DNA of 39,333 nucleotides from Bryobacterales bacterium (lineage in GTDB: Bacteria; Acidobacteriota; Terriglobia; Bryobacterales; Bryobacteraceae): the NCBI GenBank assembly GCA_016789755.1, contig JAEUQG010000075.1, forward strand, positions 1 to 39,333. The letters run 5' to 3'. A model generated the notes under the pieces. It did not search any database. It saw only the letters and a list, made by a program, of their open reading frames with translations, and had not been told where the DNA came from. This document shows, piece after piece, positions 1 through 39,333 of this stretch. Within the stretch, counting starts at the first letter, position 1. Every line of letters starts with the position of its first letter. The translations under genes were made by a program, and so were the position numbers.

Positions 1-1797
1 ATTCTTTCGGTGCTGCCCTTGCTGGCTTCTGGGGAAACGGTGACGATTTCTAAGAAGATGTCTCCTCCGGGATGGGCTCTCTTGGAACGGGAGTTGATCA
101 AAGCCAACTCGGAGGCGGCGGTGAAGTTTGGGGAGAAGTATCTGGATTCGCGCGGGTACCTTTTGCATACGCCGCGGTGGGGCACGCTGGATGGGCCCGA
201 CGATGCGATCGAGACGTTTCATAACTGGACGCTGATGTATGCGCTGGGGGCGTCGGACGGGTTGCTGCGCACTTATCAGAAAGCTCTGGAAGGGCACTAT
301 CAGCAGTACAAGGAATTGCGCACGGTGAAGACGGACCTGGCGAAAGATGGGGCCTATTACAGGGAGTTCATCACACAGTCGGATTGGTTTCATACGGGGG
401 AAGGGATACGGGGGCTGATGTTTTTGGGGCTTGCGGATCCGAACGCTCCGTTTCTGCTCGACCGGATGAAACGCTTTTCGGCGATGTATATGAACGAAGA
501 TCCGGAGGCGCCGAACTACGATCCGGTGAACAAAGTGATCAAGTCGATTTGGACGGGGAGCAAGGGTCCGATGCTGCACAAGGCGACCACCTACGATTGG
601 GTGGGCGATCCGGTTGCGGGGAGTTTTCATTTGCTGCATGGGCCGAAGGGGCGGGGGCAGTTAATCAATTTGAATTCGGTGTACGACAAGATGCTGGCGC
701 ATTGCGCGGAGTATCTGGATTCGGTGGGCGATCATCCGCTGAATCTGGCTTCGACGGGATTGGCGTTGAATGCCTACATGCTGACCGGGGAGAAGAAGTA
801 CAAGGATTGGATTCTGGAGTATGTGGGGGCGTGGAAGCAGCGCACCGATGGCAATGGGGGCAACATTCCGACGAATATCGGGCTGAACGGGCAGCCGGGG
901 GGCGAGTACGGAGGGAAGTGGTACAAGGGCACCTATGGGTGGAATTTCACGATTTTCGATGGGGAGATCGACAAGGTCGCGAGCCGGAATACGGTGACGG
1001 CGGGATCGTGGCCGGGGTTCGGCAATGCGTACCTGGTTTCGCAGGGCGATGCGGGCTTTGTGAATACGCTGCGCAAGCAGATGGACAATCTCTACGCACA
1101 CAAGAAGATGGTCAATGGGAAGCTGACGATTCCATCGATGTATGGCGATCCGAGAGGGTACAAGTTTTCGGGGCGTGAGGAATGGTATGAGTGGACCACG
1201 AACCTGCAGACGAACCGGCTGACGGAGATTTATCTATGGTCGATGGACCGCAAGGATCTGGAGCGGGTTCCGGTGGAGGGGTGGATTGCCTATCTGGAAG
1301 GGAAGGACGCTTCTTATCCGGAGAAGGCGCTGCGGGCGGACCTGGAGCATTTGCGGCGGCGGGTGCAGGAGATCGACGAAGACGACACGACGCCCGATAC
1401 GCGGCTGGCGGATTACGTGATGATTCTCAATCCGGTGACTACGGATGCGCTGACGAAGCTGACGGTGGGGAGTTATCTGACGGGGAATATTTGGACGCTG
1501 CATTCGCGGGTGCGGTATTTCGATCCGGTGCGGCAGCGCGCGGGATTGCCGGAAGATGTGGCGGCGCTGGTGGAGAAGTTCGATGCGGAGTCGGTGACGT
1601 TGACGCTGGTGAATACGAATCAGGTTGCGGCGCGGACCGTGGTGGTGCAGGCCGGGGCGTATGCGGAACATCAGTTTCTGCCGGGAGGGAATTCGGCGAT
1701 TACGGTGAAACTGGCTCCGGGCGCGGGGGACCGGATGACACTGACGATGAAGCGGTATGCGAATGCGCCGACGCTGCGCTATCCGTGGGATCGTTGA
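1..1797 (+). CDS. Unrecognised secreted or periplasmic protein, probably alpha-barrel (5' end outside window)
   Basis: The frame is open from the first base, and a GTG at 10 is only the first start-like codon. The visible N-terminus (ILSVLPLLASG) looks like the end of a signal peptide, so the true start probably lies to the left. About 595 residues are present. The middle is rich in helices with repeated aromatic and glycine motifs such as GKWYKGTYGWNF, which recalls alpha/alpha-toroid enzymes acting on glycans. The last 60 or so residues (VTLTLVNTNQVAARTVVVQ) look like a small beta-sandwich. I do not recognise the family and infer no reaction. It converges on the ADOP permease gene with a 2-base gap, so it has no room for its own terminator. 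The fold class is a guess; that this is a real gene is near certain from length and codon pattern. Confidence 0.8.
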   Translation: MLSVLPLLASGETVTISKKMSPPGWALLERELIKANSEAAVKFGEKYLDSRGYLLHTPRWGTLDGPDDAIETFHNWTLMYALGASDGLLRTYQKALEGHYQQYKELRTVKTDLAKDGAYYREFITQSDWFHTGEGIRGLMFLGLADPNAPFLLDRMKRFSAMYMNEDPEAPNYDPVNKVIKSIWTGSKGPMLHKATTYDWVGDPVAGSFHLLHGPKGRGQLINLNSVYDKMLAHCAEYLDSVGDHPLNLASTGLALNAYMLTGEKKYKDWILEYVGAWKQRTDGNGGNIPTNIGLNGQPGGEYGGKWYKGTYGWNFTIFDGEIDKVASRNTVTAGSWPGFGNAYLVSQGDAGFVNTLRKQMDNLYAHKKMVNGKLTIPSMYGDPRGYKFSGREEWYEWTTNLQTNRLTEIYLWSMDRKDLERVPVEGWIAYLEGKDASYPEKALRADLEHLRRRVQEIDEDDTTPDTRLADYVMILNPVTTDALTKLTVGSYLTGNIWTLHSRVRYFDPVRQRAGLPEDVAALVEKFDAESVTLTLVNTNQVAARTVVVQAGAYAEHQFLPGGNSAITVKLAPGAGDRMTLTMKRYANAPTLRYPWDR

Positions 1798-1799
1798 TG

Positions 1800-4250
1800 T
1801 TATTCCCAGCGTAGGGCGCGCATGGGATCGATGGCGGCGGCGCGGCGGGCGGGGATGAGGGTTGCGATGGCGGTGACGGCGAGCAGGAGGAGGGGGACGA
1901 GGATCATGGTGACCCAATCGACGGCTTCCATTTGGAAGGCGGCTTTCATGGCGAAGCCTGCTCCGACGCCGCCGAGCATGCCGAGGGCGAGGCCGATGGA
2001 GGCGAGGGTCATGCCCTGACGGAGGACCATGCGGAGGACGCCGTCGCGGCCGGCTCCGATGGCGATGCGGATGCCGATTTCGCGGGTGCGGCGGCTGACG
2101 GAATAGGAGATCAGTCCGTAGAGGCCGGTGAGGGCGAGGACGAGTCCCATGAGGCCGGAGATGCCGATGACCTGGGCGATGAGGGCGGTGATGCGGACGG
2201 CGCGCATGTCGTAGAACTCTTCCATGGTGCGGACGTCGTAGATGGGCTGATTGGGGTCAATGGCGCGGGCGGCTTCGCGGACGGGGGCAATCATGCCGGC
2301 GGAAGGGGATTCGCTGTGAGCGAGGAGGCGCATGCGGGTTTTGGGGAACTGGCGGTAGGGGAGGTAGAGGAAGGGTGTGGGGGCTTCGGCGATCCAGAGA
2401 TAGACGCCGGTTTCGGCGACGCCGACAACCTGCACCCAATCGCCTTTGGGATCGCCGAGGCGGAGGCGTTTGCCGATGGGGTCCTGATTGGGCCAGTAGC
2501 GTTTGGCGAACTCCTGGTTGACGACGGCGACTTTGGGGGAGTCTTTGGTGTCGGTTTCGGCGAAGGGGCGGCCGCGGGTGAGGCGGATCTGCATGGTATC
2601 GAAGTAACGTTCGGAGACGGTGCTGGCCATGACGCCGACGCTTTCCTGATTTTGGGGGAACTGATAGCCTTCGGGGATGGCGTATTCCAACTGCTGGTTG
2701 TTGCCGAAGGGGATGACGCTGGAGAGTGCGGCGGAGCGGACGCCCGGGGTTTTGGCGGCGGCATCGAGGACGCGCTCATAGTATTTTCCGGTGCGTGCGG
2801 CGTCGAAACGGACGAGGGCGGGATCGAAGGCCATCATGACGAGGTGATCGGTGCGGAAGCCGGGATTGCCTGCGATGAGGGCCTGGAAGGCGCGGGCCAT
2901 CATGGAGGCGCAGACGAGCAGGACGACGGAGAGGGCCACTTGCGCGACGACGAGGACGTTGCGCCCGAGGAGGCGGCGGCGGATGGATTCGGCCTGATCG
3001 CCTTCCTTGAGGGCAGTGACGAGATCGGTGCGGGTGGTCTGGAGGGCGGGAGCGAGGCCGGAGACGAGAGCGCTGGCGACGCCGGCGATGAGGGTGAACC
3101 AGAGGACGCGTTCGTTGAGCTCGATGCTGAGCGTGACAGGAAGGTCGGTGGGGATCTGGATGGTGGAGAGCAAGCGCACGCCGGCGACGGCGATGAGGAG
3201 GCCGAGGGCCATGCCTCCGAAGGAGAGGAGCAGGCTTTCGGTGAGCAACTGGCGGACGAGCTGGAAGCGGGTGGCGCCCATGGAGAGGCGGATGGCGATT
3301 TCGCGGGAGCGTCCGCGGGCGCGGCTGAGCATGATGTTGGCGACGTTGGCGCAGGCGATCAGCAGGACGATGCCGGTGATGCTCATCATGAGCATGACGA
3401 GGGTGGTGTCGGGAGGGGAGCGTTCCATGCGGTGCTGGACCTGGGAGCGGACGAGGAAGGTGAAGTTACGGTTGGTACCGGCGTAGGTTTTCGCCAATGC
3501 GGCAGCGATTGCGGAGAGCTCGGTTTCGGCCTGTTGGGGGCTGACGCCGGGCTTGAGGCGTGCGTGCAGTTCGAGCACGCGGCTGTCGCGCTTTTCAAGG
3601 AAGGCGTAGGCTTCTTTCGATGTGGAGAGGGCTCCGGACATCTGCAGGGGGACGAAGAAGGCGGGGCGGAAGAACTGGTCCATGCCGGTGAAGGATTGGG
3701 GGGCGACGCCGACGATGGTGAATTCGACGGCGTTGAGCCGGACTTTGCGTCCGAGGACGTTGGGGTTGCCGGCGAAGCTCTGCTGCCAGAGATCATGGCC
3801 GAGGACGAGGACGGCGTCGCGGCCGGGGACCCTGGTTTCCTCGGGGCGGAACATGCGTCCCAGTTGGGGGCGGACGCCGAGGACATCGAAGAAGTTGCCG
3901 CTGACGGCGAAGCCGGCTTTGAGTTGGGGGAGGGCATCGGCGGTGGTGGCGAAGCCGACGGAGTGGCCGCGGTGGGCGACGATTCCATCGAAGCTGCGGC
4001 TTTGGGCGGCGAGGTCGAGGTAGTCGCGATAGGAGACATCCTCGAAGGCGTCCTGCGGGGTTTTGCCGCGGACCATGACGACGCGGGAGGCATCCTCGAC
4101 GGGGAGGGGGCGCAGGAGGAGGGCGTCGGCGAGGCTGTAGATGGTGGAATTGGCTCCGATGCCCAACGCCAGGGAGATCATGGCGAGAGCGGCGTATCCG
4201 GGATTCTTGCTCAAGGTGCGAATGGCAAACCGGACGTCTTTGAGGAGCAT
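1800..4250 (-). CDS. ADOP-family orphan ABC permease (MacB/FtsX-like, duplicated)
   Basis: This 816-residue inner-membrane protein has two tandem MacB_PCD plus FtsX halves. The N-terminus carries the family hallmark GIGANSTIYSLADALLLRPL (about residues 30-49), followed by a periplasmic domain and a first FtsX block near residues 285-400 (VANIMLSRARGRSREIAIRL). A second half starts near residue 430 and ends with a second FtsX block containing SRRTREIGIRIAIGA. This layout matches TIGR03434, the Acidobacterial Duplicated Orphan Permease family, including its usual length near 800 residues. The start is supported by AAGGA four bases before ATG. No ATPase gene is adjacent, as is normal for the family. 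Members are thought to work in export or mechanotransmission, but the substrate is unknown and nothing here reveals it. Confidence 0.93.
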   Translation of the reverse strand: MLLKDVRFAIRTLSKNPGYAALAMISLALGIGANSTIYSLADALLLRPLPVEDASRVVMVRGKTPQDAFEDVSYRDYLDLAAQSRSFDGIVAHRGHSVGFATTADALPQLKAGFAVSGNFFDVLGVRPQLGRMFRPEETRVPGRDAVLVLGHDLWQQSFAGNPNVLGRKVRLNAVEFTIVGVAPQSFTGMDQFFRPAFFVPLQMSGALSTSKEAYAFLEKRDSRVLELHARLKPGVSPQQAETELSAIAAALAKTYAGTNRNFTFLVRSQVQHRMERSPPDTTLVMLMMSITGIVLLIACANVANIMLSRARGRSREIAIRLSMGATRFQLVRQLLTESLLLSFGGMALGLLIAVAGVRLLSTIQIPTDLPVTLSIELNERVLWFTLIAGVASALVSGLAPALQTTRTDLVTALKEGDQAESIRRRLLGRNVLVVAQVALSVVLLVCASMMARAFQALIAGNPGFRTDHLVMMAFDPALVRFDAARTGKYYERVLDAAAKTPGVRSAALSSVIPFGNNQQLEYAIPEGYQFPQNQESVGVMASTVSERYFDTMQIRLTRGRPFAETDTKDSPKVAVVNQEFAKRYWPNQDPIGKRLRLGDPKGDWVQVVGVAETGVYLWIAEAPTPFLYLPYRQFPKTRMRLLAHSESPSAGMIAPVREAARAIDPNQPIYDVRTMEEFYDMRAVRITALIAQVIGISGLMGLVLALTGLYGLISYSVSRRTREIGIRIAIGAGRDGVLRMVLRQGMTLASIGLALGMLGGVGAGFAMKAAFQMEAVDWVTMILVPLLLLAVTAIATLIPARRAAAIDPMRALRWE

Positions 4251-4289
4251 ATGTCCTTACATTACGCGCCAGGGGTGAGGAGGGTTCCC

Positions 4290-7200
4290 TTATCGCCCGA
4301 AATATCCGCTGACTTCGACGACGACATCGGTGCGGCGGAAGGCGTAGATATTGATGGCTCCGTTTGTGCCCGCGGGGATGATGGCCGAATTGGTGACGAT
4401 TTGTCCCTGGAAGGCGTTGAGAATGGAAGCGTTCGGCTGAGCCTGTCCAGTGGGGTAGGCGGTGATGAAAGGCATGGGGTTGCCGGCGGGGAGGGCGGTG
4501 ACATTGAGGGCGTAGCCTTTGGCGGTGGCGGGGATGCCGGAGCAGCCGGCGGCGGCAGGGATGTTGACGGTGCGCGTGCTCTCATCGGGGTACTGGCCGC
4601 CGGAGACGGTGGAATCGTTGGCGCGGCACTGGGTGACGGGGTAGTAGAAGAGTCCGTTGACGCCGTCGTCGGGGGCGTAGTAGCCGTTGATGTCGATGAT
4701 GAAATCGGTGGCGTCGAAGGTGAAGACGTCGATGGAGCCGTTGGCGCTGGCGGGAACGATGACGCTGTTGGCGAGGACACGGCCGGCGAAGGAGTTGATG
4801 TTCGAGACATTGGGCTGGGCGGCGCCGCTGGGCCATGCGGTGAGATAGGCGAGCGGGCCGGGGGGGACAACAGTGATGGTTACGGAATAGGCGGCGGCCT
4901 GGGGCACGGTGCAGTAGGGAGTTTCCGGGAAGCGGAAGGAGCGGGTTTGGCGGGCGGTCATGCTGGGGGGGCCGAAGGGGCCGGCGGGGGAGCGGTAGGC
5001 GCTACGTGTTTCAATGACGCGGCAGGGGGTCAATGGGTAGTAGGCGAGGCCGGCGACGGCGGGGCTATCGGTGTAGTAGCCGCTGATGTCGATGAGGAGG
5101 TCGGTGTTTTCGGAGGCGTAGACGCTGATTCCTCCGTTAACGCCGGCTTTGACGATGGCGGAGTTGGCGACGATCTGGCCGTCGGGGGAGCGGATGGTCC
5201 AGACGTTGGGGCGGGTTTCGCCGGCAGGCCAGAGGGTGGCGAAGTTGACGGCGCTGGTGGGGATGAGGGTGACGTTCACGACGTAGGCTTTGGCTGTGGC
5301 GGGGATGGTGCAGACGTTCGATTGCGGGAGATTGAGGGTGCGCACTTCGGCGGCGTTGAGGGAAGGCGGGCCAAAGGCTCCGGTGCGCCCTTCGAAGTTG
5401 TAGAGGCTGCGCGTTTCCATGACGCGGCAGGGGTTGAGGGGCACGAATTTGAGGCCGCCGGGAGTGATGGGAGTGCCTCCGTTGAATAGCGCCGTGAGCG
5501 ACTTGACGGCATCCATGGTGACGGTGGTGGAGGGGCTGAGTGGAGTGGCGACGCCGCCGGTCCAGGCGGTGAAGGTGGATCCGGCGGAGGGCGTGGCATT
5601 CACCGCGACCACAGTGCCGGCATCGTAGTAGCCGCCGGTGGCTGGAGTGACCGTTCCGCCGTTGGTGGGCGAGGCGGCGATGGATAGCTGATATTGCGTT
5701 TTGAAGGTTGCGGTGTAGGTGATGGCTGATGCGGGGACGGTGATGGTGTGGCTGGCCGCGCCCGAGTCGCTCCATCCGGTGAAGAGGTATTGGGCGCCGG
5801 CAGCGCCTGCCTGCGTGGTGGTGACGGCGATGGCGTGCTGTGTACCGGCGGCGAGGTTGACGGTGCAGGGCGTGGTGCAGGCGTTGCCATCGATGGTGGC
5901 GGTGCGACCGGTGGGAACCGATGTGACGGTGATGGGGACGCCGCTGTTGCCGCCTCCATTCACGGTAACGGCATTGAGAATGGCAATGACTTGGTTGCTA
6001 GAGGTGGACAGGGAGGATACCGCCAAGTCCGGTTTTCCGTCGGCGTTGAAATCGGCAGTTACCAGGCCGTTGGGGGAATCGCCGGCAGTCACCAGGATTT
6101 CCGTCTGGAAGGTTCCGTTGCCGTTGCCGATGTGGAAGGTGACGTCGGTGTCGCCGCAGCAATGGGACACCATGAGATCCTGTTTGCCGTCGTTGTTGAA
6201 ATCGGCGGCGACTGCTTCTTTGGGGCCGAAATCGGTGTTGATGAGCGAGGCAGCGCCAAAGGCTCCCGTGCCCGAGTTGAGCAAGATGGCGAGGCGGAAG
6301 CCGAAGTTGGTGGTGGTGGTAGTGGCCACCAGGTCCAGTTTTCCGTCGGCGTTGAGATCGGCGGCCAGCGTGGAGGAAGGATTGATACCCGCGGAATAGC
6401 TGACCGCGTTTTGGAAGGTCCCGTTGCCGTTGCCGGTGAAGACGGCGACAGCGCCGGGATTGGTTGTGGAGTTGAATTCTCCGTAGCGGGTGGTGACGAG
6501 ATCGAGTTTTCCGTCACCGCTGACATCGGCGAGCAGGGCTTGATTTGCGCCGGTGGCTCCATTGATATTGGCTGCCGCCTGGAAGGTGCCATCTCCGTTG
6601 CCTGCCAGGAACATGGTAGGGAGATTGCTGTTGCTGCCGCTGGTGGGCTCAGACCCTCCGGCAATGAGATCGGGCTTTCCGTCGCCGTTGACATCACCCG
6701 CGGCAAGGAATGAGACACGGGCGCCGATGTTCCGCGCGACCGGATTCTGGAATGTGCCGTCGCCGTTGCCGGGGATGATCCAGACGCGGTTGTTGGTATC
6801 GGCGACGGCGATGTCGAGTTTGCCGTCGTTGTTGAAGTCGCCGGATGCGGCGTCATTGACGAAAGCCCCGGCCACGGGAATCTTCAGAGGCTGCTGCATG
6901 GAGCCATTGCCCAGTCCGATCAGGACGGCCGCGCCACCGCTGTAGTTGGCGAGCAGATCGGGCTTGCCGTCCTTGTTGAAGTCGGCTGTGTACAGCCTTC
7001 GGATGCCGGAAGGAATGGCATAGGCGGGAGCGCCGATCAGGGTACCGTCTCCCTTTCCGAAGAGAACCTTGATCTGGCGAATGTAGGGTGCGGGAGTGAG
7101 TCCATCGGGGTGGCCGGCGGCAATGACGATGTCCTGATTGCCGTCCCCGTCGAAATCCATCATGAAGAACATATTTCCGAACAGATCGCCGGGGGGCGTG

Positions 7201-8327
7201 CCGGAGAGGTAGGTGTGTTTGGTGGGGAAGGTGAGATTGCCCGCTCCTATCATCACGGTGAGCGAGGCATTGAAATAGGAACTGATGGCCAGATCGGGAT
7301 TGCCGTCTTTGTTGAGGTCGCCGGCGGCGATGAAGGTGGGGGTGATATCGGTGGGGATCAAGGTGGGGGCCTGGAACGTTCCGTTGCCATTGCCGGCGAG
7401 GATGGATATTCCGTTGTTGGCGGCCACGGCGATGTCGCGCTTGCCGTCCTTGTTGAGATCGGCGGTAAGGATAGACCATGGATTGACGATGCCCGCGTAG
7501 TTTACGGGGGCGTTGAATGTGCCGTCCCCCTTGTTGATGAGGACGCTGACGTGGTCATCCCCGAAGTTGGATACGGCGAGATCGGGCTTGTTGTCGCCGT
7601 TGAAGTCGCCGGCGGTGGCGTAAGCTGGAAACTCGCCGGTGGTATATTGCACGCCAGTGCCGAGGACACCGCCGGGGGCGCCGAGGTAGACGGAAATGCC
7701 TCCGGCGGCGTTGAAGTCGCCATAGTTGACCACGACGACGTCGAGCCGGCCATCGGTGTTCAGGTCGGCTGTGAGGAGTGTCTGGGGATCTTTGCCCGTG
7801 TCGTATTCCACCGATGTTTTCAACGAGATATTGGGGTTGATGGCGCCGACGGAGAGCTTGTTGGTTTTGAGGCCGACACCGGCCAGAGTGCCCACGCCAT
7901 CGCCGGCGATGTCGGCAATGATGGGGTTGCGGGAACTGGTTCCAAGCAGGACATCGGTGATGTTCGGGCGTCCGGCGATGGGGACGTGGGTGCGGGCTGG
8001 AAGACCGGTGCAGGTGTAGAAGTTGGACTGGAATGCCGCGGTGGTGTTCTGCTTGGTATAGGGGCTGAGTTTGAGGAAGTCGTGGAAGGTGAAAGACCCA
8101 TCGGCGAGGCGCTGCAAGCCTCCGGCGCGATTGGAGAGGAACACGGTAGCCTCGGCGGCGCCGAGGTAGTTGAAGGCGGGGCAGGTGGACTGAGGGAAGG
8201 CGGGGAGGGATAGGGAGGCGAGGAGAGCTAACGGAACAAGACTCCGGACTGCGTCACGGAGATGGCGATGGATTCCGAGTTGACGAGTCCTCGGGCGCGG
8301 ATGGGGGGTGGCATTTGTTGGGGCCAT
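4290..8327 (-). CDS. Giant secreted FG-GAP (VCBS) repeat protein with InlB-like domain and triple C-terminal module
   Basis: The product has 1345 residues from the ATG at 8327. That is the last in-frame canonical start before the signal peptide core SLVPLALLASLSLPAFPQS; the longer frame to 8573 is only antisense-like overlap. Twelve canonical FG-GAP calcium-loop repeats of the form DxNxDGxxD (for example ADLNTDGRLD, AGDFNGDNKPD, ADFNADGKPD) run from about residue 187 to 790, enough for a seven-bladed or longer propeller. Residues 796-957 form an InlB-B-like or Flg_new-like beta domain (FTGWSDSG, GYYDAGTVV). Residues 958-1345 are three related modules, each opening with PxxPCR or QCR and closing with DI(S/N)GY or VSGYF. 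The start overlaps the upstream TIG-like gene by 100 bases and has no clear Shine-Dalgarno site, which suggests translational coupling. Probable role: cell-surface or extracellular adhesion or glycan binding (inference). Confidence 0.85.
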   Translation of the reverse strand: MAPTNATPHPRPRTRQLGIHRHLRDAVRSLVPLALLASLSLPAFPQSTCPAFNYLGAAEATVFLSNRAGGLQRLADGSFTFHDFLKLSPYTKQNTTAAFQSNFYTCTGLPARTHVPIAGRPNITDVLLGTSSRNPIIADIAGDGVGTLAGVGLKTNKLSVGAINPNISLKTSVEYDTGKDPQTLLTADLNTDGRLDVVVVNYGDFNAAGGISVYLGAPGGVLGTGVQYTTGEFPAYATAGDFNGDNKPDLAVSNFGDDHVSVLINKGDGTFNAPVNYAGIVNPWSILTADLNKDGKRDIAVAANNGISILAGNGNGTFQAPTLIPTDITPTFIAAGDLNKDGNPDLAISSYFNASLTVMIGAGNLTFPTKHTYLSGTPPGDLFGNMFFMMDFDGDGNQDIVIAAGHPDGLTPAPYIRQIKVLFGKGDGTLIGAPAYAIPSGIRRLYTADFNKDGKPDLLANYSGGAAVLIGLGNGSMQQPLKIPVAGAFVNDAASGDFNNDGKLDIAVADTNNRVWIIPGNGDGTFQNPVARNIGARVSFLAAGDVNGDGKPDLIAGGSEPTSGSNSNLPTMFLAGNGDGTFQAAANINGATGANQALLADVSGDGKLDLVTTRYGEFNSTTNPGAVAVFTGNGNGTFQNAVSYSAGINPSSTLAADLNADGKLDLVATTTTTNFGFRLAILLNSGTGAFGAASLINTDFGPKEAVAADFNNDGKQDLMVSHCCGDTDVTFHIGNGNGTFQTEILVTAGDSPNGLVTADFNADGKPDLAVSSLSTSSNQVIAILNAVTVNGGGNSGVPITVTSVPTGRTATIDGNACTTPCTVNLAAGTQHAIAVTTTQAGAAGAQYLFTGWSDSGAASHTITVPASAITYTATFKTQYQLSIAASPTNGGTVTPATGGYYDAGTVVAVNATPSAGSTFTAWTGGVATPLSPSTTVTMDAVKSLTALFNGGTPITPGGLKFVPLNPCRVMETRSLYNFEGRTGAFGPPSLNAAEVRTLNLPQSNVCTIPATAKAYVVNVTLIPTSAVNFATLWPAGETRPNVWTIRSPDGQIVANSAIVKAGVNGGISVYASENTDLLIDISGYYTDSPAVAGLAYYPLTPCRVIETRSAYRSPAGPFGPPSMTARQTRSFRFPETPYCTVPQAAAYSVTITVVPPGPLAYLTAWPSGAAQPNVSNINSFAGRVLANSVIVPASANGSIDVFTFDATDFIIDINGYYAPDDGVNGLFYYPVTQCRANDSTVSGGQYPDESTRTVNIPAAAGCSGIPATAKGYALNVTALPAGNPMPFITAYPTGQAQPNASILNAFQGQIVTNSAIIPAGTNGAINIYAFRRTDVVVEVSGYFGR
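4293..5456 (-). repeat. Three-part C-terminal protein module, copy A
   Basis: This DNA encodes three consecutive modules of 135, 132 and 121 residues at the extreme C-terminus of the FG-GAP protein. Modules 1 and 2 share PLxPCR(V)xETR, GPFGPPS or GAFGPPS, a second Cys before (T)(I/V)P, WP(A/S)G, PN, and a closing DI(S/N)GYY. Module 3 keeps the two Cys positions and ends in VVVEVSGYFGR at the stop, but lacks the ETR/GPP loop. The same ordered triplet ends the protein at 36870-39333. Similar units are known to me from acidobacterial and actinobacterial surface proteins, without an assigned function. Confidence 0.85.
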
Positions 8328-9784
8328 GAGATGAGGGTGACTCGTCCCGGGGGTTGCCCTGGGGTCTGGCGCGAGGCAGGGAGATGGGCCATCAAATCCT
8401 GAGGGATGGTCACAGTGCCGCGGGCGGCCGTTTGGAGGCAGAGGCACACCGCCGTTGAGAGGGTGGGCGAGATGGCCGAAGCGGCGGCCAGAACGAGGCG
8501 GTTCGAGTCGGGAGTACGCCATTCTACTGTAAGTGGTGCCGCAGTCGAATGTATCACGTCCTGAGCATTCCACTGCAAGGGCGGCGCGGTCACAAGGGCA
8601 ACGGTGAAGTCTCCGAGGGTGGGCGAGGCGGGGATTCGTATTTGCAGTGCACCGGAGTCGAGGAGCAGGGGGAGGGGACGTTCTCCGATGCGCGGGGTGG
8701 CTTTACCGGAGAGGGTTGCGCGAAAGAGGCCGGGGGCCGCTGGGGTTTGGGGAATCCGGCGCTGGATGCGGCCGTTGTTGGCTGTAATGGACGGGCCGGC
8801 ATCGATGCCTTGGCCGGGCTTGCCGAGGAGGAATGCCAGCACCGATTGGGAAGCGGCATCGGGAACCGCGGCGGTGACGAGGGTGCAGCCGCCGGCGGGC
8901 AATCCGTAGAGGAGCGGGGAGGAGATGCCGAGTGCTGGGTTGAAATCGAAGAACGCGGCGAGGATCTCATCGACGATTTGAGGGGTAGAGTCGCCAGTTT
9001 CGCGGGAGTGGACGCGCCCGGCCAACAGGACTGCCGAGGGGCCCGGTTTCCAGTGGGCCATGGGGAAGGCCGGCGATGGGGGGCAGGGGCCGGCGGAGGC
9101 GATGGCCACGGTGACGGTGTTGGTTGCGTGGGCCGGGGTGGGCAGGCGCAGGGGGACGAAGCAGCCCTCTGTGGGTTTGGGGGGGATTTCGATGAGAACC
9201 TCGTCGATGGATGGGCGGATGTTGCGGCGGATGGAGCGGATTTTGGCGGGGGCGCCACCGATGATAGCGTGGAGCGGAGTAGCCGCGCCAAGCCCGGTGG
9301 TTTGGAGGGCGATGGCATCGCCGGGGCGGGCGGGACGAAGGGGGCCGTTGGCGGTACGGGTGGGTCCGGCGAGGTTCGTGGCGGCGGCGGGACCCCAGCC
9401 CAATCCGTTGCGGGAGTAGAGGCCGGCGTTCGATGCCACGATTGTGACGGGCTGTTCGGGGCTTTGTTCGCCAGCGACGGTGACGGAGAGTTTCGCGGGG
9501 CCGGGTTCGGCATCCGGCGGAAGGCGGACTTCGATGGCGGTGGGAGTGACGGCGAGTACCTGGGCGTTGAGGGCGCGTTGGGGGCCGCGGATGGTGACGG
9601 TGACGGCGGAGGGCGCGGCGCCGAAGCGGATGCCTTCGATCAGGATGCGGGCTCCGCGAGCGAGAGTTCCGCCGGGGAGGGTGGAGGGGATACGGCTTGC
9701 GGCGTTGGAGATGCCGTTGACGGCGATGGCGGGGGGCGCGGCGGCGGCGATGGACGAGGATAGCCAGAGGAGAAGGGGAATCAA
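8228..9784 (-). CDS. Secreted TIG/Soli_cterm-like beta protein
   Basis: The 518-residue product begins at a TTG (9784) that gives a clean signal peptide, MIPLLLWLSSSIAAAAPP; no ATG is available nearby in frame. Residues 20-180 follow the pattern of Solibacter C-terminal domain proteins (TIGR03437) and IPT/TIG folds: a GISNAASRIPSTLPGG opening, a GARILIEGIRFG turn, and GDAIALQTTGLGAA. The remainder is beta-rich and without recognised catalytic motifs. The gene sits immediately upstream of the FG-GAP giant, in the same direction, with a 100-base overlap, so the two are probably co-expressed and both exported. Family function is unknown; such domains are usually treated as structural or binding units of outer-surface proteins. 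Confidence is high for a secreted gene and moderate for the domain label. Confidence 0.75.
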   Translation of the reverse strand: MIPLLLWLSSSIAAAAPPAIAVNGISNAASRIPSTLPGGTLARGARILIEGIRFGAAPSAVTVTIRGPQRALNAQVLAVTPTAIEVRLPPDAEPGPAKLSVTVAGEQSPEQPVTIVASNAGLYSRNGLGWGPAAATNLAGPTRTANGPLRPARPGDAIALQTTGLGAATPLHAIIGGAPAKIRSIRRNIRPSIDEVLIEIPPKPTEGCFVPLRLPTPAHATNTVTVAIASAGPCPPSPAFPMAHWKPGPSAVLLAGRVHSRETGDSTPQIVDEILAAFFDFNPALGISSPLLYGLPAGGCTLVTAAVPDAASQSVLAFLLGKPGQGIDAGPSITANNGRIQRRIPQTPAAPGLFRATLSGKATPRIGERPLPLLLDSGALQIRIPASPTLGDFTVALVTAPPLQWNAQDVIHSTAAPLTVEWRTPDSNRLVLAAASAISPTLSTAVCLCLQTAARGTVTIPQDLMAHLPASRQTPGQPPGRVTLISWPQQMPPPIRARGLVNSESIAISVTQSGVLFR

Positions 9785-9808
9785 AGCGGAAATATGATAA
9801 CAGGGGAC

Positions 9809-9864
9809 GGGAGAGGGGAGTCGGAAGACGGAAGACGGAAGACGGAAGACGGGAGTCGGGAGAC
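9809..9864. repeat. Heptanucleotide tandem array, eight units
   Basis: Eight 7-bp units run head to tail: GGGAGAG, GGGAGTC, four perfect GGAAGAC, GGGAGTC, GGGAGAC. The array fills the divergent gap between the TIG-like gene (start 9784) and the YbbP-like permease (start 9923). Purine bias is strong on the plus strand. The frame from 9794 reads through it into low-complexity residues, which argues that the longer permease start is not real. Confidence 0.9.
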
Positions 9865-9922
9865 GGGTGAGGCGCGTTGTGAGAAGATCGTCGAAGCTCG
9901 GATGGGAGGGCGGGAGTTTTTC

Positions 9923-12388
9923 ATGTGGCGCGTTGTCATGAGGCTGGCTTGGCGCGATTTGAGGCGGGCGGGCTGGAGGACTGCTTGGATTGCGGCGGCG
10001 GTCGCTTGCAGTGTTGCCGCGGTGTTTGGGGTGCGCGGCGCTGAAGTGATTGCGCGCCGGTCGCTCGAAACGGATTTGCGGCGCTGGCTGGGCGCGGACG
10101 TTTCGGCGATGACGGGTGAAGCGGTGGATGGGGAAGTGCTTCTGGCGGTGGATGGCATGCGTCCGCGGCCGGAGTCATGGACGCTTGTTTCGTGGACTCT
10201 GGCGATGTCGCGGTCGGCGGAGTCTCCCGATCCTTTGCTGACGGTCGTGAAAGTGGTCGATCCGGCGACGTATCCACTGTACCCGGGGTTGGTGCTGGAA
10301 CCTGGGCCATTGGCGGCGGTGCTGCGCGATGGGGAGATTGCGGTCTCGAGCGAGGTGCTGGAAAAGCTGCATGTTGGGATTGGCGATGGCATTGAGGTGG
10401 GTGGGCGCCGGTTGCGTATCGGGGGGGTGGTGCGGGCCGAGGCGGACCGGTTGAACGGATTCGCGGGGGTTGCGGCACGGGCGATTGTCTCGCGGGAAAC
10501 TTATCGAAAGGCGGGATTGTCAGGGGCGGGGAGCGCCTGGAAGCACGGCGTTCTGTTGAAGCTTTCCGGGGAGGCGGATCTGGCCGGGTTCCGTGCGGCT
10601 TTGCAGGGAATTCTGCCTGAGGCGGGGATTACGGACTACCGCGAGTCGAACCAGCACGCGGTGTCGTCGGTGCGGGCGAATATCGCGTTTCTGGGCGTGG
10701 CGGCGTTCCTGGTGATGGCGGTGGGCGGGGTCGGCATTGTGGCGGCCATGCGGCAGCATGCGATAGGGCAAACGCCGGTCATTGCCGTTCTGAAGATCCT
10801 GGGGGCGCGGACGCCGCATGTGGCGGGGGTGTTTCTGATGGAGATGGGGATGCTGTCGGTATGCGGCGCCGCGGCCGGGTTGCCGTTGGGGCGGCTGGCG
10901 CGGGATGTGGCGCTGCGGCTGTGCGGCATCGAGGCAACGCAATCGATGGTGGAAGAGGGGTGGCTGCAAGCCGTGTGGGAAACACTCGCATTGATGGGTC
11001 TGGCTTTTCTTCCGGTGCTGCCTCAGCCGGCGGCGATCATCCGGCGGGTGCGTCCGGTGGAAGCGCTGCGAGGATGGGAGGGAGTGGGTGGGCCGGGGTT
11101 GCGGGAGAAGGGCAACGGGGTGGCGTTGGGCGGGGCGTTCGTTCTGCTGGGGTTGCTGGGGATGCGGCTGGTGAATTCGTTTCTTTCGGCGGCGGCACTG
11201 ATTGGGGCGTTGCTGGCCTGTTTCGGGCTGGCGGTGGCGATGACGCATGGCGCGCTGGGGATGCTGGCGGCGGCGGCGGAGCGGATCCGTCATGGGGCAA
11301 TGCGGCTTGCGCTGCGCAATCTGGGCAATCGGGCACATGGATTGCAGCATCTTGCGGTGGCGCTGGCGATGGGCGTGATGCTGATGGTGACGACGTACGA
11401 AGCCAACCGGGCAGTTGGGCAAAAGGCGATGGATGCCCTGCCGTTCGACGGGGCAAATCTCTTGGTGGGCGGCTTTGAAGGGGAGTTTCGCGAGCGCGTG
11501 CGGGAAGCGCTGGGGAGTGTTCCGGGCGTGGAGGGGGCGGCGCAGGTGGTGACGCAGGCGCGGCTGCGGTTGAGCGCGGTGGACGGGGGGGGGTTGGGAG
11601 AGTTGCAAAGGGGCCTCCGGCCCAATGCAATTCCCGAAGCGTGGCGGGATGTGGGCTGCTTGCCGTCGATGGGACCGGATGGAGTGCAGGTGGCCGCCGA
11701 TGTGGCGGATCTTCTTCGTGTGCGGGTGGGATCGACGCTCGAGTTCACTTCGCGCAGCGGAGTGCTGCGGAAGCGCGTGGCGGCGGTGCGGCCGATTTCG
11801 CGGGTGGAGAAATTCTGGTACACCTTCACACTGGACTGCAGCGGGATGGGCCGGTCGAGTCTGCATCATCTGGCGGCGGCGCGCATTCGTCCGCAAGAGC
11901 TGAACGCGGCCCGGAACGCGATGGCGGCGCAGTTCCCGCTGCTTGCGGTGCTGACGTCGGGGGACCTGGCGGCGATCGGGGAAGAGGCGGCGGAGCGCAT
12001 TCTGGGGATTACGCGCATTGTGGCTTGGTACGCGATTGTGGCGAGCCTGGCGGTGCTTGCGGCCGCGGTGTCGGCGTCGCGAACGGGGCGGTTGCGGGAG
12101 TTTGCGATTTTGTCGGCGCTGGGGGCCGGTCCGGGGACGGTGGCGCGCATTCATTCGATGGAACTGGCGGCGGCAGGGCTGCTGGCGGCGGTGGTGGGCA
12201 GCCTGCTGTCGAGTCTTTTCCTGAGCATCGCGTTGAGCGTGACGTTGCAGCGGGTGGAGATCGCGGCGGGGTGGCATGGGGCCGCGGCGGCGATGTTGCT
12301 GTCGCCGGCAGTTACTGTGATGGCGGGATGGGTTCCGGTGTATGGCTTCCTGCGCCGCCGCCCGTTAGAGTGGTTACGGATGCAGTAG
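9923..12388 (+). CDS. YbbP-like FtsX-family ABC permease
   Basis: From the ATG at 9923 the product has 821 residues; GGGAG lies seven bases upstream, and the protein begins MWRVVMRLAWRDLRRAGWR, a typical positive-inside N-terminus before TM1. The frame extends to 9794, but that stretch is encoded by the heptamer array. The first half has TM1, a periplasmic domain beginning LGADVSAMTGEAVDG, and an FtsX-type block near AAMRQHAIGQTPVIAVLKIL. The second half repeats the plan and ends with SRTGRLREFAILSALGAG and two final membrane helices. Layout and length fit COG3127 (YbbP), which works with a YbbA-type ATPase. No ATPase is adjacent. It is clearly a different branch from the ADOP gene at 1800-4250. 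Its 3' end overlaps the convergent TMEM164-like gene by 77 bases. Confidence 0.85.
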   Translation: MWRVVMRLAWRDLRRAGWRTAWIAAAVACSVAAVFGVRGAEVIARRSLETDLRRWLGADVSAMTGEAVDGEVLLAVDGMRPRPESWTLVSWTLAMSRSAESPDPLLTVVKVVDPATYPLYPGLVLEPGPLAAVLRDGEIAVSSEVLEKLHVGIGDGIEVGGRRLRIGGVVRAEADRLNGFAGVAARAIVSRETYRKAGLSGAGSAWKHGVLLKLSGEADLAGFRAALQGILPEAGITDYRESNQHAVSSVRANIAFLGVAAFLVMAVGGVGIVAAMRQHAIGQTPVIAVLKILGARTPHVAGVFLMEMGMLSVCGAAAGLPLGRLARDVALRLCGIEATQSMVEEGWLQAVWETLALMGLAFLPVLPQPAAIIRRVRPVEALRGWEGVGGPGLREKGNGVALGGAFVLLGLLGMRLVNSFLSAAALIGALLACFGLAVAMTHGALGMLAAAAERIRHGAMRLALRNLGNRAHGLQHLAVALAMGVMLMVTTYEANRAVGQKAMDALPFDGANLLVGGFEGEFRERVREALGSVPGVEGAAQVVTQARLRLSAVDGGGLGELQRGLRPNAIPEAWRDVGCLPSMGPDGVQVAADVADLLRVRVGSTLEFTSRSGVLRKRVAAVRPISRVEKFWYTFTLDCSGMGRSSLHHLAAARIRPQELNAARNAMAAQFPLLAVLTSGDLAAIGEEAAERILGITRIVAWYAIVASLAVLAAAVSASRTGRLREFAILSALGAGPGTVARIHSMELAAAGLLAAVVGSLLSSLFLSIALSVTLQRVEIAAGWHGAAAAMLLSPAVTVMAGWVPVYGFLRRRPLEWLRMQ

Positions 12389-13058
12389 CGCGGGCGGGGC
12401 TCTGCGGCCGGATGGGCAGCCACAGGAGCCAGAACAGGAAGAGGGCGAGGATTTCCGAGGAAAGCAGGTAATAGGGCCAGGGGCCCATGTAATCGAGGAG
12501 GGACGGATTGACAGGCTTGCGGCAGAGGAACATGTAGTTGGTGCCGTTCCACCAATTGAAGAGGCCGAGGAGGGCGGCGTAGATAACGAGTTGGACGTTG
12601 GTCCGCCAGACTGCTCCGGGGCGGATGGGGGCGATGCCGCCGAAGACCAGGACGCCGATGGCGATGAGGATGCAGGCATGCTCCATGAAGTAGCGGATGC
12701 CGGGGTAAGAGGGCCAGTTGGTCACGACGTCTTTGGGCAGATCGGGGGTGACCATGGCCATACCCGCGCCGACGATACCGGTGAAATAAACGAACTCGAC
12801 GGCGAGGGGACTGAGGGTGAAGCAGGCGTAGACGACCATCCAGGTGATGAGGGTGCAGAGGTGGATGGGGAGGTCATTGGGGAAACGGAATCCGAAATAC
12901 CAGTAGCGGATGATTTCCTGCACGATGAGGGAGCAGGCGAGCGTGTAGCGCACGGCGCGAGTGGAGACGATGCGGTTGCGGCAGAGGATGGAAAGCAGGA
13001 CCGCGGCGAATGCGGTGGCGACGAGAATGGAGAAGTGCACCAGTCCGAAGGGACGCAT
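12312..13058 (-). CDS. TIGR02206/YwaF (TMEM164-like) integral membrane protein
   Basis: The 248-residue product (ATG at 13058; an in-frame GTG two codons earlier is possible) has about seven hydrophobic helices. The conserved LPIHLCTL motif near residue 65, together with the NGTNYMFLCRKP stretch before the last helices, matches the YwaF/TP0381 family (TIGR02206), related to eukaryotic TMEM164. In human TMEM164 the corresponding Cys acts in acyl transfer to ether lipids; whether the bacterial proteins do the same is not established. The last 25 residues are a Pro/Ser/Thr-rich cytosolic tail encoded inside the overlap with the convergent permease gene, so this tail is probably evolutionarily recent read-through. 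Confidence 0.88.
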   Translation of the reverse strand: MRPFGLVHFSILVATAFAAVLLSILCRNRIVSTRAVRYTLACSLIVQEIIRYWYFGFRFPNDLPIHLCTLITWMVVYACFTLSPLAVEFVYFTGIVGAGMAMVTPDLPKDVVTNWPSYPGIRYFMEHACILIAIGVLVFGGIAPIRPGAVWRTNVQLVIYAALLGLFNWWNGTNYMFLCRKPVNPSLLDYMGPWPYYLLSSEILALFLFWLLWLPIRPQSPARATASVTTLTGGGAGSHTPEPIPPSQ

Positions 13059-13468
13059 TTCCACCGAGTCTAACAGCTAACGAGGAAGGCGTTGGCGCCC
13101 TGGGTAGTGCGAGAAAAGTGCGTTGGGCAGAAAACTCTGGCGGTTCAATCGCGAAGTGACGGGCAAACCTCATGACAAGGGTCCCACCACAAAATCGTCA
13201 GAACGCCCTCATTCAGTATTCCCCACGGCCGCTCTGGGCCACAGAACCTCTAATGAGACGAGTTCCTCCAAATCGCCGTGACCGGGATTGCACAACCGGC
13301 GCTGTGCTTCACTGCATAACTTGCTTACCGGGGCCGAGTGGTTTCGCTTCTTTGCATCTCATTCCTGTCATGGTCTCAAACTGCCCGAGCTTTTTGCCGA
13401 TTGAAGGAAGATGGATCAACCGATACACGTGGGGTTTTCGTTGGCGCTCCAACACGACGTCCTAGAGG
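13059..13468. other. Gene-poor stretch, lower GC
   Basis: No frame longer than about 100 codons looks coding, and the base composition is visibly less GC-rich than the neighbours. Stops occur in all minus-strand frames. I found no tRNA cloverleaf. The stretch may be decayed sequence downstream of the Panacea remnant, but no recognisable domain could be read from any frame. Confidence 0.5.
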
Positions 13469-13720
13469 CTACCGTAGTGCCGATGCGTTTCCATGGGCCA
13501 CTTGGATCATTTGAGTGCCGCGATGAAGCCGGTACAGTTGCGGCACAACCGATCCGTTTGCCCAAGCTTCGATTCGGGCGCGGAATAGCGGCAGCGCTTC
13601 CCAGACGAGCGACCATGCTTCAGAGTAGTAGACAAGTTTCTGAAGCTCCATTGCTGGCATGGGGCCAGACAAAGCGCCAAGTCGTGACCAGGTTCTGGCC
13701 CCGCAGGCGCAATTCATCAA
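13469..13720 (-). pseudogene. Panacea (SocA/DUF4065) antitoxin-domain remnant
   Basis: An 83-codon frame contains an unmistakable Panacea core: SGPMPAMELQKLVYYSEAW followed by a run ending in IEAWANGSVVPQLYRLHRG. Intact members are normally about 150-190 residues; here the frame stops shortly after this point and the C-terminal half cannot be found in the other two frames, which are interrupted by stops. The segment before SGPM is also a poor match. Panacea domains neutralise diverse toxins, and SocA in Caulobacter is a proteolytic adaptor. No toxin gene is recognisable beside it, so it is best read as a decayed toxin-antitoxin remnant between purF and the membrane protein gene. It could instead be a functional truncated protein, but I think this unlikely. 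Confidence 0.7.
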
Positions 13721-13836
13721 GACGGATCGAGCGGTGCGGCTCTCTGGAAGAGGCGGGGTGGATCAGCCCAGTGTTTGGTTAGTCGAAGGACACCGTGCGC
13801 GAGGGCGGGTGCGGCAGGGGTTGGCGCCCGGCGGTA

Positions 13837-15252
13837 CTAGCCGCGCTGGGATTTTTCGCCGATCAGGCTTTCCACGCTGACGAGGTCAGTGGGGTACTCT
13901 CCGGTGTAGCAGGCGTAGCAATACTCGCCGCGGGTATCGACCACCGCATCCTTGAGGTTGGGCAAGGCGAGGTATTCGAGCGAATCGGCTTCGACATAGC
14001 GGCAGATCTCTTCGATGCTGTGGTTGGCGGCGATCAACTCGTTTTTAGTGGGTGTGTCGACGCCGTAGAAGCAAGGGGAGACGGTGGGGGGGCAGGAGAT
14101 GCGCAAGTGGACTTCGGTGGCTCCGGCGTTGCGGACCATGCGGACAATTTTTCGGGACGTGGTGCCGCGGACGATGGAGTCGTCGACGAGCACGACGCGT
14201 TTGCCGCGGAGCAGGTGCCTGACGGGATTGAGCTTGAGCTTGACGCCGAAATCGCGGATGGCCTGGGAGGGCTCAATGAAGGTACGCCCGACGTGATGAT
14301 TGCGGATGAGGCCCATGCGGAAGGGGATTCCGGATTCGGAGGCGTAGCCGATGGCGGCGGCGACTCCGGAGTCGGGCACGGGCACGACGACATCAGCGGC
14401 GACGGGATTCTGTTTGGCGAGGAGGCGGCCCATCGCTTCGCGGGTTTGAACGACGGGGCGGCCGAAGACCATGGAATCGGGGCGGGAGAAGTAGACGTGT
14501 TCGAAGACGCACTGGGAGAGCTTGCGGCGTGGCGCCCAACGCTCGCGGGTGAGGCCGCCTTTGTTGACGATGACCATTTCGCCGGGTTCGACATCGCCCA
14601 TGTAGACGGCGCCCATGAGGTCGAAGGCGCAGGTTTCCGAGGCGAAGACGTAGCTGATGCGGTCTCCGCTCATTTCCATCTGGCCCATGGCCATGGGGCG
14701 GAAGCCGTTGGGGTCGCGGACGACGATCAATTCGTTTTTGGTGAGGAGGACGAGGGAGAATGCGCCTTCGAGTTGGAGGAGGGCATCGCGCAAGGCGGCG
14801 GGGAGGGAGCGCTCGCGGGAGCGTGAAATGAGGTGGAGGACGACTTCGGTATCGCTGGTGGCGCTGAAGATGGCGCCCTCGCTTTCGAGGGCGGTACGGA
14901 TTTCCATGGCGTTGGTGATGTTGCCGTTGTGGGCGAGGGCGAGGCGCCCTTTGTTCGTCATCGCGCTGAAGGGCTGGGCGTTCAGCTTGGCGCTATCGCC
15001 GGTGGTGGAGTAGCGGGTGTGGCCGATGGCTTTATCGCCGGGCAATCCGTTCAGAACATCGACGGTGAAGATGTCGGCGACGTGGCCCATGGCTTTGTGG
15101 CAATAAACTTCCGCGCTGTCGGCGGAGGCGATCCCGGCGCTCTCCTGGCCGCGATGCTGGAGGGCGAAGATGCCGAGGTTGGCCATGTTGGCCGCTTCGG
15201 GGTGTCCGTAGATGGCGAAGACGCCGCATTCCTCGTGGAATTTATCGAACAT
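13837..15252 (-). CDS. purF: Amidophosphoribosyltransferase
   Basis: The 471-residue enzyme makes 5-phosphoribosylamine from PRPP and glutamine, the committed step of purine synthesis in the cytosol. The N-terminus MFDKFHEECGVFAIYGHPEA gives a class II glutaminase with nucleophile Cys9, to be exposed by removal of a short propeptide as in Bacillus-type enzymes. LQHRGQESAGIA follows. The phosphoribosyltransferase half contains the PRPP loop VVLVDDSIVRGTTS (about residues 345-358). A CPPTVSPCFYGVDTP segment with nearby Cys residues fits the iron-sulfur-bearing subtype. It is the last gene of the purQ-purL-purF run, three bases after purL. Length matches the family. Confidence 0.97.
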   Translation of the reverse strand: MFDKFHEECGVFAIYGHPEAANMANLGIFALQHRGQESAGIASADSAEVYCHKAMGHVADIFTVDVLNGLPGDKAIGHTRYSTTGDSAKLNAQPFSAMTNKGRLALAHNGNITNAMEIRTALESEGAIFSATSDTEVVLHLISRSRERSLPAALRDALLQLEGAFSLVLLTKNELIVVRDPNGFRPMAMGQMEMSGDRISYVFASETCAFDLMGAVYMGDVEPGEMVIVNKGGLTRERWAPRRKLSQCVFEHVYFSRPDSMVFGRPVVQTREAMGRLLAKQNPVAADVVVPVPDSGVAAAIGYASESGIPFRMGLIRNHHVGRTFIEPSQAIRDFGVKLKLNPVRHLLRGKRVVLVDDSIVRGTTSRKIVRMVRNAGATEVHLRISCPPTVSPCFYGVDTPTKNELIAANHSIEEICRYVEADSLEYLALPNLKDAVVDTRGEYCYACYTGEYPTDLVSVESLIGEKSQRG

Positions 15253-15255
15253 GGT

Positions 15256-17496
15256 TTAATCGCGGAGCAGTTGCTCCAACGCCTCCTCCCAGATTGAGTC
15301 GAGTTCTTCCACGGGGCTGTCGATGAGCAGGGTGCCGCTGCCGCGAATGGACAGCCTGCCTTCCACGGTACGGCCGATGGTGTGCACCTCGATGTCATGT
15401 TCGGCCGCGATGGCATGGATGCGCGCGGCATTGGCGGTGGAAATGACGATACGGGACGGACCTTCGTGGAAGAGCAGGAACTCCGGACGCAGGTCCGAAG
15501 CAAGATCGATAGCCGCGCCGATGCCGCCGCCGGGGGAGGTTGTGCGGAAACAGCATTCAGCGAGGGCGACGGCGAGTCCGCCGTCGGAGATGTCGTGGGC
15601 CGATTCGGCGAGTCCTTCGGCGACGGCCTGGCGGGCGGCGGCGTGGACGCGCTTTTCGTAATGCATGTCGAGCGCGGGGGGGACGCCCCACAGATCGCTC
15701 AAGATGACCTTGGCGTACTGAGTGCCTCCGAACTGGGCGAGGTCGCAGTGGCCCAAGCCGCCCAGAAGCACGACGTCGCGGCCGGGGTTGCGGAAGGGCA
15801 TGGAGACGGGGGTTTGGGTGGGGAGCAGGCCGACGATGCCGATGACGGGGGTGGGATAGATGGCCACGAGTTCCTCGCCGGTGCGCGTCTCGTTGTAGAG
15901 GCTGACGTTACCGCCGGTGATGGGGGTATCGAAGAAGGCGCAGGCTTCGGCCATGCCTTCGATGGCCTCGACGAGCTGGGCCATGATCTCGGGGCGTTCG
16001 GGATTGCCGAAGTTGAGGTTGTTGGTGGCAGCGACGGGGAGGGCGCCGACGGTGGAGAGATTGCGGCAGCATTCGGCGACGATGAGTTGGACGCCGAGGC
16101 GGGGATCGAGGGAACACATGCGGCCATTGCCATCGAGGGCCATGGCTACGGATGTGCCGGTTTCCTTGATGCGGACGATGGCGGCGTCGGCGCCGGGGCC
16201 GAGGGTGGTGTTGGTGCGCACCATGTGGTCGTACTGCTGCCAGATGTAGCGTTTGGAACAGACGTCGGCGGAGGAGAGGATGCGGCGCAGGTCCGCAGTG
16301 AGATCGGAGGAAGCAAACGACGGCCCCTGGATGGGTGCGGCACGGAAGGGTTTGACGGCATGGGGGCGGTCATACATGGGGGCGGCGCCGGTGAGGGAGG
16401 CGTTGGGGATTTCGGCGACGACGACGCCGTGATCTTTGACGCGGAGGGTGTTTTCGTCGATGACGACGCCGATGGTGGCGGCGTCGAGGCCCCATTTTTC
16501 GAAGACATCGAAGACTTCTTTTTCGCGGCCTTTTTCGGCGACGAGGAGCATGCGTTCCTGGGATTCGGAGAGCATGATCTCATAGGGGCTCATGCCGGTT
16601 TCGCGTTGCGGAACGTGCATCAGGTCGATCTCGATGCCGACGTTGCCGCGGGAGCCCATTTCGCATGTGGAGCAGGTGAGTCCGGCGGCGCCCATGTCCT
16701 GAATGCCGACGATGGCTCCTGTTTTCATGGCTTCGAGGCAGGCTTCGAGGAGCAGCTTTTCCATGAAGGGGTCGCCGACCTGGACGTTGGGGCGCTTGGC
16801 CATGGCTTCTTCAGTGAATTCGGCGGAGGCCATGGTGGCTCCGTGGACGCCGTCCTTGCCGGTTTTGGAGCCGACGTAGATGACGGGGTTTCCGGCGCCG
16901 GTGGCTTTGGCGTAGAAGATGTCCTCTTTGCGAACGACGCCGAGGGCGAAAACGTTGACGAGCGGGTTGCCGTTGTAGACGGGCTCAAAGACGCATTCGC
17001 CGCCGACGGTGGGGACGCCGAAGCAATTGCCGTAGTGGGAAATGCCGCTGACGACGCCATCGAGGATGCGGCGGTTGCGGCGGCCGTTGTGGGGATCGTC
17101 GAGGGGGCCGAAGCGGAGGGCATCCATGACGGCGATGGGGCGCGCGCCCATGGTGAAGATGTCGCGGAGGATGCCGCCGACGCCGGTGGCGGCGCCTTGG
17201 AAGGGCTCAATAAAACTGGGGTGATTGTGCGATTCGATCTTGAAGGCGATGGCGTAGCCCTGACCGATGTCGATGATGCCGGCGTTCTCGCCTGGCCCTT
17301 GGACCACAAGTTTGCTGCGGGTGGGCAGCTTCTTGAGGTGGATGCGGGAGCTTTTGTAGGAGCAGTGTTCGCTCCACATGACGGAGAAGATGCCAAGCTC
17401 AGTGAATGTGGGCTCGCGGCCGAGTTCCTTGAGGATGACCTGATACTCTTCTTGTGTGATGTGGTGGCGGGCGAGTACGTCTGCCGTGATTGTCAT
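15256..17496 (-). CDS. purL: Phosphoribosylformylglycinamidine synthase, PurL subunit
   Basis: At 746 residues this is the small-PurL type, which forms a complex with PurQ and PurS to convert FGAR to FGAM using ATP and glutamine-derived ammonia. Visible family motifs are [12 protein letters not shown] (about residues 40-51), [12 protein letters not shown], and the metal/substrate segment [18 protein letters not shown]. The second half repeats the AIR-synthase-like fold ([16 protein letters not shown]). The start overlaps the end of purQ by four bases (ATGA), indicating coupled translation. It is followed three bases later by purF. PurS, needed by small PurL, is not in this window. Confidence 0.97.
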
Positions 17497-18167
17497 TTCG
17501 CTGCCGGAGTCAGGGTTGCCGCCACTGATTGAAGGATCACGAGGCCGTCGGTGGATCCCATGAGGGGATCGGTGGCCCTTTCCGGATGGGGCATCATGCC
17601 GAGGACGTTGCGCCCGGCGTTGCAGATGCCTGCGATATCCCGTAGCGATCCGTTGGGATTGTTCACATAGCGGAAGAGAACGCGGTCTTCGGCTTCGAGT
17701 TCATCGAGCGTGCGTTCCCCGGCGATGTAACATCCTTCGCCGTGGGCGATGGGGGTGGAGAGGATCTGCCCCTTGCGCGCCATGGCGGTGAACGGCGAAT
17801 TGGTGGTCTCGACGCGGAGGTCGACGGGGGCGCAGATGAACTTCAAGCCGCGGTTGCGGATGAGAGCGCCCGGGAGCAACCCGGATTCAGTGAGGATTTG
17901 AAAGCCATTACAGATGCCCATGACGATGCCGCCATCGGCGGCGAACTTTTTGACCGCGGACATGATGGGACTGAACTTGGCGATGGCGCCGCAGCGCAGA
18001 TAATCCCCGTAGGAGAAACCGCCGGGCACGATGACGGCATCCACGGCACCGACGGAAGGATCGGAATGCCATAGGAATTCGGCCTCGTGACCGAGGTTGT
18101 GCGTCACCGCATACCACGCGTCGTGATCGCAATTGGAGCCCGGAAAGACCACTACCCCGACTTTCAT
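17493..18167 (-). CDS. purQ: Phosphoribosylformylglycinamidine synthase, PurQ glutaminase subunit
   Basis: From the ATG at 18167 the product is 224 residues and begins [16 protein letters not shown], the normal start of PurQ; the longer frame to 18236 would run into the SDR gene. It is a class I glutaminase with the triad Cys86 (GICNGFQ), His194 and Glu196 (MMPHPERA). It supplies ammonia to PurL. There is no strong Shine-Dalgarno site; 40 bases separate it from the SDR gene upstream on the same strand, so read-through from the SDR promoter is likely. Confidence 0.96.
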
Positions 18168-18207
18168 GGTGGGAACTTTCAGTGTACCAGACCGGGCGCG
18201 GGGGCGA

Positions 18208-18975
18208 TCAGAGAACTTTGGCGAGGACACCGCCATCGACGACCATGGTAGTGCCGGTGATGTAGCTGCCGGCGTCGCTGGCGAGCAGGAGGGCGGGGCC
18301 GATGATTTCTTCGGGGTTTCCCCAGCGGCCGAGGGCGGTGCGTCCGGTGAACTGCTGCTTCTGATCGGGGGTGAGGATCTTCATGGGGAGGTCCGTGAGG
18401 AAGGGGCCGGGGGAGATGCAGTTGACGGTGATGCCGAAGGGTCCGAGGTCGATGGCGGTGGCGCGGGCCATGCCGATGAGGGCGGATTTGGTGGCGCAAT
18501 AGACGTTGCGTCCCTCTTTACCGCCCAAGCCGAGGACGCTGGAGATGTTGATAATGCGCCCCCAGCGGCGGTCCTTCATTTGCGGGACCAGGGCGCGGGT
18601 GAGGCGCATGCAGCCGGTGAGGTTGAGTTCGATGATGCGGTCCCAATCGTCGTCGTTGACCTGGTCGATGGCCTGGGGTACGTTGGAGCCGGCGTTATTG
18701 ACGAGGATGTCGACGCGGCCGAAGCGGCGGAGGGTTTCGGCGGCAAGGTGGGAGACCTGATCGCGCTGGGTCATGTCGGTGCAGAGCCATTCGACGTTGG
18801 CGTCGAGGCCATGGCGCACTTCTTCGGCCGCGGCGCGCAGTTCTTCTTCGCTGCGGCTGGCGAGCATTACGGAGGCTCCGTTTTCGGCGAAGCCACGGGC
18901 CATTGCTTTTCCGAGGCCGCGTCCGCCGCCGGTGATGAGCGCAACTTTGCCGGTGAGATCGAAGCGATTGTGCAT
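18208..18975 (-). CDS. Short-chain dehydrogenase/reductase, gluconate 5-dehydrogenase-like
   Basis: From ATG 18975 the protein has 255 residues starting [20 protein letters not shown]. The NAD(P) motif TGGGRGLG lies at residues 15-22, the NNAG motif at 93-96, and the catalytic Ser (NISS), Tyr159 and Lys163 (YCATK) are intact. The closing [14 protein letters not shown] is standard for classical SDRs. The opening [13 protein letters not shown] and the overall pattern are closest in my memory to gluconate 5-dehydrogenases and related sugar-acid or ketoacyl reductases; the exact substrate cannot be read. It is the first gene before purQ, 40 bases away, and is divergent from a sulfatase with a 44-base gap. 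The longer frame to 19047 would overlap the sulfatase and is rejected. Confidence 0.9.
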
Positions 18976-18989
18976 GCGAGTCCACGATT

Positions 18990-19009
18990 GTATCATCCGC
19001 ATTTGATAC
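18990..19009. promoter_or_regulatory. Inverted repeat GTATCA-N8-TGATAC in divergent promoter region
   Basis: A perfect 6-bp inverted repeat with an 8-bp spacer sits in the 44-base gap between the SDR and sulfatase starts. Its size fits a dimeric repressor site acting on both genes. On the minus strand it contains GATACAAT, which could double as a -10 box for the SDR-pur run. Function is inferred from position only. Confidence 0.45.
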
Positions 19010-19019
19010 CTTACCGTTG

Positions 19020-20405
19020 ATGAACCGCAGAGCATTTCTGGGCACATTGGGGGCGGCGGCGATGCAGCCGGCGCGGCGCCCCAACGTTGTATTCATACTG
19101 GCGGACGATCTGGGGTGGGGCGATTTGCCTTGCTACGGGCACCGCAATACGGTGGCGCACGGAGGGTGGCTGGTGCGGGGGGAACTGAAGATGCCGCACC
19201 TTGACCGCATGGCGCGCGAAGGCACGCTGTTCACACAGTTTTACGTGGCTTCGGCGGTGTGTTCGCCGAGCCGGGCGGGGTTCCTGACCGGTCAATTCCC
19301 ATCGAAGCTGGGGATTCACGACTACCTGGCGACGCCGGATTTGAATCGCAAGCGCGGGGTGCGGGATTCACTGGATCCGTCGGTCGCAACACTGCCGGCG
19401 CTGTTGCGGAGGGCGGGTTACGCCACGGGGCACTTCGGCAAGTGGCACCTGTCGAGCGGGGCGAACGCTCCGAAGCCGGAAGAATACGGGCTGGACGTTT
19501 ACGATGAATGCACGCGGGGGCAGAAGGAGCGTCCGCTGTCGAGCGAACGGATTGCCGATGCGGCGATAGGGTTTATCGAGGCCAACCGGGCGCGTCCGTT
19601 TTATCTGAATTTGTGGCTGCACGATCCGCACTCTCCTCTGCATCCGAGCGATGAATCGATGGCGGTTTACAAAGAGCTGTCGCCGCGGTGGGGGACGCAT
19701 CGCGGAGCGATGGAGGTTTACTACGGGGTGCTGACGGAGATGGACCGGCAGATTGGGCGCGTTCTGGCGAAGCTGGATGAAAGCGGCTTGTCGAGCGATA
19801 CGATTGTTGTGTTTTCGAGCGATAACGGGCCGGAGTCAGGATTGATTCCGTTTGTTTCGCATTATGGGGGCGCGGCAAGCGCGGGTCCGTTCCGGGGCTT
19901 GAAGCGCAGCCTGTATGAAGGCGGCATCCGGACGCCATGGATGGTGCGCTGGCCGCAACATACGCCGGCGGGCAGGGTGGACAACGACACGGTTTTTGCG
20001 GCGGTGGATTTTCTGCCGACGGTGGCGAAGCTGGCCGGTGTCAGTGTGCCGGCGGGGGTCGATGGGCAGGATCTTTCCGGAGCTTTGCTGGGCAAGCGGG
20101 CGCAGCGAACGACGCCGCTGTTGTGGGAAAACCGCTATCCGGTGTACGGGCATGTACTGGACCAAAGCCCGATGCTGGCGGTACGGGAAGGGAGGTGGAA
20201 ACTGCTGCTGAACCCTGACCGTTCGCGGATGGAGCTGTATGACATCCCCAACGACCCGAGCGAGATGAACAATCTGGCAGGGCAGCAGAGCGGAGTTGCG
20301 AAGAGGCTTGCGTCGAAGGCTATCGAGTGGCAGAAGACGCTGCCGCCCGGTCCGGTCGACCGCGATGCCGGGAAGACAACATATGCATGGCCCGGGGGGC
20401 GTTGA
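19020..20405 (+). CDS. FGly-dependent sulfatase (arylsulfatase A-like), exported
   Basis: From ATG 19020 the protein has 461 residues; a TTG one codon earlier is an alternative. The N-terminus MNRRAFLGTLGAAA resembles a Tat-type leader. RPNVVFILADDLGWGD supplies metal ligands Asp29 and Asp30, and VCSPSRAGFLTG carries the C-x-P-x-R signature with Cys81 to be converted to formylglycine by an FGE-type enzyme. FGKWHL, HDPHSPLH and FSSDNGPE give the remaining active-site Lys, His and Asp/Asn residues. It hydrolyses a sulfate ester, but the substrate (glycan or aryl) cannot be told. No maturation enzyme is in the window. It is convergent with the amidase, with stops directly abutting. Confidence 0.93.
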   Translation: MNRRAFLGTLGAAAMQPARRPNVVFILADDLGWGDLPCYGHRNTVAHGGWLVRGELKMPHLDRMAREGTLFTQFYVASAVCSPSRAGFLTGQFPSKLGIHDYLATPDLNRKRGVRDSLDPSVATLPALLRRAGYATGHFGKWHLSSGANAPKPEEYGLDVYDECTRGQKERPLSSERIADAAIGFIEANRARPFYLNLWLHDPHSPLHPSDESMAVYKELSPRWGTHRGAMEVYYGVLTEMDRQIGRVLAKLDESGLSSDTIVVFSSDNGPESGLIPFVSHYGGAASAGPFRGLKRSLYEGGIRTPWMVRWPQHTPAGRVDNDTVFAAVDFLPTVAKLAGVSVPAGVDGQDLSGALLGKRAQRTTPLLWENRYPVYGHVLDQSPMLAVREGRWKLLLNPDRSRMELYDIPNDPSEMNNLAGQQSGVAKRLASKAIEWQKTLPPGPVDRDAGKTTYAWPGGR

Positions 20406-22067
20406 TTACGACAGGGGCGGATGCTGGAGGTGCCATTGGGTAGCCTGCTGATAGGCCATGGCGACGCGCATGGGGTCGCCTTCGCGGCAGAGTTTTCCGG
20501 TGAAGACCAAACCATAGGGCAGCTTGTTGTGAAAGCCGCAGGGGACCACGATCTGCGGGTGGCCGGTGAGGTTGGCGATGCTCATGAGGGGGCCCGCGTA
20601 GGGATGACCGACAAGGACATCCCAGTCGTTGAAGAAGGAGTCCATCTGCTTCATCTGCAGGGTGCGGGCGCGGCAGGCGCGGATGTATTCGACGGCGGGG
20701 ATGAGGCGTGAACTGCGGAAGGAGTTGGGCCATGCTCCGGCACTCTGGTCTTTGAGTTGATCGACACCGCCGTTGCGGGTGAGGTCATCGAACGCCGCTG
20801 CGCCTTCGGCGCTGAGGATGGTGCGAATGACCGAGAGATCGAGGGAAGGGAGTTCGACGGGCTGCGTGGCGGCCCCTGCCCGGCGCAGATCGGCAAGGGC
20901 CTGATTGTAGATTTTTTTCTCCTCGTCCTTGAGGCTATCGAAATCCTTTTGGACAAGGCCGATGCGCAGGCCTTTGAGGCCGAGGCGCGGGGTCCAATCG
21001 AAGGGCGCGTCGAGGGTGGAGGGATCGCGGCCATCGGGGCCGTAGATGGCGTGGAGAACCAAGGCGCAATCCTCGACGGTGCGGCAGATGGGGCCGATCT
21101 TATCGAGGGTCCAACTGAGGGCCATTGCACCGTGGCGGCTGACGCGGCCGTAGGTGGGACGCAGGCCGGTGGTTCCGCAGCGGATGGACGGGGAAATGAT
21201 GGAGCCGAGGGTTTCGGTTCCGATGCTGAATGCGACCAGGCCGGCGGCGGTGGCGGAGGCCGATCCGGCGGAAGAGCCGCTGGAGGTGCGCTCGGTATCC
21301 CAAGGTGTTCTGGTCATGCCGCGGAACCAGAGGCCGCCCATGGCGAGGGCGCCCATGGACAGTTTCGCGACGAGCACGGCGCCGGCTTTTTCCAGGCGTT
21401 CTACGACGGTGGCGTCGTAGTCGAGGACTTGGTTTTGGAAGGGTTCGGCGCCATAGGTGGTGGGGATACCTTTGGTGGCGAGGAGGTCCTTAGCTCCCCA
21501 GGGGATGCCGTGGAGCGGGCCGCGATAGCGTCCGCGGCGGAGTTCGGTATCGGCGCGGCGGGCCTGATCGAGGGCGAGGTCTTCGGTCAGGGTGATGGTG
21601 CAATTCAATTTGGGGCTGAATTGTTTCAAACGTTCCAGGTACATCCTGGTTAGAGCGGTGGAGGTGATTTTCCGGGCCTTGAGCAGAGCGCCAAGGCTGG
21701 TTACGGGCCAGAACGAGAGATCCTCGATGTTCTTCCAATCGGTGCGCACTTTGGTGCGCGAGGGTTGAAAGCGCGGTTTGGCGTTCTTTGCGGCGGGTGG
21801 AGTATTGGGGCGGAAGGTGAAGGCGGGCGATGTTTCGAGAGGCAGTTCGATTTTCCGCAAGGCGTCGAAGTTTCCGCGGGCGCGGTTGACGTTGGCGAGC
21901 ATCATTTCGATTTGGGGTTCGCTGAATTCGAGGCCTAACACCTTCAAGGCCGCGGCCAGCGTTGCTTTGTCGATGGCCGGCGGGGTGCTGCCGCCCTGCT
22001 GCATCGATGCGCCGGCGGGCGCCGCGGCCAGCGCGGCGAGCATCTGAAACCACTCTCTGCGTTCCAT
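20406..22067 (-). CDS. Amidase-signature family hydrolase
   Basis: The 553-residue protein has the amidase signature fold with a Ser-cisSer-Lys triad: Lys193 in GAKDLLATKG, the cis-Ser near 265 in SSGSSAGSA, and nucleophile Ser289 in GTETLGSI. The N-terminus MERREWFQMLAALAAAPAGA suggests an exported or membrane-anchored form, and about 100 residues precede the core, longer than GatA. It lacks GatB/GatC neighbours and is therefore not the tRNA amidotransferase subunit. The start has GGAG about ten bases upstream. It is the third gene after the dienelactone hydrolase-like and esterase genes on the same strand, 20 bases after the esterase stop. Likely acts on an amide in a catabolic setting. Confidence 0.92.
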   Translation of the reverse strand: MERREWFQMLAALAAAPAGASMQQGGSTPPAIDKATLAAALKVLGLEFSEPQIEMMLANVNRARGNFDALRKIELPLETSPAFTFRPNTPPAAKNAKPRFQPSRTKVRTDWKNIEDLSFWPVTSLGALLKARKITSTALTRMYLERLKQFSPKLNCTITLTEDLALDQARRADTELRRGRYRGPLHGIPWGAKDLLATKGIPTTYGAEPFQNQVLDYDATVVERLEKAGAVLVAKLSMGALAMGGLWFRGMTRTPWDTERTSSGSSAGSASATAAGLVAFSIGTETLGSIISPSIRCGTTGLRPTYGRVSRHGAMALSWTLDKIGPICRTVEDCALVLHAIYGPDGRDPSTLDAPFDWTPRLGLKGLRIGLVQKDFDSLKDEEKKIYNQALADLRRAGAATQPVELPSLDLSVIRTILSAEGAAAFDDLTRNGGVDQLKDQSAGAWPNSFRSSRLIPAVEYIRACRARTLQMKQMDSFFNDWDVLVGHPYAGPLMSIANLTGHPQIVVPCGFHNKLPYGLVFTGKLCREGDPMRVAMAYQQATQWHLQHPPLS

Positions 22068-22087
22068 TGCGAGGGACTCCCTGATGG

Positions 22088-22822
22088 TTAGAAAAACTTA
22101 CGGGCCATTTGTTGCCACCACGGCCAGTCGTGCCCGGCGCCGTCGCCCCAGACGTCGAGGTAGTGGGGAATGCCCTTCTTGTTGAGGATACCGGAGAGTT
22201 TGAAATTGGCGTCGAGACAAGGATCGTGCTCGCCGGTAGCAAGCACCAGGCGGAGCCCTTCGCGGTAGAGACTGAGGTACCAATCGTCTTCGAGGTTGCG
22301 AAGGTACTCGGGGGGATTGTGGAAGTAGACATCCTGATCCCAATAGCCGTCTAAATAGCCGCGAATGTCGAAGGCGCCGCCCATGCTGACGCAGGTGTGG
22401 ACAATGTCCGGATGGCGCAGGGCGAAGTTCACGGCGTGATAACCGCCGAAGCTGCATCCGGTAACGGCGATACGGTCCGTCTGTGCGCGATTGCGGATCA
22501 TGGGGACGATTTCGGAAAGGATGTGCTGTTCCCACTGCATGTGCCGTTCGATGCGGAGCCGCGGGGGGACGGAGGTGTTGTTCCAGGTTTCGGCATCGAG
22601 GCTATCGACGCAGAAGGCGCGCAGGCGGCCGGCGTCGTATTTGTGAGTCAAGGCGGCGATCATGCCACGGTCCTCGTATTCGTAAAAGCGCCCCAGGAAA
22701 GACGGGAAGACGAGCACAGGGGGACCGTCGTGGCCGAAGACGAGGATTTCCATGTCGCGCTGCAAAGCGGGACTGTACCAGTGATGATATTCGCGGTTCA
22801 TGAAGGGAAAGGGTCCCTTCAT
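22088..22822 (-). CDS. Esterase D/PF00756-type alpha/beta hydrolase
   Basis: The 244-residue product is an alpha/beta hydrolase with nucleophile Ser124 in GCSFGGYHA, acid Asp200 in GEHDPCLD and His231 in GHDWPWW. This is the pattern of the putative-esterase family (esterase D, mycolyltransferase-like). No signal peptide is seen, so it is probably cytosolic. Two starts are possible, 22822 and 22801 (MNREYHHWYSP); both lie in the arms of one perfect hairpin, and neither has a normal Shine-Dalgarno site. It lies 15 bases after the dienelactone hydrolase-like gene and 20 before the amidase gene, so the three probably share a transcript. Confidence 0.88.
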   Translation of the reverse strand: MKGPFPFMNREYHHWYSPALQRDMEILVFGHDGPPVLVFPSFLGRFYEYEDRGMIAALTHKYDAGRLRAFCVDSLDAETWNNTSVPPRLRIERHMQWEQHILSEIVPMIRNRAQTDRIAVTGCSFGGYHAVNFALRHPDIVHTCVSMGGAFDIRGYLDGYWDQDVYFHNPPEYLRNLEDDWYLSLYREGLRLVLATGEHDPCLDANFKLSGILNKKGIPHYLDVWGDGAGHDWPWWQQMARKFF

Positions 22823-22823
22823 G
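22799..22823 (-). promoter_or_regulatory. Perfect 10-bp hairpin over the esterase start codons
   Basis: The plus strand reads CATGAAGGGA, a 5-base loop AAGGG, then TCCCTTCATG: arms are 22799-22808 and 22814-22823. In the minus-strand message the ATG at 22822 sits in the first arm and the ATG at 22801 in the second. A stem of this strength would be expected to hinder initiation at either codon unless opened by upstream translation. Confidence 0.6.
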
Positions 22824-22837
22824 CTAGCAAGCGGTAC

Positions 22838-23734
22838 TTAGCCCAGGTGGGTGTAGAAGAACTCGATTGTTTTGTTCCAGGCCTCACAGGCGGCCTTGGC
22901 ATTGAAGGCGGCGCCGGTGTCGTTGTTGAAGGCATGGCCGACGTTCTCCCAGACGTGGAAGCCGAAGCGTTTCTGGACGGCGTTCATGGCGGCGATGGTG
23001 GTGGCGCCTTGGGCTGTCAGGTTACGGTCGGTTTGCGCGTAGTGGCAGAGCATTTGGCCGTGAATGTTGGGGATCTGATCGAGAGCGGGAGGGGCGCCGT
23101 AGTAGACGACGTTGGCGCGGGTGGTTTCCCCGCTCGATGCGAGCATCCAGACGTTGGCTCCACCGGCGCAGAAGCCGACGGTTCCGATGCTGTCGAACAC
23201 ATCGGGCAAGGTGCGGAGATAGGCAACCGCTTTGCGAAGATCGGCAAGACGGCCGGCGGGAGTGGTGCGGCCGTAAGCCGCGGTTTGCTGGGCGGGGTCG
23301 GTGAACTGGTCGGTGCCGCCCTGGCGGGAGAGGAGGTCGATGCCGAGCGCGATGTATCCGGCGCGGGCGACGCGGCGGGTGACATCCTTGATGTGTTCGT
23401 TCAAGCCGCGGTTTTCGTGGATGACGAGGACGGCGGGGATGGGGTCGGTGACGTCGCGCTTGGGCTTGACGAGGTAGGCGAAGAGGGGGGACTCGTCGCC
23501 GGCGAACTGGACGTCCTGGGTGACGATGTCCGGGGCATCGGCGGGGACGCGGAGATCGGTGGAGCAGGAGGCGCCCTGCTGGGCGCGCAAGGGAGCGCCC
23601 ATGTTGTTTAATGCAGCGCTCACGATGGCGACGCCGCCAGCGATCTTGCGCGCGCGGCGAATCATTTCGCGACGGCTGAAAGCGCCATCTACATAAAGAT
23701 GTGCGAGCTCATGTGCTTCTTTGTGATCGTTCAT
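22838..23734 (-). CDS. Dienelactone hydrolase-family protein, Tat-exported
   Basis: From ATG 23734 the product has 298 residues; GAGGTG just upstream supports this start over the GTG two codons before. Near residue 20 the twin-arginine motif SRREMI precedes a hydrophobic helix (GGVAIVSAAL), so export by Tat is likely. The catalytic triad of carboxymethylenebutenolidases is intact: Cys189 (GFCAGG), Asp236 (AQTDRN) and His267 (VGHAFNN), with HENRGLNEHI as the usual oxyanion-side motif. It would hydrolyse a lactone or ester; the true substrate is unknown, since Tat-exported members are common in soil bacteria and not restricted to chloroaromatic pathways. First gene of the three-hydrolase run. 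Confidence 0.9.
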   Translation of the reverse strand: MNDHKEAHELAHLYVDGAFSRREMIRRARKIAGGVAIVSAALNNMGAPLRAQQGASCSTDLRVPADAPDIVTQDVQFAGDESPLFAYLVKPKRDVTDPIPAVLVIHENRGLNEHIKDVTRRVARAGYIALGIDLLSRQGGTDQFTDPAQQTAAYGRTTPAGRLADLRKAVAYLRTLPDVFDSIGTVGFCAGGANVWMLASSGETTRANVVYYGAPPALDQIPNIHGQMLCHYAQTDRNLTAQGATTIAAMNAVQKRFGFHVWENVGHAFNNDTGAAFNAKAACEAWNKTIEFFYTHLG

Positions 23735-23775
23735 AGCCACCTCATAAAAGAATCGATACTACAGGGAGTGTGACT

Positions 23776-23781
23776 ATTATA
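23776..23781 (-). promoter_or_regulatory. Probable -10 box for the three-hydrolase operon
   Basis: The minus strand reads TATAAT, a perfect sigma-70 -10 hexamer, about 41 bases before the dienelactone hydrolase-like start codon. I see no good -35 hexamer at 16-18 bases, so an activator or extended -10 may be involved. Confidence 0.5.
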
Positions 23782-23809
23782 TAGCGCAATTACGCGGCTT
23801 CCTGTTGTG

Positions 23810-23826
23810 GCGGCGGCTGGCGCCGC
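23810..23826 (-). terminator. GC-rich hairpin at the end of the PepSY gene pair
   Basis: Arms GCGGCG and CGCCGC enclose a 5-base loop directly after the stop codon of the second PepSY-type gene. There is no U tract, so it is a weak candidate for an intrinsic terminator or an RNA 3'-end stabiliser. Confidence 0.3.
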
Positions 23827-24425
23827 TAGAGCGTGAACAGGAAGAGGGCGAAGGCGGCAAATCCGCTGAGCAAGGCCACCCAGCCCCACTTGCGCAACGC
23901 GGGCAGGGTCCACCACATGTAGAGACCGGTGGCGATCCAGAGGAGCATGGCGAAGCAGACGACGTCGATCAGTATCGACCAGAAGAGCTGGAGCGGGTCA
24001 TCGTGGCGAAAGCCGCCGCGGGCATGCATGCCGGTGAGGAACTGATCGAAACGGAAGCGGCGGTCTTCGACGGTGATGCGATTCTCGGCGGGGTAATAGC
24101 GGGCGCGGGCGGCGTGGAGAAATGTGGCGGCGTAGATTTCGATATGGTTGCCGCCGGGCGGACGGTAGGCGCCATAGGCGCCGCTCAAGCGGAGGTCACC
24201 GGCGACCTTCGTTGCCAGCGGGCGGAGATCGCCTTGGGGTACGGCAACCTGGTAGGGACGCTCATAGCGGAGCGTCCACAGCGGGATGCCTTTTTTCTGG
24301 TCGAGGTCGTTGAAGTACTGGTTGTGGCTGAAGGGAATGGAGCTGACGCCGTACATGAGGAACCAGGGAAGAAGCACGAGCGCCAGATAGAGGTGAGTGC
24401 GGCGGTTGAGGTGAGGGAACTTCAT
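23826..24425 (-). CDS. Small PepSY-associated TM protein, paralogue 2
   Basis: From ATG 24425 the product has 199 residues. TM1 follows RRTHLYLALVLLPWFLMYG; a periplasmic PepSY-like segment follows (residues about 40-140), then IDVVCFAMLLWIATGLYMWW and a last C-terminal helix ending FALFLFTL. It is clearly a paralogue of the gene directly upstream, sharing the RRTH-x-Y-x-AL leader, a M(H/R)xRxGF motif before TM2 and the final tail. Its ATG overlaps the stop of that gene by four bases, so translation is coupled. Full PepSY_TM proteins are 350-500 residues and often linked to iron uptake or reduction; these are the short form. Function unknown. Confidence 0.85.
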   Translation of the reverse strand: MKFPHLNRRTHLYLALVLLPWFLMYGVSSIPFSHNQYFNDLDQKKGIPLWTLRYERPYQVAVPQGDLRPLATKVAGDLRLSGAYGAYRPPGGNHIEIYAATFLHAARARYYPAENRITVEDRRFRFDQFLTGMHARGGFRHDDPLQLFWSILIDVVCFAMLLWIATGLYMWWTLPALRKWGWVALLSGFAAFALFLFTL

Positions 24426-25012
24426 ATGGTCACCACGAAGAGCGCGAACAAGGCGGCGCCCGCGGCCAGGCAGATTGCGCCCACTTTGCGGGTGACCTTC
24501 AGTTCCCACCACATCCAGAGCCCGGAGAGGGCCCAGAAGACGATGGCGGCGATCACCAGGTCGACGCTGAAGGCCCATGCATCTTCGAGGAAGTAGGGGT
24601 GTTGAAAGCCGCGGCGGCGATGCATGCGTTCGAGGAATGCCGAGCTTTCAAACTCCATCCGTTCGATGGCCACTTTTCGATCGGCGGGAGTGTAGGTAAT
24701 GCGGCGCGGGGTTAGGGGGTCTTGCCGCAGGATGGTGATCCGCTGCGTGTCGTTGGGCCGTTGCACGTTGTGCGCGCCATCCATGTCGAGCGAGGCGAGC
24801 AACTGGGCGGCGATGTCGCGGGGTTTCGCGCCCTGCGGAAAAACACCGTCGTAGGTGAATTCGCGTTCCGGTGTGAAGCGCGGCTGGGACGGGCCGTCGT
24901 GGAGATGTTCGCGATGATTCATGGCCGCGGTGCTGAGGGTGTACATCAGCATCCATGGCGTGAGGAACAACGCCACGTACATATGCGTGCGGCGCAGGAG
25001 TCTGGAAACCAT
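24422..25012 (-). CDS. Small PepSY-associated TM protein, paralogue 1
   Basis: The 196-residue product starts MVSRLLRRTHMYVALFLTPW and has the same plan as its downstream paralogue: one N-terminal helix, a periplasmic segment of about 115 residues with FLERMHRRRGF near its end, then two C-terminal helices (VDLVIAAIVFWALSGLWMWW and the tail ending FALFVVTI). The start has no Shine-Dalgarno; instead a perfect 10-bp hairpin occupies that position. It follows the orphan winged-helix regulator by 45 bases on the same strand, so the three genes probably form a unit. The pair may work as a heterodimer, which is inference from tandem duplication and coupling. Confidence 0.85.
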   Translation of the reverse strand: MVSRLLRRTHMYVALFLTPWMLMYTLSTAAMNHREHLHDGPSQPRFTPEREFTYDGVFPQGAKPRDIAAQLLASLDMDGAHNVQRPNDTQRITILRQDPLTPRRITYTPADRKVAIERMEFESSAFLERMHRRRGFQHPYFLEDAWAFSVDLVIAAIVFWALSGLWMWWELKVTRKVGAICLAAGAALFALFVVTI

Positions 25013-25015
25013 TGT

Positions 25016-25048
25016 GAAAGCGAGTTTACAACAGCCGGACTCGCTTTC
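25016..25048 (-). promoter_or_regulatory. Perfect 10-bp hairpin before PepSY paralogue 1
   Basis: Plus-strand arms GAAAGCGAGT (25016-25025) and ACTCGCTTTC (25039-25048) enclose a 13-base loop. The stem ends three bases before the ATG of the first PepSY-type gene, exactly where a ribosome binding site should be, and no U tract follows. A role in translational control or as a binding site is more likely than termination. Confidence 0.6.
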
Positions 25049-25057
25049 GTGCCGCGT

Positions 25058-25429
25058 TTAGACGGCCACCAGTTCGGGCATGAAGGTCATGTAGTTGCGC
25101 GGCTCGCGGAAGCGCTGGAAGCGGTAGCCGACGCCGAAGATGGTCTCGATATAGGTATCGCCGTAGGGGAACAGTTTCTTGCGAAGGCGGCGGATGTGGA
25201 CATCGAGAGTGCGGGTACGGATGTCTTTGCCGTAGCCCCAGATGCGCTCAAGAAGGATGTCGCGCGGGACAATTTCGCCGGCGTTTTCGACGAGCAACGC
25301 GAGCAATTCGTGCTCTTTTTTGGTGAGAATGATTTCGCGTAGGTCTACATAGGCCGAAGTATTGCCGTGATCGAACAACAGGTGCTCGTCGCGGTAAGCG
25401 TTTCCCGCGGCGGCTGCGGATTGAAACAT
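25058..25429 (-). CDS. Receiver-less OmpR/PhoB-type winged-helix regulator
   Basis: The 123-residue protein consists almost entirely of a C-terminal effector domain of the OmpR/PhoB family: LTKKEHELLALLVENAGEIV (about residues 35-54), the recognition-helix motif RTRTLDVHIRRLRKKL and the wing IETIFGVGYRF. No receiver domain or phospho-acceptor Asp precedes it, and no histidine kinase is nearby. The N-terminal 20 residues look unstructured. It is the first gene before the two PepSY-type membrane proteins. An 11-bp-spaced direct repeat lies 63-81 bases upstream, the kind of site such proteins bind, so autoregulation is a reasonable inference. It may be a full small regulator and not a fragment, because the start is intact and nothing resembling a receiver is encoded upstream. 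Confidence 0.9.
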   Translation of the reverse strand: MFQSAAAAGNAYRDEHLLFDHGNTSAYVDLREIILTKKEHELLALLVENAGEIVPRDILLERIWGYGKDIRTRTLDVHIRRLRKKLFPYGDTYIETIFGVGYRFQRFREPRNYMTFMPELVAV

Positions 25430-25491
25430 TCTGATCTACCCCCGTTCTACAAACTGATACTACGGGGCATACGAAAAAAGGTCGTGGGCAG

Positions 25492-25510
25492 AATGTAAAA
25501 AAAATGTAAA
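25492..25510 (-). promoter_or_regulatory. Direct repeat TTTACATT with 11-bp period (Pho-box-like)
   Basis: On the minus strand TTTACATT occurs twice, at 25510-25503 and 25499-25492, exactly 11 bp apart. OmpR/PhoB-type winged-helix dimers bind head-to-tail repeats with this period. It lies in the 93-base gap upstream of the regulator gene. Confidence 0.6.
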
Positions 25511-25522
25511 TTCGCGAGGATG

Positions 25523-27529
25523 CTAGGGATGGCGAAGCCGAAGGGTGGATTTGGTGTGGGAGCGGACATCGCTCGGGTGGAACCATGCGGGTTTGAATTT
25601 CTGGCCGGCGTAGAGGGGCGCCTGATCGAGGTAGTGCGGCGATTGGGGATCGGCACTTTGTCCGAAAACGAGTTGCGAAGCGGCTTTGACTTTGCGGCCG
25701 AATTCGACGACGGCGACATAGGTATTGCCCATGCGTCCGTACATCCGTTTTTGACCTGGGGATGAAGTGGTGTAGAAGTTGAAGATGACGCCGACGGCGC
25801 CGGGCGCGCCGGGGACGCCGATGCTGGGGCGGTCGTCGCGAAACGGTTCGAGGCGGCCCGAGGAGTGCACGCGCTGGAGGCGGTTCCACTCGCCGAAGGG
25901 GACGCGCCAGGAGCCGAAGTCGCGCTCAAGCTCCGCTTTTATCCGGCGCAAGCTATCGGGGGTGAGAAAGCCTGTCTGCGTGTTGCGGTCGCGTTCGAGG
26001 TAGGCGGCCATGAACAGCGTCATGGGCACGGAATCGGTTGTGCTTACGGTATCCCATTCGCGCAGCACCTTGACTAATTCCTGGATGGATTCGCCGGTTT
26101 GGGGCGAGGCGAGAAGCTTGTCGATTTCGGTGCGGGCGAGGAGGATTTTCGTATCGAGGGCGGCTTTGCTCCACTGATCGAAAGTGAATTTGGATTGCCC
26201 GGTGAGAATCTGACGGGATCGCTGGGAGCGGAGGTTATCCTGTTCGGGAACGAAGTAGGCGGGGTAGCCGGGGTCGGATGCGGGGTCGCCGGCGGCGAGC
26301 AGTGGCGTGGAGTTGCAGTTCTGGAGGAAGCCGGAGGCGGGGTTGAGGAACTGGGGCAAATCGGCGAATGGGTGCAAGCCCTGCCATTCTGTTTGCGGGT
26401 CGGCGCCATCGACGGGCTGGGTCCAATCGAATTTTGGATTGCGCTTGGGGATGGCATTGCCGTGGACGTAGAAGATGTTGCCCTTGCTGTCGGCGTACAT
26501 GGTGTTGGAGCCGGTGATGGCGCGGTGTTGCATGGCGGCGCGGAATTCGGGAAGGGAGCGGGCCTTGGCCAGTGCGATGCGTTGGGTCATTAGGGCGAGC
26601 GGGGTGATTTGCGGAGCGCGTTTGGCGAGGGCTCTGTTGTCGCGCATGCCGGTGACGAAGCCGTGCTTTGTCTTTCTGAGGCGGACTTTGACGGGGCCTT
26701 CGGAGGTAGGGATGACTTCCTCCCACGTTTCGAGGCCTTCGGGGTTTGGCGGTTCGAGCCAGACGTCGACGGTGTCGGCGTTGTTGTTGGTGTGGCACCA
26801 GCCGTGACGGGCGGTGAAGCCGGAGCGGATGTAGGGGGTGCCGAGGATGGCGAAGCCGGAGACGCGGAGACCTTGCTTCGATTCGAGGTGCGCTTCGTAG
26901 CGCTGGCCGCCGCCGAAGAAGCCGACGTGGGGATTGAGGAACAGGAGGGGTTTGCCGGAAGCGCTCTTTTGGGCGCTAACGGCCCACATGTTGGAGCCTT
27001 CCTCGGCATCGGCTGGGGGCGTTTGTTCGCTCGAGGGGCGGAGCATGGGGAATTCGCGCTGCACATCGTCGCCGCGGACGCCGTTGCCGGCAAGGGACGG
27101 GCTGGAGTCCTGAAAAGCGAGCACCTGCCATCCTTCGAGGCGGGCGAGCAACCTGGGTTTGATGTTGGGATGTTGGGCGAGGAAGAGGTTGTAGCCTGCG
27201 GCGAAGGCATCGCAGATGGCGCGCAGTTGTGGGGACGCGGCGGCGTAACCGGCGCGGGCCTGTTTTTCGACACCGAAGAGGCGGAAGGCGATGGCGCGAT
27301 CGAGGCGCTGCTTGCCGTAGAGTTCGGGTTCGCGCCCCAACTGACGAATGTAGTCTTCCTCGAGCTGCCAGAAGTTGTCCTGCGCCATGGCGTAGGCGAG
27401 CCCGAAGACAACGTCGGCATCGGTCTTGCCGTAAATGTGTGGGACGCCGTAGGTGTCGCGGTGGACGGTGACATCGTAACGGGCGGCGGCGGGGGTGGCA
27501 TGTAACAGCAGCAAGAGGAGAAGGCCCAT
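25523..27529 (-). CDS. Penicillin/AHL-acylase family Ntn hydrolase
   Basis: From ATG 27529 (AAGGA four bases upstream) the product has 668 residues with signal peptide MGLLLLLLLHATPAAA. DTYGVPHIYGKTDADVVFG and AYAMAQDNFWQLE are standard for PF01804. The maturation site EEGSNMWAV places the nucleophile at Ser179, which becomes the N-terminus of the beta subunit after autocleavage; SASGKPLLFLNPHVG follows as usual. It is closer to aculeacin/AHL acylases than to penicillin G acylase by the overall motif set. Periplasmic amide hydrolysis of a fatty or aromatic acyl group is expected; quorum-quenching is possible but not shown. Divergent from the DinB-like gene, with 22 bases between starts. Confidence 0.92.
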   Translation of the reverse strand: MGLLLLLLLHATPAAARYDVTVHRDTYGVPHIYGKTDADVVFGLAYAMAQDNFWQLEEDYIRQLGREPELYGKQRLDRAIAFRLFGVEKQARAGYAAASPQLRAICDAFAAGYNLFLAQHPNIKPRLLARLEGWQVLAFQDSSPSLAGNGVRGDDVQREFPMLRPSSEQTPPADAEEGSNMWAVSAQKSASGKPLLFLNPHVGFFGGGQRYEAHLESKQGLRVSGFAILGTPYIRSGFTARHGWCHTNNNADTVDVWLEPPNPEGLETWEEVIPTSEGPVKVRLRKTKHGFVTGMRDNRALAKRAPQITPLALMTQRIALAKARSLPEFRAAMQHRAITGSNTMYADSKGNIFYVHGNAIPKRNPKFDWTQPVDGADPQTEWQGLHPFADLPQFLNPASGFLQNCNSTPLLAAGDPASDPGYPAYFVPEQDNLRSQRSRQILTGQSKFTFDQWSKAALDTKILLARTEIDKLLASPQTGESIQELVKVLREWDTVSTTDSVPMTLFMAAYLERDRNTQTGFLTPDSLRRIKAELERDFGSWRVPFGEWNRLQRVHSSGRLEPFRDDRPSIGVPGAPGAVGVIFNFYTTSSPGQKRMYGRMGNTYVAVVEFGRKVKAASQLVFGQSADPQSPHYLDQAPLYAGQKFKPAWFHPSDVRSHTKSTLRLRHP

Positions 27530-27551
27530 ATAGTCCTTGTTACCATGGACC

Positions 27552-28070
27552 ATGATCACCGTACCGGATGCTTGCGAATACGCGCCTTATTTTGGCCGCT
27601 ACATCAGTCAGGTAGAGGGCAAGGACCTGATTGCCGCGCTGACGGCGGGCATTGCCAAGACGGAGCAGTTGCTGGCGCCGCTGAGCGAGGGGCAGGCGCT
27701 GCAGCGCTACGCGGAGGGCAAATGGAGCATCAAGCAGGTGATCGGGCATTTGATCGACGCCGAGCGTGTGTTTTCCTACCGCGCCCTGCGTTACGCGCGG
27801 CTCGATCAGAACCAGTTGCACAGCTTCGATGAGAATGCGTTCGTCGCCAACGCGCGGTTCGATGAGATTCCACTGGCGGACCTGGTGGCTGAGTTCGCGC
27901 ATTTGCGGCAGGCCAATGTGCTGTTCTACCGCAACCTGAGTGAAGAGGAGCTATCGCGGACGGGAGTGGCCAACAATAACCGGATGAGCGTGCGGGCGCT
28001 GGGGTGGACGATGGCCGGGCACGAAGTGCATCATGTGCGGATTTTGGAAGAGCGTTATTTGCGGCCTTGA
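27552..28070 (+). CDS. DinB-like four-helix metalloprotein
   Basis: From ATG 27552 the product has 172 residues (a TTG at 27537 is in frame but would overlap the divergent acylase gene's promoter zone). GHLIDAERVFSYRALRYAR and the C-terminal GHEVHHVRILEERYL carry the histidines typical of the DinB_2 superfamily. Members bind a divalent metal and include thiol-dependent enzymes such as bacillithiol and mycothiol transferases; the specific activity of this one cannot be told. It leads a co-directional run with the ThiF-like gene 40 bases downstream. Confidence 0.88.
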   Translation: MITVPDACEYAPYFGRYISQVEGKDLIAALTAGIAKTEQLLAPLSEGQALQRYAEGKWSIKQVIGHLIDAERVFSYRALRYARLDQNQLHSFDENAFVANARFDEIPLADLVAEFAHLRQANVLFYRNLSEEELSRTGVANNNRMSVRALGWTMAGHEVHHVRILEERYLRP

Positions 28071-28110
28071 TGAGGGCCGGAGGGCGAAGGCGCGTGGGAT
28101 GATGTAGGAG

Positions 28111-29133
28111 ATGGATGCCACGGCCCGCGAACGCTACTCCCGCCAGATACTTTTTCCTGGAATCGGTGAAGAGGGCCAGAGGCGGCTGATGGAATCGCGA
28201 GTGGCGGTGGTGGGATGCGGGGCGCTGGGCAGTTTTCAGGCGGGGGCATTGGCGCGGGCGGGTGTCGGGTGGCTGGATCTGATTGACCGGGACTACGTGG
28301 AAGCGAGCAATCTGCAGCGTCAATGGCTGTATGAAGAGCGAGACGCGGAAGAGGCGATGCCGAAGGCGATTGCGGCGGCTCGGGCGGTGGCGCGGATCAA
28401 CAGCGGTGTGCATGCCGAGGCGGTGGTGGCGGATCTGACGCCGCACAACGCGGAGGATCTGCTGGGGGAAGCCGATCTCATCCTGGACGCCACCGACAAT
28501 TTCGAGACGCGGTACCTCATCAACGATTTGGCGGTGCACTGCGATACTCCGTGGATATACGGGGCGGCGGTGGCGAGTTACGGGCTGGCGATGCCGGTGC
28601 TGCCGGGTGTGACGGCGTGTTTGAAGTGCGTGTATCCCGAGCCGCCGGGCGGGGCGCAGCCGACGTGCGAGACGGCGGGGGTGTTGAATACGATCACGTC
28701 GTTGATCGCATCGCTGCAGGTGAGCATGGCGATCCAGATCCTGGTGGGGAAGGCGGAGGAAGTGCCGCGCAAGCTGACCACGGTGGATGTGTGGACGGGT
28801 GCGATGCGGCAAATCGGGCAGCCTGATCCGATGCCATCGTGCCCGGCCTGCGGGTTGCGGGACCTGGTTCACTTGCAGGGGCGGAGGCGCACTCCGATCA
28901 GCCTATGCGGGCGCAACGCGGTGCAGATTCATGACCGTGCGCGGCCGTTGAATCTGGCGGAACTGGCGGCGCGGCTGACACCGCTGGGGCAGGTGCGGAG
29001 AAACGAGTTCGCCTTGCGTTTTTTTCTGCCATCGTATGAAATGACGGTGTTCCCCGATGGGCGGGCGATCGTGAAAGGCACCACGGACGTGGGGCTGGCC
29101 CGAAGTCTGTACGCGCGCTATATCGGGGCCTGA
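28111..29133 (+). CDS. ThiF/MoeB-type E1-like adenylyltransferase
   Basis: The 340-residue protein opens RYSRQILFPGIGEEGQRRL and has the nucleotide loop VVGCGALGS (residues 33-41), the DRDYVEASNLQRQ segment, and DATDNFETRYLIND. Two CxxC pairs, Cys170/173 (CLKC) and Cys244/247 (CPAC), bind structural zinc, and Cys186 in PTCETAGVLN is the expected catalytic Cys. Such enzymes adenylate the C-terminal glycine of a ThiS, MoaD or other ubiquitin-like protein for sulfur transfer. Neither a sulfur-carrier gene nor a rhodanese domain is present; the C-terminus instead has a short alpha/beta tail ending ARSLYARYIGA that is common in stand-alone members. Six bases separate it from the next gene, a sulfatase. 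Confidence 0.92.
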   Translation: MDATARERYSRQILFPGIGEEGQRRLMESRVAVVGCGALGSFQAGALARAGVGWLDLIDRDYVEASNLQRQWLYEERDAEEAMPKAIAAARAVARINSGVHAEAVVADLTPHNAEDLLGEADLILDATDNFETRYLINDLAVHCDTPWIYGAAVASYGLAMPVLPGVTACLKCVYPEPPGGAQPTCETAGVLNTITSLIASLQVSMAIQILVGKAEEVPRKLTTVDVWTGAMRQIGQPDPMPSCPACGLRDLVHLQGRRRTPISLCGRNAVQIHDRARPLNLAELAARLTPLGQVRRNEFALRFFLPSYEMTVFPDGRAIVKGTTDVGLARSLYARYIGA

Positions 29134-29139
29134 CGAGCC

Positions 29140-30549
29140 ATGACACGACGATCACTTCTCCTGGGGGCGCTGGCGCCGGCGGCGCGTCCGAACGTGGTGT
29201 ACATCATCACCGACGACCAGCGCTGGGATTTGCTGAGCCTGCGGGGGCATGCGTATTTGCGGACGCCGAACATGGATCGCATCGGGCGCGAGGGGATCAC
29301 GTTTGTCAACGCATTTGTGACGACGAGCCTGTGTTCGCCGAGCCGGGCGACGTACCTCACGGGACGTTACGCCCATCAGCACATGGTGCGATACAACCGG
29401 GTCTCCGATACGTTCGACCGCGATGAAGTGCTGTGGCCGCAGTTGCTGAAGAAGGCGGGTTACAGCACGGGGTATGTGGGGAAGTGGCACATCGGGAATA
29501 ACGCTTCGCCGCGCCAGGGGTTCGACTACTGGGCAGTGCTGCCGGGGCAAGGCCGGTATCGCGAACCCATCTTCCACGTGCAAGGGAAAGAGCAGACGAT
29601 GAAGGGGCACGTGGACGCGGTGACGGCGGATTTCGCGGTGGAGTTTCTGCGCCGGCAAACGCCGGGGCAAGCGTTTTGCTTGTGTGTGGGCATCAAGTCT
29701 CCGCATGCCGAGCAATTGCCACCCGAGGACATGAAGCAGCTATTCGCCAATGTGGACATTGCGCAGCCGGCGTCCTGGAACGAGGAGTATGAGAAGACAG
29801 GCAAAGCGGATGTGGTGGCGCAAAGCTGCATCGAGGCGGACCGTTTCTTCGATGGGCCGCGGCAACTGAAGGGAAGCTGGCAAGACTACATCAAGGATTT
29901 CTACCGCAGTGTGATGAGCGCCGACCGCGCGGTGGGCCGCATACTGGATGCCCTGGACGAGAAGCGGCTGGCCCAGGACACACTGGTGATCTTTGTAGGC
30001 GATAACGGATTCTTTCTAGGGGAGCACCGGCTTGTGGACAAGCGCTTTCCTTACGAAGAAGCGCTGCGGGTGCCGATGTTGATGCGCTATCCAAGGTTGA
30101 TTCCGGCGGGGACCGTTGCCACGCAGATGACGCTGAATCTGGACATCTTTCCGACGGTGCTGGATGTGTGCGGCGTGAAGGGGGGCAAGGCGTCGCCGAC
30201 GGCGCGCTCGCTGCGTCCGCTGTTCCAGGGGGGCGTTGCGAAGCAATGGCGGACGGACATTTTTTACGAATACGCGGAGCGCATCTGGCAGTGCCCGGCG
30301 CTGCTGGCGGTGCGCACCGAGCGCTACAAGTACATCGAGTATCTGGACAAGGCGAATACCGATGAACTCTACGATTTGCTGCTCGATCCGAACGAAATGC
30401 GGAACGCGATCGCCGATGGAGGGTACGGCAGCACGCTGGCGGACATGAAGGCGCGGCTGGCGCGGCTGAAGAAGGAAACCGGGTGGAAGGCGCCGGAGAT
30501 GAGTGAGCCCAATACGGCATGTCCGGTGCGAAAGGAGATTGTCCGATGA
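29140..30549 (+). CDS. FGly-dependent sulfatase
   Basis: The 469-residue product has metal ligands Asp25/Asp26 (YIITDDQRWD) and the signature LCSPSRATYLTG with Cys65 as the formylglycine precursor. VGKWHIGN, IKSPHAEQLP and VGDNGFFLGEHRL provide the other active-site residues. The last motif and the compact C-terminus are typical of GlcNAc-6-sulfatase-like and heparan-type sulfatases, but the substrate remains unassigned. The leader MTRRSLLLGALAPAARP is short; export is likely (Tat-type RR) but not certain. It overlaps the following gene by four bases. Divergent enough from the sulfatase at 19020-20405 that the two are unlikely to be recent duplicates. Confidence 0.92.
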   Translation: MTRRSLLLGALAPAARPNVVYIITDDQRWDLLSLRGHAYLRTPNMDRIGREGITFVNAFVTTSLCSPSRATYLTGRYAHQHMVRYNRVSDTFDRDEVLWPQLLKKAGYSTGYVGKWHIGNNASPRQGFDYWAVLPGQGRYREPIFHVQGKEQTMKGHVDAVTADFAVEFLRRQTPGQAFCLCVGIKSPHAEQLPPEDMKQLFANVDIAQPASWNEEYEKTGKADVVAQSCIEADRFFDGPRQLKGSWQDYIKDFYRSVMSADRAVGRILDALDEKRLAQDTLVIFVGDNGFFLGEHRLVDKRFPYEEALRVPMLMRYPRLIPAGTVATQMTLNLDIFPTVLDVCGVKGGKASPTARSLRPLFQGGVAKQWRTDIFYEYAERIWQCPALLAVRTERYKYIEYLDKANTDELYDLLLDPNEMRNAIADGGYGSTLADMKARLARLKKETGWKAPEMSEPNTACPVRKEIVR

Positions 30550-32093
30550 AACATTTCGCAGTATTTTTGTTGGCGGGCGCGGCGTTCGCGCAATCGACGG
30601 TGCGCATCCCGATGGCCGAGTTCCGGGACCGGGTGAAGGGGGGATGGGCAGGGCAGATGATCGGGGTCAGCTACGGGGCGCCGACGGAATTCCGCTTCAA
30701 CGAAGTGATTATTCCGAAAGAGCAATTGCCGCAATGGAGCCCGGAGAAGATCACGAACTCGCTCAACCAGGACGATCTTTACGTCGATATGACGTTTGCG
30801 AAGGTGCTGGACGATAAAGGGCTCGACGCCACGACGGAGGATTTCGGGGAGATGTTCCGCAATGCGCGGTACGCGCTGTGGCATGCCAATCTGTCGGCGC
30901 GGCGCAATCTGAAGCGGGGGGTTCCGGCGAAGCTTGCCGGCCATCCCGACTACAATGTTCACGCCGACGATATCGACTTTCAGATCGAGTCGGATTTTAT
31001 CGGGCTGATGGCGCCGGGAATGCCGCGGTCGGCGACGGACATCGCGATGCGCGCCGGGCGGGTGATGAATTACGGAGAAGGTCTGTATGGCGGCGTGTTC
31101 GTGTCGTGCATGTATTCGGCGGCGTTTTTCGAGAAGAGCCCGCGGGCGGTGGTGGAGGCCGGGTTGCGCTGTCTGCCGCCGCAAAGCAAGTATCACAAGC
31201 TGATCGGCGATGTGCTGGCGTGGGCGAAGGCGGAGCCGAAGGATTGGGAGTCGGTGTGGCGCCAGATTGAAAAGAAGTGGAACAACGCCGAGCCGTGTCC
31301 GGAAGGCGCGATGCGGCCGTTCAATATCGACGCGGCGCTGAACGGGGCTTATATCGCATTGGGGCTGCTTTACGGGGATGGCGAGATGAACAAGACGATC
31401 GAGGTATCGACACGGGCCGGGCAGGATTCGGACTGCAATCCATCGAGTGCGGCGGGGATTCTGGGCGTGATGCTAGGTTACGAGCGCATTCCGGATCATT
31501 GGAAGAGCCACATCCCGTCGATCTCGAAGGAGAAGTTCCGTTATACGGACTTTACATTCGAGAGCATCGTGGACAGCACGGTGACGCGGGCGGTAAAGCT
31601 GACAACGCGGCAGGGCGGCAAGCAGGATGGAGACAACCTGGCGGTGAAGACGCAGGCGGCGAAAGCGGCTCCCTTTGAGCAGTGGAAAGGCCGGGCGGCG
31701 GCGAAGGAACGCATTGCGGTGCCGGATGCGCGGTGGAGTTTTGCGGGGGCATGGAAGCAGGACAAGCAGACGATTCGGAACACGGAGCGCCACCTGCGGA
31801 CGAGCGGGGAGAAGGGGGCGGAAGCGGTGGTGACCTTCGAGGGGACGGGGGTGGTGGTGAGCGGTCCGTTTCTGCCAACGTGCGGGAAGGCGGAATTCGT
31901 ACTGGACGGGAAGGCTCCGAAGGTATCGGACTGTTATCCGGACGAGGACGTGCGCAAGCTCAACGATTCGATGTTCCATGCTTTCGGGTTGTCGAAGGGG
32001 AAGCACACGCTGCGCATCCGCGTGCTGGGCGAGCGCATCTTCGAATCGAAAGGGACCGAGATTGCGCTGAACGATGTGATCGTCTTCGAGTAG
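30546..32093 (+). CDS. Secreted ADP-ribosylglycohydrolase-fold protein with C-terminal beta domain
   Basis: From ATG 30546 (ATGA overlap with the sulfatase) the product has 515 residues and a signal peptide MKHFAVFLLAGAAFAQS. Residues 25-345 or so are the DraG/ARH fold: GGWAGQMIGVSYGAPTEF, QDDLYVDMTF (metal-site DD at 76-77) and GQDSDCNPSSAAGILGVMLG. In canonical enzymes the last motif is GxDxDT; here Thr is replaced by Cys-Asn-Pro, and the first motif lacks the Thr before DD. Residues 370-515 form a carbohydrate-binding-like beta-sandwich (VTFEGTGVVVSGPF, GKHTLRIRVLGERI). Export, a lectin-like tail and a sulfatase partner suggest a glycan-related substrate rather than ADP-ribosylated protein. 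This is inference. Confidence 0.88.
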   Translation: MKHFAVFLLAGAAFAQSTVRIPMAEFRDRVKGGWAGQMIGVSYGAPTEFRFNEVIIPKEQLPQWSPEKITNSLNQDDLYVDMTFAKVLDDKGLDATTEDFGEMFRNARYALWHANLSARRNLKRGVPAKLAGHPDYNVHADDIDFQIESDFIGLMAPGMPRSATDIAMRAGRVMNYGEGLYGGVFVSCMYSAAFFEKSPRAVVEAGLRCLPPQSKYHKLIGDVLAWAKAEPKDWESVWRQIEKKWNNAEPCPEGAMRPFNIDAALNGAYIALGLLYGDGEMNKTIEVSTRAGQDSDCNPSSAAGILGVMLGYERIPDHWKSHIPSISKEKFRYTDFTFESIVDSTVTRAVKLTTRQGGKQDGDNLAVKTQAAKAAPFEQWKGRAAAKERIAVPDARWSFAGAWKQDKQTIRNTERHLRTSGEKGAEAVVTFEGTGVVVSGPFLPTCGKAEFVLDGKAPKVSDCYPDEDVRKLNDSMFHAFGLSKGKHTLRIRVLGERIFESKGTEIALNDVIVFE

Positions 32094-32115
32094 AGGAACA
32101 ACGGGAGGTGGGCTG

Positions 32116-33513
32116 ATGGCGCTTACACGGAGGGCGATGCTTGCGTCGTTGGCCGGGGCCGGGCACGCGGCCGGGCAGACGGTGAAATCGAGCGGGCAGG
32201 CTACGATCGGATTCAAGGCGGACACGATGCCGCAACGTTCCGAATGCGGCATCGGGGCGCTGATGCCGTGGGCAGACGTGCTGTGGGCAGTGACCTACAA
32301 CAGCCACAAAAAGGGCACGGGTTACGGACTGGGGCTATACGCAATCAGCGAGAACCTGGACGCGCAGCGGCTGCATGTGCACGACGGCACGCATGCCAAC
32401 CGGCTGATCCACCGCGAGTCGAACCAGTGCTTCATCGGGCCGTACGTAATCGATGCGAAGGGGAATTGGAAGCACATCCCGGCGTTGGACAACTACCGGC
32501 TGACATCGACGATGAGGCATCTGACGGATGGGGCGAACCGCATTTACTACCAGGGGATGGAGGGCGAGTTTATCGAGATGGACGTGAGCGACCACAAGCC
32601 TCGCGTGCTGACGGACCTAGTGAAAGAGATGAAACTGGCGGCGCGTCCGCATTTCAAGGGGGGCTACACGGCGCAGGGGCGCGTGGTGGTGGCGAACAAC
32701 GGTTTCTACGCGTTCGGCGAAGATCAGGCAGGGTTGTTCGAATACGACGGCAAGGCGTGGAAGAAGCTTTCGGGCAAGCCGCATATGGATGTGGCGGCGC
32801 GGCAGGATATGGGGGCGGTGCTGTTCGCCACCGGGTGGGATGAAGCTTCGGTGTTGCTGTGGGCGCTGGTGAAAGGCGAGTGGCAGCGCTACCGTTTGCC
32901 GAAAGCGACGCAGGCGATGAGCCATGCCTGGCAGACGGAATGGATGCGCATCCGGGAAGTGGAAACCGAGCATTACCTGATGGACATTCAAGGCATGTTT
33001 TATGAACTGCAGCCGCTGGCGTTTGAGAACCGGATTTGGGGCGTGAAGCCGGTTTGCCAGCATTTGCGGATTATTCCGGATTTCTGCGCGTTCCGCGGAT
33101 TGTTCGCGGTGGGTGGGAATCAAACGACGCCGAATCGCGATAACAACGCCTTGTCGGGCCAGCCGCAATCGGGATTGTGGTTCGGGAAGACGGACGATTT
33201 ATGGTCGTGGGGGAAGCCGCAGGGATGGGGCGGGCCGTACTGGAAGACCGCGGTGCGCAAGGGGGCGCCGTCAGACCCGTTTCTGCTGACGGGTTTCGTG
33301 CACAAGATGCTGCACATCACGACGGACAAAGCAGCGGTGTTCGATGTGGAGATCGACTTCATGGGCAACGGGACGTGGCACAAATACGAACAGGTGAAGG
33401 TGGGCGCGGAGGGGTATGGGAAGCACCTGTTTCCGGACGCGTTCAGCGCGCAGTGGGTGCGGCTGACGGCGCAGAACGATTGCACGGCGACGGCGATGTT
33501 CTATTTCGTGTAG
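32116..33513 (+). CDS. Unrecognised secreted protein, possibly beta-propeller
   Basis: The 465-residue protein begins MALTRRAMLASLAGAGHAAG, a twin-arginine leader, with GGGAGGTGG shortly upstream of ATG. The body has repeated Gly/Trp/Tyr-rich segments (VLWAVTYNSHKKGTGYGLGLY, GRVVVANNGFYAFGE, GAVLFATGWDEASVLLW) spaced like propeller blades. No catalytic motif stands out. It follows the ARH-fold gene by 22 bases and so is probably the last gene of the sulfatase operon. I do not recognise the family; similar proteins are, as I recall, annotated only as hypothetical in acidobacteria and planctomycetes. Confidence 0.8.
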   Translation: MALTRRAMLASLAGAGHAAGQTVKSSGQATIGFKADTMPQRSECGIGALMPWADVLWAVTYNSHKKGTGYGLGLYAISENLDAQRLHVHDGTHANRLIHRESNQCFIGPYVIDAKGNWKHIPALDNYRLTSTMRHLTDGANRIYYQGMEGEFIEMDVSDHKPRVLTDLVKEMKLAARPHFKGGYTAQGRVVVANNGFYAFGEDQAGLFEYDGKAWKKLSGKPHMDVAARQDMGAVLFATGWDEASVLLWALVKGEWQRYRLPKATQAMSHAWQTEWMRIREVETEHYLMDIQGMFYELQPLAFENRIWGVKPVCQHLRIIPDFCAFRGLFAVGGNQTTPNRDNNALSGQPQSGLWFGKTDDLWSWGKPQGWGGPYWKTAVRKGAPSDPFLLTGFVHKMLHITTDKAAVFDVEIDFMGNGTWHKYEQVKVGAEGYGKHLFPDAFSAQWVRLTAQNDCTATAMFYFV

Positions 33514-33520
33514 AAGGTGT

Positions 33521-35068
33521 TCAGGGCTCGACGAGGAAGGCCCAGTCCTGGCGATCGGGGGCCGCGATGAGGGTTGCATCGCTCCACTGGCCGGTGCGCG
33601 GATCGAACCGGCGGGTGTTTTTGAAGGGGAGCGAGAGCGAGCCGCCGCGAGGGAGGTAGTAGACCCGCCGGCCATCGGGAGTCTGGAGGCAGAAGGCGGC
33701 GGGGGCCTGTTCGGAGCAGGGCATCATGCGGGCGAAGGGGAGGGCTTCAAAGAACGCGCGGAGGTGGTGCAACTGGGTGGCGGCGACACCGGGGCCGGGA
33801 TCGCCGGAATAGAACCAGGCGACGCCGTCGCTCCAATCGCCGTAGGTGGCATAGCCGCCCGCCATGGCGATGGCCCAATGCGTGCGGCGGGTGATATCGG
33901 CGTTTTGCAGATGGCCGGGTTCGGAGGCAGGGCCTTCATAACCGTACTCTTCGTTGACATAGGGCTTGCGGGCGCCTTCGAATTTACGGGCCCAATCGTA
34001 TACCGTGCGTTCGTCGCCGTAGTGCTGGGTGACGATATAGGAAGCCCAGGGCGAGGCGGCATACCAGAAATCGGCGTAGGCGTGCGCGGAAGCGAGGCGG
34101 CGATGGGGATCGAGGGCGCGGAGAATGGTTCCCATGGCGTCGCCCCATTCCTTGTCGCGAAACTCGTTGTGCTCATTTCCGAGATCCCACCACACGTTGC
34201 GGAACGCGCCGAGACGGGCCAGGGCATAGCGGTAGAGCCGGAGTTCGGCGTCGCTCAGCCGTCCGTATTCGCCGGGCAGGTTCTGCTTTTCGATGGTGAC
34301 GATGGCGGTGGCTTCGATTCCGTGGTTGCGCATGGCGGCGATGGCTCTCTCGGCGCGGCGCCAATGGGGCAAATGGAAGCGCGTGAAATCGTAGGCATGG
34401 GGCTTGCCCTCCCAGGCGGGGAGTGGATTGACGCGGCCGGAGCGGGCTCCGTAGTTGGGTGCGCGTTTGGGATCTTTGACGCCATGCTCATTGTCGTTGC
34501 CGGTGCGCCCGGCGGAGTCGCGCGGGTAACCGGTCAACAGGAAGCGGATTTTGTTGAAGCCGTGGCGCCGGCAGTAGTCGACGACGGCATCGATTTCGGC
34601 TTCCGTCTTGGACGGATCGAGGAGGTGGTAGGCGGTGTAGCCCAAGTGAAAGAAGGGCTTTCCGGAGGCGTAGCGGAAATGCCTGGGGTGTTGCGGGTCG
34701 ACTTGCACGGGCCCGTCGCCGGCGGCTGCGGTCACGGTGAATTCGCCTTTGTGGCGGAAGCTGCCCATCGTGACGATGAACTGGTGCCTTCCGGTTTGGG
34801 AGGGCGCGTAGCGAAGGCGGAAGATGCCGCCATCTTCGGAATCGCAGAAGCCGGTTACGATGTGTTTGCCGCCTTCGGGGAGAGCGATTTCGGCGAAGGG
34901 CGCGGTGACGAGGAAGGGATTGGCGAATGAAGGGGTATCGAGGCGGAGGACGAACTCGGCGGCCTCGTACTGCGCGGTCTGCGCGGGGGCCTCGAAGCGG
35001 ATGGACTGGGCAACGGCGCCGGCGGCGGAGGCGATGAGGCAGGCGGCGATGGAAATTGCCTTGACCAT
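33521..35068 (-). CDS. Apiosidase-like (DUF4038) glycoside hydrolase with DUF5060 domain
   Basis: The 515-residue exported protein (signal peptide MVKAISIAACLIASAAGAVA) has an N-terminal DUF5060-like beta domain (about residues 25-115) and then a (beta/alpha)8 barrel of the DUF4038/GH140-like type starting PQHPRHFRYASGKPFFHLGY. WWDLGNEHNEF places the likely acid/base at Glu299, and KPYVNEEYGYEG the likely nucleophile at Glu373 or 374. The C-terminal 80 residues form a small beta domain. It converges on the secreted hypothetical with only seven bases between stops. The neighbours (sulfatase, ARH-fold enzyme) support a glycan-degrading role. Substrate unknown; GH140 members cut apiose-containing pectin side chains. 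Confidence 0.87.
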   Translation of the reverse strand: MVKAISIAACLIASAAGAVAQSIRFEAPAQTAQYEAAEFVLRLDTPSFANPFLVTAPFAEIALPEGGKHIVTGFCDSEDGGIFRLRYAPSQTGRHQFIVTMGSFRHKGEFTVTAAAGDGPVQVDPQHPRHFRYASGKPFFHLGYTAYHLLDPSKTEAEIDAVVDYCRRHGFNKIRFLLTGYPRDSAGRTGNDNEHGVKDPKRAPNYGARSGRVNPLPAWEGKPHAYDFTRFHLPHWRRAERAIAAMRNHGIEATAIVTIEKQNLPGEYGRLSDAELRLYRYALARLGAFRNVWWDLGNEHNEFRDKEWGDAMGTILRALDPHRRLASAHAYADFWYAASPWASYIVTQHYGDERTVYDWARKFEGARKPYVNEEYGYEGPASEPGHLQNADITRRTHWAIAMAGGYATYGDWSDGVAWFYSGDPGPGVAATQLHHLRAFFEALPFARMMPCSEQAPAAFCLQTPDGRRVYYLPRGGSLSLPFKNTRRFDPRTGQWSDATLIAAPDRQDWAFLVEP

Positions 35069-35080
35069 GAGTCGATACCG

Positions 35081-35086
35081 TACACT
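35081..35086 (+). promoter_or_regulatory. Probable -10 box for uup (leaderless start)
   Basis: TACACT lies six bases before the TTG start of the ABC-F gene. A transcript starting at the normal distance would begin at or next to the TTG. A TTGACC lies 14 bases upstream, too close for an ideal -35. Confidence 0.4.
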
Positions 35087-35092
35087 GCTAGT

Positions 35093-36880
35093 TTGGCACT
35101 ACTCATCAACGCTCAGAACCTCTCGAAATCTTTTGGGGCGGAATCGCTTTTCGACAACATCAACTTCACGGTGGAAGAAGCCGCGCGGGTGGGGCTGATC
35201 GGGCCCAACGGGTCGGGGAAATCGACGCTGCTGCGGATTTTGGCGGGGCTGATTGAGCCTGACAGCGGGGAAGTGGCGATTCGCAAACGGGTGCGCTTCT
35301 GCTATGTGGCGCAGGAGTCGCAATTCGGCAGTGAAGATCGAGTGCGGGACGTGTTGTCGCGGGTGGTGGAATCGCTGACGGCGCCGGAGGTGGTGGAGAC
35401 GATCGGGCGGGCGGGGTTCGACAATCTGGATGCCGAGGTGAGTTCGTTTTCGGGCGGGTGGAAGAAGCGGCTGGCGATTGTGGAAGCGCTGATCCAGCAT
35501 CCGGATGTGTTGCTGCTGGACGAGCCGACGAATCATCTGGATCTGGCGGGCATCCAGTGGCTGGAGAAGACGCTGGCGGCGGCGGCGTTGGCGTGCGTGG
35601 TGATCAGCCATGACCGTTATTTTCTGGAGAACGTGGCGACGGAGATGGTGGAACTGAATCGCGCCTACCGCGAGGGTTTGCTGCGGGTGGAGGGTACGTA
35701 CAGCACCTTTCTGGAGAAGAAGGCGGATTATCTGCACGCGCAGGCGAAGCGTCAGGATGCCTTGGAGAACCGGGTGCGGACGGAGATGGAGTGGCTGCGG
35801 CGCGGACCGAAGGCGCGGACGACGAAATCGAAAGCGCGCATCGACAAGGCGAATGAACTGATTGGGGAGCTGGCCGATTTGGAGAGCCGGGCGCGCACGG
35901 CGACGGCGGGCATCGATTTTTCGGCCACGGACCGGAAGACGAAGAGGCTGATCGAACTGGAGAAGGTATCGGTGGATCTGGGGGGGCGCACGCTGTTTTC
36001 GGGTCTTGATTTTGTGGTGACGCCGGGGACGCGGATCGGGCTGGTGGGGCCGAACGGTTCGGGCAAGTCGACGCTGATGCGGGTGCTGATGGATCAGATG
36101 AAGCCGACACAGGGTACGGTGCGGCGGGCGGACCTGCTGCGGATGGTGTATTTCGATCAGAACCGGCAACTGGATTCCGGTGTGACGTTGAAACGGGCGC
36201 TTGCTCCGGATGGGGATTCGGTGTTGTATCAGGACAGGGTGCTGCATGTGGCGTCGTGGGCGGCGCGGTTTCTGTTTCAAAGCGATCAGCTTAACCAGCC
36301 GGTGGGGCGGCTTTCGGGCGGCGAGCGGGCGCGGGTTCTGATCGCGAAGCTGATGCTGGAGCCGGCCGATGTGCTGTTGCTCGATGAGCCGACGAACGAT
36401 CTGGACATACCGACGCTGGAGATACTGGAGGAGAGTTTGCTGGAGTTTCGCGGGGCGCTGGTGCTGGTAACGCACGACCGCTATTTGCTGGACCGGGTGG
36501 CGACGGTGGTGCTGGGGCTCGATGGGGAGGGTGGGATTGGGCGGTTCGCGGACTATTCGCAATGGGACGAGTGGCAAGCGGGGCAGAAGAAGCCTAAGGC
36601 GACGCCAGCGCCGGCGCCGGCGGCCGCAACGCAGTCTGCGCCCACGCCGTCGAAGAAGAAATTGTCGTACCTGGAGGCGCGGGAGTACGAGACCATCGAG
36701 CAGCGCATTGCCGAGGCGGAGCAAGCGCTGGAAGGGGCCCGGGCGAAGCTTCAGGACAGCGCGGTGGTGACCGATGGGCGGGCTTTGCAGGATGCCTATC
36801 AGGCGCTGCAAACGGCCCAGGACGCGGTGGATGCACTGTACCACCGCTGGTCGGAACTGGAGCAGAAGCTCAGCGGTTGA
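35093..36880 (+). CDS. uup: ABC-F family ATPase, Uup type
   Basis: The 595-residue soluble protein has two ABC domains: Walker A GPNGSGKS (residues 37-44) and a second copy, signatures FSGGWKKR and LSGGERAR, and Walker B LLLDEPTNHLD and LLLDEPTNDLD, joined by the ABC-F linker rich in Arg/Lys (LRRGPKARTTKSKARIDKAN). The C-terminal 80 residues (IEQRIAEAEQALEGARAKL) are the coiled-coil tail that marks Uup. Uup acts on ribosomes and branched DNA intermediates rather than transport. The start is TTG, with no Shine-Dalgarno; the next in-frame methionine would remove the conserved LLINAQNLSKSFG strand, so TTG is preferred. It overlaps the convergent giant repeat gene by 11 bases. Confidence 0.93.
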   Translation: MALLINAQNLSKSFGAESLFDNINFTVEEAARVGLIGPNGSGKSTLLRILAGLIEPDSGEVAIRKRVRFCYVAQESQFGSEDRVRDVLSRVVESLTAPEVVETIGRAGFDNLDAEVSSFSGGWKKRLAIVEALIQHPDVLLLDEPTNHLDLAGIQWLEKTLAAAALACVVISHDRYFLENVATEMVELNRAYREGLLRVEGTYSTFLEKKADYLHAQAKRQDALENRVRTEMEWLRRGPKARTTKSKARIDKANELIGELADLESRARTATAGIDFSATDRKTKRLIELEKVSVDLGGRTLFSGLDFVVTPGTRIGLVGPNGSGKSTLMRVLMDQMKPTQGTVRRADLLRMVYFDQNRQLDSGVTLKRALAPDGDSVLYQDRVLHVASWAARFLFQSDQLNQPVGRLSGGERARVLIAKLMLEPADVLLLDEPTNDLDIPTLEILEESLLEFRGALVLVTHDRYLLDRVATVVLGLDGEGGIGRFADYSQWDEWQAGQKKPKATPAPAPAAATQSAPTPSKKKLSYLEAREYETIEQRIAEAEQALEGARAKLQDSAVVTDGRALQDAYQALQTAQDAVDALYHRWSELEQKLSG

Positions 36881-39333
36881 AGTAGCCGCTGAGTTCGACT
36901 ACAACCTGCGTCGGGCGGTAGGCGAATACGTTAACCTGCCCGTTGGGGCCGGACGGGATGATGGCCGAGTTGCTGACCGTTTGCCCCTGGAATGCGTTGA
37001 GCACGGATGCATTGGGCTGCGGCTGGCCTGTTGGGAAGGCGGTGAGGAACGGCATGGGCGATCCGTTGGAGATGGAAGTGAAGTTGAGGGCGAAGGCCTT
37101 GGCCGAGGACGGGATGTTGAGGCATTGCCCGGAGGCGGCAATTCCGATGGTGCGGGTGCTTTCCGAGTCGTAGGCGGCGTCGCTGATGCGGCACTGGGGC
37201 GCGGTGTAGAAGAAGAGGCCCGTCTGGCCGTCGTCGGGAGCGAAGTATCCGTTGATGTCGATGAGGAAATCGGTTTCGTTGAAGGCGTAGACATCGATGC
37301 TGCCGTTGGCGCTGGCAGGGACGATGACGCTGTTGGCGATGATGCGTCCGGACGGCGAGTTGATGCTGGAGACGTTTGGCTGAGGCCCTCCGGCGGGCCA
37401 GATGGTCATGAACTGGAGCGGGCCTTTGGGAACTGCGGTGAGAGAGACGGAGAAGGCGCGGGCGTTGGCGGGGATGGTGCAGTAGGGTCCGGCGGGGAAC
37501 TGGAAGGTGCGTTTGACCTGGGCGTTGAGGGACGGCGGGCCGAAGGGTCCGGCGGGCTGGCGGTAGTCGATGCGCGTGTCGATGACGCGGCAGGGGGTGA
37601 GGGGGTAGAAGACGAGATTCGAGGTAGCCGCGGAATCGGTGAAGTAGCCGGCGATGTCGATGATGAGGTCGGCGTCGTTGGAGGCGAATACCTGGATTGC
37701 GCCCGCCGTGCCGGCGGCGACGATGGCGGCGTTGGCGACGATTTGGGCGTCGGGGGAGCGGACGGTCCAGAAGTTGGGGCGTGACTGGCCGGCGGGCCAA
37801 ATGGTGATGTGATCGACGCCGCCGCGGGGGACAAGGGTGACGTTGAGGACGTAGGCCTTGGCGTCGGCCGGGATGGTGCAAACGTTCGATTGCGATGGCG
37901 TCAGAGTGCGGGATTCATTGGCCTGCATGTAGGGCGGGCCGAAGGCTCCGGTGCGGCCCTGGAAGTTGTATTCGGGACGGGTTTCCATGAGGCGGCAGGG
38001 TTCGAGGGAGACGAAACGGAGAGCGTTGGAGAGAGACGGGGCCGCGTCCTGGACGATGGTGACGGCAGCGGTGCCGATGGTGATGGATCCGACGCGCGCC
38101 GCGCCGGTGTTGCGGTCAACGCTGTAGCGGACCGGGCTTTCGTTGGCGGAGGAGAGGATGTGAATCCAACTGGTTTGTGTGGCGGGCGCATAGACGCAGT
38201 TAGCGGTTACGGGGAAGTTGCCGGTGAAGGCGGTGGCGGGGACGTTGTAGGTGGATTGCGGGACGTTGAAGGTGCAGGTGGAACCGCCGGATGTGTAGTT
38301 GGCGATGGTGCTGCGGGGGCCGTTCATGGTGACGTTCTGGGGGTTTGCGACGCCGGTGAGGTCGCCGGACCAGTTCTGGAAATTGGAGGCGGAGGCGGTG
38401 AGTTGGACGACGGCGCCGGCGTTGTAGTAGCCGTCGGCGGAGGAGGGATTCGTTGTGATTGTCCCGGATCCGTTGGGGGAGACGGCGGTGGTGAGGAGAT
38501 ATTGGGTGGTGAAATTGGCGGTGTAGGTGGTGGCGGATGCGGGAGTGGCGATGGAGTGGGAGATGGCGCCGGCGTCGCTCCAGTTGGAGAAGGTGTAGCG
38601 GGTGCCTCCGCCCGATTGGGGGGAGGAGGTGGCGATGGTGTGCTGGCTGCCTTGTGTCCAACTGAAGACTTGGGGTGAGGAATAGGTGCTGCCGTCGACG
38701 GTGAAGGTGCGGCCGATGGGGCTGGTGGTGACGGTGATGGAGATGCCGGGGCTCGAGTAGTTGGCGGTGACGGAACGGGGTCCGTTCATGGTGAGGTTCT
38801 GCGGGTTGGTGGCGCCGGTGAGGTCGCCGGACCAGTTCTGGAAATTGGCGGACGATGCGGTGAGTTGGACGCTGGCGCCCGCGTTGTAATAGCCGTCGCC
38901 GGAGGAGGGACTCGCTGTGATGGTCCCTGATCCATTGGGGGAGACGGCGGTGGTGAGGAGATATTGGGTGGTGAAACTGGCGGTGTAGGTGGTGGCGGAT
39001 GCGGGAGTGGTGATGGAGTGGGAGATGGCGCCGGCGTCGCTCCAGTTGGAGAAGGTGTAGCGGGTGCCTCCGCTCGATTGGGGAGAAGAGGTGGCGATGG
39101 TGTGCTGGCTGCCAGGAGTCCAATTGAAAACTTGGGTTGAGGAGTATGGTGTGCCGTCGACGGTGAAGGTGCGGCCGATGGGGTTGGTGGTTACGGTGAT
39201 GCTGGCGCCGGTGCTGAAGTTGGCGGTGACGGAACGGGGTCCGTTCATGGTCAGATTCTGGGGGTTGGTGGAGCCGGTGAGGTCGCCGGACCAGTTCTGG
39301 AAATTGGCGGACGATGCGGTGAGTTGGACGCTG
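36870..39333 (-). CDS. Giant secreted repeat protein, InlB-like repeats, BACON-like domain and triple C-terminal module (5' end outside window)
   Basis: The frame is open to the right edge; the apparent start at 39248 is an internal methionine within a repeat. At least 820 residues are visible. From the N-terminal side: InlB-B-like units of 153-154 residues in tandem (GRTFTVDG, YTFSNWSDAGAISHSI, GYYNAGASVQLTAS, FQNWSGDLTG), then a BACON-like domain (CTFNVPQSTYNVPATAFTGN through RVGSITIGTAAVTIVQDA), then the three-part C-terminal module of 384 residues ending VVVELSGYFNR. The protein is a long beta rod typical of surface or extracellular adhesins; the BACON domain suggests carbohydrate contact. 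It overlaps uup by 11 bases at its 3' end. Confidence 0.85.
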   Translation of the reverse strand, partial: SVQLTASSANFQNWSGDLTGSTNPQNLTMNGPRSVTANFSTGASITVTTNPIGRTFTVDGTPYSSTQVFNWTPGSQHTIATSSPQSSGGTRYTFSNWSDAGAISHSITTPASATTYTASFTTQYLLTTAVSPNGSGTITASPSSGDGYYNAGASVQLTASSANFQNWSGDLTGATNPQNLTMNGPRSVTANYSSPGISITVTTSPIGRTFTVDGSTYSSPQVFSWTQGSQHTIATSSPQSGGGTRYTFSNWSDAGAISHSIATPASATTYTANFTTQYLLTTAVSPNGSGTITTNPSSADGYYNAGAVVQLTASASNFQNWSGDLTGVANPQNVTMNGPRSTIANYTSGGSTCTFNVPQSTYNVPATAFTGNFPVTANCVYAPATQTSWIHILSSANESPVRYSVDRNTGAARVGSITIGTAAVTIVQDAAPSLSNALRFVSLEPCRLMETRPEYNFQGRTGAFGPPYMQANESRTLTPSQSNVCTIPADAKAYVLNVTLVPRGGVDHITIWPAGQSRPNFWTVRSPDAQIVANAAIVAAGTAGAIQVFASNDADLIIDIAGYFTDSAATSNLVFYPLTPCRVIDTRIDYRQPAGPFGPPSLNAQVKRTFQFPAGPYCTIPANARAFSVSLTAVPKGPLQFMTIWPAGGPQPNVSSINSPSGRIIANSVIVPASANGSIDVYAFNETDFLIDINGYFAPDDGQTGLFFYTAPQCRISDAAYDSESTRTIGIAASGQCLNIPSSAKAFALNFTSISNGSPMPFLTAFPTGQPQPNASVLNAFQGQTVSNSAIIPSGPNGQVNVFAYRPTQVVVELSGYFNR
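36873..38024 (-). repeat. Three-part C-terminal protein module, copy B
   Basis: Modules of 135, 133 and 116 residues match, one by one and in order, the modules at 4293-5456. For example, module 1 has YNFQGRTGAFGPPYM here against YNFEGRTGAFGPPSL there; module 2 has IVPASANGSIDVYAF against IVPASANGSIDVFTF. Each module keeps two cysteines, likely a disulfide. Confidence 0.85.
38328..39333 (-). repeat. Near-identical 459/462-bp tandem DNA repeats
   Basis: Two full units (38328-38789, 462 bp; 38790-39248, 459 bp) and the first 85 bases of a third are visible, continuing past the right edge. Long stretches are identical between units, for example the block around CCGGACCAGTTCTGGAAATT, found at about 38366, 38827 and 39287. 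Each unit encodes one InlB-like repeat. Confidence 0.9.

Follow-up and report, generated by a model that had tools for sequence, protein, structure and literature searches.

We found that a module of secreted proteins, first seen at the C-termini of two large proteins of a Bryobacterales bacterium, occurs almost only as exactly three copies in tandem or as one copy per chain. The reading we favour, and consider likely, is that the triplet is a covalent, single-chain pseudo-trimer, that single copies trimerise, that in some cases the unit is split 1 + 2 over two genes, and, more tentatively, that this unit docks at the cell surface.

Two proteins of one contig share an ordered module triplet

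The window analysed here is the whole stretch of 39,333 nt, i.e., the entire contig C569 of a source genome (G000) of 8.2 Mb, assembled in 596 contigs and 87% complete. The relevant features are:

4290..8573, minus strand: protein A, ends in the module triplet
5049..5453, minus strand: module 1 of protein A (identity matrix, M1/M2/M3 tree)
4653..5048, minus strand: module 2 of protein A (identity matrix, M1/M2/M3 tree)
4293..4652, minus strand: module 3 of protein A, terminates the protein (..VVVEVSGYFGR, then stop); in the M3 clade (support 100/99)
4293-5453, minus strand: whole triplet of protein A
36870..39332, minus strand: protein B, N-terminus lost at the contig end
37617..38021, minus strand: module 1 of protein B (identity matrix, M1/M2/M3 tree)
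37218..37616, minus strand: module 2 of protein B (identity matrix, M1/M2/M3 tree)
36873..37217, minus strand: module 3 of protein B (identity matrix, M1/M2/M3 tree)
36873-38021, minus strand: whole triplet of protein B

Protein A has a signal-peptide-like N-terminus (its listed GTG start is probably too far upstream), followed by about 11 FG-GAP repeats, divergent InlB B-repeats and the triplet. Protein B is composed of tandem repeats of about 154 aa, a BACON-like stretch and the triplet; the repeats are InlB/PEGA-like by eye and gave no significant match in Pfam. Protein B lacks a start in the window because its ORF runs past the end of the contig. At the DNA level its repeats (D4/D7, within 36873-39332, minus strand) have a period of 462 nt, are 86–97% identical and reach the contig end, and the assembly probably broke inside this array. 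Two FtsX/MacB-type permease genes (1800-4250, minus strand, and 9794-12388, plus strand) flank the neighbourhood of protein A; one of them, co-oriented with A, is its immediate downstream neighbour.

In both proteins the modules are about 115–135 aa long. Modules at equal positions of A and B share 65.2% (A1-B1), 67.4% (A2-B2) and 60.9% (A3-B3) identity, vs. 31.9–51.1% for pairs at unequal positions, and DNA-level repeats concur (71–74% over about 285–300 nt). The triplet of A used as a query finds that of B at E = 1e-166, which excludes chance. The original prediction had located both triplets correctly as to strand and to within one codon, and had rightly seen that modules 1, 2 and 3 match their own counterparts best. 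Its pairing of A with a second giant protein bearing the same triplet also stands, with the correction that the pair is not alone, about 18 genes of the source genome being members of the same family. Besides B, nine of the encoded proteins are of the triplet class: A, L023, L024, L025, L026, L027, L028, L030 and L029, the last being cut at a contig edge after at least two modules and a part. Five others (L032–L036) carry one near-N-terminal module followed by collagen-like repeats; at L031, an ORF with one module at its end precedes an ORF that has its own signal-peptide-like start and exactly two modules; and L037 is a module protein cut by a contig end.

When 37 of the genome's modules were placed in a tree, those of six triplet proteins (A, B, L023, L024, L025 and L026) fell into M1, M2 and M3 clades, each with support of 100/99. 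For these six paralogues triplication therefore preceded gene duplication, as had been predicted from A and B alone; the remaining triplets of the genome do not resolve into these clades. The conserved Cys pair that had been noted is likewise real: two Cys per module are conserved at 93% and 99% in 358 modules outside Actinomycetota, and the pair is absent from most Actinomycetota modules. What the original prediction overlooked is the number of modules, three.

Modules occur in threes, singly, or split over two genes

Profiles of the single module were scanned against named Acidobacteriota loci (L088–L165), genomes of the order and phylum, and Actinomycetota plasmids. As the profiles covered one module only, the search presupposed no particular number of modules per chain. 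The sample consists of matches and is no unbiased census; duplicates were removed before counting. In the phylum-wide scan no more than 14 candidates were scored for each genome, so that its negatives are weak. Among 123 chains with at least two modules, 111 contain three, 11 contain two and one contains an apparent four. The last (L134:396-3563) is a triplet in which an insertion of about 320 aa breaks module 2, so that the profile called four pieces; no surveyed chain has four intact modules. Five of the 11 twos are broken, i.e., frameshifted triplets (two pieces at L103, and L110) or fragments (L095 and L231), and six are intact (L031, two at L111, L155, L114 and L138). The nearly complete genome G008 encodes 10 triplets and one single module, the latter in a collagen-like protein. 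Of the 15 Actinomycetota plasmid loci, 14 carry three modules; the remaining one (L218) hardly differs from the first module of the intact triplet L225 and looks truncated.

The majority of single modules follow the signal peptide in fibre-like proteins, and their clearest hosts, with collagen repeats or Peptidase_S74, are of trimeric types; collagen and S74 proteins are known to trimerise. Seventeen full-length singles belong to collagen-repeat chains; the one such chain checked (L073) has a Pfam match to BclA_C, in the distal head only. At L083 (genome G044), two identical genes for 470-aa collagen-like single-module proteins lie 2 kb apart. Five singles belong to proteins that have YadA-like head repeats and end in an S74-type part; Pfam confirmed Peptidase_S74 for L081, for L139 and for one L197 protein out of two, and the rest were assigned by eye. 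Another seven are found in fibre-like proteins of genome G220 with GVYG-type repeats; the one such protein searched matches phage families of unknown function, and that these proteins are trimeric is a guess. Seven more (at L079, L080, L082, L210 and L211) are followed by an unclassified C-terminal tail of 85–90 aa, which has no Pfam match in the two cases searched (L080 and L211). A different arrangement is seen in family f35 (genomes G110, G147 and G220), where ten large, secreted proteins have one C-terminal module, and neither a known trimerising part nor a two-module partner was seen. These proteins look monomeric and do not fit the pattern; either the module makes homotrimers of them, or the rule of three fails there.

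Four of the one-module proteins are each directly followed by a small secreted protein with two modules (twice at L111, at L155 and at L031). The two genes overlap by ATGA in three of the four pairs (both at L111 and that at L155), and those of L031 are 6 bases apart. Overlaps of the ATGA type usually mean coupled translation, which suits one- and two-module partners that assemble together. Non-adjacent genes for two modules and one module also occur within one MAG in two instances (L138 with L102, and L114 with L089); a partnership of their products is possible.

The predicted structure resembles a trimeric fibre tip

The module is a predicted beta-sandwich domain. The model of triplet A, built from 65 sequences, reached a pLDDT of 95.8 and a pTM of 0.93, so that the packing of the three domains is predicted to be fixed; structure prediction of the triplet, proposed together with the original observation, thus returned one rigid body. 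The single module of L120 was modelled with similar scores (pLDDT 95.9, pTM 0.89). For both the single and triplet models the best fold match is the tip of the Bdellovibrio fibre Bd2133 (Z 9.0–9.3, rmsd 2.5–2.9 Å over 104–108 residues; Foldseek E 2.9e-4 to 7e-4, probability 1.00), and the topology of the beta-sandwich is the same (Z 9.0, rmsd 2.5 Å, 104/121 residues). The C-terminal domain of Bd2133 is a trimer with ions on its threefold axis and had no PDB homologue when solved (PMC10769870; PDB 8ok3, 8ond). Like our module, the tip is a beta-sandwich of about 120 residues within secreted fibres, and it is experimentally trimeric; unlike the triplet, it is present as one copy per chain, as a C-terminal tip and not in tandem, and with 11–14% identity no sequence relation is detectable.

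Lower-scoring fold matches include the trimers BC2L-C, BclA and C1q heads, a trimeric phage cement protein and, also at low scores, virus coats and carbohydrate-binding modules; rows other than Bd2133 (Z about 7 or less) were not used to decide on membership. The C1q/TNF superfamily (C1q heads, BclA, BC2L-C) shares with the module a jelly-roll-like domain and collagen stalks, and its domain is trimeric. It also offers precedents for the tandem form, both in nature, where mussel C1qDC proteins carry three C1q domains in a row (PMC5519582), and by engineering, in single-chain trimers (5hzf, 4zch) that align with our triplet: residues 3-386 with the single-chain APRIL-BAFF-BAFF (Z 6.5, 219 residues, a loose 5.2 Å) and residues 1-262 with the single-chain C1q (Z 6.7). 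Yet, full-length Z values of 6–7 are no more than common arrangements can reach, and two-domain proteins of the PNGase type do equally well. Moreover, the fold similarity of C1q/TNF domains to the module is weak (Z about 6) and there is no sequence relation; the collagen-linked module copy differs from them in being N-terminal, the distal head being another domain. The module had no match in Pfam, NCBIfam, PHROG or PDB sequences and was not found in the phage records searched, and triplets matched no Pfam profile at E up to 1, those of C1q, TNF and BclA_C included. A short stretch scored 20.8 bits against the NCBIfam bluetail profile, below its cut-off of 21, and was rejected. No description of the triplet was found in the open-access papers searched.

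On the reading we favour, the beta-sandwich module would work in groups of three. In fibres, whether collagen-like or S74-chaperoned, one copy per chain after the signal peptide would suffice, as three chains give three copies. In chains that do not trimerise, three tandem copies would pack round a pseudo-threefold axis as a natural single-chain trimer, and the split of the unit over two genes, 1 + 2, would be a third solution. Both the threefold packing of the triplet and the trimerisation of single copies are what we infer from these arrangements and models.

The strongest rival reading, though unlikely, sees in the triplet an array of lectin-like modules that bind carbohydrate independently of one another, repetition adding avidity. 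It draws on the carbohydrate-binding modules and the TNF-like lectin BC2L-C among the lower fold matches, and on partner domains of the module such as BACON, PKD and cutinase. However, avidity arrays vary in number, whereas the count here is fixed at three, unlike that of the partner FG-GAP repeats (about 11 in A), and the pTM of the triplet speaks against loosely linked beads. A trimeric lectin, for its part, would still suit the pseudo-trimer.

Triplets in different lineages

For 286 of 327 modules, the nearest neighbour is the same-position module of another protein. The earlier view that the modules are not a random repeat is upheld. Such conservation of position, like the order common to the six paralogues, would be expected of an inherited cassette, in which a single ancestral triplication was copied and shuffled en bloc and nothing in the structure calls for three. 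Yet, in a tree of 64 modules (quick method, SH-aLRT support only), the Actinomycetota modules form one clade (98) and those of Acidobacteriota family f71 (genome G309) another (100), with the modules of family f1 and of the named Acidobacteriota loci lying elsewhere. Triplets of Actinomycetota, f71 and f1 in separate clades suggest repeated triplication that halted at three, and a cassette leaves unexplained both the 1 + 2 pairs and the singles in trimeric fibres; we hold it to be somewhat less probable than the lectin array. Taken as they stand, the clades point to three or more origins of the triplet, one of them in Actinomycetota, although they could alternatively reflect gene conversion within an older triplet. 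We incline, with some reserve, to the view that a homotrimeric fibre domain was repeatedly turned into a single-chain pseudo-trimer, always of three, and was also split 1 + 2 over translationally coupled genes, so that a single docking unit would be achieved in three ways, 1×3, 3 and 1 + 2, in at least two phyla.

Position in the chain and export

The profile scan for C-terminal placement, suggested at the outset, revealed that the triplet ends the ORF in 96 of 111 cases. Most of the other 15 follow the N-terminus; in six Actinomycetota proteins the triplet is ahead of RHS repeats, cutinase or other parts, and that of L137 has only 26 residues after it. The chain end is therefore preferred, more often the C-terminal one, and the position is common rather than fixed, contrary to what had been claimed. 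Among the N-terminal triplets are L224, L225 and L226, from Curtobacterium and Paenarthrobacter plasmids, which precede RHS repeats or cutinase and may be the carrier end of polymorphic-toxin-like proteins.

By a crude signal-peptide rule, 122 of 164 module proteins look secreted, vs. 224 of 555 control ORFs, and the predicted link to extracellular proteins is upheld. Modules that appear singly, in any order and internally, with no link to export, had been named as evidence against the original prediction; singles and non-C-terminal triplets do occur, and order and export are nevertheless kept. A search of the source genome for an associated sorting system found neither PF18962, the T9SS tail domain by which that system was judged, nor a sortase match. 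An exosortase is encoded (G000:C250:9871-10629, E 5e-70), but the triplet proteins of this genome lack the PEP-CTERM-like C-terminal combination of motif, membrane helix and basic tail. Hence, although most triplets end their chains and the proteins look secreted, a C-terminal sorting or secretion signal like T9SS CTD, PEP-CTERM or LPXTG tails is most improbable, given N-terminal triplets and singles, chains that end on the last beta strand of module 3 with nothing beyond, the absence of a T9SS tail domain or sortase match from this genome, and the same triplets in Gram-positive Actinomycetota.

Surface attachment, the other half of the functional proposal, is still favoured, from the position of the module in fibres. 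The module of collagen-like and S74 fibres sits away from the adhesive head, which is why the unit might dock its protein on the surface of the producer's cell, with the triplet doing so for single-chain proteins. All 21 MAT (mosaic adhesive trimeric) fibres of Bdellovibrio share an N-terminal beta domain of about 130 aa, which the authors, by like reasoning as it lies distal to the head, propose to be at the predator cell surface (PMC10769870). Likened by description, this domain resembles the single module in size, in its place directly after the signal peptide and in belonging to S74-type trimeric fibres. Proteins A and B are unlike MAT fibres, which are beta-helical trimers with an S74 or other tip: their bodies are of the FG-GAP, InlB or BACON-like kind, and S74 gave no match in them. 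Some distant single-module relatives do have S74. The docking role rests on this analogy and is put forward tentatively; glycan binding is the main alternative function.

Implications

None of the family libraries that were searched has an entry for the module, although secreted proteins that carry it are numerous in Acidobacteriota and Actinomycetota and include proteases, cutinase, RHS proteins, and FG-GAP and propeller proteins. Should it prove to be a built-in trimer, a single structure would account for a domain common to many unannotated exoproteins. The family would then be a clear natural case of the passage from homo-oligomer to pseudo-oligomer, with the intermediates (1, 1 + 2 and 3) surviving, and might reveal by what means cells retain their collagen-like and S74 fibres.
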